DNA of 64,000 nucleotides from Candidatus Fermentithermobacillaceae bacterium (GTDB lineage Bacteria > Bacillota > Sulfobacillia > Fermentithermobacillales > Fermentithermobacillaceae): positions 1 through 64,000 of the forward strand of contig DUSI01000026.1 in assembly GCA_012842685.1 (NCBI GenBank). Reading direction: 5' to 3'. Below, piece by piece: positions 1 through 64,000 of the stretch. The notes below the pieces were generated by a model. That model worked only from the letters and a program-made list of their open reading frames with translations. It made no database searches and was not told where the DNA came from. How positions within the stretch are numbered: the first letter of the stretch is position 1; every line of letters begins with the position of its first letter. Made by a program: the position numbers and the translations under genes.

Positions 1-226
1 CCCCTCCATATAGAGGGTTTAGACATAAATGATCCAATTCCTTCCTGATCCTCGCCAAAACAACACGTGTCTGTCGCCTAAGTCCGCAAAACCTCGCAAG
101 TTCAACCCAGTTTTTCAGGACCAACTACCTAGAAGCCTACCGGGGCGCCCGGACCATGATGACCCTGGCCTACTCTTAGTAGGCCGGTCCTGACGGCTGT
201 CTTGGCGGCTTACAGCCAGAGGCGTC

Positions 227-1324
227 TCAGGGCAAAGCAGACCGGTCGTCTACCGGACGCAAAGACAGGTCCCCGGCGGAGAAGGCTGCGAGCCCTTCGC
301 CGGGGATGTCGATGAGCGCCCGTCCTTCAGCGTCTACTCCCACGAATGTCCCGTAAACCCTGGAGTCGTCCCCTGCGGACCTGTTCTGAAGCACAACATC
401 TTCCCCGAGAAAAGCCCAAAGATCCTCAAGCTTGCGGGCCATGCCCGAAAGGCCCGTCTTCTCAAACCGGGAAAGGGCCGCTTCCAAATCGTTCAAGACG
501 GCCGCCGCAAGGGCGTTCCTGTCTACGGACTGGCCTTTGAGCAGGCGTATAGACGAAGCGGTCTGCCTTATTTCTTCCGGGAAATCCCCTTCAGTCTGGT
601 TAGCGTTTATCCCTATCCCGCAGATGACGTACGGAGTCCTGGCCCCGGATGGCTTTCTGTCATCGAGGTGGTGCTCGGGATCTCGCTCGGAGTAAAGCGC
701 TCCTCCCGGTACGACCGGCTCGCAGAGGATTCCGGAGATCTTCTTCCCGAAGGCCAGCACATCGTTGGGCCATTTGAGCTTCACAGGGAGGCCCGTGAGG
801 TCTCCCACGGCCGTGGCTACAGCGTAGCCCGCCACGATCGCGACGAGGGGGATGCGTTCCGGCCCGACCGCCGGGCGAACCACCGCTGACATAAAGATCC
901 CGCCCGGTCTGGATACCCACCGCCTGCCTAGGCGGCCCTTGCCGCCGGTCTGCCTCCCGGCGACGACCACGGTCCCCTCGAGCGAACCGGTATCAGGAGG
1001 ACCCACCGCGGCCCCAGGATCCCCGCCGGATCTGTCCTCACAACGGCTTCCGCCGGAAATCTGTTCAACGAGCCTCCGGGCATCATCGTTGGTCGAGCCG
1101 GTGACCTCTTTGTAGACTATCCTCCTGCCCAAGTAAGAAGTGGTAAGCAGGGCGCGAATACCTTCTGCCGAAAAGGGATCGCCGGGAGATTCCGCAATGC
1201 GCGACCGGGAGCCGTCCGGGGCTCCGGCCGCCTGCCCGTCAGGCTTTCCACCGCTTTCGCTTATCTTGATGTCTGAGACCATGACAGATTCTTTCCTAAC
1301 AGCTTCTCTTAGGTCCCGCTTCAA
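227..1324 (-). CDS. birA: biotin--[acetyl-CoA carboxylase] ligase (class I, no obvious HTH)
   Basis: Motifs STNDDARRL, GRQTGGKGRLGRRWVSRPGGIFMS, KWPNDV, GILCE, GIGINAN typical of BirA. Confidence 0.92.
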   Translation of the reverse strand: MKRDLREAVRKESVMVSDIKISESGGKPDGQAAGAPDGSRSRIAESPGDPFSAEGIRALLTTSYLGRRIVYKEVTGSTNDDARRLVEQISGGSRCEDRSGGDPGAAVGPPDTGSLEGTVVVAGRQTGGKGRLGRRWVSRPGGIFMSAVVRPAVGPERIPLVAIVAGYAVATAVGDLTGLPVKLKWPNDVLAFGKKISGILCEPVVPGGALYSERDPEHHLDDRKPSGARTPYVICGIGINANQTEGDFPEEIRQTASSIRLLKGQSVDRNALAAAVLNDLEAALSRFEKTGLSGMARKLEDLWAFLGEDVVLQNRSAGDDSRVYGTFVGVDAEGRALIDIPGEGLAAFSAGDLSLRPVDDRSALP

Positions 1325-2544
1325 GGCAGCGCTAGCTTGCCCATGACCACCGCCTTCCCGGCGCCCGTCGCCGCCGGGAGGTTGTTGGCCTTGCCCGAAA
1401 GGAGCTCGTTCCCCAGGACCGCGAAGGCCAGGGCCTCTTTGGCCTGGTCTGGAATGCCGATATCTTCGTGGGTGAGCACTCTCAGCGGCTCGAGTTCCTC
1501 TCGCAGCCGCCTCATGAAATAGGGGTTGCGGGAACCGCCTCCGCCTACTATTACCTCATCCACGGATCCTCTTGGAAACACAAAATTCCGGTAAGCCCTC
1601 ACTATGCTCTGTACCGTGAGCTCAGAGGCCGTGGCCACGATGTCTTCCTTCACTGTGCAGCCCAGCTCATAGGCCCTTTGGATGAGGGATCTCGAGTACT
1701 GGATTCCGAAGAGCTCGCGCCCGGTAGACTTGGGCGGGGGCTTCCTGAAATATGGATGGCGGAGGAGTTCCTCCAAGAGCTCTCGGTGGACGCGCCCCGA
1801 TGAAGCAAGCCTGCCGTCCCGGTCCATGGGCTCCTGTATGAGGAGGGATACCACCCCGTCCACGACCATGTTCCCGGGTCCGGTGTCAAAGGCGATAACC
1901 GACTCTGGAGACGCGTCCGGTGGGAGGTAGGTCAGGTTCCCGATGCCGCCTATGTTCTGCACGATCCTCCCCAGGGTGGGGTGGGTGATGACCAGGTAGT
2001 CCACGTAAGGTACGAGAGGCGCCCCCTGGCCGCCCTGGGCCATATCTGCCGGGCGAAAATCGCCGATGGTGAGGATCCCCGTCCTCTGGGCGATCACCGA
2101 TATGTCGCCCACCTGGAGCGTGGCGCGGTTCCTGATAACCGGATGATCGGGTTCCGGGAAATGGACGAGGGTCTGACCGTGGGAACATATGGCGTCGACG
2201 TCGGAGGGCCCGAGGCCCGCTTCTTCAATGCACCTGAGGGCGCACCCGGCGAATATCTCGCCTACCAAGAAGTTGAGCCTCGCGACCTCTTCGCAGGATA
2301 GGAGCCGCAGGTCGCCGAGGAGCAGCTTTCGTATTTCCGGGGGATATTCCACCGAGGTGAGGTGGAGGAATTCTACCCGGGTACCTTTCCCAGAGCCGTG
2401 AACTCTGCAGAGGACCGCGTCCACGCCGTCTGCCGATGTGCCTGACATGAGGCCTACGAGGAGGCGGGGCTCAGTCTTGCCCGCGACCTCAAGCAGCCTT
2501 TCCATCCCCATCGCCGTGTTTCCGTCCATAGCTGTTCCAAACAT
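1321..2544 (-). CDS. anmK: anhydro-N-acetylmuramic acid kinase
   Basis: GLMSGTSADGVDAVL, SHGQT, FDTGPGNMVVD, GGGSRNPYFM motifs; overlaps birA by 4 nt. Confidence 0.94.
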   Translation of the reverse strand: MFGTAMDGNTAMGMERLLEVAGKTEPRLLVGLMSGTSADGVDAVLCRVHGSGKGTRVEFLHLTSVEYPPEIRKLLLGDLRLLSCEEVARLNFLVGEIFAGCALRCIEEAGLGPSDVDAICSHGQTLVHFPEPDHPVIRNRATLQVGDISVIAQRTGILTIGDFRPADMAQGGQGAPLVPYVDYLVITHPTLGRIVQNIGGIGNLTYLPPDASPESVIAFDTGPGNMVVDGVVSLLIQEPMDRDGRLASSGRVHRELLEELLRHPYFRKPPPKSTGRELFGIQYSRSLIQRAYELGCTVKEDIVATASELTVQSIVRAYRNFVFPRGSVDEVIVGGGGSRNPYFMRRLREELEPLRVLTHEDIGIPDQAKEALAFAVLGNELLSGKANNLPAATGAGKAVVMGKLALP

Positions 2545-2577
2545 GGCCGCTTGCTGCCTCCGTGCCGTCTTGCGACG

Positions 2578-4197
2578 CTAGAGTATAACGGGGAGCTTGC
2601 CCTGGGCTTCGTACCTGCCGGTCAGGATGGCGGCGAGGGCCCGCAGGGCTTCGCGCCGGTGGCTGTAGGTGCACAGGAATGTCCTGGCCTCCCGGAAGAC
2701 GCGGACGTCGTAAGGGTCTCCGGTGGCCACCAGTACCGCGTCTGGCCTCTTCTGGAGGACGGACCTCACAAACGACGCCTGCTCCTCGTTCTTCCACGCG
2801 CTCCTGGTGAGTACTATGACCGCGTCTGCCCTAGCGGGGTCCATCTCGGCCAGGGCATCTCCAGAGACTCCGCCCCGTGCCTTCTCGCCGGGCTCGCTTC
2901 CGTACTCCTCTACCATCAAGGCAGGTCCGGAAGACCCGTATACCACCCGTGCAACCTGCATGCCCGTGCCCTTTAGGGCTTCCGCCAGTTCCGTCTCTTC
3001 ATACGGCGAGGCGATGACGACGCGGGATCCGGGATCCTTGCGGAGCGGCAACCCTTCGCCCTTGAGCACGGTTACCGACCTCAGGTGGGCTTCTGCCGAC
3101 AGCTCCCGGAGCTCCTCGGTATCGGCCTCTTCGGGGGGTAGGGGGTTCGGGATCCTCAGGGCCTTCTTGAGCGTCAGCACGCGCCAGACGGCTTCGTCCA
3201 GCCGGGATAGAGGTATCTCGCCGCTTCTTACAGCCTCGACTATCAGGCGATAGGCTTCTCGCTGCAGCTCGCGGGTATGGGATATGAGAACCATGTCGGC
3301 CCCGGCCTTGAGGGCCATGACCGCCCCCCTGGCAGTCCCGAAGTAATTGGATATCGCGTTCATCTCCATGCAGTCGGTCATAATGAGGCCCTGGAAGCCC
3401 AGGTCTCGCCGGAGGAGCCTCTGCAAAACGGGCGCAGACAGAGTCGCCGGAAGATCCGGGTCGACCGCCTTGAAGACGATGTGGGCCGTCATTATGGCCG
3501 GGAGGCCCTTCATGATGGCTGCCCTAAAGGGCCTGAGTTCCACCTGGGCCAGGCGCTCCAAGGGATGGGGGAGCACCGGAAGGTCCAGGTGGGAGTCGAC
3601 CGATGTGTTCCCGTGGCCGGGGAAGTGCTTGCCCACAGGGGCTATCCCCGAAGACAAGAATCCCTGCACCGACGCTGCCCCGAGGGTTTCGACGAGGGCC
3701 GGGTCGCTGCCGAAGGACCGGACGCCGATGACCGGGTTGTCGGGGTTATCGTTAACGTCCAGGACCGGCGCCAGGTCCATGTTGATGCCTGCCGCCCTCA
3801 TCTGGGTCCCGACGGCCCTGGCCGTCTTGTACGCCAACTCCGCGTCGCCGGTCGCCCCCAAGGCCATCGCTCCCGGCATGAGCGGGAGACCTTTATCCAG
3901 CCGGACCACCGGGCCACCTTCCTGGTCGACCGAGATGAGCAGGGGTAGGTTTCCTGCGGCTTCCGCCATATCCTGGAGAGCAGAGGAGAGCGCGGCGGTT
4001 TCCGAGACAGTCCCCGTGTTCCTGGCGAAGTAGATGATGCCGCCTACTTTGAGGTCGCAGACGGCTTCTTTCGCCCCTTCCGGGTCTTTCCCCGGAAATC
4101 CCACCATCAGGACTTGTCCTACCTTGTCTTCCAGAGAGAGAGCCTTTACATCCGGCCACTCAAACGCCTGTCCTTCCGACCATTTGGCCATTGCCAT
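2578..4197 (-). CDS. nagZ: beta-N-acetylhexosaminidase, GH3 NagZ-type
   Basis: SVDQEGGPVVRL, KHFPGHGNTSVDSHLDLP, IMTDCMEMNAI; start moved to MAMAKWSEGQ because the upstream 200 aa of the ORF look like out-of-frame coding of the neighbouring gene. Confidence 0.9.
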   Translation of the reverse strand: MAMAKWSEGQAFEWPDVKALSLEDKVGQVLMVGFPGKDPEGAKEAVCDLKVGGIIYFARNTGTVSETAALSSALQDMAEAAGNLPLLISVDQEGGPVVRLDKGLPLMPGAMALGATGDAELAYKTARAVGTQMRAAGINMDLAPVLDVNDNPDNPVIGVRSFGSDPALVETLGAASVQGFLSSGIAPVGKHFPGHGNTSVDSHLDLPVLPHPLERLAQVELRPFRAAIMKGLPAIMTAHIVFKAVDPDLPATLSAPVLQRLLRRDLGFQGLIMTDCMEMNAISNYFGTARGAVMALKAGADMVLISHTRELQREAYRLIVEAVRSGEIPLSRLDEAVWRVLTLKKALRIPNPLPPEEADTEELRELSAEAHLRSVTVLKGEGLPLRKDPGSRVVIASPYEETELAEALKGTGMQVARVVYGSSGPALMVEEYGSEPGEKARGGVSGDALAEMDPARADAVIVLTRSAWKNEEQASFVRSVLQKRPDAVLVATGDPYDVRVFREARTFLCTYSHRREALRALAAILTGRYEAQGKLPVIL

Positions 4198-4292
4198 CGC
4201 CTGCCTTTCGCCTGATTGGTCGTGGGCTTTTCCCGGCCGCGGATGGATGTACATCCGGGCCGGGCTTACATCGTCCCTTCTTATGCCTTCGC

Positions 4293-6467
4293 CTACTTCC
4301 TTACCGCCGCCGCGACCGCGTTGGCGAACTGCGCCCTCAGGCGTATGTGGGCGTTCCCATCGCGCCCCGCATGCACGCGGTTGGTGAGCAGGATGGCCGC
4401 CGTGTCCGTCTCCGGGTCGCACCAGAGGCTGGTCCCCGTGAAACCCGTGTGCCCGTAGGCCCGGTCCGACATGAGGTCGCCGCCCGAGGAGTACGTCCTC
4501 GATCTCAGCTGCCACCCGAGGCCGCGCCTTTCTCCCGCCGAAGTCTCTTCTCGCGTGGCCGCCTTGACGGTGGCCTCGCAGAGGATCCTTACTCCCCCGA
4601 ACTCGCCGCCGCCCAGCCACATCAGGGCGTACCTGGCCATGTCGTAGACGGTGCCGAAAAGGCCCGCGTGTCCGGATACGCCGCCCAAAGCGTGGGCGTT
4701 CTCGTCGTGGACCTCGCCCCACATGACCCGGCCCAGGTCGGGCCTGTATTCCGTTGCGGCGATCCTGTACTTCAGGGCCGGATCCGGCCTGAAGCACGCG
4801 TCCTTCATACCCAGCGGGATGAACACTTCCCGGGCCGCGAACTCGTCGAGGGTCGATCCTGTTATCCGCCGCACGAGTTCTGTCAGCATTATGAAGCCCA
4901 GATCGCTGTAGACCACCTTTTCGCCGGGCACCTGGTCTTCCGTGAGAACCAAGGAGCAGATGGCGTCTATGATCTCGCGCCCCATGAGCCCCTGCTCATA
5001 GAACTTTATGTGCGCCGGGAGGCCGGACGTATGCGTGAGGATCTGGCGGATGGTTATGGGTTCTTTCCCGCCCTGTCCGAACTCGGGGATGAACAGGGCA
5101 AGGGGATCGTCCAGGCGGAATTCGCCCCGTTCAAGGAGCCTCAGGACCGCCGGAAGAGCCGCGGTCACCTTCGTAAGCGAAGCCATATCGAAAATGGTAT
5201 TGGGAGTCGCCGGTATACGCTCCGGCGTCCGCACGGCCCAGCCGAAGGCGCGGGGGTGGAGCATGATCCCCTTGTGGACGATGGCCGCCACCGCCCCGGG
5301 GATGGGTCCTTCGCCGTCACCGACGGCCCTGGCCACTACCTGGAAGGCGCGCTCCACCTGGACCGGATCCAGGCCTGCATCTAAGGCTTCGCCCACGGGG
5401 AGGTCGGGTATCCGGGCGGTTAGGCCGGCTGCAGGCGGCATGCCCCACGGGACTCCAGGGGCTCCGGTTGAAGCAGACAGGCTCTCTCCAGCTTGGGCCG
5501 GGCCCTCGCCTTCCCGGGCCGCCTTTTCTGCCGGGGCGGGGGAGATGAGAGTCCCGTCTCCGTACCGCTCCTTAGCCACTAGGACCGCTTTCCGGATGGC
5601 CCCTCCGCATTCCTTGAGCACCGACGCCGCCTGCTCCGCCGTGGCTCCCGAGGCGAGGGAGATGAGAGCTACGGCGATATCACCTTGGGCTTCGGAGAAA
5701 GCCCTTTCTACGTCTTCCACGGGCCTCCCGGTGGCCTCGGTGAGGATGCGGAGCGCCCTGCCCGCCAGCTTTGTGTTCCTCGGCGACGTGCCGGCCATGA
5801 GGTTGGAGTAGGTGCGGCCGGCTATGATCATGGCGGCCGTGGATATGGTGTTGAGCACAAGTTTCTGAGCAGTGCCGTTTTTCATCCTGGTGGAACCGGC
5901 GACCACTTCGGGACCGACCTGCGGGGCGATGACCAGGTCCGCCTCTTTCGCCACCGGTCCGGACGTATCGCCGACGATGGCTACGGTCCTTGCCTTCTGG
6001 TTCCGTGCCTCAGCCAATGCTCCTGCCACGAAAGGCGTCCGTCCTGAAGAGGCGATCCCCACCACCATGTCGGATGGGCCCACTTTCCTTTCGCGGATCT
6101 CCCGGGCACCGTCTTCCTGGTCGTCCTCGGAGCCTTCCGACGCCTTGTACATGGCTTTCTCTCCTCCGGGCATGATGGCTATCACGTTCCTCCCGAGGGA
6201 GCCGTACGTGGGTTCCAGTTCCGCCGCGTCCAGCACGCCTATCCTGCCGCTGGTGCCTGCGCCCACGTAGAACACCCGGCCCCCAAGGAGGATGGTTTCG
6301 GCCATCCATTCGGCCGCCTTGGCTATCTTGGGGACTTCGGCCGCCACCGCGGGGGCAACCCTGTGGTCCTCAGCGTTTATGACCGATACGATTCTCTCGG
6401 CAGGCCAGGTGTCTATGTCTTTGGTGACAGGGTTTATCCGTTCGGTCTTGGGGATCTGTTTGGTCAT
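4293..6467 (-). CDS. murQ: fusion: N-acetylmuramic acid 6-phosphate etherase (N-term) + class C beta-lactamase-fold serine hydrolase (C-term)
   Basis: MurQ: GAGTSGRIGVLDAAELEPTYG, GIASSGRTPFV, STRMKNGTAQKLVLN. Hydrolase: SLTK (SxxK), YSD, HTGFTG. One uninterrupted 724-aa ORF. Confidence 0.9.
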   Translation of the reverse strand: MTKQIPKTERINPVTKDIDTWPAERIVSVINAEDHRVAPAVAAEVPKIAKAAEWMAETILLGGRVFYVGAGTSGRIGVLDAAELEPTYGSLGRNVIAIMPGGEKAMYKASEGSEDDQEDGAREIRERKVGPSDMVVGIASSGRTPFVAGALAEARNQKARTVAIVGDTSGPVAKEADLVIAPQVGPEVVAGSTRMKNGTAQKLVLNTISTAAMIIAGRTYSNLMAGTSPRNTKLAGRALRILTEATGRPVEDVERAFSEAQGDIAVALISLASGATAEQAASVLKECGGAIRKAVLVAKERYGDGTLISPAPAEKAAREGEGPAQAGESLSASTGAPGVPWGMPPAAGLTARIPDLPVGEALDAGLDPVQVERAFQVVARAVGDGEGPIPGAVAAIVHKGIMLHPRAFGWAVRTPERIPATPNTIFDMASLTKVTAALPAVLRLLERGEFRLDDPLALFIPEFGQGGKEPITIRQILTHTSGLPAHIKFYEQGLMGREIIDAICSLVLTEDQVPGEKVVYSDLGFIMLTELVRRITGSTLDEFAAREVFIPLGMKDACFRPDPALKYRIAATEYRPDLGRVMWGEVHDENAHALGGVSGHAGLFGTVYDMARYALMWLGGGEFGGVRILCEATVKAATREETSAGERRGLGWQLRSRTYSSGGDLMSDRAYGHTGFTGTSLWCDPETDTAAILLTNRVHAGRDGNAHIRLRAQFANAVAAAVRK

Positions 6468-6548
6468 GTCCTTCCCGTCCTTCTCGTCCTTTTCGATCTC
6501 TTAAGGATTTGGCACCGGTCCTAAGTCTTTCTTGCGTCCCCCCGGACG

Positions 6549-7580
6549 CTATCGAGCGGGCTCCCGGGGGTTCCCAGCGAAATGCGCCTTTGCCAAGATC
6601 GCCGCTCCATGGGAAGCCGGAGTCGTGGAGTGGAAGAGCCTGGCTCCGGGCATGGCTTTCTTGAGTGCTTCCTCCAGGGCCGTAAGGTAGGACTTGCTCC
6701 TGAAACACCCGCCTCGGGCCCCCACGCCAGGTGCCTTGAAGTCCAGGCTCCTTGCTACGGCGCAGATGAGCTCCACGAGCATCCCCGCTTCGGCCCTCAG
6801 GATCTCCAGGGCTCCCTCCTCCGAGCGCTCGTCCGCCGCCCTGAATACCACCTGGGAGAGGGCCGCGATGGCGGTCCTGTCCATGGCCAGGGTGATGTGT
6901 ATGAGGTCCCGGGGCTTGGAGGCGCCTGCCGCGGCGAGGAGCTCCTCCACGAGGGGAGTGGGAGCTTCTCTTCCGTCAAACGCCCGCATCACCTTCCTGA
7001 GACCCCTGAGGGCGATGCTGTAGGCGCTTCCCTCGTCGCCGAGGAGGGCTCCGTACCCTCCTGCCGATACATACCTGCCGCTTCTTACGCCCAGGCAGTT
7101 GGAGCCTGTCCCGGCTATGACGACTATCCCGTCTCCTTCGCCGTGGGCGGCCGCCAAGGCCGAGTGGGTATCTTCGACCACGGTGAACGGACAGCTGCCG
7201 AAGAATGAGGACACCGCTTGGCGTATCCGCCTCGGGTTGTCGTCCCCGGCGCCTGCCAGGGCAAGGCAGGCCCCGGCGATATCGGTGAGCGTCGCGCCGC
7301 TCATCTTCAGGCTTTCGCTTACCGCCGTCCGTATGGAATCCCTCAGGACGGACTCGGAGACGTAGTTTATGTTGGCCGGGCCTCCCCGGCCCGTGCCGAG
7401 GATGTTCCCTGCGCCGTCCATCACGCACGCTTCAGTGCTGGTCCCGCCGCCGTCGACGCCCAGGAAGAGGCGGGGTTTTTCTTCGTCCGAAAGGGAGGGC
7501 CCCTCACCGGTACAGGAGGTAGGCTTTTCGCTGTCGCTCAAACTGAGACGCCTCCTCGCGCCATTTTTCGATGAGTCCAT
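6549..7580 (-). CDS. BadF/BadG/BcrA/BcrD-type ATPase, N-acetylglucosamine/N-acetylmuramate kinase-like (MurK-like)
   Basis: FLGVDGGGTSTEACV, VVIAGTGSNCLG, GGYGALLGDEGSAY; sits between namZ and murQ. Confidence 0.85.
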   Translation of the reverse strand: MDSSKNGARRRLSLSDSEKPTSCTGEGPSLSDEEKPRLFLGVDGGGTSTEACVMDGAGNILGTGRGGPANINYVSESVLRDSIRTAVSESLKMSGATLTDIAGACLALAGAGDDNPRRIRQAVSSFFGSCPFTVVEDTHSALAAAHGEGDGIVVIAGTGSNCLGVRSGRYVSAGGYGALLGDEGSAYSIALRGLRKVMRAFDGREAPTPLVEELLAAAGASKPRDLIHITLAMDRTAIAALSQVVFRAADERSEEGALEILRAEAGMLVELICAVARSLDFKAPGVGARGGCFRSKSYLTALEEALKKAMPGARLFHSTTPASHGAAILAKAHFAGNPREPAR

Positions 7581-8727
7581 CGGGTGAATCCTGGGTCATC
7601 AGGGCTTCCTTGAGTTCAGATCCGCCCGCCAAGAGGTCTATGTAGTCTTTCCGTCCGCTCCCGCCTGCCGAAGCTTCGTCCGGTTCCGCGTGCACGGAGC
7701 GCTGCTCGCCGGTCACATCTTGTCCCCCTTCGGGGAAATGCTCCCTGAGGGCGAAGCCGGGGAAGAGGTCGCGCACGGTGAAAAGGAGCCTTATACCCAA
7801 CTCAACAGGGCGCACGGCCCTCTTGTCCACGACGTGAAACTGGACGCCGCCGCACGGCTTGCCCACGTGCTTCCAGTGCCACGGGGTGAAATACGTGGGA
7901 CGGATGAGGACTCCGGGAAGGCCCGCCTTCCCGAGGGCTTCAGTCAGCGGGTAAGGGTCTATGTAGGGAGCCCCCACGACCTCGAAGGGGCTGGAAGTCC
8001 CGCGGCCTTCCGATAAGTTCGTCCCTTCCAGGAGGCAAGTGCCGGGATAGAGGAGAGCCATGTCGAGGGTGGACGCCGCGGGCGAAGGCGGCACCCACGG
8101 GCCTATCCCGGTATCGTCGTAAAACATATCCCGCCGCCATCCTTCTGCCTTCACGACTTGAGGCTCGGGGAGCCCCAGCCTGTCTGCCTCCATAAGGGCG
8201 ATTTCCCCGATGGTCATGCCGTGCCTTATGGCGACCGGGGCGTAGCACACGAAGGATAAGTCTTGAGGGGACGGGACGTTTCCTTCCACCGCCGCTCCGC
8301 CTATGGGGTTCGGGCGGTCGAGCACAACGAAGGGGATGCCGGCATCGGCCGCAGCTTCCATCGCCCTGAGCATCGTCGAAGGATACGTGTAGTAGCGCGC
8401 GCCGATATCCTGGATGTCGAACATGAGGACATCGAGCCTCTCGAGGACTTCTGCCGGAGGGACTCTGCTTTCCCCGTAGAGGCTGTAAACCGGTATCCCG
8501 GTCCTCGGTTCGACTTCGTCCCCTACCTTGGCGCCCTCGGCGGCGCTCCCCCTGATACCGTGCTCGGGAGAGAAGAGGGCCCCTATCCGGTAACCCTCTT
8601 GGAGCATGACTTCGTAGTTCTGGGTGAGATCCCGAGTAAGGCCTGTGTGGTTGGTTATCAGGCCGATCGCTTTCTCTTTGTAGAGACCTTCCTCAAGCAT
8701 TATCTCGAGGCCGGTCCTTAGCCTCAT
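7504..8727 (-). CDS. namZ: DUF1343 exo-beta-N-acetylmuramidase NamZ-like
   Basis: GLITNHTGLTRDL, LFSPEHGIRG, FDIQDIGARYYTY, VLDRPNPIGG; ATG at 8727 preceded by GGAGG. Confidence 0.9.
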   Translation of the reverse strand: MRLRTGLEIMLEEGLYKEKAIGLITNHTGLTRDLTQNYEVMLQEGYRIGALFSPEHGIRGSAAEGAKVGDEVEPRTGIPVYSLYGESRVPPAEVLERLDVLMFDIQDIGARYYTYPSTMLRAMEAAADAGIPFVVLDRPNPIGGAAVEGNVPSPQDLSFVCYAPVAIRHGMTIGEIALMEADRLGLPEPQVVKAEGWRRDMFYDDTGIGPWVPPSPAASTLDMALLYPGTCLLEGTNLSEGRGTSSPFEVVGAPYIDPYPLTEALGKAGLPGVLIRPTYFTPWHWKHVGKPCGGVQFHVVDKRAVRPVELGIRLLFTVRDLFPGFALREHFPEGGQDVTGEQRSVHAEPDEASAGGSGRKDYIDLLAGGSELKEALMTQDSPDGLIEKWREEASQFERQRKAYLLYR

Positions 8728-8801
8728 GAAACACACCTCCCCGGTCCACTCCAAGCGTGATTCTGTGTCCGGGGAGGTTGTTCCTCTGTTTGACTTTACC
8801 T

Positions 8802-9347
8802 TTACAAGATGTCCCGGCCTCTTACCGCTACCGCGACCTTCTCCGGCAGCGCCCTCATGACCACATAGGTGACTGCTGTGTTGAGCCCTGCGTGGGCTAC
8901 GTTGAACGGCACGATCACCGGCACTATCATCGAGAGGACCGTCTGCCTCGGGACGCCCAGGTAGATGGGCGTCACGATGAGGTTGAAGGGGACCATGAGG
9001 GCCACTCTCGTTAGAACGCCGGCCAGCATGGGTAGGTGGAGGCTATGGCTTTTCCTGGCCAGGAACCCTACCACCGCGGCCATGCCGCCCGACGCGATGA
9101 AGTGCATGAGGATGCCCCACGGCCCTCCTTCACCGGTGACCGCCGCGTAGAGCACCGAGTTGACCAGGGCGCATACCGCGCCCGCCACCGGTCCCATGGT
9201 GACCGCCGCGACGAGCGTGGGCACGTCTCCCGGCGCAAGTTTCAGGAAGGGCGCGGGCGGGTAGGAGAAAGCCAGGAGAAGCTCAAACACGAAAGACATT
9301 GCTGCTAGGATGGCAGTTAAGACTAGTGGAACGTACTTGCGGTTCAC
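8802..9347 (-). CDS. ribU: ECF transporter S component, riboflavin-type (RibU-like)
   Basis: Multi-TM small protein; GTG start with AGGGGG SD; directly downstream of an FMN riboswitch. Confidence 0.8.
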   Translation of the reverse strand: MNRKYVPLVLTAILAAMSFVFELLLAFSYPPAPFLKLAPGDVPTLVAAVTMGPVAGAVCALVNSVLYAAVTGEGGPWGILMHFIASGGMAAVVGFLARKSHSLHLPMLAGVLTRVALMVPFNLIVTPIYLGVPRQTVLSMIVPVIVPFNVAHAGLNTAVTYVVMRALPEKVAVAVRGRDIL

Positions 9348-9354
9348 TTAGATT

Positions 9355-9380
9355 CCCCCTCGCAGGATCTTCAGAGGGGG
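9355..9380 (-). promoter_or_regulatory. SD-sequestering hairpin between FMN aptamer and ribU
   Basis: CCCCCTC-12 nt-GAGGGGG, where GAGGGGG contains the ribU Shine-Dalgarno. Confidence 0.65.
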
Positions 9381-9412
9381 ACCCCCGGGGAGATCTTCCA
9401 TCGACACGGTCC

Positions 9413-9577
9413 GATCTTCTCTCATCCGGACTATACCGTCGGCCCCGGAATTCCACCGGGTCAGTCGCGCACGCGCCGTCAAGCGGCCTGCCGGTTGGCG
9501 CCTACGCGAGTCGCGGGCTTTGACCGCCGGTCAGGAATTGCGGCCGTATCCGGCCGCTCACCTTGCCCCGAAGATCC
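9413..9577 (-). ncRNA. FMN riboswitch (RFN element)
   Basis: Minus strand reads GATCTTCGGGGCAAGGTGAG...ATTCCTGACCGGCGGTCAAAGCCCGCGA...GACCCGGTGGAATTCCGGGGCCGACGGTATAGTCCGGATGAGAGAAGATC; P1 GATCTTC/GAAGATC. Confidence 0.96.
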
Positions 9578-9626
9578 TCTCCGGCTGTCTACTCTAGCAT
9601 TTGACATGGGGCCACGCAACGTCCAC

Positions 9627-10205
9627 CTAAGTAAAAAGGCCTCTCCACGGAGAGTTTTCGTCTTCGTCCAGCTTCCTGGACTGCTGAAACACATCATCCC
9701 TGATGAGGGGATCCCTCGTGAGGATTCTCCACGCTTTGAGGACGTTCTCGACAAACTCGCTCCTGAGGGGATGCCGGTCCGGTCCCGTCACCAGTGGGCA
9801 GATGAGGCTTCCCGCCAGCGTATCCAGCCTGACCGCCAGCTCACCTTCCGGGCTAAGGTACGGCATGAGGGGAAAAGTGCGGCACTGGATTGGCCTCTTT
9901 TCCCTGGGACAAGTCCCCCGGCACATGACGAACGCCACGAGGCCTTTCCACGAGCCGGGGAAATCGTGATGCCTGGCGAGCTTGTAGCTCCACCTGAGCC
10001 AGGGCTCTCGCCCCGTGAACATCGATTCCTCTCCTGGGAGGAGGTACATGCCTACGCCCGGCTCGTACTCCTGGCAGCACTTCCGCCCGCAGAGCTCACC
10101 GCAGTCCGACTCCAAAGGGGGCACGTCCAGAAGCCGGTAGACTTCCTCGAAGTCTTCCTTGGAGAGGACGGACCTCACGAGCCGTTTCCGGATATAACCG
10201 AGCAC
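9627..10205 (-). CDS. Cys-rich YkgJ-like putative metal-binding protein
   Basis: CGELCGRKCCQEY, CRGTCPREKRPIQCRTFPLMPY cysteine pattern. Confidence 0.6.
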   Translation of the reverse strand: MLGYIRKRLVRSVLSKEDFEEVYRLLDVPPLESDCGELCGRKCCQEYEPGVGMYLLPGEESMFTGREPWLRWSYKLARHHDFPGSWKGLVAFVMCRGTCPREKRPIQCRTFPLMPYLSPEGELAVRLDTLAGSLICPLVTGPDRHPLRSEFVENVLKAWRILTRDPLIRDDVFQQSRKLDEDENSPWRGLFT

Positions 10206-10320
10206 CAGATCACTTCCGTTCAGGATCTTCTCTTTTCAGGATCTACGAAATGCTAAAGGATTCGTGCCCTCCCATAAGTAATACCTTTGAGGTTACTGCC
10301 GCAAGGGGAGGATTGTCCCA

Positions 10321-11172
10321 GTGAACATAGTCGTCCTGATGAAGCAAGTGCCGGGAACGTCGACGGTGGGAGTCGACCCGAAGAGCGGCACCCTGAGGAG
10401 GGAAGGAGTGCCGGCCAAGACCAATCCTTACGACCTCCACGCCCTGGAAGCGGCCCTCGCGCTCAAAGAGAGGTTAGGAGGGACGGTTACCGTCCTGAGC
10501 ATGGGCCCGCCTCAGGCCGAAGCGGTCATCCGCGAGGCCTACTCAATGGGGGCAGATCGAGGCATCCTGCTTACAGACAGGGCCTTCGCCGGGGCGGATA
10601 CTCTTGCCACGGCGTTTACCCTAAGCCAGGCCTTGAAGACAATGGAGTTTGACCTCATCATAGCCGGGATGCAGAGCACCGACGGGGATACGGCCCAGGT
10701 GGGCCCCGGAGTCGCCGAATTCCTGGATATCCCCCACGTGTCCTACGTGAAGGAGATACACGGTTCGAGCGGTCTACACGCCTGTTATGGGAGCGTCTCC
10801 GGCGAAGAGACGGGTCTGCCTGTGGGCGGCGATGGGAGCGCCAAGATCAAGGTGACCGCAGACCTGGGAGACGTGCTGGTTACCCAGGAAGTCTCGCTAC
10901 CTGCCCTCATAACCGTCACGAAGGACACAAACCAGCCACGGCTTCCCTCTTTTAGGCTCAGAAAGGCCGTATCCGACAGGCCTGTCGAGATAATGCGCGC
11001 CGGAGACATGCCGGCTTCCTCTGAAACCTACTACGGTCTCGCGGGTTCGGCGACAAGGGTGGAAAGGATCTTCCCGCCCGAACGGACCGTGGTCCGGGAG
11101 ATCTGGGAAGGGGAGCCCCGGGAGCTGGCCGCGAGGCTCGCAGCCGTGCTGAGGGAGGTGGCCGTGAGATGA
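10321..11172 (+). CDS. etfB: electron transfer flavoprotein subunit beta
   Basis: MNIVVLMKQVPGT, GADTLATAFTLSQAL, DGDTAQVGPGVAEFL. Confidence 0.95.
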   Translation: MNIVVLMKQVPGTSTVGVDPKSGTLRREGVPAKTNPYDLHALEAALALKERLGGTVTVLSMGPPQAEAVIREAYSMGADRGILLTDRAFAGADTLATAFTLSQALKTMEFDLIIAGMQSTDGDTAQVGPGVAEFLDIPHVSYVKEIHGSSGLHACYGSVSGEETGLPVGGDGSAKIKVTADLGDVLVTQEVSLPALITVTKDTNQPRLPSFRLRKAVSDRPVEIMRAGDMPASSETYYGLAGSATRVERIFPPERTVVREIWEGEPRELAARLAAVLREVAVR

Positions 11173-12212
11173 GGGAGCGCGAAAGAGATTGGGCCGGTTG
11201 GTCCGGAATCATGGTCTTCGCGGAGTTCCACCATCCGGCTACGCCAGACACGCCGGATGGAGAGTTCGACCCGGTCACTTACGAACTCATCGGCAAAGCC
11301 AGGGAGCTGGCGGATAAGACCGGTCAGGAAGTAACCTGTGTAGTCCTGGGGAGCGGCGTCACGGAACCTGCAAAGGAGCTCCTGTACTACCCCGTCGACC
11401 GGGTGCTCGTCTACGACCGCCCGGAACTCAGGCACTACGTGGCCGGCGTCTACGCCGCGTTCTTCCACGACGCCATCGTCGCCGAAAAACCCAGCGTAGT
11501 CCTCATGGGCGCGACACCCGTGGGTCGCAGCCTTGCCCCGAGGATCGCCGTGAGGTTCAGGACGGGGCTCACAGCCGACTGCACGGTGCTGGATATTAGA
11601 CCAAACGGCGATCTGGTCCAGACGAGACCCGCCTTTGGCGGGAACATTATGGCCACGATCCTCACCAAGGACGCGAGACCCCAGATGGCGACCGTAAGGT
11701 ACAAGGTTATGCCACGGGCGGAGCGCGCCGAGCGTCCGGGCGCGGGCCGCCTGTTTAGGCGGGAGATAACGGAGCCCGCCGCCCTGGCGAGCCTAGCGAG
11801 GCACCTGAAGGCGGTCGCGGTGCGATCTGAGGAGAGGGTCCCTAAGGCGGAATCGATCTCGGAAGCCAAGGTCATAGTGGCCGTCGGCAGGGGCGTGAAA
11901 TCGGAGAAGGATCTCGAGATGTTTGAGGTCCTCGCCGAGCGGCTCGGTGGCATGCTGGGAGGGTCAAGGCCGCTCGTGGAAAAGGGCTGGATACCCCCAT
12001 CCAAGCAGGTGGGGCAGAGCGGGAGGACGGTACGCCCTGACCTGTACATCGCCCTGGGAATTTCAGGCGCCATCCAGCATGTGGCCGGGATAACGGGCGG
12101 CACGGTGATCGCCATAAATAGCGACAGGACCGCGCCCATCTTCGAGTTCGCGAACTACGGGATCGTCGGGGATATCTACGAGATCGTGCCCGAGCTCCTC
12201 AAAGTGCTCTAA
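11169..12212 (+). CDS. etfA: electron transfer flavoprotein subunit alpha (no N-terminal ferredoxin domain)
   Basis: GGRGVKSEKDLE-like AVGRGVKSEKDLEMFEVLAERLGG, GISGAIQHVAGI, INSDRTAPIFEFANYGIVGD; overlaps etfB by 4 nt. Confidence 0.95.
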   Translation: MRERERDWAGWSGIMVFAEFHHPATPDTPDGEFDPVTYELIGKARELADKTGQEVTCVVLGSGVTEPAKELLYYPVDRVLVYDRPELRHYVAGVYAAFFHDAIVAEKPSVVLMGATPVGRSLAPRIAVRFRTGLTADCTVLDIRPNGDLVQTRPAFGGNIMATILTKDARPQMATVRYKVMPRAERAERPGAGRLFRREITEPAALASLARHLKAVAVRSEERVPKAESISEAKVIVAVGRGVKSEKDLEMFEVLAERLGGMLGGSRPLVEKGWIPPSKQVGQSGRTVRPDLYIALGISGAIQHVAGITGGTVIAINSDRTAPIFEFANYGIVGDIYEIVPELLKVL

Positions 12213-12300
12213 GTGCCGCTCTCTGTGTTGGCCCTGACGGAAGGATAGAGCGGGATGAGACGCAGGCTTCGAGAGTGGGAATACGGGAGATGTGAGACAT

Positions 12301-13710
12301 ATGGACCGGAGATTCACTGCGCCTAATGAAGACGATATCCGCTTTCTTGAGGATATCTGCGGGGAGAAGGATGTCATATCCTCAGGCCCCTTGATGGACG
12401 ATTACGCCAGGGACGAGATGCCCTGGGTTAAAGGATACCCCGACGTGGTGGTGCTTCCCGAGACCGCGGAAGAGGTCTCGGCGATCCTGAAGCATGCCTC
12501 GGCTAGGCGGATACCCGTCACCACCAGGGGATCGGGCACCGGGCTATGCGGCGGAGCAGTCCCGACCGCGGGCGGAATTGTCCTCTGCACCACCAAGATG
12601 AACCGCATCCTCGAGATCGACGAGGTCAATTTCACCGCCACGGTCGAGGCGGGAGTGCTCCTCACTACCATCCACCAGGCGGTGGAAGCGAGGGGCTTCT
12701 TGTACGCCCCTGACCCGGGAGAGAAGACGGCCACCATCGGGGGCAACATAGCCACCAACGCAGGCGGCATGCGAGCCATAAAGTACGGCGTGACCAGGGA
12801 TAACATCCGGGGGCTACAGGTGGTGCTATCTACGGGCGAGATCCTAGACCTCGGGGGCAAACACGCCAAAAACAGCACCGGCTACAGCCTGATGAACGCC
12901 TTTATAGGGAGCGAGGGGACGCTTGGGGTTGTGACCAGAGCGGTCCTCAAGTTGCTTCCCCTGCCCAAGCACACCATCAGCCTGCTCGTGCCCTTTGGTT
13001 CCCTGAGAGACGCCATCCGCGCGGTTCCCAAGGTGATGGGGACGGGGATACTGCCCCAGTCCATCGAGTTCGCCGAGCAGGGAGTCATATTCGCCGCCGA
13101 AAACTACCTTGGGAAGAAGTTCCCCCACAGATCTGCCCCTGCCTATCTCCTCATAAGGCTGGACGGCAACTCGAGGGAAGAGGTTACCTCGGCCATGGAG
13201 CACGTGGGAAATGCCTGTCTGGAGGCCGGCGCCGAGGACGTACTCATAGCCGACACTCCCGAGCGCCAGTCTGCGGTGTGGGACGCGAGAGGAGCTTTTC
13301 TCGCGGCCATCAAGTCCGGCGGCGAAGTGGACGAGTGCGACGTGGTCGTGCCGCGGGACCGCATCGCTGACCTCGTTGAATACTCCAAAGAAGTGGCCGA
13401 GAAGGTCGGTGTCCGCATAGAGAGCTTCGGCCACGCCGGCGATGGGAACCTCCACATCTACGTGATCCGCGACTCCATGCCCGAGGACGAATGGGAGGAG
13501 AAGCTGGCCAGGGCCATGGATCTCCTCTATGAACGGGGCAGGGAGCTTGGCGGCATGGTCTCGGGAGAGCACGGGATCGGCGTCGCGAAACGCCCCTACA
13601 TGGAGAAGAGCCTCTCGGACGTGGAGATCGCCCTCATGGCAAGGCTGAAGTCTGTCTTTGACCCTGCAGGGATACTCAACCCGGGTAAGGTGGTGCGCTT
13701 CCCGGAGTAA
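12301..13710 (+). CDS. FAD-binding oxidoreductase, GlcD/LctD-type lactate or glycolate dehydrogenase
   Basis: TTRGSGTGLCGGAVPTAGGIVLCTTKMNRIL, GGNIATNAGGMRAIKYGVTRDN, SFGHAGDGNLH, SGEHGIG. Confidence 0.93.
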   Translation: MDRRFTAPNEDDIRFLEDICGEKDVISSGPLMDDYARDEMPWVKGYPDVVVLPETAEEVSAILKHASARRIPVTTRGSGTGLCGGAVPTAGGIVLCTTKMNRILEIDEVNFTATVEAGVLLTTIHQAVEARGFLYAPDPGEKTATIGGNIATNAGGMRAIKYGVTRDNIRGLQVVLSTGEILDLGGKHAKNSTGYSLMNAFIGSEGTLGVVTRAVLKLLPLPKHTISLLVPFGSLRDAIRAVPKVMGTGILPQSIEFAEQGVIFAAENYLGKKFPHRSAPAYLLIRLDGNSREEVTSAMEHVGNACLEAGAEDVLIADTPERQSAVWDARGAFLAAIKSGGEVDECDVVVPRDRIADLVEYSKEVAEKVGVRIESFGHAGDGNLHIYVIRDSMPEDEWEEKLARAMDLLYERGRELGGMVSGEHGIGVAKRPYMEKSLSDVEIALMARLKSVFDPAGILNPGKVVRFPE

Positions 13711-13757
13711 CCGGTCGCCCTGAGAACCGGACGGTACATCCAATGGCTATCCAAGAC

Positions 13758-13788
13758 GTACGGACCTGTCCCGGGGACAGGTCCGTAC
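13758..13788. repeat. 31-bp near-perfect palindrome
   Basis: GTACGGACCTGTCCC-G-GGGACAGGTCCGTAC, 15-bp arms with 1-nt centre, between convergent genes. Confidence 0.9.
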
Positions 13789-13826
13789 CATGTAAGCCGG
13801 CTCCGCCGGCGCTTGTCCAATCCCGG

Positions 13827-14723
13827 CTATACCAGGTGCTTGAGCAGCTCCTCCGTGTCTCCCGCGAGGAGGGCCACCGGAGGCACCTCGGGCAGGGTGT
13901 AGCAACCCGGAGCCAGCCTCACAGAGGCTCTGGCCGCGGCCACCATTATCTGGGCGGTCGCAGAGGGGTTTGTGAGCCTCATCTTGAGCTCCAATACCTG
14001 GTTCTCGGCAGTTCCCGCCGCGCCGAACCTCTGGAGGAGCACTCCGTGCCCCATGGCCTCGAGGGCCATGACGTTGTCGACCTTGGTGACCCTGGTCTCA
14101 TCTTTGACGAAATAGGGGTCTTTCTTGATCGCTTCCGCGATCTTCTCGAAGTCGGCCCCTTCCTCGATCTCCACATAGACGTCGCGCTTGTGGGTCCCGA
14201 ATCCGGCGGGGAGCGTCATGGAGAGGGCGTTCTTTACACCTGGGATCGCCTTCACGGCAACCGTGTGACCCATGCTCATGCCGGGGCCGAAGTTCGTGTA
14301 GGTGAGCCCCCTGGGAGCCATGGCCTGGAACAGCGCCCGTACCACGGAGTCAGTGCCCGGATCCCATCCTGCGGCGATCACTGCGACGCTGCCGTGTTCT
14401 TTGGCGCACTTGCCTAGGTCCCTCCGCAGGGCCATGAGGGGATCCCCGTGGATGTCGAAGCTGTCTACCGTATTGATCCCCTTCTTGAGGTACTCGGGGG
14501 CTATCTCCGGGATCTGGCGGGACGGCGCGGTGAGGACCGCGACATCGACCTTGCCCAGTTCATCGACAGAGGCGACAACAGGGCAGTCCAGTCCGGGGTT
14601 CTCGGGTCTCCTCCTTACGACTCCTGCCAGTTCCATATCGGGGGCCTGGCGAATGCACTCGATGGCTTCTCTCCCTACATTTCCGTAGCCGACTACGCAG
14701 ACTCTAATCTTTCCCATCGCCAC
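13827..14723 (-). CDS. ddh: meso-diaminopimelate D-dehydrogenase
   Basis: VCVVGYGNVGREAIECI, NTVDSFDIH, AAGWDPGTDS, FGPGMSMGHTVAVK. Confidence 0.92.
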   Translation of the reverse strand: MAMGKIRVCVVGYGNVGREAIECIRQAPDMELAGVVRRRPENPGLDCPVVASVDELGKVDVAVLTAPSRQIPEIAPEYLKKGINTVDSFDIHGDPLMALRRDLGKCAKEHGSVAVIAAGWDPGTDSVVRALFQAMAPRGLTYTNFGPGMSMGHTVAVKAIPGVKNALSMTLPAGFGTHKRDVYVEIEEGADFEKIAEAIKKDPYFVKDETRVTKVDNVMALEAMGHGVLLQRFGAAGTAENQVLELKMRLTNPSATAQIMVAAARASVRLAPGCYTLPEVPPVALLAGDTEELLKHLV

Positions 14724-15121
14724 GCTGACCTCCAGTCTCCGTGGTTCCGGTGCTTTTCCGGCCTCTACTGAGAAACCCGCTCACCGAGGGGCGAGCTCGC
14801 GGAAAACCACGTGGAACCGTTTGTTCCATCTGGAACTAATTACACTGCTAGTCCTCATGCTGCGTCAAGACGCCATTCTATTTCCGCCCGGGATATTCCT
14901 GGAGAGGGGTGCTCGCTTCATGATGAAGCCGGGGTGGGCGGATAGATCAGTCGTCCTGATGTCCAATCCTGCATTTTGCTGGTTCGGGGCCATACTTGGA
15001 CTCGGAGGATGATAAAATTCTCATAACCAATTTCCAGGTGGGATCTAAGACCGGTCTTTCAGACGGACCGTGATAGGGCCGGGCGCCGGGATGTCAGGGT
15101 CCGGCGCGAGAAGACGGGAGG

Positions 15122-15865
15122 ATGACTTGGATGGACCTCTCCAGCCCGTACTTGGGACCGCTATACGCTTTGATAGCCGGCGTGCTCGCTTCGGCGAGCC
15201 CCTGCGCGCTGGCGGCCATCCCTTTAGTTATAGGGCATATGGCGGGCACGTCTCCAGAAGGTGGGAAGGGCGCCCGGATCCGGGAGCTCGTGTTTTTCCT
15301 CCTCGGGATGGCCCTGGCCCTTACGTCCGTGGGCATGGTGGCCGCCTTGCTCGGCAGGTCGCTCATACTCTCGGCGCCGTGGATCCGCTGGGCTGCCGGG
15401 ATCGCGTTCCTCGCGGCGGGCTCGTCGTACTTGGGCCTGTTTGGAGGCTCCAAGACCTGCGCGGTGCCTATAGCCCTCACTGACGGTGCCGGTAACGCCG
15501 AAACCGCTGGACAAAATGCGGGGGACAATGTGGCGGGTTCTTCTCAGGCCCTCCGGCGCGCGCTGTCGGGACTGGCCATGGGGGCCCTCTACGGGCTCTC
15601 GGCATCGCCTTGTTCCACTCCGGCTCTAATCTCCATACTGACGCTCGTGGCGGTTAGCGGGTCTCCGGCGCGCGGGGCGCTTCTCCTGTTCTCGTATTTC
15701 GCCGGCCAGTCGCTCCTGGTCGCGGCCTCGGGCATGGCGACCAGCCGGTTTCAGGCTGCGCTGGCCGGCACCCGGGGCCAGAAAGCAGTCGACACCTTGC
15801 GGAAGATAGGCGGGACCGTAGTCATCGCCTTTGGGCTGTACGTTATCTTGAGGCCCTACCTGTGA
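15122..15865 (+). CDS. CcdA-like cytochrome c biogenesis/thiol-disulfide transmembrane protein
   Basis: ASASPCALAAIPLVIG and SASPCSTPALISIL paired Pro-Cys TM motifs. Confidence 0.85.
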   Translation: MTWMDLSSPYLGPLYALIAGVLASASPCALAAIPLVIGHMAGTSPEGGKGARIRELVFFLLGMALALTSVGMVAALLGRSLILSAPWIRWAAGIAFLAAGSSYLGLFGGSKTCAVPIALTDGAGNAETAGQNAGDNVAGSSQALRRALSGLAMGALYGLSASPCSTPALISILTLVAVSGSPARGALLLFSYFAGQSLLVAASGMATSRFQAALAGTRGQKAVDTLRKIGGTVVIAFGLYVILRPYL

Positions 15866-15901
15866 GAGACCTCTGGGCTCAGGGGTATAGGAGGGGAAAC
15901 G

Positions 15902-16363
15902 ATGTCGAACTGGCAGCTTCTTTCTAGAGTGACTTCAGGAAGGCGTCTCATAGCCCTGGGCCTTGTCATGCTCCTGGCAGTTGTGGCTTTCTGGTACCTC
16001 TGGGAAGCCAGGTTGTCGAATGGCGACCAAGTAGAAGGAATTCTGGACGTATCTCCCGACCAGCTGGCTGAGGTCCTCGGCCAGGGGAAACCCGTGGTGC
16101 TTGAGTTTTACACGAGCGTCTGTCCTTGGTGCGCCGCCATCGAACCTGAGCTCGAGCGGCTCAGCGAGACCTACGGAAAACAGATCACCATCGCCAAGAT
16201 GAACGCGGAGAAATATCCGTATGAAGCGGTGAAGTACGGGATCACCGGCGTTCCCTCACTGATCCTTCACGACGCCGGAGGCAAGCCCCTAGCCATCGCG
16301 TCTGGATACAGGCCGTTCGACGAGCTGGTGGACATCCTCAAGAACTACAAGCTGATTAAGTGA
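15902..16363 (+). CDS. membrane-anchored thioredoxin family protein
   Basis: N-terminal TM segment, LEFYTSVCPWCAAIEPELE, YGITGVPSLILHD. Confidence 0.88.
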   Translation: MSNWQLLSRVTSGRRLIALGLVMLLAVVAFWYLWEARLSNGDQVEGILDVSPDQLAEVLGQGKPVVLEFYTSVCPWCAAIEPELERLSETYGKQITIAKMNAEKYPYEAVKYGITGVPSLILHDAGGKPLAIASGYRPFDELVDILKNYKLIK

Positions 16364-16482
16364 GACTCCGGCCTCTCGCGCGTCCCTGAGCGTAGCCCAC
16401 ACGGCGTGGAAACCGCCTGCCCGCATCCAGGCATTACAGGTATACTAGTATGAGTGTTATATGTGAACCGGGAGGCGCGAGG

Positions 16483-17358
16483 ATGAAGAAACGAGTCGAA
16501 GTTCCCTTCACAAAGATCCAGGGCCTTGGAAACGAGTACCTGTTCATAGACAGGTTCGCCTACAAGACCGAACACGATTGGTCGGATCTTTCCCGGGTTA
16601 TGGCCGACAGGCACTTCGGAGCGGGATCTGACGGCATAATCCTCGTAGAGCCGTCGGACGTGCCGGGGTGCGATTTCAGGATGCGCATATTCAACGCAGA
16701 CGGTTCAGAGGGAGACATGTGCGGGAACGGGATGCGGTCCTTTGCGAGGTACGTCTACGACCACGGGCTCACCGACAAGACCGAGTTCGCCGTGGAGACC
16801 CGGGCAGGGATCATCCGCCCGCACCTTATCCTCAAGGACGGCGAAGTTGAATCCATATCTGTAGACATGGGCGTCCCTCGCCTTGAGCGGCACGAGGTCC
16901 CCATCGCGAGGCTGGATGGGCCTGTGCCCGCCATAAACGAGCCGGTCGAGGTTGAAGGGCAGGTGTTCTACGGCACAGCCGTGTGCACCGGCAATCCTCA
17001 CTTCGTAATCTTTGTAGATGATGTGTGGCAAGTTGAGCTTGAGAAGTGGGGACCTAAGCTTGAACGCCATCCCCTCTTCCCGGCCAGGGCCAATATCGAG
17101 TTCGCTGCGGTAAAGGCTCGCGACGAGATCGACATGAGGGTGTGGGAGAGAGGCTCAGGGATAACTCTGGCGTGCGGGACGGGCGCGTGCGCGGTGCTGG
17201 TCGCAGCGGTCCTAAATGGTTTTGCCGACAAAGACGTGCCCACAAGGGTGAACTTGCCCGGGGGTACGCTCGTCATCGAGTGGAAGAGCGACGGGCACGT
17301 TTGGATGACGGGACCCGCCAAAGAGGTCTACCGCGGAGTGTTCTACTACGAAGAATGA
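16483..17358 (+). CDS. dapF: diaminopimelate epimerase
   Basis: KIQGLGNEYLFID, FNADGSEGDMCGNGMRSFARY, ERGSGITLACGTGACAV; ATG at 16483 after GGGAGG. Confidence 0.95.
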   Translation: MKKRVEVPFTKIQGLGNEYLFIDRFAYKTEHDWSDLSRVMADRHFGAGSDGIILVEPSDVPGCDFRMRIFNADGSEGDMCGNGMRSFARYVYDHGLTDKTEFAVETRAGIIRPHLILKDGEVESISVDMGVPRLERHEVPIARLDGPVPAINEPVEVEGQVFYGTAVCTGNPHFVIFVDDVWQVELEKWGPKLERHPLFPARANIEFAAVKARDEIDMRVWERGSGITLACGTGACAVLVAAVLNGFADKDVPTRVNLPGGTLVIEWKSDGHVWMTGPAKEVYRGVFYYEE

Positions 17359-17440
17359 CCGCAGTCCCGAGTGGCTTAGGCGTACCGGACGCGGGCTTAG
17401 GCCGGCACTTTGAACGATGGACACGGGAGATGGACGGTAG

Positions 17441-18364
17441 ATGTCGCAACTCTCTGCAGACCTGCTACTTCTCTTGGTGACGGTGGCTTGGGGCACCACG
17501 TTCGTCGTGGTGAAGAACACCGTCGAGACCATGGGCCCTTTCACCTACCTGGCGGTTAGATTCCTCATCGCGGGCGTGATCCTCCTCTTCTGGCACATAG
17601 CGAGGGCAGGGGTCCCTTCTAAGGGACACAGGCTTCCTCCGGGCCATGCTTGGTACGAGGCTTCGCGGGAGTTCTACTTGGGAGGCATCCTCACGGGGCT
17701 TGCCCTGTTTTTCTCCTATGCCACTCAGACCCTCGGCCTCATGACGGTGGCCGCCGGAAAAGCTGCTTTCATCACGGGGCTCTACGTTGTGATCGTCCCA
17801 ATCGCCTCAAGGGCGTTAGCCCGCGAAGCTCCGGACAGGCCGACCCTAGCAGGGGTGATCCTTGCCGCAGTAGGGCTCGCGCTTATGTCGCTGAACCTCC
17901 CCTTCCAGGTTGCCCGAGGCGACTTCCTCGTCTTCTTGTGCGCCCTGGGTTTTTCCGCCCATATCCTTCTGGTGAGCCACTACTCCGGATACGGGGACAC
18001 GGTCCTTTACACGGCGGTGCAGCTCTTGGTAGTCGCCCTCGCCTCGGGAGTGGCGGCCCTCATAGCGGAAACGCCGCTGTTCATCCCCGCGAGCGCATGG
18101 CCTGCCATCCTGTTTACGTCCATCGTTACGACGGCCTTAGCGTTCCTCGTCCAGTCTACGGTCCAGAGGTACACATCCGCCACCCACACGGCCCTCATCT
18201 TCTCGGCGGAGCCAGTGTTCGGGGCGGTCTTCGCGTGGCTCCTCGCCGGTGAGGTTCTCCTCCCGAGGGAGATGGCCGGGGCGGTCCTCATACTGGCCGG
18301 GATGCTCGTGGCTGAGGCCAGGAACTTGAGAGGGTCGCGAGAGGCCGGGGCAGAGGCGACTTAG
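17441..18364 (+). CDS. EamA/DMT family transporter
   Basis: 10-TM pattern, VAWGTTFVVVKN, FSAEPVFGAVFAWLLAGE. Confidence 0.9.
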   Translation: MSQLSADLLLLLVTVAWGTTFVVVKNTVETMGPFTYLAVRFLIAGVILLFWHIARAGVPSKGHRLPPGHAWYEASREFYLGGILTGLALFFSYATQTLGLMTVAAGKAAFITGLYVVIVPIASRALAREAPDRPTLAGVILAAVGLALMSLNLPFQVARGDFLVFLCALGFSAHILLVSHYSGYGDTVLYTAVQLLVVALASGVAALIAETPLFIPASAWPAILFTSIVTTALAFLVQSTVQRYTSATHTALIFSAEPVFGAVFAWLLAGEVLLPREMAGAVLILAGMLVAEARNLRGSREAGAEAT

Positions 18365-18397
18365 AGGGGAGCTTGTGCCAAGAGGTTGACCAAACAC

Positions 18398-18439
18398 CCG
18401 GGCCCGGGGAAAAGCGTCTGGAGTCTCTCCCGGGCCCGG
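18398..18439. terminator. bidirectional terminator-like hairpin
   Basis: CCGGGCCCGGG/CCCGGGCCCGG 11-bp stem between convergent genes. Confidence 0.65.
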
Positions 18440-18469
18440 TTAGATCGCGCGACCTATTCCGCGGCTATC

Positions 18470-19834
18470 TCACAACCTGTCCATGAACTCCATAGCCATC
18501 TTTATGCCCTTCCGGTAGTCCTCAAGCCTTATGTTCTCGTTGGGCCCGTGGTTTCCGGAGGCCCAGTAGCCGACGCCGAAGGCGACCATGGGCAGGTTCA
18601 GGTATTCCTTGAAGGGATGCATGGGTCCGGAGCCGCCCTGGGTCGGGGCGATGGACGCGGGCTTTCCGTACACGGCAAAGGCCGCCTCCTCGGCGGCTTT
18701 CACCACTGGATGGTCCGCCGACGTCTTCACGGGATAGTCCATGGTTATGACGCGGGTCTTTATATCGTCGAAGCCTTTTTCGTCCAGGTGCTTGCGGAGC
18801 TTCCGGTATATGTCCTCCGGATCCTGGTTGGGAACGAGGCGGAAGTCCATCTTGACGAGGGCCTTCGCCGGGAGCACGGTCTTCTGGCCTTCTCCAAGGT
18901 ATCCGCTCCTGAACCCGCAGATGTTGGCGGTCGGGCTGAAGAGAGACCTAACCCGCAGATCCAGAGGGGAAAGGTCCGCCAGAGGAGAGTGGATGCCGTA
19001 CTGGCGTCTCTGGGATGGGTCCTGAGCCCCTTCTTTTTCCCCCATGGAGGCCTTGATGAGCTCCATCTCCCGTTCGGTAGGGGGCAGGACTGCATCGTAG
19101 AAGCCGGGGATGAGGATCTCCTCTTTATCGTTCTTAATGGTGGAAAGGGCCCATACGAGCCTCCATGCCGGGTTGGGTACGGTGGTTGCGCTGCCCGAGT
19201 GCATATCCCTGGGAGCGCCCTGAGCCTCGAGCTCTACGTAGAGTATGCCTTTTACTCCAAGGTACATCCCCGGGCGCCCGTCGGGTGACATGTAGCCGGA
19301 TTCCCAGACGCCGAAATCTGCCTTCAAGAGGTCTTTGTTATCCCGGATGAACTCGGAAAGGTGAGGGCTCCCTATCTCCTCTTCGCCTTCTATCAGGAAC
19401 TTCACGTTTACCGGGAGCTCACCCCTCACTTTGAGCAGGGTGCCCACGGCCTGGATCCTGGCGCAGGCGTTACCTTTGTTGTCGGAGACGCCACGCCCGA
19501 ACATCTTGCCGTCCCGGATATCCCCGGCAAAGGGGTCGGACTCCCATTCATCGAGGGGATCCGGGGGCTGGACGTCGTAGTGGTCGTAGAACAACACGGT
19601 CTTCGTGGGGTCTTTGCCTTTCACTTCGCCGTAGACGACGGGGTACCCGCCGGTCGGGATGATGCGCGCCTCTATGCCGTGCTTCTCCATGAGCTCCTTG
19701 AAGTAGCGGGCGCACTCGTCCATACCGACGTTTTGAGCCGCTATGCTTGGCCTTCTCACCGCTTCCCGGAGCTCAGACACGAATTCCTCGAAGTGGTCGT
19801 CCACATACTGCCACTCGGGTTTCTGCCCTGTCAT
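18470..19834 (-). CDS. M20 family dipeptidase
   Basis: VLFYDHYDVQPPDPLDEWESDPF, GRGVSDNKGN, EGEEEIGSPH. Confidence 0.92.
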   Translation of the reverse strand: MTGQKPEWQYVDDHFEEFVSELREAVRRPSIAAQNVGMDECARYFKELMEKHGIEARIIPTGGYPVVYGEVKGKDPTKTVLFYDHYDVQPPDPLDEWESDPFAGDIRDGKMFGRGVSDNKGNACARIQAVGTLLKVRGELPVNVKFLIEGEEEIGSPHLSEFIRDNKDLLKADFGVWESGYMSPDGRPGMYLGVKGILYVELEAQGAPRDMHSGSATTVPNPAWRLVWALSTIKNDKEEILIPGFYDAVLPPTEREMELIKASMGEKEGAQDPSQRRQYGIHSPLADLSPLDLRVRSLFSPTANICGFRSGYLGEGQKTVLPAKALVKMDFRLVPNQDPEDIYRKLRKHLDEKGFDDIKTRVITMDYPVKTSADHPVVKAAEEAAFAVYGKPASIAPTQGGSGPMHPFKEYLNLPMVAFGVGYWASGNHGPNENIRLEDYRKGIKMAMEFMDRL

Positions 19835-20051
19835 CTCTCGAGGATGCCTCCTTCGCTCTTGGAATCGCCCAGGCCGCGTCATCCGCTATCATGCCTGGCC
19901 GAAAAGGTAGTCCTCTTAGTCTTCTACACGCGGTCGTCTTCAGTCCTCCTCGCGGCTGCATGATGCATGGTACATTGGTGAGAGAGTTTCAAGTCGCGGA
20001 AATGAAAACGCCTTTTGATGGAGAAGGATCGAAACTGAAGGAGTGAGAGAC

Positions 20052-20873
20052 ATGGCCCTTGAGGCCGCAACGCTTCTTACCTGGACCGGGACGGCCGTGA
20101 GGATAGCGCTAGTGGTCTTCGTGACAGGCATCCTGGTCAAGATAGGAGACTCCCTGGTAGAGCGGGTTTTCGCCCGTGGGCCAAGGATGGGAGGGCCTCA
20201 TTTCGATGAATCGAGAGGGAGGACCCTCGCCAGTCTCCTGAAAAGCGCGCTCCGTTACGTGGCCACCACCGTCGCTGCCCTCACCGTGCTGCAGCTTCTG
20301 GGGATAGACATAAGGGCCCTTCTGGGCGGGGTCGCCATAGTAGGCCTCGCCGTCGGTTTCGGGGCCCAGAGCCTCGTGAAAGACGTTATAACCGGCTTTT
20401 TCATCATCTACGAAAGGCAGTACGACGTAGGCGACTACATAACCGCCGCCGGGCTTTCGGGAGTGGTCCTCGAGGTGGGCCTCAGGACCACAAAACTCAG
20501 GGACTGGTCCGGCGATATCCATACCATCCCCAACGGCCTCATAGACAAGACGACCAACTCGAGCGCGTGGGCATCCAGAGCCCTCGTGAAGATCCCTATC
20601 GCCCACGACGAGGATGTCCGCCGCGCTATGGCGATAATACAGGAAGTGTGCGACGAGATCCGCAAGGAGAACCCCAATATCATCGATGGGCCCAGGCCTT
20701 TGGGCATAGGCGACATGGATACCTACGGGGTGACCATCACAGTCTGGGCCCGCACAAAACCGCTTGAGCAGTTCGCCCTTGAGAGGGAACTCAGGCTGAG
20801 GATCAAAGAGGCCCTGGACAGGGAAGGCGTAAAGAGACCTTACCTGCCCATCAGGATGAAGAACGACCCATGA
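20052..20873 (+). CDS. small-conductance mechanosensitive channel, MscS family
   Basis: LLGGVAIVGLAVGFGAQSLVKDVITGFFI, IHTIPNGLI. Confidence 0.93.
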   Translation: MALEAATLLTWTGTAVRIALVVFVTGILVKIGDSLVERVFARGPRMGGPHFDESRGRTLASLLKSALRYVATTVAALTVLQLLGIDIRALLGGVAIVGLAVGFGAQSLVKDVITGFFIIYERQYDVGDYITAAGLSGVVLEVGLRTTKLRDWSGDIHTIPNGLIDKTTNSSAWASRALVKIPIAHDEDVRRAMAIIQEVCDEIRKENPNIIDGPRPLGIGDMDTYGVTITVWARTKPLEQFALERELRLRIKEALDREGVKRPYLPIRMKNDP

Positions 20874-21886
20874 AAGAAGAGCGAATGGTGACAGAAGAGG
20901 CTTTGCGCATAAGGCTCAGCTGTTTGCGGGAGGGTTTGGTCGTCCGCCGCCTTAACCGCTTTGTCGCCGTCGTAATGCTGGACGGCCGGGAAGTTCTCTG
21001 CCACGTGGCCGATTCCGGGCGGCTAAAGGAACTCATATTCCCCGGAAACAGAGTCATGGTACGTCCCGTGGCGGGCCGAATCGTGTGCGGCGGCGGAGGA
21101 GACGAGCGGGAGAAAGTTCGTGGCGGGCAAGAGGCCCGATCCCGCCCGGCCCGGAAGACATCGTTTGACCTGGTGCTGGCCGCCGCGCCTGCGTCATCTG
21201 CCTGCAAAGAGGACGGGGAGGAGGTCAAAGAAGAAGACCGCTCCGCCGGTCCCGAAGAATGCCCCACAACCTGGGTTTCCGTGGATACCCGCTACCCGAC
21301 CCGGCTCTTTGGCCAGGCCCTCAGGGCGCGGGCGGTGCCGGAGCTTTCTGAGTATGAGTTCGTTCGTGCCGAGTACTCGTTGGATGTTCACGGACGAGAC
21401 GATGATGAAACCGGCGCGTCAGGACGCAAAGAGTTCGAAAAAGGGTCTGGCCGGAGCGAGTCTTCTGCTCATCTCGACGTCTCCGATTTGCATCTCGGTA
21501 AAAAGGCCGGAAAGCGGAAAGAACCCAAGAGCCGCTTCGATTTTTACCTGGAGGGGCCCGGGATTCCACCGGCTCTGGTCGAGGTCAAGTCGGTGACCTT
21601 ATGCGTGGGAGGGAGGGGCCTTTTTCCGGACGCACCTACGGTTAGGGGAGCCAGACACGTCAGAGAGCTCGCCCGGGCTGTTTCCGCCGGCTATCGGGCA
21701 TATGCAGTGTTCATAGCCCAGCGCGAAGACATTTCAGCAGTGGCGCCCAATTGGGATACCGATCCCGGGTTCTCCGGGGCCCTTGCGGATGCAGCACGCG
21801 CCGGAGTGCGGCTTCTGGCATACCGCTGCAAGGTGACTCCAGAAGAAATAGTCCTCGAGCCCAGGTTGCTCCCCGTGATGCTCTAG
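20870..21886 (+). CDS. sfsA: SfsA DNA/RNA nuclease family protein with two long low-complexity insertions
   Basis: CHVADSGRLKELIFPG, RFDFYLEG...ALVEVKSVTL, FPDAPTVRGARHVRELA; overlaps mscS by 4 nt. Confidence 0.88.
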   Translation: MKEERMVTEEALRIRLSCLREGLVVRRLNRFVAVVMLDGREVLCHVADSGRLKELIFPGNRVMVRPVAGRIVCGGGGDEREKVRGGQEARSRPARKTSFDLVLAAAPASSACKEDGEEVKEEDRSAGPEECPTTWVSVDTRYPTRLFGQALRARAVPELSEYEFVRAEYSLDVHGRDDDETGASGRKEFEKGSGRSESSAHLDVSDLHLGKKAGKRKEPKSRFDFYLEGPGIPPALVEVKSVTLCVGGRGLFPDAPTVRGARHVRELARAVSAGYRAYAVFIAQREDISAVAPNWDTDPGFSGALADAARAGVRLLAYRCKVTPEEIVLEPRLLPVML

Positions 21887-22099
21887 ATCGCCCTGCCGCT
21901 TATCGGTGGCTTTTCGCCAGGCTAGCACCCCTACCACGGTGGCAACCAGGGCGACCGCAAGACTTATCGCCCCCACACCTCTGTGTTGCAGGGGAGATCC
22001 GGCGAAGGCTTTGTCCGCCGAAACTCCGAGCGTAAGGTATGGCACGAGAGCCGCGATCAACAAGAGACGGCTCGCGTAAGAGCCAAAGCGGCGCGTCAT
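21734..22099 (-). CDS. putative small membrane protein; 3' part overlaps sfsA antisense
   Basis: Two hydrophobic segments in the N-terminal half; C-terminal part may be spurious. Confidence 0.3.
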   Translation of the reverse strand: MTRRFGSYASRLLLIAALVPYLTLGVSADKAFAGSPLQHRGVGAISLAVALVATVVGVLAWRKATDKRQGDLEHHGEQPGLEDYFFWSHLAAVCQKPHSGACCIRKGPGEPGIGIPIGRHC

Positions 22100-22385
22100 G
22101 GTTTCACCGCCCCCGTTTCCGTGCTATCGGGGCGCGACTTGCCCCTTATCGTGTTGCCCGCCATGTTCGTTGCGACCGTGAACGCCGCGATATTGGCCGC
22201 CACGGCAAAGGGTACGTAGAACCAGGTTGCTCCGGGAGTATGGACAGACCTGGCCGAGCTTTACGCCAGACTCATACGTCGGGTGATATACGAGCCCTAA
22301 CGAAGTCCAAGACTTTCTTGGGTTTCCCGAGAGTGTAGCCCACGCTGCCTCCTTGAGACTCCCGCGCTTCCGTCCCCGTAAGTGT

Positions 22386-22441
22386 GACTCGCCCTTCCCC
22401 GACCAGTATATACCCTAATATATACCAAGGAAGGGCGAGTC
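22386..22441. repeat. nested inverted repeat (outer 13 bp, inner 7 bp), terminator-like
   Basis: GACTCGCCCTTCC...GGAAGGGCGAGTC enclosing GTATATA-CCCTAA-TATATAC. Confidence 0.85.
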
Positions 22442-22460
22442 AGGTAACACTGGGTGTTTC

Positions 22461-23105
22461 TCAGTAACCCAGCTTTTCGCCCACGACCACAACCACGAAC
22501 TTCTCCTTGCCGCCGGGCTTGGATTCGAGGATCGTGGTTATGGCATAGGCCTTTGCCTTCTCGATATCGGTCGCTTTTTCGTCAAACTCGCGGCCGAGGC
22601 GTTTGTAGTTTATGGGCGCCGCGTACTCGCGGACGCGCCTCAGTCCTTCTTCCACATCGGCGACTATCTTGTTATACCCGCACACCACGATGCTGACCTT
22701 AGGTCCGAAAATCATCGACGCGACCCGGTTCCCGGTCCCGTCGATGTTGATGAGCGTACCCTTCATGGTGACCGCGTTCGTGCTCGAGAGGAATACGTCC
22801 GCCGTGATCTGCCTGTCGCGGGCTAGCGCCCTTTCCTCGCTGCTTACGGACTGGTCCCAGTGGTCGTATACCACATTCCCGCGGGCTTTGAGAGCCTCAT
22901 GGAGGCCAAGCTCGCGGACGGTGACAGAGCCGCCGATGCCGACTGATGCCCCTTGGGGGATATGTTCGAGCACCGCCTTCACGGCTTCTTCCCTGGTAGG
23001 TACGTAAACGGCAGTAAACCCCACTTTGTTGAGCGCCTCTACGCACGCTTTGGCCCTCTTCGTGTGGAACCACGTTTCGGGGTCGAGGGGTTTGGTTTCC
23101 GCCAT
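22461..23105 (-). CDS. LUD domain protein (LutC/YkgG-like)
   Basis: GASVGIGGSVTVRELGLHEAL, DVFLSSTNAVTMKGTLINIDGTGNRVASMIFGP. Confidence 0.92.
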   Translation of the reverse strand: MAETKPLDPETWFHTKRAKACVEALNKVGFTAVYVPTREEAVKAVLEHIPQGASVGIGGSVTVRELGLHEALKARGNVVYDHWDQSVSSEERALARDRQITADVFLSSTNAVTMKGTLINIDGTGNRVASMIFGPKVSIVVCGYNKIVADVEEGLRRVREYAAPINYKRLGREFDEKATDIEKAKAYAITTILESKPGGKEKFVVVVVGEKLGY

Positions 23106-23156
23106 AATCCATGCCTCCTTCCAGCCTGTCTTTTTTCTAACACTGACTTTGTTCAA

Positions 23157-23208
23157 CTGGCCGGGTTCTTTGACCGGGCAATCCGTTTGCCCGGCATAAC
23201 CCGGCCAG
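23157..23208. repeat. nested inverted repeat (outer 11 bp, inner 8 bp)
   Basis: CTGGCCGGGTT...AACCCGGCCAG enclosing CCGGGCAA-TCCGT-TTGCCCGG. Confidence 0.85.
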
Positions 23209-23252
23209 CTTCAGACACTGAGCCTATAGGCGGCTCCAGGTTGTTTGCCCGG

Positions 23253-24107
23253 CTATCTCAGATCCAGGTATTCGGCGATGTTCGCCTTTTCCACTTTTAC
23301 CGGCCTTATCTTCTGGTTGAGGGCTGTCATGAGAGTGGTAACCCCCGGACCGTGGCCCGATACGAAGGAGTTGGAGTGGACCACGATGCCGATGATAACC
23401 GCACCCCTCCGGTAGCTGCGCCCGTAGAAGGACGACGAATCGGCGATGGCCACTATATCTCCGAGCCTTATCTTGTCCAGGCCGAGTTCCTGGAGCCTTT
23501 CCCATTCCATCGACGTGATGTCGTAGTCGCCCCGCTCGGCGGAGTTTGCTCCCAGGCCGCTGCCCATGAACTCGGGAGGGACGATGTGGGCGACGGGTAC
23601 TTCAAGCACGCCGTCCTTTTCAACGATGCCCAGCTTGTGGAGCAGCTTCGGGTCCGTGTTCATGACTTTCACGTCGGGGTAGTCCAGGAGCTCGAGTCCC
23701 TGGCCAAAGGCCTTGATCTGGATTTTGTCCCCGACTTGAAGCTTCTCAAGGGTCTCCTGGTCGAAGTGGATGAGGACGTGCTCGATCCCGCCGTGTTTGC
23801 CGGTTACGGTCCCCGTAGCGCCTTTCGCGTCTCCCGACACGACGTACGCGGTATTGCCCACGCAGGCGAGGGTATTGTACCCCGAATTCCCGCGCTCATC
23901 GGGGTTCTTGGTGCTTACGCCGGGCTCTACGTGGTCTCCGGCCCAGCCGAATGCCGGGTCTCCGACCTTCACGTTGTATGTGATGCCGCCCGTCCCGGGG
24001 GTGACCCTGACCTTCCCGTCGTAGCAAATGCGAGGCTGGCACGCGGGGGACGTTATCTGTCCCTGGACTGAAATCATGACCAGCCTATCTTCGTTGGTCC
24101 TTAACAC
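23253..24107 (-). CDS. DUF4438 domain-containing protein
   Basis: VTPGTGGITYNVKVGDPAFGWAGDHVEPGVS, SYRRGAVIIGIVVHSNSFVSGHGPGVTTLM. Confidence 0.75.
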   Translation of the reverse strand: MLRTNEDRLVMISVQGQITSPACQPRICYDGKVRVTPGTGGITYNVKVGDPAFGWAGDHVEPGVSTKNPDERGNSGYNTLACVGNTAYVVSGDAKGATGTVTGKHGGIEHVLIHFDQETLEKLQVGDKIQIKAFGQGLELLDYPDVKVMNTDPKLLHKLGIVEKDGVLEVPVAHIVPPEFMGSGLGANSAERGDYDITSMEWERLQELGLDKIRLGDIVAIADSSSFYGRSYRRGAVIIGIVVHSNSFVSGHGPGVTTLMTALNQKIRPVKVEKANIAEYLDLR

Positions 24108-24161
24108 AGCCGGTAACCTCCTTAAGCCTGGTCTTTGCGGTCCTCGTGGGTGAAACCTTGG

Positions 24162-24190
24162 AGGGGCCCGCGCCCCGTGGCCGGGCCCCT
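24162..24190. terminator. GC-rich hairpin 3' of S9 peptidase gene
   Basis: AGGGGCCCG/CGGGCCCCT 9-bp stem, weak T tract. Confidence 0.5.
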
Positions 24191-24195
24191 TTCCG

Positions 24196-26256
24196 TCAGC
24201 CGAGAGCCGGCTCGTAGTCCTCGGGGTTCTTGGAGATGTACTTGTCGAACCACCTCAGGATGTGGTTCAGCCTGTGTACCCTAAGTACCGGCTTGCCGCT
24301 CCTCGAAAGCTCGTGGTTCGCTCCGGGGAACCGTACCATCTCCACTTCTTTCTTTAGTTTCTTCAGTGCTACGTAGAACTGCTCGCCCTGTTCGATCGGG
24401 CACCTCATATCCTGCTCCGAGTGGATTATGAGGAGAGGGGTCTTCACGTTTTCCACATAGGCGATGGGCGAGAACTTCCACGCCTTCTCGAAATCCTTGA
24501 AGACGTCGATGAGGAGCTCGCGGTCGATGAAGGTATAGCCGATATCCGAGACTCCGTGGAACGACGTCCAGTTGGATATGCTGCGCTGGGTGACGGCTGC
24601 AACGAACCTGTCGGTGTGTCCGACGATCCAGTTGGTCATGAAGCCGCCGTAGCTCCCGCCGGTCACGCCGATCCTCTTCTCGTCGATCCACCCGGCGTGC
24701 CTTATGGCCGCGTCGGTCCAGGTCATGATGTCGTCGTAGTCCATCTCGCCGTAATGGCCGTTTACCGCCTTCACGAATTCCTGACCGAAACCTTCGCTTC
24801 CCCGCGGGTTGGTGTAGATCACACCGTAACCGCGGTTTACAAGGAGCTGGAACTCGAAGAAGAAGCCGTACCCGTACATGGAGTGAGGACCGCCGTGGAT
24901 CTGCAGTATGACCGGGTATTTTACGCCTTCTTTGAAGCCCACCGGTTTCATTATCCAGCCGTACTCCTGAAGCCCGTCGCTGGCCTTGAACGGGACGAGC
25001 TCAGGCTCCACTATATAGACCTCGTCGAGGAGCTTCTTGTTGAAGCCGGTGAGGACCGTCTCTTCCTTGGTCTCGAGGTTCACGGCGTAGATATCGCACG
25101 GGGAAGTCGGAGTGCTTACGACCATCGCAAGCGTCTTACCCGCGTCGTCCATGGTGAACCCGAAGATCTCCCGGTCGCCTCCGATGACCAGTTCGGGCAT
25201 GCCGCCATCCACGGATAGGGAGTAGAGGGACGTGCGTCCATGGGTCGAAGATAGGAAGAATACCTTCTTGCCGCAGGGGCTTATGGTCGGCCCGTTCTCT
25301 CCGCCGCCCATCTTGCTGTCGCCGGCGCAGTGATCTCCCAGGGACTGGTCAAAGTCGGGGTCGAGGCAGACCGGTTCGCCTCCCTCGACGGGCACCTTCC
25401 ACAGCCTCGAGAAGGTTGGCCCACCGTGCTCCATCTTGTGGCCTCCGTAGATGATGAACTTGCCGTCGTGGGTCCACCTGGGCTCGCCGCAGGGGCCTTC
25501 GCTCGTAGTGAGCTTGCGAGGCTCGCCGCCCTCGGCGCTCACGACCCATATGTCCGTAAACCAGGGCTGGTAGTCGGGATCGGGCATCCTGTTGGACGAG
25601 AAGGCTATATACTTGCCGCAGGGCGACCATGCCGGGCTGGAGCTATCCCATGGACCGGGGGTGAGGTGGACGGCCGGGCTATTGCCTTCCACGTCGATCA
25701 CGAAAATGTGGTTCCTGCGGGTCGCGTTTATGAGCCCCATCGCCGCGTCGGCCTTGACGCGGAGCCTCGTCACAAGCGTGGGCTCCTCTCTCCGCTTCTT
25801 CTCCATTTCCTCTCTTTGCTTGGCGTCGAGGGGCTTTTCGTAATCCTCGGGTTTGTCTTCAAGGTCAATAGACGCGGTAAACGCTATTTTCCTTCCGTCG
25901 GGAGACCACACGGGGTTTGACGCGCCGTAGCGCATCTTTGTGACCTGCATGGCCTCGCCGCCCGAGAGGGACATGACGTAGATCTGGCGGCCGTTTCCCC
26001 GGTCGGAAACAAAGGCCAGCTTCGTCCCGTCTGGCGACCACCTGGGGGTCGTGTCCGACTTGGGGCCGTATGTAAACTGCCTGGGTTCGCCGCCGCCCAC
26101 GGGCACTACCCAGATATTGGACCGGTATTCTTTCGTCTTTTCGTCTATGTGGGACCTGACGAAAGCTATCTTAGTGCCGTCGGGCGATATCTGCGGGTCT
26201 GAGACAAACACGAGCTTGTAGAGGTCCTCTGGCGTAAGCCTCCGTTTTTCTGCCAT
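24196..26256 (-). CDS. S9 family prolyl oligopeptidase/acylaminoacyl-peptidase
   Basis: WD40-like beta-propeller repeats, GVTGGSYGGFMTNWIVGH, ANHELSRSGKP. Confidence 0.95.
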   Translation of the reverse strand: MAEKRRLTPEDLYKLVFVSDPQISPDGTKIAFVRSHIDEKTKEYRSNIWVVPVGGGEPRQFTYGPKSDTTPRWSPDGTKLAFVSDRGNGRQIYVMSLSGGEAMQVTKMRYGASNPVWSPDGRKIAFTASIDLEDKPEDYEKPLDAKQREEMEKKRREEPTLVTRLRVKADAAMGLINATRRNHIFVIDVEGNSPAVHLTPGPWDSSSPAWSPCGKYIAFSSNRMPDPDYQPWFTDIWVVSAEGGEPRKLTTSEGPCGEPRWTHDGKFIIYGGHKMEHGGPTFSRLWKVPVEGGEPVCLDPDFDQSLGDHCAGDSKMGGGENGPTISPCGKKVFFLSSTHGRTSLYSLSVDGGMPELVIGGDREIFGFTMDDAGKTLAMVVSTPTSPCDIYAVNLETKEETVLTGFNKKLLDEVYIVEPELVPFKASDGLQEYGWIMKPVGFKEGVKYPVILQIHGGPHSMYGYGFFFEFQLLVNRGYGVIYTNPRGSEGFGQEFVKAVNGHYGEMDYDDIMTWTDAAIRHAGWIDEKRIGVTGGSYGGFMTNWIVGHTDRFVAAVTQRSISNWTSFHGVSDIGYTFIDRELLIDVFKDFEKAWKFSPIAYVENVKTPLLIIHSEQDMRCPIEQGEQFYVALKKLKKEVEMVRFPGANHELSRSGKPVLRVHRLNHILRWFDKYISKNPEDYEPALG

Positions 26257-26449
26257 CTACTGCAGCCTCCTTGTTTGGGACAAATGGAATGTCTTAGGAT
26301 TCTTCATCAGTCCCCCAAGAAGTACCTTCTGGACACGAAAGAAACTTGACGCGAAAGGAGTTCCCTCCGGGACCTGGCTCCTGCAGGGATGCAAGATGCA
26401 CCGGCGAAGCTGTTAGTGCGGCTATGAGGCCGCGAGAAGCCCAAATAAC

Positions 26450-27922
26450 GTGAACCAACAGACCACAAAGAGATCGGGGGTCGGCATCTTGACAGTTTCG
26501 GCGAAAGAAGGATTTGCCTGGATCGAAAAACACGCGGACGAGCTCACCAAACTGAGCGACAAGATCTGGGAGTGGGCCGAGCTCGGGCTCCACGAAGAGA
26601 AATCATCCAAAATCCAGATGGATTACCTTAGGGACCACGGCTTTGAGGTAACTTCCGGTGCGGGCGGGATGCCCACGGCTTTTGTCGCCACATGGGGTCA
26701 GGGCAAGCCCGTCATCGGGTTCCTCGGCGAGTACGATGCCCTGCCCGGGGTATCACAGAAAGTCTCGCCGGTGAGGGAAGAACTGGTGCCAGGAGGGCCC
26801 GGCCACGGCTGCGGCCACAACCTCCTGGGAGTCGGTGCCATGGCGGCGGCGATTGCCCTGAAGGAAGAGCTCTCCAAACGGGGTCTCCCTGGGACGGTCA
26901 AGTATTTCGGATGTCCCGCCGAGGAGAACTTCAGCGGCAAGGCTTTCATGGCGCGGGACGGCATCTTCGACGACCTGGATGCGTGCCTGACCTGGCATCC
27001 GGGCTCCATGAACATCGTCCGCGGCGGGAGCTCCCTGGCCGTTAACTCGATGAACATAACCTTCCACGGCGTCTCTTCCCATGCGGCGGGGGCGCCTCAC
27101 CTGGGGAGAAGTGCCCTTGACGCGGTCGAGCTCATGAACGTGGGCGTGAACTTCCTCCGCGAGCACATCATCGAGAAGGCCCGGATCCACTACGTGATCA
27201 CTAACGGAGGTCTCCAGCCCAACGTGGTACCGGCCAAGGCCACGGTCTGGTATTACGTCAGGGCCCCCAGACGTGAGCAGGTCGAGGAGATCTACGAGCG
27301 CGTGCTGAAATGCGCCAAAGGCGCGGCGATCATGACGGACACGACTTACGAGGTCGAGTTCCTGGAGGGCATATATGAGGTCTTGCCCAACACGGTGCTG
27401 GAAGAAGTGCTGGCTCAGGCCATGGAAGTGGCCGGCCCGCCCCAGTTCACCGAGGAAGACCTGAGGTTCGCGGAAGAGATCGCCAAGACATTCCCGCCGG
27501 GCCAGTCTGAATCCTACATGAAAGACGAGACCCTGCCCGACGAGATGAAGGAGAAACTGGCAGGGAAACTCCTGAACGACACGGTCCTCGGACGTCCTCC
27601 GATGCCGTCGGACCTCCGCGGATCGACAGACGTGGGTGACGTAAGCTGGTGCGTTCCGACCGCCCAGTTCAGCACGGCCTGCACCGCCTTAGGGACGCCG
27701 GGACACTCGTGGCAGTATACCGCCCAGTGCGGCATGCACATTGGGCACGCGGGGATGATCGCGGCGGCGAAGACACTGGTGCAGGCGGGGCTTGTTCTCA
27801 TGACAAGCCCTGGCATCCTCGAGAAGGCCAAGGAAGAGCACAGGAAGCGCCTGGGCGGGAGGCGCTACGTGAGCCCGCTTTCGCCAGACATGAAGCCGCC
27901 TTTCCACCACTTCGACAAGTAG
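26450..27922 (+). CDS. M20 family amidohydrolase, AbgB-like
   Basis: GFLGEYDALPG, GHGCGHNLLGVGAM, GCPAEENFSGKAFMARDG, STDVGDVSW. Confidence 0.92.
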   Translation: MNQQTTKRSGVGILTVSAKEGFAWIEKHADELTKLSDKIWEWAELGLHEEKSSKIQMDYLRDHGFEVTSGAGGMPTAFVATWGQGKPVIGFLGEYDALPGVSQKVSPVREELVPGGPGHGCGHNLLGVGAMAAAIALKEELSKRGLPGTVKYFGCPAEENFSGKAFMARDGIFDDLDACLTWHPGSMNIVRGGSSLAVNSMNITFHGVSSHAAGAPHLGRSALDAVELMNVGVNFLREHIIEKARIHYVITNGGLQPNVVPAKATVWYYVRAPRREQVEEIYERVLKCAKGAAIMTDTTYEVEFLEGIYEVLPNTVLEEVLAQAMEVAGPPQFTEEDLRFAEEIAKTFPPGQSESYMKDETLPDEMKEKLAGKLLNDTVLGRPPMPSDLRGSTDVGDVSWCVPTAQFSTACTALGTPGHSWQYTAQCGMHIGHAGMIAAAKTLVQAGLVLMTSPGILEKAKEEHRKRLGGRRYVSPLSPDMKPPFHHFDK

Positions 27923-27984
27923 ACACTTGGTGAAGTCTCGGGAGGCGGGCCCCAATAACCGGCTGCCTCCTAGAGCAAGACATG

Positions 27985-28011
27985 GGGCCGGCTCGGAGTT
28001 CGAGCCGGCCC
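27985..28011. terminator. bidirectional terminator hairpin
   Basis: GGGCCGGCTCG-GAGTT-CGAGCCGGCCC, 11-bp stem between convergent genes. Confidence 0.8.
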
Positions 28012-28084
28012 TTCGAGAGCAGTCTAACCGAAGCTGCCCTTTACGGGTTCCTTTACCGGTTCTCAGGTAGGCTCCCTGATGGGT

Positions 28085-29101
28085 TTAGTTTGTCTGGAAA
28101 TACTCTTTGGCCTTAATCACCCAGTTCGGATCTCTGAGTAGCGCCCTGCCGATGCCGATGAGGTCGGCGTGCCCGTCCTGGAGGACCTTCTCCGCGAAGG
28201 CCGCCTCCGTTATCCCGCCGGTAACCATGACCGGGACGTTCACGGCCTTCTTGATCGTGGCCGCGGCCGGCACGAAATAGCCGGGCGGAGCGCCGGCGGG
28301 GCGAGATCCCATAAACCCGCCCGATACGTCGACGAGCGCGACGCCTGCCTCCTCAAGCATCCTGGCTACCTGGGCGGCTTCTTCCGGAGTAAATCCGCCT
28401 TCCATGCCGTCAACGCTGCCGAGCCTGACGAACACGGGGAAATCGCTCCCTACCTCTGCCTTTACCCGAGATACCGTCTCGAGGAGGAATCTCGCCCGGT
28501 TTTCGAGAGACCCGCCGTATTCATCGGTCCGCGTGTTTGTTATAGGGGAGAGGAACTGGCTGCCCAGGTACCCATGGGCGGAGTGGACTTCAACGGCGTC
28601 GAAACCGGCGAGCTTAGCCCGTCTCGCTGCGGCTGCGAAGAGGCTCTGGATCTCCCGGATTTCCTCCGCGGTCAGCCCCCTTGGTTTCCTCTCCGATTTG
28701 GGGTGGGGCTTATCCGAGGGCCCCACTACCTCGTGGCCCGTGACGTCCGGGTTCCCGATGGATCCAACGTGGTTGAGCTGGATCGCGGCTACTGCCCCGT
28801 TTGTCCTTATCGCCTGGGCGAGCCGCTCGAACGCCGGGATGGCGGCGTCGCTATCTAGTCCAAGCTGTCCCTTGTGGGCCTTGCCTTGCTTCGCGATGTA
28901 GGTGTGTTCGACGATGACCATGCCGACGTCTTTCTTGGCCCGCTCGGCGTAGTAGGCTACCGTGGCATCGCTGGGTAGCCCGGTGTCCTCCCGGGAGCCT
29001 CCCGGGCCTTCTATGGCCGTGGCCATGGGCGGCATCACTATGCGGTTCCGGAGCGTGAGGTTTCCGACTTTGATGGGCGAGAAAAGAAGCGACATCTTCA
29101 T
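28085..29101 (-). CDS. NADH:flavin oxidoreductase, old yellow enzyme family
   Basis: LRNRIVMPPMATA, GFDAVEVHSAHGYLGSQFLSPITNTRTDEYGGSLENRARF. Confidence 0.93.
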   Translation of the reverse strand: MKMSLLFSPIKVGNLTLRNRIVMPPMATAIEGPGGSREDTGLPSDATVAYYAERAKKDVGMVIVEHTYIAKQGKAHKGQLGLDSDAAIPAFERLAQAIRTNGAVAAIQLNHVGSIGNPDVTGHEVVGPSDKPHPKSERKPRGLTAEEIREIQSLFAAAARRAKLAGFDAVEVHSAHGYLGSQFLSPITNTRTDEYGGSLENRARFLLETVSRVKAEVGSDFPVFVRLGSVDGMEGGFTPEEAAQVARMLEEAGVALVDVSGGFMGSRPAGAPPGYFVPAAATIKKAVNVPVMVTGGITEAAFAEKVLQDGHADLIGIGRALLRDPNWVIKAKEYFQTN

Positions 29102-29133
29102 CCCCTCCGGTATTCATGTTCTCACTACGGATT

Positions 29134-31674
29134 CTAATATGCCTGCGCGCCGCGACGCACTTCGTACAAACCCCGGTCGACTTTCGAAAGAAGGGGAGAG
29201 AGCCTCCCGGTATAGCACAGGTGGAGCCTGTGGAGCGCCCTCGAACAGGCTGTATACAGCACCTCGCGGTCTTCGGGGTGGGAATAGGATGCTTCGCCCG
29301 CGTTGTAGACGATGACCGCCTCGAATTCAAGCCCCTTGGACAGGTACGAAGGGATGACAAGGATGCCGCGGACGAACTTCCTCTGGTACTTTGTCACTAG
29401 CCGTATCTTGCTTGCCCCAGACCCGTCTTGGGCCAGTTCTTCCTTTAGGTCTTCGTGGGCTATCCAGCTTTCCCGCGCCGTCTTGCAGATGACGGCTATA
29501 GACCCGAAGCCTTCCGCTTGAAGTCTCCTGATGTCGGCCGCGACCAGCTTGGCCAAAGATTTCCGGTCTCCGGCTTCTGTGATGACCGGTTTCTCTCCGG
29601 GACGTTCGATGGCTTCTATAGGCAGGCCTTCATCCAGTATTGCCTTGGTGAACTCGGTGATCTCTTTCGTTGACCGGTAGCTCTTGGTAAGCTGGACTAT
29701 CTCTGTGTCCTTCCCGGCCTCGAGACCGGCCAACGCGCCTTCATAGCCGCTGCCTTCTCCCTTGGCCCGGCTCGCGGGGCTCAGGGCCTGGTTGAGGTCG
29801 CCTAGGACCGTGAACGAAGCGGCCGGGAACGCCATTTTGAGCACCTTGAACTGGATGGCCCCGTAGTCTTGGGCTTCGTCGACTATGACGTGGCGGACGG
29901 GCCTGGCCTGCGGGAGCCCCTCCAGAAGTCCCTTCAGGTAGAGGAGAGGCCCGAGGTCCTCATAGGGGATCACACCGGAAGTCAGATACTCCAGGGTGTA
30001 TGCCCGTATCTCCTCTACCAGGTCTGTGCTGTATTCTGCCTCGGCTACCAGCCTGCGCAGCAGTTCCGGCTCTGAGTAGAGCCTCTTGTAGGCCTCCACC
30101 AGGTCGAGCGGCTTCCAGGAGCTTACCAGGTTCCTGAGGGGCTCAAATTCCTGCCTTGCCCAGGCACGGGCGAGGTCTTTGACGTCCTTCTCGAGCAGGT
30201 GAGTCTTCTCGGGGTCGCTCGCTATTTCTTTCCGGAGCTCTTGGTACCGCCGGGTCTGGGCTTGGTCGAGGACCCACTTCATCCTCCGTTTGGCCCTTTC
30301 TACGCGCTTAAGGAAAGGAAGGTAAGCGTATTCTCTGGAGACCAGCTCCCGGACTTCTTCCCGGGAGACGAGCGCTTTGCCCCGGAAGACGAGGTCCGGA
30401 AAACCGAGGTCTCCAGAGGTTATGCGGCGGGAGTACGCCTCCAGGACGCGGGCGAAGGCTTCGCCGGACTTGAGCCTGATGCCGGCGGCCCGGGTCTTAG
30501 CTGCTTCCGTGCCCCTCATGTCCAGGAGGTATTCCAGCTGATCCGCGAAGTCTTCCAGTTTGTAGGGGAAGGCATTTGCCTGCCCTTCATCTCGTCCGGC
30601 GGTGGGTCTGCTCTTGTCGCCGGACTCGTCTTCCCCGCCGGAGTCTTCCGTGTCCCGGTATTCCCCGGTGTCCAAGTCCTTGGGCGATTTGGCCTCCCAG
30701 GCATCGTCACGTTCTGCCGAACTGCCTGCCGGTTCCGGCGTCAAGAGGTCTTTCGCGAGGTCCGAGAAAGATAGCTGTACCAGGGGTTCTTCGCCCAGCT
30801 CCGGGAGCACGGGAGACGTGTAGTCCGCGAAGATCCGGTTGGGCGTGATCATGATGATGTCCCGGGCCCTCATCGTATCTCGGTGCTTGTAGAGCAGGTA
30901 CGCCGCCCTGTGCAGGGCGATGGACGTCTTGCCGCTGCCTGCGCATCCCTGTACCAGCAGGAGCCCGGTCCCCTCGCGGCGGATGACCCTGTTCTGCTCC
31001 CTCTGGATGGTGTTCACGATCGCCCTCATCCGGTCGCCGGTGGCTTTCCCCAGGGTATCCATGAGGATCTCGTCGAAGATGGTGAGGTCGTTGTCGTACA
31101 TGAAGAGGATCCGGTCTTCCTTGATTTTGAAGTGCCGCTTCAAGAGGACTTCTCCGTACACCGTGCCTGCCGGAGATTCGTATTTTGCCTTTCCCAGCTC
31201 GTAATCGTAATAGACGCTTGAGATGGGCGCGCGCCAGTCAAATATGAGATGGCGGCCCGTCAGGCGGTCGGTTAGAGACGAAGTCCCGATGTAGACCGGG
31301 TATGCGGTGCCATCCCCCTCTGCTCCGCCGGTCGAGCCTTGCCTCGAGGTTTCCTTGAAGTCTATCCTCCCAAAGTACGCCGAGCCGGAAAGCCTCTTGA
31401 GCTGCTTAAGCCTTTGGAGGCTCCGCCTGTACATGACTCCCGCGAGCCGCAAGCGGCCCAGACCTCCCGCCAGGTCGACCAGCTGGGCGAAAGACGTGGG
31501 GACAGAGCCGTACTCGTCGGATATATGGCTTTGGGTCCCCCTGACCACCGCCTTGTTCCACTCTACTTCGCGCTCGGTCTCGGCGATCTGGTCTCCAATC
31601 TCCTTGAAGACCTCTCTCAGCCGCTTTTCTTCTGCCTCCAGCGCCGCTGTGGTGTCGGTGTCGCGGTCTGCCAC
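29134..31674 (-). CDS. helD: HelD-like UvrD/SF1 ATPase (RNA polymerase recycling family)
   Basis: YIGTSSLTDRLTGRHLIFDWRAPISSVYYDYELGKA, VQGCAGSGKTSIALHRAAYLLYKHR, VIVDEAQDYG, TACSRALHRL. Confidence 0.9.
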   Translation of the reverse strand: MADRDTDTTAALEAEEKRLREVFKEIGDQIAETEREVEWNKAVVRGTQSHISDEYGSVPTSFAQLVDLAGGLGRLRLAGVMYRRSLQRLKQLKRLSGSAYFGRIDFKETSRQGSTGGAEGDGTAYPVYIGTSSLTDRLTGRHLIFDWRAPISSVYYDYELGKAKYESPAGTVYGEVLLKRHFKIKEDRILFMYDNDLTIFDEILMDTLGKATGDRMRAIVNTIQREQNRVIRREGTGLLLVQGCAGSGKTSIALHRAAYLLYKHRDTMRARDIIMITPNRIFADYTSPVLPELGEEPLVQLSFSDLAKDLLTPEPAGSSAERDDAWEAKSPKDLDTGEYRDTEDSGGEDESGDKSRPTAGRDEGQANAFPYKLEDFADQLEYLLDMRGTEAAKTRAAGIRLKSGEAFARVLEAYSRRITSGDLGFPDLVFRGKALVSREEVRELVSREYAYLPFLKRVERAKRRMKWVLDQAQTRRYQELRKEIASDPEKTHLLEKDVKDLARAWARQEFEPLRNLVSSWKPLDLVEAYKRLYSEPELLRRLVAEAEYSTDLVEEIRAYTLEYLTSGVIPYEDLGPLLYLKGLLEGLPQARPVRHVIVDEAQDYGAIQFKVLKMAFPAASFTVLGDLNQALSPASRAKGEGSGYEGALAGLEAGKDTEIVQLTKSYRSTKEITEFTKAILDEGLPIEAIERPGEKPVITEAGDRKSLAKLVAADIRRLQAEGFGSIAVICKTARESWIAHEDLKEELAQDGSGASKIRLVTKYQRKFVRGILVIPSYLSKGLEFEAVIVYNAGEASYSHPEDREVLYTACSRALHRLHLCYTGRLSPLLSKVDRGLYEVRRGAQAY

Positions 31675-31727
31675 TCGAAGGACCTCCCCGGTACAAGACT
31701 TCTTGCGGTCAGGATCCTATTCTAAGG

Positions 31728-32447
31728 CTACTCCTTCCGGTATAGCCCGTGTTTTAGGAAACCCGCGTATTCTTCAATTTCTACCATGGCTTGAGGCAAG
31801 CTGGAAAGACCTTGGTCGGGAGATCTCAGCGCGGCCTGCAGGTACGAGTCGCTCAAGGAGCCGAAAACGGTGAGGATGTAACGCAATGCTTTCTGAGGGT
31901 CTACGCCTTGCCGGAGCCGCGAGAAGTCTATCCCGCTCATGAATGCCGGCATAACATCTTGGGCGATCTTGTCCAGCCTGGATCTGGCTTCGGAGCGGAT
32001 ATCCTCCGGGGCTTCCGTAATCCCGCCTACCGTCATCTTGTAGATGAGCGGTTGTTCCATAAGGGCCTTAAGCTTCAGGTGTGCCCATCTGACGAACCGG
32101 TCTACCGGGTCGGCCGGGAGGTTACCTAAGTTCTGCATGAAGTAGTCGATCATGGACTCCACCGCGTATTCCAGAGCGGCGAAGTACAAGTCTTTCTTGC
32201 TCTTGAAGTAGTGAAAAAGCAGGCCTTTCGAGGTCCCCGCGTCGCGGACGATAGCGTTGGTTGACGCCCTGATGTACCCATTCTCGGCAAACTCCCTGAT
32301 GGCCGCCATCAGTATGCGTCTCCGGCTGTCCTCCCGGCACCGTCCGGTCTCTGCCCTCTCGGAGGAGCCTCGACCTCTGCCTGCTTTCTCATGGGGCGAT
32401 TCCGGAGCCCGGTTTCTCTCTGTCAACCAAGGTCCTCCTCGACTCAT
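31728..32447 (-). CDS. TetR/AcrR family transcriptional regulator
   Basis: RRRILMAAIREFAENGYIRASTNAIVRDAGTSKGLLFHYFKSKKDLY. Confidence 0.93.
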   Translation of the reverse strand: MSRGGPWLTERNRAPESPHEKAGRGRGSSERAETGRCREDSRRRILMAAIREFAENGYIRASTNAIVRDAGTSKGLLFHYFKSKKDLYFAALEYAVESMIDYFMQNLGNLPADPVDRFVRWAHLKLKALMEQPLIYKMTVGGITEAPEDIRSEARSRLDKIAQDVMPAFMSGIDFSRLRQGVDPQKALRYILTVFGSLSDSYLQAALRSPDQGLSSLPQAMVEIEEYAGFLKHGLYRKE

Positions 32448-32983
32448 GCGGTAATGTCTTTTTGCGAGTAGACCTTGTATACGCCTGCATTAGACGTAAG
32501 GATAACCAGGGCGGCAAGCCCTACGTAGACCGGGTCAACGCTCCCAACAGGGAGTATGTCTGCTGCAAGTGCCCACTTGAAGGGCGTGAAGTAGCGTAGG
32601 AAGGAAGCTTTGTCAGAGACGTCCGATATAACCTGGAGCGCGTTGAGCACCAGTACGAGTCCGATGGCGCCAGACTGCACGCTCTTTCCGCGGTTCACCA
32701 AGACCGACGCGAGAAAGCCCAGAGAGGCCATGGCTAGGATGGCCAGGTAAGTCATGCCTCCGAGCAGCCAAAATGCGGCTCTGTCGAGCTCGGCGCCTGT
32801 CCGGACCATCGCCAAATAGCTCGCCGACCACGTGATGCCCATATAGAGCGTGACGTAGATAACGTAGACGGCGAGCTTCTGGGTGACCACATATGACCTT
32901 GTGACGGGTCTGGAGAGCAGGAACTCGACCGTCTTTTCCACCTGGTCAATTCCCTGTGGGAATCGGGTTTGGAGCCTTCTCAC
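32444..32983 (-). pseudogene. N-terminally truncated ABC-2 type transporter permease
   Basis: Begins at VEFLLSRPVTRSYVVTQKLAVYV; the first TM segment and preceding region expected in this family are missing, and no ABC ATPase gene is adjacent. Confidence 0.6.
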
Positions 32984-33065
32984 ACCTCGCTTGACACGAG
33001 TTTTTGTGCAACCTACGATTGCAGAAAAGCACCGGATCTACCCGGCTTTGAAAGGAGTGTTTACC

Positions 33066-34850
33066 GTGCCACGCTACCTGATAACCAGCGCGTTGCCTTA
33101 TGTAAATGGAGTGAAGCACCTCGGCAACCTGGTCGGCTCCATGCTTCCCGCCGACGTCTACGCTCGTTTCCTCAGGATGGAAGGGGAAGAGGTACTTTAC
33201 ATCTGCGCGACCGACGAGCACGGGACTCCGGCGGAAGTATCCGCCATGGAAGCCGGGATGGATGTGCGCGCCTATTGCGACATGATGCACGAGATACAGA
33301 AGGATATCTATGCGCGCTTCGGGCTGTCCTTCGACCACTTCGGGCGCAGTTCGTCCAAGGAAAACGCGGTGCTGACCCAGCACATCTACAAGAAACTCGA
33401 GGAGAACGGGTTCATCGAAGAGCGAACAATCCGCCAGATCTACTCCCTTGACGACGAGCGCTTCCTTCCCGACAGGTACGTGATAGGAACCTGCTCTAAG
33501 TGCGGGTATCCCGCCGCCCGCGGAGACCAGTGCGACGGCTGCGCCTCGCTCCTCGATCCCGAAGACCTGATAGAGCCGCGTTCCGCTATATCCGGCAGCA
33601 GGAATCTCGAGATGCGCGAGACCAAGCATCTGTTTATAAGGCTGGACCTCCTGGCCCCGGAGATCGAGAAGTGGGTCGACGGCCATACCGACTGGCCGAG
33701 ACTCACGGTCGGAGTGGCCAAGAAGTGGCTCAACGAGGGGCTTAAGCCAAGGTGCATAACCAGGGATCTGACGTGGGGGATACCGGTTCCCAGGGAGGGC
33801 TTCGAGGGGAAGGTTTTCTACGTCTGGTTCGATGCGCCCATCGAGTACATCGGTGCGACCTGGGAATGGGCTAAGGCAAACGGCAGGGAGGACGAGTGGA
33901 AGTCATGGTGGTTTGACGCCGAGGACGTCTACTATGTACAGTTCCTCGCCAAAGACAACCTGCCATTCCATACTGTGATTTTCCCGGCCATGCTACTCGG
34001 GACTCGAGAGCCCTGGACGATGGCTTCATATATCAAAGGCTTCAGCTGGCTCACCTACCACGGAGGCAAGTTTTCCACCAGCCAGAAGCGCGGGGTCTTC
34101 ACGGACAGGGCGCTGGAGATTTTCCCGGCTGATTACTGGCGCTACTTCTTGATGGCCGTTGCTCCCGAATCGGATGATTCTGACTTCACCTGGCCGATGT
34201 TCGCCACCATCGTAAACAAGGACCTGGCCGGGAACTTCGGAAACTTCGTGAACAGGACGCTGAAGCTCACGGCTTCGAGGTTCCCTGTGGCCGGCGGTTC
34301 ATGCGGCTCGGGCGTCCGTTCAGGAGCCAGAACGGATGCCGGGACAGGCTCTCTTGATGGTAAGCCGGGCCAGCCCGTGGGCGTCATCCCCGAGGGTGGA
34401 GAGTGGGGCCCCAGGGAGGAGCAGCTCCAGGCCGACGTAAACGAGGCGCTCGATGAGTACCGGAGGTGCCTGCGGCAGATGGAGTTCCGCAAGGCGGTCC
34501 TGGCCCTCAAGAAATTGTGGTCACTCGGCAACCTCTACATCGACGAGAGGGCTCCGTGGAATCTGCTGAAGACAGATAGGGAAGAAGGGGCGATGGTCCT
34601 CCGCGCCTGCGTCAACCTGGTGAGGACTTTCGCCCTGGCCTCGTCGCCCTTCATACCGTTTACGGCCGAGAGGGTGGCTCAGGCGCTCGGGCTCACTTCC
34701 GAAGAGGCGTCGGTCCGCATGGCCGATGTTGGAAACCTCAGGGCCCTTGGACCCGGCCGGACATTCGAAGTACCGCCGGTGCTCTTCAAGAGGATCGAAG
34801 ACGACGAGGTGGAACGGCTCACCAGGGAGTTTGCCGGCGAGGGCGCGTAG
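33066..34850 (+). CDS. metG: methionyl-tRNA synthetase
   Basis: PRYLITSALPYVNGVKHLGNLVGSMLPADVYARF, KFSTSQKRGVF; GTG start at 33066. Confidence 0.94.
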   Translation: MPRYLITSALPYVNGVKHLGNLVGSMLPADVYARFLRMEGEEVLYICATDEHGTPAEVSAMEAGMDVRAYCDMMHEIQKDIYARFGLSFDHFGRSSSKENAVLTQHIYKKLEENGFIEERTIRQIYSLDDERFLPDRYVIGTCSKCGYPAARGDQCDGCASLLDPEDLIEPRSAISGSRNLEMRETKHLFIRLDLLAPEIEKWVDGHTDWPRLTVGVAKKWLNEGLKPRCITRDLTWGIPVPREGFEGKVFYVWFDAPIEYIGATWEWAKANGREDEWKSWWFDAEDVYYVQFLAKDNLPFHTVIFPAMLLGTREPWTMASYIKGFSWLTYHGGKFSTSQKRGVFTDRALEIFPADYWRYFLMAVAPESDDSDFTWPMFATIVNKDLAGNFGNFVNRTLKLTASRFPVAGGSCGSGVRSGARTDAGTGSLDGKPGQPVGVIPEGGEWGPREEQLQADVNEALDEYRRCLRQMEFRKAVLALKKLWSLGNLYIDERAPWNLLKTDREEGAMVLRACVNLVRTFALASSPFIPFTAERVAQALGLTSEEASVRMADVGNLRALGPGRTFEVPPVLFKRIEDDEVERLTREFAGEGA

Positions 34851-35021
34851 GTCGCAGGATCGTCAAAGAGCCTCGGCTGGCGACGATGGACGAAAAATAG
34901 ACGAGCGAGATAGTCTTCCAGACCTCGGCCGTTTCGACCCCGGCCGTTAGGCCCCGGCAGTTAGACCCCGGTTACCGCACGCAGCTACGTTGCCGCGGCG
35001 GTGGCCGGTTGTCTTTTGTAC

Positions 35022-35643
35022 TGGCCGAAAGGATCCGCCAGTCTTACCCATAGCCGGAGCAAACCGACCGGTCCCCTTGGATGGGCCGAAAAAACCGGAC
35101 GAGCTTTGGACGTAGACCGGCGACATCCTCTGGTCGTGCCGGATACGCCCGTCAAACCGGACGATACTTGGAAACATGCCGGTGAGACCGGCCTCTGACT
35201 ACGGATCGGTCGGTGAAACCAGTCATCGATCGTGGATAGTCCGACGAAACCGACTATCGACTTGCGGATCAGCTGATGAGACCGGCCGATGATCGTGGAT
35301 AGGTCGACGAAAGCAGTCACTGATCCCGGATCGGTCGGTGAAACCGGCCAATGGTTGCTGATAACACGGTGAGATCGGCCAATGATCGGGGATGGATCGG
35401 TGCAATCCGCCAATGACTGCAGACAAGTCGACGAAACCCGCCGGGGTGTGAGAATGTGTTCGGTGAAATCGACCGATATCCAAGGATGAGCCGGCGAGAT
35501 CAGCCGATGTGCAGGAATCCGACGGCAAAACCGATTCTAGAATCCGGATCGTCAGATCAAACCGGTCGGTGGTCTTTAGCAGGACGACGAAACCGAAGGA
35601 TCCTCCTGGATGGGTCGATAGATGGGTCGACCGGACCTGCTCG
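35022..35643. repeat. Degenerate 31-nt tandem array A (about 20 units)
   Basis: Units start at 35022, 35053, 35084, 35115, 35146, 35177, 35208, 35239, 35271, 35302, 35333, 35364, 35395, 35426, 35458, 35489, 35520, 35551, 35582, 35613; consensus approx GGTCGGYGAAACCGGCCRATGATCNNGGATA. Confidence 0.9.
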
Positions 35644-35725
35644 CTCGGACAGACGATCGCATACGATCTGCCACTGCGGAGATCACCGTTCGGTACGCAG
35701 TCTACTTGGCTCTAGCCGGTCGGTT

Positions 35726-36754
35726 CTACTCCGCCAACCTCAGCTCCCAGAGGTGGGTTTCTCCGTGGCGCTGCAGCCCCAGACCGGCCTGTCTAGAGTG
35801 CTCGAGGAGCCCCTCTGCCAGGGGGTTTTCGGTCTCAACAGCTACGAACAGCTCGCCCGGCGTGATGTTCTTCTCTTTTGCCTCGGAAACAAGAAGGTCC
35901 CATGCGTGGCGGATGAGAGCTGCCGCGCCCTCCATCGTCCCGAACAGGGCACCTAGCGCGGCGCATAGGTAGCTCTTGCCGTCTTCCTGGATGTGATCCG
36001 ATTCGTTTTCGGAGCTGCCGTGTATGTGGTCTTCAACGTAGGGTTCGGTCATAAACCCGCCCGCCAGCACCTTGCCGTGGGCGTCGTTCGCCACCAGTAA
36101 CCTGTGTATGCTCGCCGCGTGGATGAAGTTCGGCCTGGTTGAGGATATCCAGATGTAATCACCGCCGAGGAACCGGATGGGCGGGGAGGCTTCGTCGAAT
36201 ACTCGACCGGCTTCTTCGGGCGTAACCGTCCTGACCCGTATGTCCTGGATGTCTTGATCCGACTGGTCGTCCACGGGGCCGTCATTGGGCTCGGATGAAG
36301 ACCCGTTTCCCGAGCCTTCGTCTTTGACGCTTCCGGCCAAAGGCAGCCTGAACTCGGCTAGCCTGGCGGCGAGCATGAACCCCATGCTCCTGGCGAGTCC
36401 TTGAGACCTGAAGTTATCGGGATCGATATTGGCCCTGCAGACACGGGCGCCCCGTTTCCTGGCACCTTCTATTGATGCTTCCGTGAGCATGGTCCCGATG
36501 CCGAGCCGTCTCAGTTCGGCCTTAACGCGGATGCCCTGGAACCATGCTTCGCCTTCAGCGGGATACGCGACGCAGGTCACACCTACGGGGATTCCATCGA
36601 GTTCGGCGACGTAAACGTCATTTCCGCTCTCCAGCCACTCGGGAAGGGCGTCGGCCACGTAGTCACCCCAGTCGAAGGTGTTCTGGGTAAAGGCCCTTAT
36701 GTGGTCCTGGTCTTCGAGCCTTGCTTTTCGGATAACGACATTGGAGAGAGTCAC
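35726..36754 (-). CDS. GNAT family N-acetyltransferase
   Basis: GIRVKAELRRLGIGTMLTEASIEGARKRGARVCRANI. Confidence 0.85.
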   Translation of the reverse strand: MTLSNVVIRKARLEDQDHIRAFTQNTFDWGDYVADALPEWLESGNDVYVAELDGIPVGVTCVAYPAEGEAWFQGIRVKAELRRLGIGTMLTEASIEGARKRGARVCRANIDPDNFRSQGLARSMGFMLAARLAEFRLPLAGSVKDEGSGNGSSSEPNDGPVDDQSDQDIQDIRVRTVTPEEAGRVFDEASPPIRFLGGDYIWISSTRPNFIHAASIHRLLVANDAHGKVLAGGFMTEPYVEDHIHGSSENESDHIQEDGKSYLCAALGALFGTMEGAAALIRHAWDLLVSEAKEKNITPGELFVAVETENPLAEGLLEHSRQAGLGLQRHGETHLWELRLAE

Positions 36755-36790
36755 TGGCGCATCCTCCTTTGGTCTCTTGCTGCTCCCCCG

Positions 36791-37426
36791 CTATTGGATG
36801 GGCACGTATCTGCCTTCCAGGATCTCTATGGTCGCGCTCCCGGATGTCACGTCACGGATTCTCGCTTTGATCATATCTAGATCGGAAGGCCTGACGAGCG
36901 CGGTGACACTAACCTTCTCGGCGAAGTCCACGGACTGGATGGTGATATTCCGCACCTCGAGCTCCCGCTGGATCCTCCCGTACTGTTCGTAGGAAACCAC
37001 GGCCGTAAGGACATCGTGGTACCTGTATGTCGCCACGCCCGCGGCTTCCAGGGCGGCGGATGCGGCTTGGCCGTAGGCCCTCAAGAGGCCGCCGGCGCCT
37101 AGGAGAATTCCTCCGAAATAGCGGGTCACTACGCAGACGGCGTTCCGTAACCCACGCTTCTTGAAAACTTCGAGCACAGGGTATCCCGCCGTGCCTCTGG
37201 GTTCGCCGTCATCACTGAGGCGTTCAACAGGGGTGCCGGGCCCGACGCAGTACGCCCAGACGTTGTGCCTGGCGGTGGGGTGTTCAGCCTTCACCTTGGA
37301 GATGAACGATTCAGCTTCTTCTACGGAAAAGGCCGGCGCGACGTGGCCTATGAACCGCGAGCGCTTGACCACTATCTCGGCGGACGCTTCTTTTCTCGGG
37401 CAAAGGAAGTCAGGCCGGTTTTGCAT
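36791..37426 (-). CDS. YigZ/IMPACT family protein
   Basis: VKRSRFIGHVAPAFSVEEAESFI, DDGEPRGTAGYPVLEV, VTRYFGGILLGAGGLLRAYG. Confidence 0.94.
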   Translation of the reverse strand: MQNRPDFLCPRKEASAEIVVKRSRFIGHVAPAFSVEEAESFISKVKAEHPTARHNVWAYCVGPGTPVERLSDDGEPRGTAGYPVLEVFKKRGLRNAVCVVTRYFGGILLGAGGLLRAYGQAASAALEAAGVATYRYHDVLTAVVSYEQYGRIQRELEVRNITIQSVDFAEKVSVTALVRPSDLDMIKARIRDVTSGSATIEILEGRYVPIQ

Positions 37427-37583
37427 GAGCCTTCAGCCCCTGTGCTACGTAGTAGGATTTCTTGACTTCATCATTCTCCCCAGGCGCCGGTAGGCAAGTC
37501 AAGTTGGGTGGACCTAGCGCTAACAAGCAACAGGAAAAAGGGCTATGCGAAAAGGTCCGCGGAGAAAGCGGGGTGGAAGAGGC

Positions 37584-37939
37584 CTGCCGAATGGGGCTAG
37601 AGACCGGGGCCGGCAATCGTAGCAGCCAGCAAGCAGGGCTAGAAACCCGGGCTGGCAACCACAGCCAGGAAGCAGGGCTGGCGACCAGGCCGGTGACTAG
37701 AGCCGGCAAGCAGGGCTGGCGACAAGGACCAGAGACCAGGGCCGGCAACCAGGGACAGCAAGCAGGGGGCCGGCAAGAAGGGCCGGCAAACAGGGCCAGC
37801 GGATAGGGGTAATGAACAGCGGTACTGAACAGGGCACCGAACAGGGCTACCGGACAGGGTTGACAGACAGAGTTAACCGAAAGAGGCTGGCAAACAGGGG
37901 CTGCACACAAGGATTACCAAATGTGGATACGCCACAGGG
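37584..37939. repeat. Degenerate ~13-nt tandem array C
   Basis: More than 20 units of 12-14 nt, consensus CYGGCAANCAGGG, in a divergent intergenic region. Confidence 0.8.
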
Positions 37940-38001
37940 AACAAGTTCCTGTTTCCCCCGTCAAAACCGACTGGCGCACCAAGGATAATCGACTCTGAGG
38001 A

Positions 38002-38748
38002 GTGATCAGTCAAATGTACGGGCGTCTTAGGAACGTACTTCTCGCGGGCGCTATGATTGCCTCGCTGGTTCTTGCCGCCTTTGCTCTCAGGCCGGAAAAA
38101 GCGCTGGCAGAGGACCCTGTGAAAGAGCCCCGTCTCATTTCGGTTACCGGCGAAGGGGCCGTGGTGGTAAAGCCTGACCTGGTTACCATCAGCTTCGGTG
38201 TGGAGACTGAAGGGTCTACCGCCAAGGAAGCCCAGGCGTCCAACACGTCGGTTATGAACAAAGTTGTTGCTGCCCTGAAAGGTGCGGGTATATCAGCGGA
38301 AGACATCCAGACATCCAATTTCAGCCTGTACCCGGTCTACGGCTGGGAGGGGGATAGGCCCGGAGGGAAGCAGGTCGTCACGGGCTATCGCTGCAACAAC
38401 ACTGTAACTGTGAGGCTGAAGTCCGTTTCGGCCACAGGATCCGTGATCGACGCGGCCATAAACGCAGGTGCTACGAACGTCGGAGGCATTAACTTCGGCT
38501 TGCAGGATCCTGAGCCTGTGAAGAACGAGGCCCTCGCCCTGGCCGTGGCGAACGCCAGGACGAAGGCCGAGGTTATGGCCAAGGCGGCCGGAGTGACCAT
38601 CAGCGGGATCTACAAGATATCTGACGGATATGCCTCCGTGGATAGGATGGAAGTGTCTCCGTACCTGCTGAAAGATGCTGCCGCAACGCCCATCGAAAGC
38701 GGCACCGTAACTGTCAGGGCCTCGGTGCGCATAGATTTCACGTTCTGA
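38002..38748 (+). CDS. SIMPL domain-containing secreted/periplasmic protein (DUF541)
   Basis: N-terminal signal-like segment; ISVTGEGAVVVKPDLVTISFGVETEGSTAKEAQ. Confidence 0.9.
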   Translation: MISQMYGRLRNVLLAGAMIASLVLAAFALRPEKALAEDPVKEPRLISVTGEGAVVVKPDLVTISFGVETEGSTAKEAQASNTSVMNKVVAALKGAGISAEDIQTSNFSLYPVYGWEGDRPGGKQVVTGYRCNNTVTVRLKSVSATGSVIDAAINAGATNVGGINFGLQDPEPVKNEALALAVANARTKAEVMAKAAGVTISGIYKISDGYASVDRMEVSPYLLKDAAATPIESGTVTVRASVRIDFTF

Positions 38749-38846
38749 AGCAACCTAGCACGACCCCGTTCGCCCCTGAAGGGGCGGGCACTGGGCTCGG
38801 GCGCGGCAAGGTTTAACACCTGCCCAGAACCCCTAACTCCCTGGAA

Positions 38847-38870
38847 AAGCCGGACCGAGAGGTCCGGCTT
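38847..38870. terminator. Rho-independent terminator
   Basis: AAGCCGGACC-GAGA-GGTCCGGCTT followed by CCTTTCT, between convergent genes. Confidence 0.85.
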
Positions 38871-38937
38871 CCTTTCTGACTTTGGTTGTGTCGGATTTTG
38901 AGAGTTGTTCCAGAGGGCTGAACACGTTTCCGGCGCC

Positions 38938-40407
38938 CTACTCGGCAGCCTCTTCAGCAACCTCTTCGGGGTATTCTTGGACTGCCACTTCTCCCTCGTC
39001 TCTTTCGATCCGGAAGCTGCTCACCATCTCCTTGAGGCTCCTCGCCAGTTCGGCAAGGGTTTGGGCAGATTCGTAAACCCTCTGTATGGAGCCTTGCATC
39101 TCGAGGGACGAAGCGGAGACCTCTTCCGTAGCCGCAGCGCTTTCTTCAGATACCGCGGCGACGTTGTCGATGAGCCTCCGTACCTCATTGGCGTTGGACA
39201 TCATCGTAACCGCCGAAGAAGCGTTTTCCTCGGCGAGTTCCACGACCCTCTTCATTGACTCCTGCACGCTGGAGCTGGCCTGGCTGACCACCGTCGCTGC
39301 CTCGCTCAGCTCTAGCACCATGCGGTCGGTCTCTGCGGCTCCCTCGGCGATCTCGGACAGCGCGGCCGAAGCTTCCTGCGCCAGTATGCTCCCTTTTTCG
39401 ACCTCCTGGGCGCCCAGCTCCGACGCCGCGACTGCTTTCTGGATGGCCTGGCGGATGCGGGTTACCAGGTTGGCGATGGCCTTTGTCTCCCGGGCAGAGT
39501 CTTCGGCCAGCTTTCTGACCTCTTCAGACACCACGGCGAAGCCCTTGCCGTGTTCGCCTGCCCTGGCCGCCTCGATGGCCGCGTTCAGGGCGAGGAGGTT
39601 CGTCTGGGTGGCTATGCTGCTTATGACCTCGATGATCTTTCCTATCTCCTGGGAATATCCGTCGAGCTCGCGGATGTTTTCGGCTATGTTCAAAGTCGTG
39701 GCCTTTATGCTTTCCATGCTGTCGAGCACTTTGCTCACAGCCTGGCTTCCTCTAGACGCGTATTCGGCGCTCTTGTTGGACGCTATTCCCGTCCTTTCGA
39801 GGAGCGTCATGACCTGGGCGAGGGAGTTATCGGCGTTGGAGGCCACATTCAGCGATTCGTGGAGACCCTGGGTCTGCGCGTCGGTCCCCTGGGCCACCTG
39901 GGATATAGCCTTACCCAGCTCGTCCACCGCCATCGCGGTCTTGGCAGCGCTGTCGCTCTGATCCTGGGATCCTGCGGCTATCTGCTGTATCGCTTCGGCG
40001 ATCTGTTGTGTGACCCTCGCAGATTCCTCCGCGCCCTGAGTGAGTATGTCCGCGGTGGTGGCCAGGTGGGAGGCTATCTGGTTTACCTCCGCCATGAGGG
40101 ACTGGAGTCTGCCGACGAAGGCGTTGAAATCCTTGGCCATCTCGGCCATCTCGTCGTCGCCGCTTTCATCGAGCCTGGCAGTAAGATCCGCCTCGCCGCT
40201 GGCGAAGTCTTTGAGGGCGCTCGAAAGCCTGCGGATTGGCTTCTGCACCGAGTTCACAAAGAAGTACGCCAGGATGCCTGCCGCCACAGCCCCCAGTATA
40301 ACCACCGCCCCGGCGCCCACCCTATCCGCCTGGACGGCCAGGCAGAGCAGGGAGAGCACGCACAGCAGGATGATGTTGTTTAGGAAGATCTTTGCTGCGA
40401 TTCTCAT
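38938..40407 (-). CDS. methyl-accepting chemotaxis protein with minimal/no periplasmic domain
   Basis: Two close TM segments, HAMP-like region, [40 protein letters not shown] hairpin tip. Confidence 0.93.
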
Positions 40408-40531
40408 GAAACCACGTCCTTCACGCCGTGAATGACGAATGTAGTACTAAGGTCTTAATCGTTAATTCCGCCCGAAATGTTTGCCGTCTGGAGCCGAATA
40501 ACCGGAATAATAGCCGGAAGAAACAGCGAAA

Positions 40532-40556
40532 GCCCCAGGGGCGAGGTCCCCGGGGC
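40532..40556 (-). terminator. terminator-like hairpin 3' of radical SAM gene
   Basis: GCCCC(A)GGGG-CGAGGT-CCCCGGGGC with TTT on the minus strand. Confidence 0.55.
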
Positions 40557-40580
40557 CGCGCGGTCCGTCCTGCCATTGTG

Positions 40581-42020
40581 CTATGGCTCGGTTTTGGGTC
40601 TGAAAAGGGAATTCCAGATGTTGCCCGCAGTGTTCCTGACTTTCTTGTAGCCCTTCACAAGCGCGTAGGCTGCGGCCGTAGAAGGGTCGACGAAGTCGTA
40701 GGAATACTCCATATAGTCTCCCTTGAGGAGTCCGTCCCTGCGGATCCGCTCTTCCAGGGGTGAGCCCGTGAGGACCACCAGGTCGGAGATAATGCCCGTC
40801 TGCATCCCCTTGAGTATCCGCGAGTACGTCTTGGGGTCTCCGCCGGCGGCTTCGTCCAGGAGGTCGAAGGCCTCTCTGATCTCCGAAACCTTCCGGTAGG
40901 GATGCCAGAAGATGAAGCTGTATCCGAACTCGAGGCCGCTGTCCAAGACATATCGCAGGGAATCAACCATCTGCTTTCTAGTGGTGCCCTTTCCGTAAAG
41001 CTCGATGTCCGACTCGGATACCGCGTCAAGGCTCAGGTAGATCGAGGCGAGTCCGGCCTCGCTCAGGATCCTCAAGATGTCGGGATCTACTTCGTCTGCC
41101 CTGCAGTAGATCTCCAGACGCGCCTTGATGCCGCGCTTTATAATCTCCCGGGCTATCGCCTCGGCCCGGGCTCTCCCTTCCTCGCAGCGTCCGAAAAAGT
41201 CTTCATCGACGAACCTAAAGGAGGTGAAGCCGTAGTCTTTCTGGAGCAACTCCATCTCATCCACGGTATTTTCCGGCGACCGGGCCCTCCAGCGCGGCCC
41301 AGGGTTTGTGGCCTGAAACGCGTGGATGGTGCAGAATGTGCACGTCCCGCCGCAACCTCGTGATGAGAGGATGTTGGCCATGACCGCCCCGGGGTTCTTG
41401 GACGCCCTGTACATCTCCGCCTGTGGCCTAAGTGGGAACGGAAGGGAGTCCAGATCGGTTACCATAGGACGTCTGGGCGTCTCGTGCACGTCGATGGTAT
41501 CGGACGACCCGCGCCGGAGCGCGAGGCCCGGGACCTCGAGCCAAGGCGACAAGTCGGGGTCAGTGAGGTCTTTCCTGGAAGCGAGTCTCTCCATGGCCTC
41601 CACCAGCGTGACCTCGCCCTCTCCGACGCATATGGCCGAAAGCACAGGGAAATCCCTGAGCAGCTCCTTGCGGGCGATTGTCGGGAAATGACCGCCGAGT
41701 ATTATTGGGGCTTTTACGTCCGAAAGGAGCCTGAGGAGCGCCGCGCACTGCGGGAAAAACTCCTGCCAGTTTGCGGAAATCCCGAGGACGTCGAAACGCC
41801 TGGATTTGATCTCCCTCGCCGTCCTGTCGGGGCCCCAGCCGTGGAAAGGAGCGTCGAGGATCTCGACGTCGATGCCTGCGCGTTTGCAGGCAGCGGCCAG
41901 GTATCCGGTCCCCAGGTATTCGTAGAAACCCTTGTAGAAGTTGCCTTGTCCCCAGGGCCAGCCGAAATTGTGGGGGGCGCTTACCAAGAGGAGCTTCGGG
42001 CGGTCTGTTTCCATGGGCAT
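40581..42020 (-). CDS. B12-binding domain radical SAM protein, orphan
   Basis: N-terminal cobalamin-binding-like region; SSRGCGGTCTFCTIHAF (CxxxCxxC). Confidence 0.88.
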   Translation of the reverse strand: MPMETDRPKLLLVSAPHNFGWPWGQGNFYKGFYEYLGTGYLAAACKRAGIDVEILDAPFHGWGPDRTAREIKSRRFDVLGISANWQEFFPQCAALLRLLSDVKAPIILGGHFPTIARKELLRDFPVLSAICVGEGEVTLVEAMERLASRKDLTDPDLSPWLEVPGLALRRGSSDTIDVHETPRRPMVTDLDSLPFPLRPQAEMYRASKNPGAVMANILSSRGCGGTCTFCTIHAFQATNPGPRWRARSPENTVDEMELLQKDYGFTSFRFVDEDFFGRCEEGRARAEAIAREIIKRGIKARLEIYCRADEVDPDILRILSEAGLASIYLSLDAVSESDIELYGKGTTRKQMVDSLRYVLDSGLEFGYSFIFWHPYRKVSEIREAFDLLDEAAGGDPKTYSRILKGMQTGIISDLVVLTGSPLEERIRRDGLLKGDYMEYSYDFVDPSTAAAYALVKGYKKVRNTAGNIWNSLFRPKTEP

Positions 42021-42319
42021 CTCCTGCGTCTCTCGCTAGTCGCTTTCAGGTTTGTCGTTTTCCGTACGTTAGCGACCGGGTATTTCTCCGGACTGGAAAA
42101 GGAATCCTTCTCCGGGCGGAGCCCATCTCACGCGAGGAGCTCCATGGAGAGACTCCCAGAACCCCGTGCTCCTACTCAGACCCTTGACCAGCCTGTCGAG
42201 AGGATCCCACGATTCGACGAGACGGGCCCACGACCCGGTCGTCTGGAATGAACCCGGCCCGCCGGTCTCGAATCTTTTCTGCGGGAAATTCGTATCAAGT
42301 TTCGGGGAGGGGATGACCA

Positions 42320-42751
42320 GTGCATTGGGGTGTATGAATCGCTCTAGCAGTTGTCTGTGCCGCCATCGAGATAGTCACCCCCTCGCTTTTCTTCGTGGGG
42401 TGGTTCGGCATCGGAGCTCTTACGGGGGCAGTGGCGTCGATGTTGGGGGTAGGACTGCCGGGTCAGGTGCTTTCCTCCGTCGTGGTATCTGTTGCCCTCG
42501 TCCTAAGCACGAGACGGTTTGCCGCCAAGTGGACAGGCAAAGATGACCAGGTCAGGACCGCCGTCGACGCCCTCGTAGGCAAGACCGCCGTCGTTACCAA
42601 GGAGATACAGGGCAACGAGCGGGGGCTGGTGAAGGTAGGCGGTGAGGAGTGGTCTGCGAAGTCGGAAGACGGCAGGACCATACCACAGGGAGTGCAGGTC
42701 GAGATCCTCAGAGTCGACGGAGTCCATCTGGTGGTTAAGGCGCCTGAGTGA
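42320..42751 (+). pseudogene. NfeD-family protein interrupted by an in-frame TGA at codon 6
   Basis: GTG CAT TGG GGT GTA TGA ATC GCT... reads VHWGV*IALAVVCAAIEIVTPSLFFVGWFGIGALTG; GGAGG upstream at 42306-42310. Confidence 0.6.
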
Positions 42752-43113
42752 CGCGTGTCTTTCCGAAGACGGCGGCGATACTGAGGGCCGAAGGGGAGAA
42801 GGAAGCCGCGATCAAGATAGCCGAAGGTCAGAGGCAGGCGGCCATCCTCAAGGCCCAGGGCGAGGCAGAAGCCATTTTGGCGGTGGAGCGCGCGAAGGCC
42901 GAAGCGATGACCTTGATGTTTAACGCCATCAAAGCGGCTGATCCGACCAAGGAAGTGGTGGCCATCCGGTCCCTCGAAGCCCTGGAGAAGGTCGCCGACG
43001 GAAAGGCCACCAAGATGGTCGTCCCGGCCGAAGCCATGGCGATATTTGGGGCCCTTTCGGGGCTCAAGGAAGTCCTCGAAGGCCAGGAGGATAGCGAGGG
43101 ACGGAAAGGCTAG
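42748..43113 (+). pseudogene. C-terminal remnant of SPFH/paraslipin (Band 7) protein
   Basis: KTAAILRAEGEKEAAIKIAEGQRQAAILKAQGEAEAI...SLEALEKVADGKATKMVVPAEA; whole SPFH domain absent. Confidence 0.65.
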
Positions 43114-43176
43114 GGCTCTTGAACGCGGACGCGCCAGCCCGTAAGCACGAGCATCTCCTGCTCCCATAAGAACCTA

Positions 43177-43225
43177 AGGCCCCGGCGGCATCTGGCCCCG
43201 GGGCCTGTGCACGTAGCGGTGCACA
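43177..43225. terminator. Two consecutive hairpins 3' of paraslipin remnant
   Basis: AGGCCCCG/CGGGGCCT then TGTGCAC-GTAGCG-GTGCACA. Confidence 0.5.
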
Positions 43226-43287
43226 TATTCGTTGGCACCGGCCCCGCCTGATGGTAGAATGGGCAAAAATCTTCTGGGGGAGTAGCA

Positions 43288-44238
43288 GTGACCATCCGCA
43301 CGAAACTGTGTGACATGCTGGGCATCGAATATCCCATCATCCAAGGCGGGATGGCGTGGGTGGCCACGGCGGAGCTCGCCGCAGCGGTGAGCGAGGCCGG
43401 AGGCCTGGGCGTCATAGGCGCGGGCAACGCCCCTCCCGATGTTGTGCGGAGCGAGGTGCGCAAGGCGAAATCCCTTACATCTAAACCCTTCGGTGTGAAC
43501 GTGTACTTCATGTCGCCCTACGCGGCGGAAGTCATCGAAGTCCTGATAGAAGAGAAGGTCCCCGTCGTTACGACCGGCGCGGGAAACCCCGGGAAGTACG
43601 TCCCCAGGATGAAAGAAGCCGGGATGAAGGTGCTTTCACTCGTCGCCAGCGTCAATCTGGCCAAGCGCCTTGAGCGGGCGGGAGTGGATGCCCTCGTCGC
43701 CGAGGGGATGGAATGCGGAGGGCACATAGGGGATATAGCCACTATGCCGCTGGTCCCGCAGATCGTCGACGCTGTCGATATCCCCGTGGTTGCGGCAGGC
43801 GGATTCTTCGACGGGCGAGGGCTGGTCGCCGCGCTCGCCCTGGGGGCGGCCGGCATCCAGATGGGCACGAGGTTTATCTGCGCCGCCGAATGCACAGTAC
43901 ATGAGAATTACAAGCAGGCAGTCATAAGGGCCAGAGATAGGGATACGGTGATCACGGGGAGGACGACTGGACATCCCGTTCGGGTCCTCGACAACAAGCT
44001 TGCCCGTGAGTTCCTCGCCCTTGAGGCCAAAGGGGCGAGCGCCGCGGAGCTCGAGGCCCTCGGCGTGGGACGCTTGCGTGCGGCCGTAGTTGACGGAGAC
44101 GTGGACTACGGTTCTCTTATGGCCGGCCAGGTGGCCGCCATGGTGCAGAAAGTGGAACCGGCCAGGGAGATCATCAGGCACATAATGGAGACCGCGGAAG
44201 AGACGCTTGCGAGGCTTGAGGGGATAAGGCGGGGTTAG
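43288..44238 (+). CDS. enoyl-ACP reductase II (FabK)/nitronate monooxygenase family
   Basis: YPIIQGGMAWVATAELAAAVSEAGGLGVIG, EGMECGGHIGDIATMPLVPQI, AAGGFFDGRGLVAALALGAAGIQMGTRF. Confidence 0.92.
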   Translation: MTIRTKLCDMLGIEYPIIQGGMAWVATAELAAAVSEAGGLGVIGAGNAPPDVVRSEVRKAKSLTSKPFGVNVYFMSPYAAEVIEVLIEEKVPVVTTGAGNPGKYVPRMKEAGMKVLSLVASVNLAKRLERAGVDALVAEGMECGGHIGDIATMPLVPQIVDAVDIPVVAAGGFFDGRGLVAALALGAAGIQMGTRFICAAECTVHENYKQAVIRARDRDTVITGRTTGHPVRVLDNKLAREFLALEAKGASAAELEALGVGRLRAAVVDGDVDYGSLMAGQVAAMVQKVEPAREIIRHIMETAEETLARLEGIRRG

Positions 44239-44382
44239 CGCCCTACGGCGGCCTTTGTCGGACGCGGCGGTGAACCTAGGGCAGCCCGGTCAGTCTCAAT
44301 CGGTCTCAAAGCGGCGGCTCGAGGAACGCATGTTCCCGGGTAAACATAAGATATGCTGCGACTTGGAGGGGAGGTGCGGACG

Positions 44383-44652
44383 ATGGCTTCCAGCAAGGAA
44401 CTCAGGGAAGTCATCAGGCGGGCTTTGGATACGCCCCGTGTGGTGGGCGCAGGTTTGGGAGCGCGGCCCATACCCGGCCCGTGCGGAGGCCGCGGCGAGC
44501 CGGTGCTCACGGTAATGGTGGAAAGCCTCAGCCCCGGAGACAGCGAATCGTTTGCCAGGGCACTCGGTCGCAGCTCTTCACGTCCCGTAGAGGTCATAGA
44601 GGTCGGAAAGATATCCGCGCTCGTGGAGGAGAAGCCTGATAAGGACTCTTGA
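44383..44652 (+). CDS. small hypothetical protein
   Basis: 89-aa ORF with ATG start directly after fabK-like gene; no recognised domain. Confidence 0.45.
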   Translation: MASSKELREVIRRALDTPRVVGAGLGARPIPGPCGGRGEPVLTVMVESLSPGDSESFARALGRSSSRPVEVIEVGKISALVEEKPDKDS

Positions 44653-44721
44653 TCCGGTTTGAGCCGGCCGGTTTCTGGAGAGGCAGCAGGCATAGGTTCC
44701 CCTTTTGTTTTGCAAAAAAGC

Positions 44722-44741
44722 AGAGCCCCGTGAGGGGCTCT
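44722..44741. terminator. Rho-independent terminator (strong T tract on minus strand)
   Basis: AGAGCCCC-GTGA-GGGGCTCT; minus strand continues GCTTTTTTG. Confidence 0.85.
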
Positions 44742-44791
44742 TACTGTTCGAAGAAAAACGCGAGTCTTGTTCGAAGAAACAGGGAGTCTGG

Positions 44792-45511
44792 TTACCGGAC
44801 CAGCGGCACGCAGGACTTCATGGCGTAAGCCATCCTGCGCTCGACGTCGTTCCAGTCTACCAGGTTCCACCATGCCTTGAGGTACTCTCCGCGCCTGTTC
44901 TGGTAATCCAGGTAGTAGGCGTGCTCCCACACGTCTACGACCAGGATCGGGATGGCGCCCCACGAAGTGAGGTTCTCGTGGCGCCTTGCTTGGAGCACCT
45001 CGAGCCTCTGCCAGGCCGGGTTCCACGCCAGCGCCGCCCAGCCCGAACCTTGCACCTGCTCGGCCGCTGCGGTGAGCTGGCCCTTCATGGCGTCAAAAGA
45101 GCCGAAGGACAGCTCGATCCAGGCCAGCATCGGCTTATCCGGCTCGGGCTTCCTCACCGAAGGCGGAGCCATGTTGGACCAGTAGATGCTGTGGAGGATG
45201 TGGCCGCTCCCGTTGAAGGCCACCTGCTCGGCCCAGTAGCGGTTGTTGGCGAAGTTCCCTTCTTGACGCTGCTTGGCGAGCTCCTGCTCCGCCTGGTTGA
45301 GTCCTGTGACATATGCCTTGTGGTGCAGGTCGTGGTGGATCCTGACCGTCTCGCGACCTATGTAGGGTTCCAGCGCTTCATACGGGTACGGAAGGGGAGG
45401 CAGTTCGTGTTGGCCGATAGCGACGCGAGGGCAGCAGGCTGCGACGTCTTCCGCCGTGAGGATCTTTGCCTGCTGATCGTTGCAGCATTCAGGTTTCTTG
45501 CTTTCGGACAT
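44792..45511 (-). CDS. superoxide dismutase, Fe/Mn family
   Basis: LPYPYEALEPYIGRETVRIHHDLHHKAYVTGLN, VDVWEHAYYLDYQNRRGEYLKAWWNLVDW. Confidence 0.95.
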   Translation of the reverse strand: MSESKKPECCNDQQAKILTAEDVAACCPRVAIGQHELPPLPYPYEALEPYIGRETVRIHHDLHHKAYVTGLNQAEQELAKQRQEGNFANNRYWAEQVAFNGSGHILHSIYWSNMAPPSVRKPEPDKPMLAWIELSFGSFDAMKGQLTAAAEQVQGSGWAALAWNPAWQRLEVLQARRHENLTSWGAIPILVVDVWEHAYYLDYQNRRGEYLKAWWNLVDWNDVERRMAYAMKSCVPLVR

Positions 45512-45627
45512 TCACAACACCTCACTCCGTTTGTGATGGTTACACTACCATTATGTGTTTTCCGGTCAAGATAACCAATATCTATGGGCATATTTCCACG
45601 AGTAGACAGGAGTGAGGCGCTCTCGTT

Positions 45628-46833
45628 TTGAAAAACATCAGGAAGCGGCTACGAAAAGGAGGGCCAGGATTGGCAAGGACCGTCCTTAATGAAGAGATCC
45701 TCGAGGCGGCGGTCGCCGGCGGCAGCTTCTACGGGGGCGGAGGCGGCGGTTCGCCGGAGCTTGGAAGAAAACTCGGGAAAATGGCATTGGAGATCAAGCG
45801 GGCCGGGAAGTCTCCTTCCGGTCAGGCCCTTACCCTCTTGGACCTAGACGATCTCCCCGGCGATGCGCTCCTCCTCACGGTGTCGGCGGTCGGTTCCCCG
45901 GCGGGCAAGGGATACCATGCCGGACCCGAGGAGTACGCTAGGGCAGTTGAGTTTTTCAGGGAGAAGACCGGGCTCGAGGTCGCGGGCCTCATCGCGAACG
46001 AGTGCGGCGGGCTGGCCACGGTGAACGGGTGGATCCAGTCGGCCGGAACCGGGCTTTCCGTGGTAGACGCCCCGTGCAACGGGCGGGCCCATCCCACGGG
46101 CATAATGGGCTCCATGGGACTGCACAGGGTAAAGGGATATGAGTCTATACAGGCGGTGGTCGGAGGGAGCCGCGAAGCGGGGACGTACCTGGAAGCGCTC
46201 GTGCAGGGCAGCCTCTCCTTCGCTGATTCCGTCGTAAGGCAAGCAGCGGCGTACACCGGCGGGCTTGTGGCCGTGGCCAGAAACCCCGTGACGGTTTCCT
46301 ACGCCCGGGAACACAACGCCGCAGGCGCCATTTCTCTGTGCATACGAGTGGGGAAGGCCATGCTGGAAGCCGGCCACGGAGAGGACCGGATCAGGGCCGC
46401 CGCGGAGGCTTCCGGGGGTTACGTCGCCCTGAAAGGCGTTGTGGCCGTAAAGCGCCTCGTGAGCGCGGGCGGGTTTGACACCGGCGTCCTGATAGTGGAG
46501 TCGGGCGATGGGGCGTACGAGATCACCTTCTGGAATGAGTACATAACCCTCGAGAGGACCGAAAGAGGCGGGAGCGGCCATCCCGCTGGATCTGCCCAAA
46601 CCGCCGGCTCCGGGCGCTCCGAGCGGCTTGCCACTTTCCCAGATCTCATCGCTACGCTCGACCTATGCAGCGGCTTTCCCGTGTCGTCCGCCGAGGTGAA
46701 AGAGGGGCAAGGGATCGCGGTGGTCGTGGTGCCCCGGTCAGAGCTCATCCTGGGAGCCGGCGTGAAAGACCCGGAGCTTTATGCGCCCGTCGAGCAGGCG
46801 GTTGGCAAGGACATCGTCAGGTATGTATTCTGA
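45628..46833 (+). CDS. DUF917 family protein
   Basis: GGSFYGGGGGGSPELGRKLG, IANECGGLATVNGW, DAPCNGRAHPTGIMGSMGLH. Confidence 0.88.
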   Translation: MKNIRKRLRKGGPGLARTVLNEEILEAAVAGGSFYGGGGGGSPELGRKLGKMALEIKRAGKSPSGQALTLLDLDDLPGDALLLTVSAVGSPAGKGYHAGPEEYARAVEFFREKTGLEVAGLIANECGGLATVNGWIQSAGTGLSVVDAPCNGRAHPTGIMGSMGLHRVKGYESIQAVVGGSREAGTYLEALVQGSLSFADSVVRQAAAYTGGLVAVARNPVTVSYAREHNAAGAISLCIRVGKAMLEAGHGEDRIRAAAEASGGYVALKGVVAVKRLVSAGGFDTGVLIVESGDGAYEITFWNEYITLERTERGGSGHPAGSAQTAGSGRSERLATFPDLIATLDLCSGFPVSSAEVKEGQGIAVVVVPRSELILGAGVKDPELYAPVEQAVGKDIVRYVF

Positions 46834-46956
46834 CCAGGCGAATGGTTTCAAAGCTCGGTCGTCTGCGGTATCGCGAGAAGTACTTCTGAAGTAGAGAGCC
46901 GGACAGGACATGTGAAGTGGAAGACCGGACAGGACGTACGCAGGGAGGAAGGCAAC

Positions 46957-47898
46957 ATGAGTTTCAGGGCGGTGCTGGATGCCATCGAACTCTTGGATAG
47001 CCCGAAAGCCTCGGGGCAAGCGGTTGTGGACGCCGTGAAAGCGGCGGGGGCTAGCTGCGAGGCTTCATGCAAGACCATCTACGGCGAGAAAGGTCATACC
47101 GACTTCGTGAGGATCCTGCTCCCGGGAAAGAGGGGAAAATCCGCCGGAGGAAACGCTCCCACGCTGGGGATCATAGGACGCCTGGGAGGCGTGGGCGCCA
47201 GGCCCGAGGCCATAGGGATGGTGTCCGACGCCGACGGCGCGGTGACGGCGGTGGCCGCGGCCCTCAAACTCTCGAGGATGGCGGCCCGGGGAGATGTCCT
47301 GCCCGGAGACGTGATAGTATGCACCCACGTGTGCCCGAATTCACCGACGATACCCCACGACCCCGTGCCGTTTATGGGAGCGCCGGTGGATATGTCCACG
47401 ATGAACAGGCACGAAGTGGATCCTGCCATGGACGCCATTTTGTCTGTGGACACCACGAAAGGCAACAGGGTGATAAACGTGAGGGGCTTTGCTATATCGC
47501 CCACCGTCAAAGACGGGTACATCCTCAGGATAAGCGAAGACCTCCTGGACATAATGGGCATCGTCACGGGCAGGCTCCCGGTGACGTTCCCCATAACGAC
47601 CCAGGACATAACCCCTTACGGGAACGGGGTTTATCACCTGAACAGCATCCTCCAACCGGCTACAGCGACCGATGTCCCCGTGGTGGGTGTAGCCATTACC
47701 GCCTGCACCGCGGTCCCGGGCTGCGCCACCGGTGCCAGCCACCCCACGGACATCGAAGAAGCGACACGGTTCGTGATAGAAGTGGCCAAGGCCTTCGGGG
47801 CAGGGAAGTGCAAGTTCTACGACGCGGACGAGTTTGAGATCCTAGTGCGCCTTTACGGCACCATGTCGCACCTGAGGACTCTGGGGAAGGGGACCTGA
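46957..47898 (+). CDS. DUF1177 family protein
   Basis: ATG at 46957 after GGGAGG; IIGRLGGVGARPEAIGMVSDADGAV, ITACTAVPGCATGASHPTDIEEATRFV. Confidence 0.85.
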   Translation: MSFRAVLDAIELLDSPKASGQAVVDAVKAAGASCEASCKTIYGEKGHTDFVRILLPGKRGKSAGGNAPTLGIIGRLGGVGARPEAIGMVSDADGAVTAVAAALKLSRMAARGDVLPGDVIVCTHVCPNSPTIPHDPVPFMGAPVDMSTMNRHEVDPAMDAILSVDTTKGNRVINVRGFAISPTVKDGYILRISEDLLDIMGIVTGRLPVTFPITTQDITPYGNGVYHLNSILQPATATDVPVVGVAITACTAVPGCATGASHPTDIEEATRFVIEVAKAFGAGKCKFYDADEFEILVRLYGTMSHLRTLGKGT

Positions 47899-48084
47899 GA
47901 TTACCCCGGAGCCTTTGAGCGGGTGCCTTGGGCACCATGCGTCCCGGGGCTGGCGTCACGTTCCGACAAAGCCGGGTGGGGATTGCAAGGAAAGGTAATA
48001 TCTGGTTATAATTTGTAGGGCCGGTGAACGCGGGGTGCCGGCTCATACGACGATGGCATGGAAAGGCGAGGCTGAGTATTCCGT

Positions 48085-48885
48085 TTGAAAGGGGAGGGTA
48101 CCCCAGTGGCTTCTACCGGTGCCCATAAGGGACATATGGCACAGACGATAGGCGGATCCAAGGAGTACGAGCCTGCGAGGATATTGGGGACGGTGACGAT
48201 AGGCCAGTCGCCCAGGACGGACCTCATCCCCGAGCTGAAGGCGGCTATGGGGTTAGAGGAAGATGGACGATCGCGAACGCCGGTGAAGGTGATCGAGGCG
48301 GGGGCGCTGGACGGTCTTACCCTTGAAGAAGTGGAGAAACTCGCTCCCCAGCCGGGCGACTACGTGCTGGTCACCAGGATGGCCGACGGGACTCCCGTCA
48401 AGATCGCCGAAAAGCATATCCTCCGGAGGATGGAGGAGCAGATAAAACGGCTTGTGGCAGAAGGAGCGGACGTTGTCGCCCTGGTGTGCACCGGGGAGTT
48501 CCCAGAGTTCCCTTGCGAGAAGCTCCTCGTAAAACCCCAGCTGGTGCTGTTCCACGCGGTTTCGGCGGTAGCCGCGGGCAGAAGGCTCGGAGTATTGCTC
48601 CCCGACGAAGACCAGATAGAGCAGGGGTACCTGCGCTGGTCCGCCGTCCACGGTGACCGGGAATCTCCTCGGGACCTCGTGAGGATCGAAGCGGCCTCGC
48701 CGTATGGCGATCCCGCGCAGGTCGAGGAAGCGGCCCGGAAGCTCAAGGAATGGGGTGCCGAGATAATCGTCATGGACTGCATCGGGTACACGATGGCCAT
48801 GAAGGAACGAGTGAGATCACTAACCGGCGTGCCTGTACTCCTCGCCAGATCGATCCTGGGAAGGGTCATTGCCGAGCTCTTGTAG
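48085..48885 (+). CDS. AroM family protein (Asp/Glu racemase-like fold)
   Basis: LGTVTIGQSPRTDLIPELKAAM, ALVCTGEFPEF, VMDCIGYTMAMKERVR. Confidence 0.88.
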   Translation: MKGEGTPVASTGAHKGHMAQTIGGSKEYEPARILGTVTIGQSPRTDLIPELKAAMGLEEDGRSRTPVKVIEAGALDGLTLEEVEKLAPQPGDYVLVTRMADGTPVKIAEKHILRRMEEQIKRLVAEGADVVALVCTGEFPEFPCEKLLVKPQLVLFHAVSAVAAGRRLGVLLPDEDQIEQGYLRWSAVHGDRESPRDLVRIEAASPYGDPAQVEEAARKLKEWGAEIIVMDCIGYTMAMKERVRSLTGVPVLLARSILGRVIAELL

Positions 48886-49018
48886 GAAGGTCCGGCCCAA
48901 GACTTCTATAGCAAGATTCTCATAGCAAACCTCTTCCACCTGCCCAAACTCCACAGCGAGGTGCCGGGGGTAGGGTGGGTCTTGCCCGAAAAAACCCGCA
49001 AAGCCTAGGAGGTGTTCC

Positions 49019-49789
49019 ATGAAAAGACGCATCGAGGCAGTCGAACGACGGCTGGAAAACATCGAGAAGACCGTATCTGGACTCAGGAAATTCGTGATGA
49101 CCATGAGCGGCGGCGAGTATGGGAGTGGCCTTGGGGCGGAAGAGCGAGTATCCGACGGGTCGCATGGGGGCGTTTCCCGCGGTGCTCAGGAAGTCCCAGC
49201 ACGTGGCGTGTATTACGAGCCTTCGGGCCATGGAAGTCGTACGCCCAAAGATGAGACTCCCGGAGTGCTGCACAACTCGCTGGGCGAGCTCTTCTCCATC
49301 AAACTGGTCTGCCCGACCTTTTTCCGGTGCCTCGATATCGCCATACCTTACTGCACGGTAAGCTTCCCCTCCAGCAAGGAATGGCTTGCAAAGCAGGTGA
49401 GGGAAGGCATGCACTTCTTCATATACGTCACGTCTCCCGTGAGGAAAGTGATAGGCCTGGCGCGGGCGCTGGGGCCCGCCGAGTTCCGGGGAGATGTGAC
49501 TCCTTCCCGGCCGTGGGTCGTGCCCATGGAGTGGGTGATCGGGCCGAAGGCCGGCGGAGTTACGTTCTCGGAAGCCGGAATCGCCGTGCGTTCCCGCCCG
49601 GGAGACACCGTCTACGCCATCCCCGAGGATGTGGCCAAACGCCTGGTGGATGCGCTGATACCCCTTCCAGACCTCGACGAGGCCGAAGTGGCGAGGCTCA
49701 GGAGCCGCTTTGGAGTGGGCGAAGGGCGGGAGAAGGCGGGGAGCCTGAGTTACTCGATATCCTCAAACTCCACGTCCAGCAGGGGGTAG
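49019..49789 (+). CDS. hypothetical protein, N-terminal coiled coil plus uncharacterised C-terminal domain
   Basis: KRRIEAVERRLENIEKTVSGLRKF; HFFIYVTSPVRKVIGLARALG; overlaps vanX-like gene convergently by 40 nt. Confidence 0.6.
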   Translation: MKRRIEAVERRLENIEKTVSGLRKFVMTMSGGEYGSGLGAEERVSDGSHGGVSRGAQEVPARGVYYEPSGHGSRTPKDETPGVLHNSLGELFSIKLVCPTFFRCLDIAIPYCTVSFPSSKEWLAKQVREGMHFFIYVTSPVRKVIGLARALGPAEFRGDVTPSRPWVVPMEWVIGPKAGGVTFSEAGIAVRSRPGDTVYAIPEDVAKRLVDALIPLPDLDEAEVARLRSRFGVGEGREKAGSLSYSISSNSTSSRG

Positions 49790-50709
49790 CTTGCTGCGTC
49801 GCTGTCGACAAAGTGCCACCACTCGGATTTTATGCGGTTAAAGCCGTGTTTCACCATGATTTCGGCCAAAAGCTCCCGGTTTTTCGCCTGTTCTTCGGTG
49901 CACCCGTCGTAGTCGATGGCCGCCTTTTCGCTGAAGTCATCGAAATCGGTGGGCATGGGGAGCTCGTTTCCGTCCATGTCGACCAGCGTGACGTCAACGG
50001 CCGCGCCCCGAGTGTGGATGGAACCTCTCTCGGGCGGCGCCACGAAGTTTGGATCGGGGAAAGCCTCCCACAAAGCCTTCTGGGCAGATGGCGGCCTGTA
50101 GGCGTCCCATATCTTGAGCCTGTAGCCCATCTGGGCAAACTCCCGGTTCGCGGCGATGAGTTTCTCCGCCGTCCCGCGGACGAGGAGGCACCGTCCCTGG
50201 GAATAAACCTTCTTGCCGATGAAGTTATTCTCGGTCGCGTATCGGAGTTCGACCACGAAGCTATCGTCCATCTCAATCAGGTCGACGAGGTCGCCGGGGC
50301 GGGGAGCCGCATTAGTCTGGGGCTCTGGGAGTTCCGTGTCCACCGGCGCGCCGGGAGTCTCTAGACTAGGGGTGTCCGTTTGCCCTGTTGCATGGCCGGG
50401 CACCTCTCTATCCGCCCTATCCAATAGGAAGCATCCGGCGAAGGAACTTGCGGCGACCATCGCGGCGACCACGGCAACCGCAACAAGCAACACATAGGGA
50501 ACTGCACCGCCGGACCTTCTGAACCTGCGGGGCTTCCGGGGCTTTCCGGCCGTCCCTATCCGGCGCATCATGCTCACCTTCCTCACCGGTCGCGGCATTT
50601 TCGCCATCTCGTTCACTTTGGCCGGCCTGTCTTCCACATGGGCTATAGGTGCTGCGGCAGCCTGACCCCCATGTGGCGACGCCGCTACAACCGAAACTTT
50701 GGACGCCAT
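49750..50709 (-). CDS. D-alanyl-D-alanine dipeptidase (VanX/DdpX family) with N-terminal TM anchor
   Basis: VELRYATENNFIGKKVYSQGRCLLV, WDAYRPPSAQKALWEAFPDPNFV, SIHTRGAAVDVTLVD, SEWWHFVDSD. Confidence 0.92.
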   Translation of the reverse strand: MASKVSVVAASPHGGQAAAAPIAHVEDRPAKVNEMAKMPRPVRKVSMMRRIGTAGKPRKPRRFRRSGGAVPYVLLVAVAVVAAMVAASSFAGCFLLDRADREVPGHATGQTDTPSLETPGAPVDTELPEPQTNAAPRPGDLVDLIEMDDSFVVELRYATENNFIGKKVYSQGRCLLVRGTAEKLIAANREFAQMGYRLKIWDAYRPPSAQKALWEAFPDPNFVAPPERGSIHTRGAAVDVTLVDMDGNELPMPTDFDDFSEKAAIDYDGCTEEQAKNRELLAEIMVKHGFNRIKSEWWHFVDSDAASYPLLDVEFEDIE

Positions 50710-50774
50710 ATATGGCCTTTGGTTCCTGAGAGTCCTATCATAAGACAAAAGGAGTAAGTGAGGAAGGTGGAAGA

Positions 50775-51941
50775 GTGGCAGACGTAAAGGAACAGATAGG
50801 CAAGCACTGGACGGAGATCGAAACCCCAGCACTCATGGTGGACCTGGACATCATGGAAGCCAACATGGACAAGATGATGGCTTTCCTCAGAGACGCCGGC
50901 GCAGGGGTAGGGATCAGGCCCCACGCCAAGACCCACAAGATCCCTCAGATAGCCAACATGCAGATGGCCAAAGGAGCCCTCGGGATTTGCGCCGCCAAGC
51001 TCGGAGAGGCAGAGGCGCTGGCAGAAGGCGGAGTGCCCGACATCCTCATAGCCAATCAGACCGTAGGCGCGAACAAGATAAAGAGACTCGCGGAGCTGTC
51101 CAAGAAGACGAACCTCAAAGTCGCGGTCGATTCTAAGGAGAACCTCCTGGATATCGCCAGAGAGTCTGCCGCCACCAGCGGAAACGTGGGTATCGTAGTC
51201 GAGGTTGACGTCGGGAACAAGCGCGCCGGAGTGCGATCCCACGAAGAGGCGATAGAGCTGGCCAAACTTGCCGCTTCCACCCCTGGAGTCTGGTATGCGG
51301 GCGTCATGGGGTACGAAGGTTTCGCGGTGTTTATCCCCGACTTCGAGGAAAGGCGCCGGGTTGCCGAGCGGGCCTACGACATCCTCATGGGCTACAGGGA
51401 CGCCATAAAAGAAAAGGCCGGCCTGGATTCCGGCATAGTAAGCGCCGCCGGTTCCGGTACCTACATGTTCGCCGCCAAGAGGAAGGGGCTTACGGACATC
51501 CAGGCGGGTTCCTACATTTTCATGGACGTCCGTTACGGCTCCACCGCGGGAGTCGACTTTCTGAACTCCCTCGCCGTCGTGACCACGATAGTCAGCCATC
51601 CCGAGCCCGAGGTATATATCACCGACGCGGGTCAGAAGTCCATGACCCAAGAGTTCGGCCTGGTCACCACGCTCCCGTCCTACGGGCTCAAAGTCCAGAG
51701 CATGTCCGAAGAGCACGTGACCATGAGGCCCACCGGCGAACCCGAGAGGCTACCTGGGATAGGACTCCTTGACGAGAAGTACGGCAAGGAAGCCAAGAAA
51801 CCTTTCAAGGTCGGCGACAAGATCCTCCTCATCCCGAGCCACTGCTGCACCACGGTGAACCTGCATGACATCCTCTACGCGGTTCGGGACGGCGTGGTCG
51901 AAGACGTGTGGCCCGTGGCAGGCAGGGGCAAGTTCGCTTGA
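50775..51941 (+). CDS. PLP-dependent alanine racemase-fold enzyme, DSD1/D-threonine aldolase-like
   Basis: ETPALMVDLDIMEANMDKMMAF, GIRPHAKTHKIPQIANMQM, IPSHCCTTVNLHD. Confidence 0.92.
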   Translation: MADVKEQIGKHWTEIETPALMVDLDIMEANMDKMMAFLRDAGAGVGIRPHAKTHKIPQIANMQMAKGALGICAAKLGEAEALAEGGVPDILIANQTVGANKIKRLAELSKKTNLKVAVDSKENLLDIARESAATSGNVGIVVEVDVGNKRAGVRSHEEAIELAKLAASTPGVWYAGVMGYEGFAVFIPDFEERRRVAERAYDILMGYRDAIKEKAGLDSGIVSAAGSGTYMFAAKRKGLTDIQAGSYIFMDVRYGSTAGVDFLNSLAVVTTIVSHPEPEVYITDAGQKSMTQEFGLVTTLPSYGLKVQSMSEEHVTMRPTGEPERLPGIGLLDEKYGKEAKKPFKVGDKILLIPSHCCTTVNLHDILYAVRDGVVEDVWPVAGRGKFA

Positions 51942-51963
51942 TCCATTGTCAGTGCGTTCTTTG

Positions 51964-52093
51964 GTCGTTAGTACTTGTCTCGAACCCATGAGGCATCGCC
52001 CGCCAGAGCTCTGTGCCAGGGTTCGGAAGTCGTTAGTACTTCTCTGGAGCCCATGAGGGCTGCTAGAGCGCTGAGCAGGCGAAGCCTGCTTGA
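51964..52093. repeat. 65-nt imperfect direct repeat (x2) upstream of larA
   Basis: GTCGTTAGTACTTgTCTcGAaCCCATGAGGC at 51964 and GTCGTTAGTACTTcTCTgGAgCCCATGAGGGC at 52029. Confidence 0.75.
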
Positions 52094-52099
52094 GCCTGC

Positions 52100-53389
52100 A
52101 TGAGATGGACTGTGGGGGAGGGAGCCGGAGTGACCTGGAACGGTATAACGCTGAAGTACGGGACTTCCGAACTGAAGGTGGAAGTGCCTTCTGCAAAGTT
52201 GCTCGGGGTGCTCGTCCCGTCCGAACCCGAGCTCCCTCCTTCTGAGACGGATGAGATCGAGCGGGCCCTCGATAATCCTACTGGTACACCCAGGCTGGAA
52301 GAAATGGTGGAGCCGTGGATGAAAGTGGTCATCATGGCCAGCGACATCACGCGGCCTTCGCCTACCTCGAAGCTCCTGCCGCCGCTCCTTAGGAGGCTGG
52401 AGAAAGCCGGGGTGAAGGATTCCCAGATAACCGTCGTTTTCGGGATGGGCATCCACAGGGCTCACACCGAGGAAGAGAAGAAGATCCTCGTCGGGGAAGA
52501 TGTCTTCGCCAGGATCAAGTGCGTAGACAGCATCGAGGGCGATTTCGTATACATCGGGACCACCTCAAGGGGCACGCCGGTGGAAGTGGCCAGGCCTGTG
52601 GCTGAGTGCGACTTCCTCATAGCCACCGGCAACGTCGAGTACCACTACTTCGCTGGATATTCCGGTGGGGCCAAGGCCGTTATCCCCGGGGCCTGCAGCA
52701 GGCGGACCGTCGAGGCCAACCACTCCATGCAGCTCATGCCCGGCGCCGAGGCAGGCTCGTACGACCAAAACCCCGTCCGCCAGGACATCGAAGAAGCCGC
52801 CCGGATGGTGGGTCTGGATTTCATCCTGAACGTGGTGCTCGACCCCTCGAAGAGGACCGTGCGGGCCGTGGCGGGCGACCCGCTCTCTGCCCACGCGGAG
52901 GCCAGGAAAGTGACCGACCTGGTATATGGCGTGGAGATACCCCGGCGGGCCGATATCGCCATCGCGTCGGCCGGAGGGAGGCCCAAAGACCTCAATTTCT
53001 ACCAGGCCCAAAAAGCCCTGGAAAACGCCGCCTATGCCGTCCGGGAAGGCGGAGTGGTCATCCTCGTGGCCGAGTGCCCGGAAGGCCTAGGAGAACCTAC
53101 CTTCGAAAAGTACATGACGGGGATGGAACCTGACGAGATCGTCGAATCGATCAGGCGGAAGTTCGTCCTTGGGGGCCACAAGGCTGCGGCGGTGGCGCGC
53201 ATCTTGCGGCAAAAGGACGTTTACCTAGTGTCCAGCATGGACGGGGAGACGGTCCGGAAGTGCAAGATGAAGCCTTTCCCGGAGCTCTGTGAGGCCCTCG
53301 ACGCGGCATTTTCGGCCCTGGGGCCGGACGCTACCGTGTGGGTCATGCCCTACGCCGGTTCCACGGTGCCGCGGTTACGCGGATCCTAA
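52100..53389 (+). CDS. larA: nickel-dependent lactate racemase LarA family
   Basis: SDITRPSPTSKLLPPLLRRLEKAGV, GMGIHRAHTEEEKKILVG, GYSGGAKAVIPGACSRRTVEANH. Confidence 0.93.
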   Translation: MRWTVGEGAGVTWNGITLKYGTSELKVEVPSAKLLGVLVPSEPELPPSETDEIERALDNPTGTPRLEEMVEPWMKVVIMASDITRPSPTSKLLPPLLRRLEKAGVKDSQITVVFGMGIHRAHTEEEKKILVGEDVFARIKCVDSIEGDFVYIGTTSRGTPVEVARPVAECDFLIATGNVEYHYFAGYSGGAKAVIPGACSRRTVEANHSMQLMPGAEAGSYDQNPVRQDIEEAARMVGLDFILNVVLDPSKRTVRAVAGDPLSAHAEARKVTDLVYGVEIPRRADIAIASAGGRPKDLNFYQAQKALENAAYAVREGGVVILVAECPEGLGEPTFEKYMTGMEPDEIVESIRRKFVLGGHKAAAVARILRQKDVYLVSSMDGETVRKCKMKPFPELCEALDAAFSALGPDATVWVMPYAGSTVPRLRGS

Positions 53390-53398
53390 TACTACTGG

Positions 53399-55651
53399 AT
53401 GGAGATGATGCCGTTGGCGCTTGAGCCCTATGTTGCAGAAGACCTTCTCAAAATGAAATGGGTTGGAAGTCCGAGGCTTTCCCCATGCGGCAGGTTTGTC
53501 GCGTTTGTGGTAACGGAAGTCCTAGAAAAAGAAAACGGCTACGCATCGGCCATATGGCTCTATGATTCCTCGTACATGGATTACGACCCGCAGGCCGTGA
53601 GGCAGATAACCTTCCGGGGCGGGAAGACCGTGGGGAGAGACGCAAATCCCAAGTGGTCTCCCGACGGGACTAAGATCGCCTTCCTCTCTGACCGGTCGGG
53701 GGCAAACCAGCTCTACGTCCTCGAGATGGACGGTGGAGAAGCCCGGCAGCTAACCGGCACGCCCAAGGGAGTAAGCGACTTCGACTGGCTGGGGAACGAC
53801 GCCCTAGTCTTCTGTGCAAAAGAGGACGAAGAAAAGCCCAAACTCCGGGAAGGCGCCACCGCCAGGAGGATCACCACCTTGAGGTACAAGGCCAACGGGG
53901 CGGGTTTCCTGGATGGCCTTCACACCCAGCTATGGACCGTTGGTCTGGAAGGTTCCGGCCCGGCGAAACCGGCGGCGGGCGGCGAAGGCAAAGTGGGCAA
54001 GGACGGCAAGACAGGCGACGAACGAAACGAAGGGAAAGAAGGAAAGGAGTCGGCCACAAACCCTAGGCGCCTCACCAGCGGGCCTTATGACTGCGGCTCC
54101 CTCTGCGCCTCGCCTTCGGGCAGGTACGTCGCGTTTGTCTCCAGGAGAACCGAAGACCAGCTGGCCCAGTATAACGACCTCTTCCTCTTGGACGTCCGGA
54201 TGGGCGAGCTGAAGAAACTCACCGCAGGTCGCGGGCAAGTGGGGCGACCTGTCTTTTCCCCGGACGAAAGCGCCGTGTACTACATAGGCCACGAGAAAGG
54301 CGAGTCTTACCCTGGAGCTTACCCGGAGATCTGGAAAGTCGACCTGAAGACGCTTGAGCGCAAGACTATCTCGACCGGTTTCCCATACTTCATAGCAGGC
54401 GGTATTACCGGTGATGTGGGGTCCGACCCGGGGAATACCGGCCTTAAGGTTTCGTCTTGCGGCAGGTTCCTGTACTTCACCGCGGTTGACGGCGGCTCTT
54501 CGTACCTCTTCCGCATCCCCGTAGAGGGCGGCAAGTGGGAAAAGGTATACGGCGAAGGACAGATGGTCGTAAAGTCCTACGACATATCCGGCGGGAAACT
54601 CGTGGTGAACAAGTCGACTCCGGTCACGATGGGCGACCTGTGGTACGGAGACGTGCCGGAGCCGGCTCCCGGCGGAAAGGGGGCTGCGCTCGATGCGTCC
54701 CAGCACGGGTCGCAGGACAGAGATGAAGATGCCTCCCTGGACGGCATCGAGGTGCGCAAAGCCGAGCCCGAGGCAGATCCCCTCAAGATGATCACCGGCT
54801 TTAACAGCAAGCTCGCCTCTGAGAGGTATGCCGGGTGGCCGAGACGCGTCACTTTCAACCACCCCGACGGGACAGTCCTGGAAGGCTGGGTCATCATGCC
54901 CAGGGGGTTCGAGAAAGGGAAGAAATACCCCCTCATAATGGAAATCCACGGCGGCCCCCACACCACCTACGGGAACGTCTTCTTCCATGAATTCCAGGTT
55001 CTCGCGGGGCACGGTTTCGGCGTCCTCTACACCAACCCCAGGGGGAGCATGGGATACGGTGAAGACTTCGCCCGGGCCGTCGTCGGAGACTGGTGCGGCG
55101 TGGACGCCGATGACCTCGAGTTCATGGCGAGAGAAGCCATCCGCATGTTTGACTGGGTAGACCCCAAGAGAGTCGGCGTGACCGGCGGGAGCCAGGGCGG
55201 CTACTTCACCAACTGGCTCATAAGCCACACGGACCTTTTCGCGGCAGCCGTCACCCAGAGGAGCATGTCCAACCTCTACAGCAAGTACGGGACAGCGGAC
55301 AACGGCTGGTCCCACGACAAGGCGGGGATGGGCGGCAGGGACCTGTGGGACAGCGAGGATTTCCTGATGGAGAGGTCTCCCATAAGATACGCTCCCAATG
55401 TGAAGACGCCTACTCTCATAATCCACAGCGACCAGGACTACCGGTGCCCCCTGGAGCAGGCCGAGCAGTGGTACGTGGCCCTGAAGAGGCTCGGGGTCAA
55501 GACCGAAATGCTACTGTTCCATGGTGAAAACCACGAACTCTCGAGGAGCGGTAAGCCCGCGAACAGGATAGTCAGGCTCGAGGCGATCCTCGAGTGGTTC
55601 GAGAGGTTCCTGAAGCAGAACGAGAGATTGCCGGATGTGACCCAGTCCTAG
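53399..55651 (+). CDS. S9 family peptidase (second paralogue in window)
   Basis: GVTGGSQGGYFTNWLISHTDLFAAAVTQRSMSNL, ENHELSRSGKP. Confidence 0.95.
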   Translation: MEMMPLALEPYVAEDLLKMKWVGSPRLSPCGRFVAFVVTEVLEKENGYASAIWLYDSSYMDYDPQAVRQITFRGGKTVGRDANPKWSPDGTKIAFLSDRSGANQLYVLEMDGGEARQLTGTPKGVSDFDWLGNDALVFCAKEDEEKPKLREGATARRITTLRYKANGAGFLDGLHTQLWTVGLEGSGPAKPAAGGEGKVGKDGKTGDERNEGKEGKESATNPRRLTSGPYDCGSLCASPSGRYVAFVSRRTEDQLAQYNDLFLLDVRMGELKKLTAGRGQVGRPVFSPDESAVYYIGHEKGESYPGAYPEIWKVDLKTLERKTISTGFPYFIAGGITGDVGSDPGNTGLKVSSCGRFLYFTAVDGGSSYLFRIPVEGGKWEKVYGEGQMVVKSYDISGGKLVVNKSTPVTMGDLWYGDVPEPAPGGKGAALDASQHGSQDRDEDASLDGIEVRKAEPEADPLKMITGFNSKLASERYAGWPRRVTFNHPDGTVLEGWVIMPRGFEKGKKYPLIMEIHGGPHTTYGNVFFHEFQVLAGHGFGVLYTNPRGSMGYGEDFARAVVGDWCGVDADDLEFMAREAIRMFDWVDPKRVGVTGGSQGGYFTNWLISHTDLFAAAVTQRSMSNLYSKYGTADNGWSHDKAGMGGRDLWDSEDFLMERSPIRYAPNVKTPTLIIHSDQDYRCPLEQAEQWYVALKRLGVKTEMLLFHGENHELSRSGKPANRIVRLEAILEWFERFLKQNERLPDVTQS

Positions 55652-55690
55652 GCCTCGCTTTTCTAGAACGCTCAGATGTCCGTGAATCCG

Positions 55691-55713
55691 CCGGGGCCAG
55701 CTATCGGCCCCGG
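55691..55713 (+). terminator. Rho-independent terminator
   Basis: CCGGGGCC-AGCTATC-GGCCCCGG followed by TAGCATTTT. Confidence 0.8.
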
Positions 55714-55863
55714 TAGCATTTTGGCCGAAAACCGCCTATCCGTAGACTATGGATCCCGAGCAGGAGTTCTCACACATGATTCAGGGTTAGTCTCAAATAG
55801 GAGATTCTAAGCCTCTGACCCCGTTCCAAGGAGGAGCCCCGAGGTTCCTCGAAGAGTGGATAG

Positions 55864-56703
55864 ATGGGGGTGGTTTGTCTGAAGATAGGCGATCTGATCG
55901 GCCGCGGCTACCAGTGTGAGGTGTTTGCCCTGGGAGACGACAAAGTATTGAAGGTCTTCAAGCCCGGGGCGGACCGGTCCTGGATCGAAAGAGAGTTCCA
56001 GGTTACCTGCCTTCTTCATGGAGCCGGACTGCCCGTACCTGCCGCGTTCGACATCGTGGAGGTAGATGGTAGGACCGGGATTGTGTACGAGCGGATCCAC
56101 GGGCCTCTTATCAGCGAGGCGGTCCTGGCTAAACCGGGGGAGATAAGGGCTCTTGCCCGCGGGATGGCCGAACTCCACGCAGCCATCCATTCGGTAAGCC
56201 TGAAGGATCTGCCGTCGCAGCGTGAACGGTTCATAAGGCGAATCAAGGGCCTAGGGCAGCTCACGGCTGGGGAAAAGGAAGATGTCTTGCTTATCCTCGA
56301 TAGGCTACCCGACGGCGACCGCGTGTGTCACGGCGACCTGAACCCCAACAATGTGATCGTATCTCCAAAGGGTATGGTGGCAATTGACTGGGACAACGGG
56401 TGCAGGGGAAACCCAATGGCCGACGTCGCGCGTACGGTCTTGCTCCTGGACAACGCCCCCTGTCATGTTCTGGATCCTCTAGAGAGGAAGAATGTTTGCG
56501 CGCTCGCCAGGCGCTTCAGAGACGAGTATCTCGAGGTGTACTTCGAAACCACTGGGGAAACAGCTGGTCGGTCGGAGTCTCTCACCAGTATTCTTGCGCA
56601 GTGGATGATACCAGTCGCAGCTGCCCGGCTGGATGAGAACATAGAGCCGGAGCAGGCAGCTCTGCTGGAAACCGTACGCAAGGGCGTCGCCCGGCAAGCA
56701 TGA
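55864..56703 (+). CDS. aminoglycoside phosphotransferase/APH-fold kinase
   Basis: VCHGDLNPNNVIVSPKGMVAIDWDNGCRGNPMADVART. Confidence 0.88.
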   Translation: MGVVCLKIGDLIGRGYQCEVFALGDDKVLKVFKPGADRSWIEREFQVTCLLHGAGLPVPAAFDIVEVDGRTGIVYERIHGPLISEAVLAKPGEIRALARGMAELHAAIHSVSLKDLPSQRERFIRRIKGLGQLTAGEKEDVLLILDRLPDGDRVCHGDLNPNNVIVSPKGMVAIDWDNGCRGNPMADVARTVLLLDNAPCHVLDPLERKNVCALARRFRDEYLEVYFETTGETAGRSESLTSILAQWMIPVAAARLDENIEPEQAALLETVRKGVARQA

Positions 56704-56759
56704 GCGACACTCGTATTGTTGTACCTTCATGGGTAAACTCCTAATCATCCGCGGTGACG

Positions 56760-57286
56760 GGCGGAAGAAACCTGATGGTCCCGGCATATCGGCTGAAAAG
56801 AAGGGATCGTAGGGAAACATCGGCGGAAAGGACCGGATGGTCTGCGGAGATCCGGGGGAGAAACCGACCGACCCAGGAACACCGGCCGAAAAGACGGGAT
56901 AGTTCGGGAAGATCGGTGGAAGAGGTCCGACGGTGCGGCATGACAGGTGGAGGAGTTCAGATGGTCTGTGATAATCGGTAGAAGAAATCGGATGGTGCGA
57001 TGTGAGCGGTGGAAGAGTTCGGACGGTTTGTGCTGAATGGTGGAAGAAATCCGATGATGTGCCAGGATGGGTGGAACAGACCGGATGATGTGTGATGACC
57101 GGCAGAAGAAATCGGATAGTGCAGGGTAGATGGCGGAAGAACTCGGATGGTCCACGGTGACCAGTGGAAGAATCCGGAGAGTCAGCGGTGACTGGCGGAA
57201 GAACTGCGATGGTCCGCGGTGACCGGCGGAGATGGTCCGACCGTCGGGAAAGACCGGCGGACAGAATCGGCCGGTCCCTGAGGCGT
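56760..57286. repeat. Degenerate 31-nt tandem array B (17 units in unbroken register)
   Basis: Units begin every 31 nt from 56760 to 57256; consensus approx GGYGGAAGAAATCGGATGGTSYGSGGTGAYC. Confidence 0.92.
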
Positions 57287-57560
57287 GGGTGGAAGATACC
57301 AGACGATCGTCTTGAGGGTCAGAAAGCCCCGATGGCCCGAAGGTCCAACCGGCCAGGAAGTCCCATGATCAGAAGAGCCAGTGGCCAGGCATACCGGGGT
57401 GTGCCTGGGCTCCTCATCCTGAAGGCCCTGCAACTTGCCGAAGATGTGCTGGTTTACCGCGCAGCCCCTCCCTTGACAACCCTGTGGGTAACGGAGTTCA
57501 ATGGAGTTAAACAACCGGTTAGTCATACATGGCGGCATCCCGGCACCAGGAGTGTTGGAC

Positions 57561-58268
57561 ATGCCTTTTGCGAAAGACTCTACGGAAGAAACCAAGAAGA
57601 GGATCATCGAAGTCGTCCGGCGCCACTTTTCCGAGAAGGGTTTTGACGCGGCCCGGGTCGATGAGATCGCCAAAGATGCCGGGGTCAACAAAGCCCTCAT
57701 CTACTACTACTTTGAGAGCAAAGAAGCCATATTGGACCACCTCATCCAGGAGCTTTTTGACGACGTTTCAGCGCTTGCGCTTGAGTTTGTCGAGGAGCAC
57801 GTGGTCAGTATGATAAGCCAAGGCCGCCTGGACATCGAGAGCGACCGGTGGAGGTTTGCTTCCGAAGATGATGCCATGGACTTCTACAGGGCGTGCCTGC
57901 GGTACGTGGAGAAGATCGTCGATTTTTCCCTGTCAAACCGGGGCGTCGTGCGGATTGCGATATTCGAGTCTCTCAAGCACGGAAAACACAAGAACACGCT
58001 CTTTCAGCTCCTGGACCGTCTCTACAATAAGAACGAGAGCCCGCTATACCGGACGATCTGGAGCGCCGACCACGACTTCGACTTCACGCCCGAAGCCGTC
58101 GTATTCAGGTTCTTCTTTGGGTTTTTCCCGGTATTCAACTTGGCCGCCCACTTTGACGCCTATGTCCAGGCAACCGGACTTAGTGAGAGCGAAGTAAGGG
58201 ATTCCTTCATCCGGGGATATCAGAAGGTGGTGTCCGTTTACTTCCGGGGGAAGGAAATCGTATTGTAG
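57561..58268 (+). CDS. TetR family transcriptional regulator
   Basis: KKRIIEVVRRHFSEKGFDAARVDEIAKDAGVNKALIYYYFESKEAILDHLI. Confidence 0.94.
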   Translation: MPFAKDSTEETKKRIIEVVRRHFSEKGFDAARVDEIAKDAGVNKALIYYYFESKEAILDHLIQELFDDVSALALEFVEEHVVSMISQGRLDIESDRWRFASEDDAMDFYRACLRYVEKIVDFSLSNRGVVRIAIFESLKHGKHKNTLFQLLDRLYNKNESPLYRTIWSADHDFDFTPEAVVFRFFFGFFPVFNLAAHFDAYVQATGLSESEVRDSFIRGYQKVVSVYFRGKEIVL

Positions 58269-58455
58269 CAGATGGCTTTGTGTCCTGGCCTTGTGTTCTG
58301 GTGCTTAGGACTTCGGGGTGTGGTGGACGTAGTGTCTTAAGGCGCATCTCTGCGCTTAGAATTGCGAGTCCGAAGGAGGTGATTGGACATCTCCGGTGTT
58401 TAAAGCCGGAAGGAAGGCATAGACGTAGGAGTAGGGAGGTTCCGCCTATAGCTAA

Positions 58456-58467
58456 CTAAACGTTTAG
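58456..58467. promoter_or_regulatory. Candidate TetR operator palindrome
   Basis: CTAAACGTTTAG, perfect 12-bp palindrome between tetR and radical SAM gene. Confidence 0.45.
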
Positions 58468-58587
58468 CCAATACATGACCAACATGCAGGACAACATGTA
58501 GGCAATACGGAGGCGACAAAGACAGATAGAAGACACCCAGTCGATAGACGATCACTCCGGGCTTACCACAAAAGAGGAGGGTTAACC

Positions 58588-59973
58588 GTGAGGAGAGCTC
58601 GTAATGCGACGTTGGAGTTATTGTTTCGCTATCTGTCAGACAAGCCGATGTCGAAGCTGCCCGCCATGCTCTCTCTGGCGCAGCAGCTGGACAGGGGTCA
58701 TAACTACACGGAACAGATAAAGGGCATAAAGGAGCTGCTGTCTGATCCTCAGGGAGTGTGGTACAGGTTCACAAAGAACCTGTTGGAGGAAGTAAACCCC
58801 AGGTGCTTGAGAAGCATCGTGGAGTGCCTCTTGTTCAACGCGACGCTCGACGGGAGCGCAACGCGTAAAGAGGTTGAGGAAAAGTATAACTGCAACGTAC
58901 CCTGGGCCATCTTGATGGACCCAACGAGCGCCTGCAACCTAAACTGCACCGGCTGCTGGGCGGCCCAGTACGGACAAAAGAACAGCCTCTCATTCGATAC
59001 ACTTGATTCAATAATCCGGCAGGGTAAAGAGCTCGGGATCCACTTCTACCTCTACTCGGGTGGAGAACCGTTGGTTCGCAAAGATGACCTAATCCGCCTC
59101 GCCGAGAAGCACGATGACTGCTATTTCCTGGCGTTCACCAACGGCACGCTGGTAGACGACAAGTTCTGCGAAGACCTCGCTCGCGTGGGCAACGTGACCC
59201 TTGCCTTCTCCATCGAGGGGAACGAAGAGGCCACCGACATGCGCAGGGGCAAGGGCACCTACCGCAGAGTGGTCGAGGCGATGGAGCGGATGCGCGCCCA
59301 CAACCTCTTCTTCGGTTACTCCACCTGCTACCACAGGTACAACACGGAGAGCGTGGGTTCGGATGAGTTCGTGGACGACATGATAGCCAGAGGATGCCGG
59401 TTTGCCTGGAACTTCACGTACATCCCCGTGGGTAAAGACGCAGCCCTGGACCTTATAGCCACTCCCGAGCAGCGAGCGTGGATGTACCACCGCATCCGCG
59501 AGATCCGGCGGACCAAGCCGATCCTCGCCCTGGATTTCTGGAACGACGGCGAGTATACCTCCGGATGTATCGCAGGCGGGCGCTGCTACCTGCATATCAA
59601 CGCGGCTGGAGACGTTGAGCCGTGCGCTTTTATCCACTACTCAAACGTCAACATCCACGATGTAACGCTACTTGAGGCTCTCCAGGCGCCCCTCTTCATG
59701 CAGTACAGGAAGCGGCAGCCCTTCAACCAGAACCACCTGAGGCCTTGCCCGCTCCTTGACAATCCGGATGAGCTCGTTGCCATGGTCAGAGAATCGGGAG
59801 CCAGGTCCACGGAGATGATGGCGCCCGAAGACGTGGAAGTCCTCTGCAGCAAGACTCGTCCGGCGGCCGAGAAGTGGGCAGTCAAGGCCGACGAACTGTG
59901 GGCGAAGGCCAAGGCCGCTTCGGCACGCGGTCTGAGAGAAGAATCCGCTGCAGCTATTGCGGGGGAGCGGTAG
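58588..59973 (+). CDS. radical SAM protein with SPASM-like C-terminal cysteines
   Basis: DPTSACNLNCTGCWAAQYG (CxxxCxxC), YLYSGGEPLVRKDDL, CIAGGRCYLHINAAGDVEPCAFIHYSNVN. Confidence 0.9.
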   Translation: MRRARNATLELLFRYLSDKPMSKLPAMLSLAQQLDRGHNYTEQIKGIKELLSDPQGVWYRFTKNLLEEVNPRCLRSIVECLLFNATLDGSATRKEVEEKYNCNVPWAILMDPTSACNLNCTGCWAAQYGQKNSLSFDTLDSIIRQGKELGIHFYLYSGGEPLVRKDDLIRLAEKHDDCYFLAFTNGTLVDDKFCEDLARVGNVTLAFSIEGNEEATDMRRGKGTYRRVVEAMERMRAHNLFFGYSTCYHRYNTESVGSDEFVDDMIARGCRFAWNFTYIPVGKDAALDLIATPEQRAWMYHRIREIRRTKPILALDFWNDGEYTSGCIAGGRCYLHINAAGDVEPCAFIHYSNVNIHDVTLLEALQAPLFMQYRKRQPFNQNHLRPCPLLDNPDELVAMVRESGARSTEMMAPEDVEVLCSKTRPAAEKWAVKADELWAKAKAASARGLREESAAAIAGER

Positions 59974-60345
59974 AGCAGCCTGAAGCCCAGGGAAGGCGGC
60001 CCGTCGGGATGACAAGGCCTGGGGAGCTCCTTCGGCTTACCAGGGCGGGGGCCGGTCAGGACGGTCAGGTCCTGTCCCGGTAGGGCGGTCCGGTGGCCCG
60101 GCCCGATTCTCGGGGAGTGCGGACGGGCGGCCAATGTGGCTGTCGTGGATAAGCCAAAGCGCATGGCGGGCCACTCCCTGGGCTTCCCTATCTCTGTGCG
60201 CCCAACCATCAGTGCAAACATCCCGGTCGCAAAATTGCGCCATCAGTAGACTCTGCTCGCCGCGACCCTATCCTCGATCCCAACGGTCACGGAGGTCACC
60301 TGCCCGTTTGCGCCTACCTCAAGGCATACGAAAAGCAAAGAACTA

Positions 60346-60380
60346 GGCACGGGTCGCAGGTGTCGCCTTGAGCCCGTGCC
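60346..60380 (-). terminator. terminator-like hairpin 3' of hemerythrin gene
   Basis: GGCACGGG/CCCGTGCC 8-bp stem. Confidence 0.5.
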
Positions 60381-60401
60381 GTCCTGACGAACAGGGTAGT
60401 A

Positions 60402-60803
60402 CTACTTCTTCTCGAGCAAGAATGCCCCAAGCGCGCTGTCTATCACAGAGATGTGGTTCACGAGCCAGTCGGAAAGGAGCCGCTGGGCCTGGATGGCCAG
60501 GGAAGACGTCGGGCCTTCCCGGTTCAGGCGATCCTTCAGCTCGGCCACCTTCCCGGTGAAGTACTCGTGCTGCTGCTTGTGGTGGGCAAAGCCAGGGTAT
60601 GCGTTGTCTTTCATGATCTTTTCTTCGGCATTGAAGTGGAAAACCGCGTACTCGGTAAGGAAGTTTAGCGTACCTGCTACTTCGTCCTTCCCTTTGCCCT
60701 TCGCCATGGCCGAAAGCAAGTCGGCGCAGCGGTTTATGAGCTCTTTGTGCTGGTTGTCTATTTCTTCTACGCCGATAGACAGCTGGTCAGACCACTTAAG
60801 CAT
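60402..60803 (-). CDS. bacteriohemerythrin
   Basis: WSDQLSIGVEEIDNQHKELINRCADLL, HFNAEEKIMKDNAYPGFAHHKQQHEYF, WLVNHISVID. Confidence 0.95.
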   Translation of the reverse strand: MLKWSDQLSIGVEEIDNQHKELINRCADLLSAMAKGKGKDEVAGTLNFLTEYAVFHFNAEEKIMKDNAYPGFAHHKQQHEYFTGKVAELKDRLNREGPTSSLAIQAQRLLSDWLVNHISVIDSALGAFLLEKK

Positions 60804-61027
60804 GTTCTCACACTCCCGCTTCGCTATCTACCGCCGCGGGTGGGAAGCGGCAGCAGACCGGCTGTTTGAAGCTAGTATCGAAAGGAAACCGCAGGGATGA
60901 AGACTGCTCCGGGACGCTCTGAAAGCGCGAGAAGCAATTGCCCAGAGGAGCAGGCAGGAGGTTTTGTCTTAAGGCGCCGAAACCAACTTAAGTCTCGAAG
61001 AGCCAATGACAATCGGAGGGATCCGCT

Positions 61028-62077
61028 ATGGCCGAGAAGGCGCGCATAGCCCGTCTTGACGACGGACTTGCTTTCATGCTCAGGTACGAGAACGTAGCGT
61101 GGTATGAAGATGGGAGAGTGCGCATCCTCGACCGTCGGAAATACCCGCTCAAGGTGGAGTACGTAGAGTGTACCTGCCACGAGGAAGTGGCAAGAGCCAT
61201 CGCCGATATGGTTACCCAGAGCGGCGGTCCTTACATGGCGGCCGCCATGGGGATGGCCCTGGCGGCATACGAAGCGAGGGGAATGAGGGAAGAAGACTTC
61301 ATCCGTCACATGAAGGCTGCCGCCTACACGCTATCCCACGCCAGGCCGACGACATCCAAAGCGATGGAGGCGGTTACGTCCAGCTGCCTGCGCGTCGCGC
61401 TTGAAGCCCTTGAGGGAGGGAGACGTGTGGACGAAGCCGTGCTCCTCCACGCTATCGAGCTTACCAATCAGAGGTACGAGGTGTCCATGAAGGCGGCCAG
61501 GTACCTCGCGGACAAGATCCCCATGGGCGGCACAATCATGACCCAGTGCTTCGCCGAGACGGTGATAGGCATGCTCCTCAGGGAGTGCAGGGAAAGGGGC
61601 AACAACGTCAAGGTAATATGCCCAGAGACCCGCCCGTATTTCCAGGGGTCGAGGCTCACGGCAAGCGTAGCGTACGATATGGGGTTTGATGTCACCGTCA
61701 TCTCCGACAACATGCCCGGGTATGTGATGAAGGCCAAGAACGTCGACCTCTTCACTTCGGCGGCTGATGTAATCTGCATGGACGGACACATCGTCAACAA
61801 AGTAGGGACGTTCCAGATAGCCCTGGCGGCCAAGTATTGGGGTGTACCTTACTACGTCACCGGTACCCCAGACAGGAAGCATCCCACTGTCGATACGGTG
61901 AAGATCGAAGAGAGGGATGGAGACCTAGTCTTGGAAGCCATGGGCGTCCGCACAGCCATGAAAGGGGTGAAGGGATACTATCCCGCGTTTGACATAACAC
62001 CTCCAGAGCTTTGCGCGGGTGTAGTAACCGACAAGGGGATCTACTCTCCCTTCGAGCTGGAACGGTATTTTGAGTGA
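61028..62077 (+). CDS. eIF-2B alpha/MtnA-family sugar-phosphate isomerase-like protein
   Basis: CPETRPYFQGSRLTASVAYDMGFDVTVISDNMPGYVM, AADVICMDGHIVNKVGTFQIALAAKYWGVPYYV. Confidence 0.8.
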   Translation: MAEKARIARLDDGLAFMLRYENVAWYEDGRVRILDRRKYPLKVEYVECTCHEEVARAIADMVTQSGGPYMAAAMGMALAAYEARGMREEDFIRHMKAAAYTLSHARPTTSKAMEAVTSSCLRVALEALEGGRRVDEAVLLHAIELTNQRYEVSMKAARYLADKIPMGGTIMTQCFAETVIGMLLRECRERGNNVKVICPETRPYFQGSRLTASVAYDMGFDVTVISDNMPGYVMKAKNVDLFTSAADVICMDGHIVNKVGTFQIALAAKYWGVPYYVTGTPDRKHPTVDTVKIEERDGDLVLEAMGVRTAMKGVKGYYPAFDITPPELCAGVVTDKGIYSPFELERYFE

Positions 62078-62107
62078 GTAGGAAAGGCAGCGAGAGGAGG
62101 CTCGACC

Positions 62108-63007
62108 ATGCCGGGGAAGTGGCTTCACAAGATGACTTGGGAAGAGTTCGAGGAAGAGTTTGTGGGGAAGTCTGGAGGAGAGTTCAGCGAGGAGTCTGGA
62201 GAGAAGATCAGGGAGGACTCTGGGGGAGAGTCTGAGGATAAGCCCACGAAGAAGCTTGAGGACGAGTCTGGGAGAAAGCCCCAGGGGCCGGTCATCATCC
62301 TGCCCATAGGGAGCACCGAGCAGCACGGGGCGCACTTGCCGCTGGGAACCGACACCATGGTGGCGATTGCCCTCGCCGAGGAAGCTTCTGAGAAGACTGG
62401 GGCCGTGATCGCCCCGCCTCTATGGTTTGGATGGAGCCCGCACCACATGGTTCTCCCGGGAACCATCACCGTGCGGCCGGAGGTCCTCGCCGAACTCGTA
62501 TACGACGTCATCGAATCCCTGGCGAAGCACGGTTGTACAAAGTTCATCCTCCTTAATGGGCATAGGATTGTGAACATCTCTTGGCTCCAGATAGCCTGCG
62601 AGAAGGCCAAGCGCCTCCTGGGAGTGGAAGCCGTCATCTTCGACCCGGCCTACATGTCCAAGGAAATAGTGGACCGTTTGGGTTTCGGTCCACTAGGTCA
62701 CGCCGAGGAGATCGAGTCCTCCCATATGTGGTACTGCTATCCGGACCTGTATTACGCCGACAGGGCGAAGGACTACGTACCCCAGCCCCATGATTTGTAC
62801 AGCGTGGATCCCAGGTATCAGGGCGACACCCTTTGCTATGTCCCCTCGACGGTCAGAGGCATGTCTAAAGCGGTCGAGGTCGGAAAAGGAACTACGGGCA
62901 GGCCCAGCATGGCTTCTAAGGAGAAGGGCAAGTTGTACCACGAGCACCTGGTGGATAGGCTGGTTCAGGTGGTGAACCAGCTCAGGAGCCGCTACGGCCG
63001 GACGTAG
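62108..63007 (+). CDS. creatininase family protein
   Basis: VIILPIGSTEQHGAHLPLGTDTMVAIALAE, LLNGHRIVNISWLQIACEKA. Confidence 0.92.
   Translation: MPGKWLHKMTWEEFEEEFVGKSGGEFSEESGEKIREDSGGESEDKPTKKLEDESGRKPQGPVIILPIGSTEQHGAHLPLGTDTMVAIALAEEASEKTGAVIAPPLWFGWSPHHMVLPGTITVRPEVLAELVYDVIESLAKHGCTKFILLNGHRIVNISWLQIACEKAKRLLGVEAVIFDPAYMSKEIVDRLGFGPLGHAEEIESSHMWYCYPDLYYADRAKDYVPQPHDLYSVDPRYQGDTLCYVPSTVRGMSKAVEVGKGTTGRPSMASKEKGKLYHEHLVDRLVQVVNQLRSRYGRT
62146..62289. repeat. 24-nt degenerate tandem repeat inside creatininase-family CDS
   Basis: Six 24-nt units from 62146, encoding SGGEFSEE/SGEKIRED/SGGESEDK/PTKKLEDE/SGRKPQGP. Confidence 0.8.
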
Positions 63008-63238
63008 GAGCTCCCAGCCCCGAATCCGATTCTGGCGACCATACACCCGGAAGATTCCAGAAGTTTTTCTCCGACGTCCGCCTCCTTCCCGGCCCCATAT
63101 CGACCAAAGGGTCGCTTGTGGCCGCTGGCGGACCGGTGTTCTGGGCTTTCGTCATACCAGATAGCGCCTTTGCTGGCCGGGCAAGAACGAGATCCAGAGG
63201 GCACCACATCCCGAGTCTGAGCGTCACAATTAGGGGGA

Positions 63239-63715
63239 GTGAGCTTCGTGAAGGGATTCCTCAAGAACCTGGCCCTGTGCGTTGCTGTACTACTGGCCGC
63301 CCTGCTTTTGTCAAGGCTCGTGCTCTATTTTCGGGTGCTCGATACGTCATCGCTGGATGTGCCGAGGGCGATACTCGTCCACAGACTCGAAAGCCGGGAC
63401 AGCCTGAACCCCAACACGTTCGCGCACCTCCAAGCCGTTCGGATAGACTCGGAAGAAGTGATCGGCAGTCTCTTCGAAGAGATACAGAGCACAACTCTGC
63501 GCGGAACGAAGTCGGTGAACTTCTTTGAGCGCTATCCCGTGTACTTGATGACCATGGAGTATGGAGAAGCGGCGCAGGATACCTTCATGTACATTGAAGT
63601 GGCCGGGGATCGGAGGATTACTGTGCATAAAGATGGAGGGACCGCATACTACGGGTATATCTCCCAGGATACATATGACCTGTTGGCTAAGGCCTATCTC
63701 AGCGCGACGAGGTAG
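63239..63715 (+). CDS. hypothetical membrane-anchored protein
   Basis: Single N-terminal TM segment; no recognised domain. Confidence 0.5.
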   Translation: MSFVKGFLKNLALCVAVLLAALLLSRLVLYFRVLDTSSLDVPRAILVHRLESRDSLNPNTFAHLQAVRIDSEEVIGSLFEEIQSTTLRGTKSVNFFERYPVYLMTMEYGEAAQDTFMYIEVAGDRRITVHKDGGTAYYGYISQDTYDLLAKAYLSATR

Positions 63716-64000
63716 TCCCAAAAAAACCAATTCTGGGCCTCGCATCTCTGACCGGACCCTCCGGAACAAGGCCTCTACCGGTACGACTGCAGTAGCGTAC
63801 TTCTTTGCCTCTCAACGATGAGGAGACCACTGCTCTCGAGACTTTCGCCGCCCTCGGCCGGCAGTTCGACTATGGACCTCACTGGCTCGGGAGACCTGTC
63901 GCTAAGGCGTCCAGCGAGGAACAGGCCCTTTCGGACTCAGAAAAGCTCACCGGCCCTGACCATGCCAAGACGCTCAGGGATGTCTTTCGCGTGATGGAAC

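Follow-up and report, generated by a model that had tools for sequence, protein, structure and literature searches.

Within the 64,000-nucleotide window analysed here, which stems from a Candidatus Fermentithermobacillaceae bacterium (genome G000), the space upstream of a TetR-family regulator gene is occupied by a tandem array whose units vary widely in sequence and keep a constant length. This raises the question of what the array is and what holds its spacing. The array, designated B, and its neighbours are, in window coordinates:

55864-56703, plus strand: gene for an APH-fold phosphotransferase, adjoining array B on the left (PF01636, E=1.1e-21)
56747-57311, plus strand: array B, 17 full 31-bp units (56760-57286), preceded by a partial unit and followed by an 18th
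57501-58268, plus strand: TetR-family regulator gene, adjoining array B on the right (PF00440, E=9.9e-16)
58588-59973, plus strand: radical SAM/SPASM gene, downstream of the TetR gene (PF04055, E=7.9e-21)

An initial sequence-only reading had described 17 units in unbroken 31-nt register and had called for a formal period analysis. Framing from position 56760 places all 17 units in the same 31-nt frame with zero indels; the partial unit starts at 56747, and the 18th, preceded by a one-base insertion, reaches 57311. Self-identity is 0.60, 0.62 and 0.59 at lags 31, 62 and 93, as compared with at most 0.37 for the best of any lag in 500 shuffles (0.37 also for the runner-up real lag), so that the periodicity holds. 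The combination of invariant length and high substitution was likewise correctly seen, since the units are only ca. 60% alike, which is also why TRF picks up the array in pieces only. Columns 2 and 5 are invariant among the 17 units and columns 6, 15 and 20 are conserved at 90% or more. This fixed unit length despite heavy substitution is an important clue. A protein-coding repeat was rejected: 31 is not divisible by 3, and a 136-aa ORF on the minus strand over array B has no Pfam match. An assembly artefact is unlikely because independent assemblies carry the same repeat family at the same gene junctions (see below).

Array B belongs to a larger set. A lag scan of the window revealed a second array with a period of 31:

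35020-35622, plus strand: array A, ca. 20-21 units interrupted by 3 small indels; the genes on either side are MetG-like and GNAT-like (both names given from reading the sequence rather than from a family search)

The profile search for further copies that the same reading had proposed was performed with a model of array B (R1, built from its sequence only) and located arrays on five more contigs of G000 (C48, C26, C7, C65 and C34). The genome thus has at least seven arrays of one unit family, in which ca. 156 units were delimited with a cyclic 31-column profile HMM; 21 indel events occur across these units and the 31-bp register is kept in all arrays. This kinship is not an artefact of training on the genome's own data, since R3, a model whose training set consisted solely of arrays from two sister genomes, recovers all seven, with array B matched at 57039-57122 (E=1.1e-7). 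Of the 26 places in the window that match a 15-base spaced core pattern, every one falls within array A or B; 0.05 matches would be expected. Array B has both the period and the core (G5, A11, C13, T20, A29) that define the family, and it is best explained as belonging to a family of non-coding tandem arrays that is specific to the genus. Literature searches returned no description of a 31-bp array family.

Other tandem repeats were observed nearby. The window contains a third degenerate array at 37531-37965, of period 13 (also 26, 28 and 38) and with a unit of ca. GCCGGCAACCAGG, in a gap that is ca. 390 bp shorter in the sister genome G002. On contig C34 (L041, ca. 6896-7066), some 2 kb away from the array of 31-bp units, a period-34 repeat carries palindromic GGTACC and CCGGCGATRCCGG elements. 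Such arrays of different period hint at a general repeat-making tendency in this lineage.

Comparison with sister genomes indicates that the arrays are mostly kept in place. In G002, a sister species of 72-84% nucleotide identity, an array occurs at the same gene junction for all seven arrays of G000 (7/7). G003 has arrays at the junctions of three (A, C7 and C34), and G001 keeps a 3-unit version at that of array A (L191); the models detected no array B in G003. Around polA and tldD, G001 and G000 have no second neighbour gene in common, so that these regions are uninformative about array loss. Array A (orthologs L144 in G002 and L149 in G003) comprises 21, 8, 12 and 3 units across the own and sister genomes and array B 19 versus 11 units between related genomes, a change in copy number of the kind seen in minisatellites; some of the other arrays are cut by contig ends. 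Overall, arrays range from 3 to 29 units. Identity is barely higher between orthologous arrays (0.488) than between non-orthologous ones (0.478); individual units are thus shorter-lived than motif, period and place.

Outside the genus, searches of 154 genomes of the class with model R2 and of 398 genomes of the phylum with R3, both under a strict filter, returned nothing comparable, and the other genera of the family have no detectable arrays. Weak class-level matches in G017, G028 and G037 were single matches and were rejected. So was that in G040, a distant class member: the match is a near-perfect 30-nt tandem repeat (L131, contig C11; lag-30 identity 0.92), with weak likeness to the 31-bp family and unconvincing kinship. 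A phage or plasmid origin was set aside as well, with no match in phages and plasmids (blastn) or in viral contigs (exact spaced core pattern).

Alignment of 256 units from 19 arrays gives the consensus GGYSGMYVARAYCSGMYGRTCSBYKVSGAYM, the units being only ca. 0.5 identical. Six core columns are conserved at 80-92% (T20 and A29 at 91-92%, C13 at 90%, G5 at 88%, A11 at 85% and A9 at 81%) and the remaining ones are near saturation; within arrays, mean pair identity is 0.80 for core columns and 0.49 for the others. The column conservation profile agrees across independent arrays (mean rho 0.32), exceeding both column permutation (maximum 0.065) and a simple neutral simulation that started from a single ancestral unit and allowed base-specific mutability (rho of 0.22 or less). 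The spread of column means is also larger than in that simulation (0.140 versus at most 0.079). Column conservation could partly reflect shared ancestry rather than selection, and the evidence for constraint on this genus-level family is good but not conclusive.

The unit is also twofold symmetric, with dyads at positions 9 and 24.5 (an equivalent reflection). For the profile of G000, reflection about position 9 gives a mean complementary column correlation of 0.725, the maximum in 2000 column shuffles being 0.69; with all species the value is 0.59 and that of the next best centre 0.30. GAT/ATC half-sites occupy positions 5-7, 11-13, 19-21 and 28-30. A division of the unit into four modules of 7.75 bp was considered and dropped, rotation self-correlation (best lags 10 and 13) being unsupportive. 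Watson-Crick covariation is at chance level across dyad 9 (z 0.5) and below expectation across dyad 24.5 (z -3.6). This symmetry without compensatory change fits independent contacts by a protein dimer and not an RNA stem.

The same data bear on whether the arrays act as RNA, either as structured or repeat-encoded transcripts or as a CRISPR-like array. Array C34 does fold better than shuffles, although its z of -3.8 is based on 20 shuffles only and symmetry alone could give it. For array B, folding of either strand is comparable to that of shuffles (z -0.76 and -0.30) and Rfam has no match at the array; pairing across the dyads of the unit lacks the compensatory changes of structured RNAs. RNA hairpins were rejected because of this absent covariation and the lack of any stability excess for array B. 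The units abut without spacers and are ca. 60% alike, unlike the repeat-spacer layout of a CRISPR. An RNA role is accordingly considered highly unlikely.

Individual arrays come and go. In G003, contig C93 carries an array of homogeneous units (L190, 6899 to ca. 7243) with a lag-31 identity of 0.88, which shows a young array and ordinary tandem expansion; its junction is array-free in both G000 and G001. It is directly followed by a stretch of 23-nt period (L190:7263-7380) whose GGATAACCGGTGGA letters resemble those of the array, which would fit the expansion of a shortened unit. The C109-type array is also absent from G000. Another array of G003 (L189:6534-6903) is flanked by stretches that match 8833-9601 and 9628-10220 of the window, leaving in G000 a gap of 26 bp between the aligned blocks:

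9602-9627, no strand: short array-free junction, where G003 has a 12-unit 31-bp array

The sole Rfam match, an FMN riboswitch (RF00050, 92.8 bits; window 9410-9579, minus strand), adjoins this junction with the G003 array and has no array beside it in G000. Neither target-site duplications nor inverted termini were seen at the array-free junctions, where the alignment is poor. Since junctions without an array occur (B in G003, C109-type and C93-type), single arrays are dispensable. Together with the 62-bp higher-order period found in several arrays of G000, the young array and the array-free junctions indicate that arrays are born, grow, shrink and vanish, and that the remaining ones keep core and spacing.

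The genes around the arrays were then considered. Array B was rightly placed between APH-like and TetR genes, as the Pfam matches above confirm, and in G002 the ortholog of the APH-fold gene also adjoins the B array. A special tie to the TetR and radical SAM genes is not supported: the six other arrays of G000 adjoin unrelated genes in both orientations (MetG-like, Mrp/TldD, PolA, MurI, MutL-like and glycosyltransferase), and G002 has extra genes beside the array at some junctions, including between the B array and TetR. Among these neighbours, membrane-protein-like genes related to one another were noted beside array B in G002 (L014:8140-10197) and near the C48 array of G000 (L037:11341-14154); kinship was seen between the G003 copy and that of C48, and Pfam matches are lacking for two of the G002 proteins. 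A second TldD/PmbA pair (L182, contig C41 of G000) is 87% identical to the pair beside array C26 and lacks an array within 1 kb upstream.

A role as operator or enhancer of the adjacent gene, which for array B would mean a TetR protein regulating its own gene, has in its favour that TetR proteins bind palindromes and that the TetR gene begins 190 bp downstream of the array (its true start may lie further in, at ca. 57564). The remaining arrays have no TetR gene next door, however, and they lie on either side of genes and also between convergent ones, with no common theme in neighbours or orientation; in G002, moreover, array and TetR gene are separated. This reading is very improbable. Because neighbours and orientation share no theme, a chromosome-level rather than a gene-level role is favoured; neither GC skew nor gene strand shows a consistent relation to the arrays.

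We propose, with a probability of about one in two, that the arrays are gapless rows of binding sites for a putative dimeric, probably chromosome-organising, DNA-binding protein; protein binding, regular assembly and the chromosome-organising role are all inferred. As 31 bp corresponds to ca. three helical turns, successive units would present the same helix face. The putative dimer would bind the twofold-symmetric GAT/ATC half-sites of each unit, and at seven to ten sites on the chromosome the bound dimers would line up in a regular row or filament, the arrays then acting as an architectural or centromere-like anchor and not as the operator of a neighbouring gene. A more specific version, that mostly syntenic arrays form a genus-specific anchor on which a filament of one putative dimer per unit organises or segregates the chromosome, is put forward only tentatively.

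The main rival to rows of binding sites is satellite-like DNA without host function, generated by slippage or unequal exchange, occasionally spread to new intergenic places and then decaying, with a register that persists since indels are rarer than substitutions. The young L190 array, the copy numbers of 3 to 29, the array-free junctions, the 62-bp pattern typical of a tandem duplication of two units and the nearby arrays with periods of 13, 23 and 34 all agree with it. It accounts for these dynamics but not for the twofold-symmetric core; decay poorly explains six columns at 80-92% in all arrays with the rest near saturation, and blastn of array B against its own genome revealed no block copies between arrays. 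We regard it as possible, though rather unlikely. A selfish repeat maintained by a dedicated enzyme, in the way RAYT transposases maintain REP sequences, would make the core a recognition site for copying or expanding units and would join a conserved symmetric core to ongoing gain, loss and expansion of arrays. Against it, the array-free junctions, poorly aligned as they are, display neither of the insertion marks sought, and the ca. eight arrays per genome are far below REP numbers, which makes it improbable.

Several known systems resemble parts of this picture. Bacterial minisatellites and VNTRs are intergenic tandem repeats of variable copy number, whereas the 31-bp units are highly diverged, have a conserved symmetric core and keep their places across species. 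Iterons and Lrp-type phased operator clusters are helically phased repeated sites bound by dimers, as proposed for the 31-bp arrays, but with few sites at a single origin or promoter. Archaeal-type histones occupy 30 bp per dimer; wrapping of this kind was rejected given the absence of the histone fold PF00808 from 14 genomes of the family, control genomes being positive. REPs and BIMEs are also intergenic palindromic units in regularly spaced clusters with reported host-protein binding (PMC2817692), but BIME units alternate in orientation and REPs exceed 100 per genome, whereas the 31-bp arrays are few, long, head-to-tail and strictly of 31 bp; they share the dyad symmetry, with arms that lack covariation. 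The nearest functional analogue in the literature consulted, with no kinship claimed, would be parS of plasmid pSM19035, bound by the RHH-type protein Omega: its repeats, in direct and inverted orientation, are bound cooperatively and at least 4 contiguous ones are needed for full activity (PMC9499535). Both comprise contiguous short ATC-containing repeats in several arrays per replicon, but the parS units are of 7 bp, 7-10 per site, and plasmid-borne beside partition genes (PMC9499535), whereas the 31-bp arrays have 3-29 units, are chromosomal and lie beside unrelated genes, and their cognate protein is putative. The Mrp gene next to array C26 falls in the NUBPL/Mrp branch (PF10609) and was not counted as evidence of ParABS.

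If the proposed reading is true, this little-studied lineage of thermophiles would possess a new family of bacterial chromosomal arrays that are long, phased and bound by protein. The genomes offer a natural experiment in which place and spacing are kept, letters are turned over and new arrays are born. Even as satellite DNA, such arrays would be unusual in a bacterium of 1.9 Mb.
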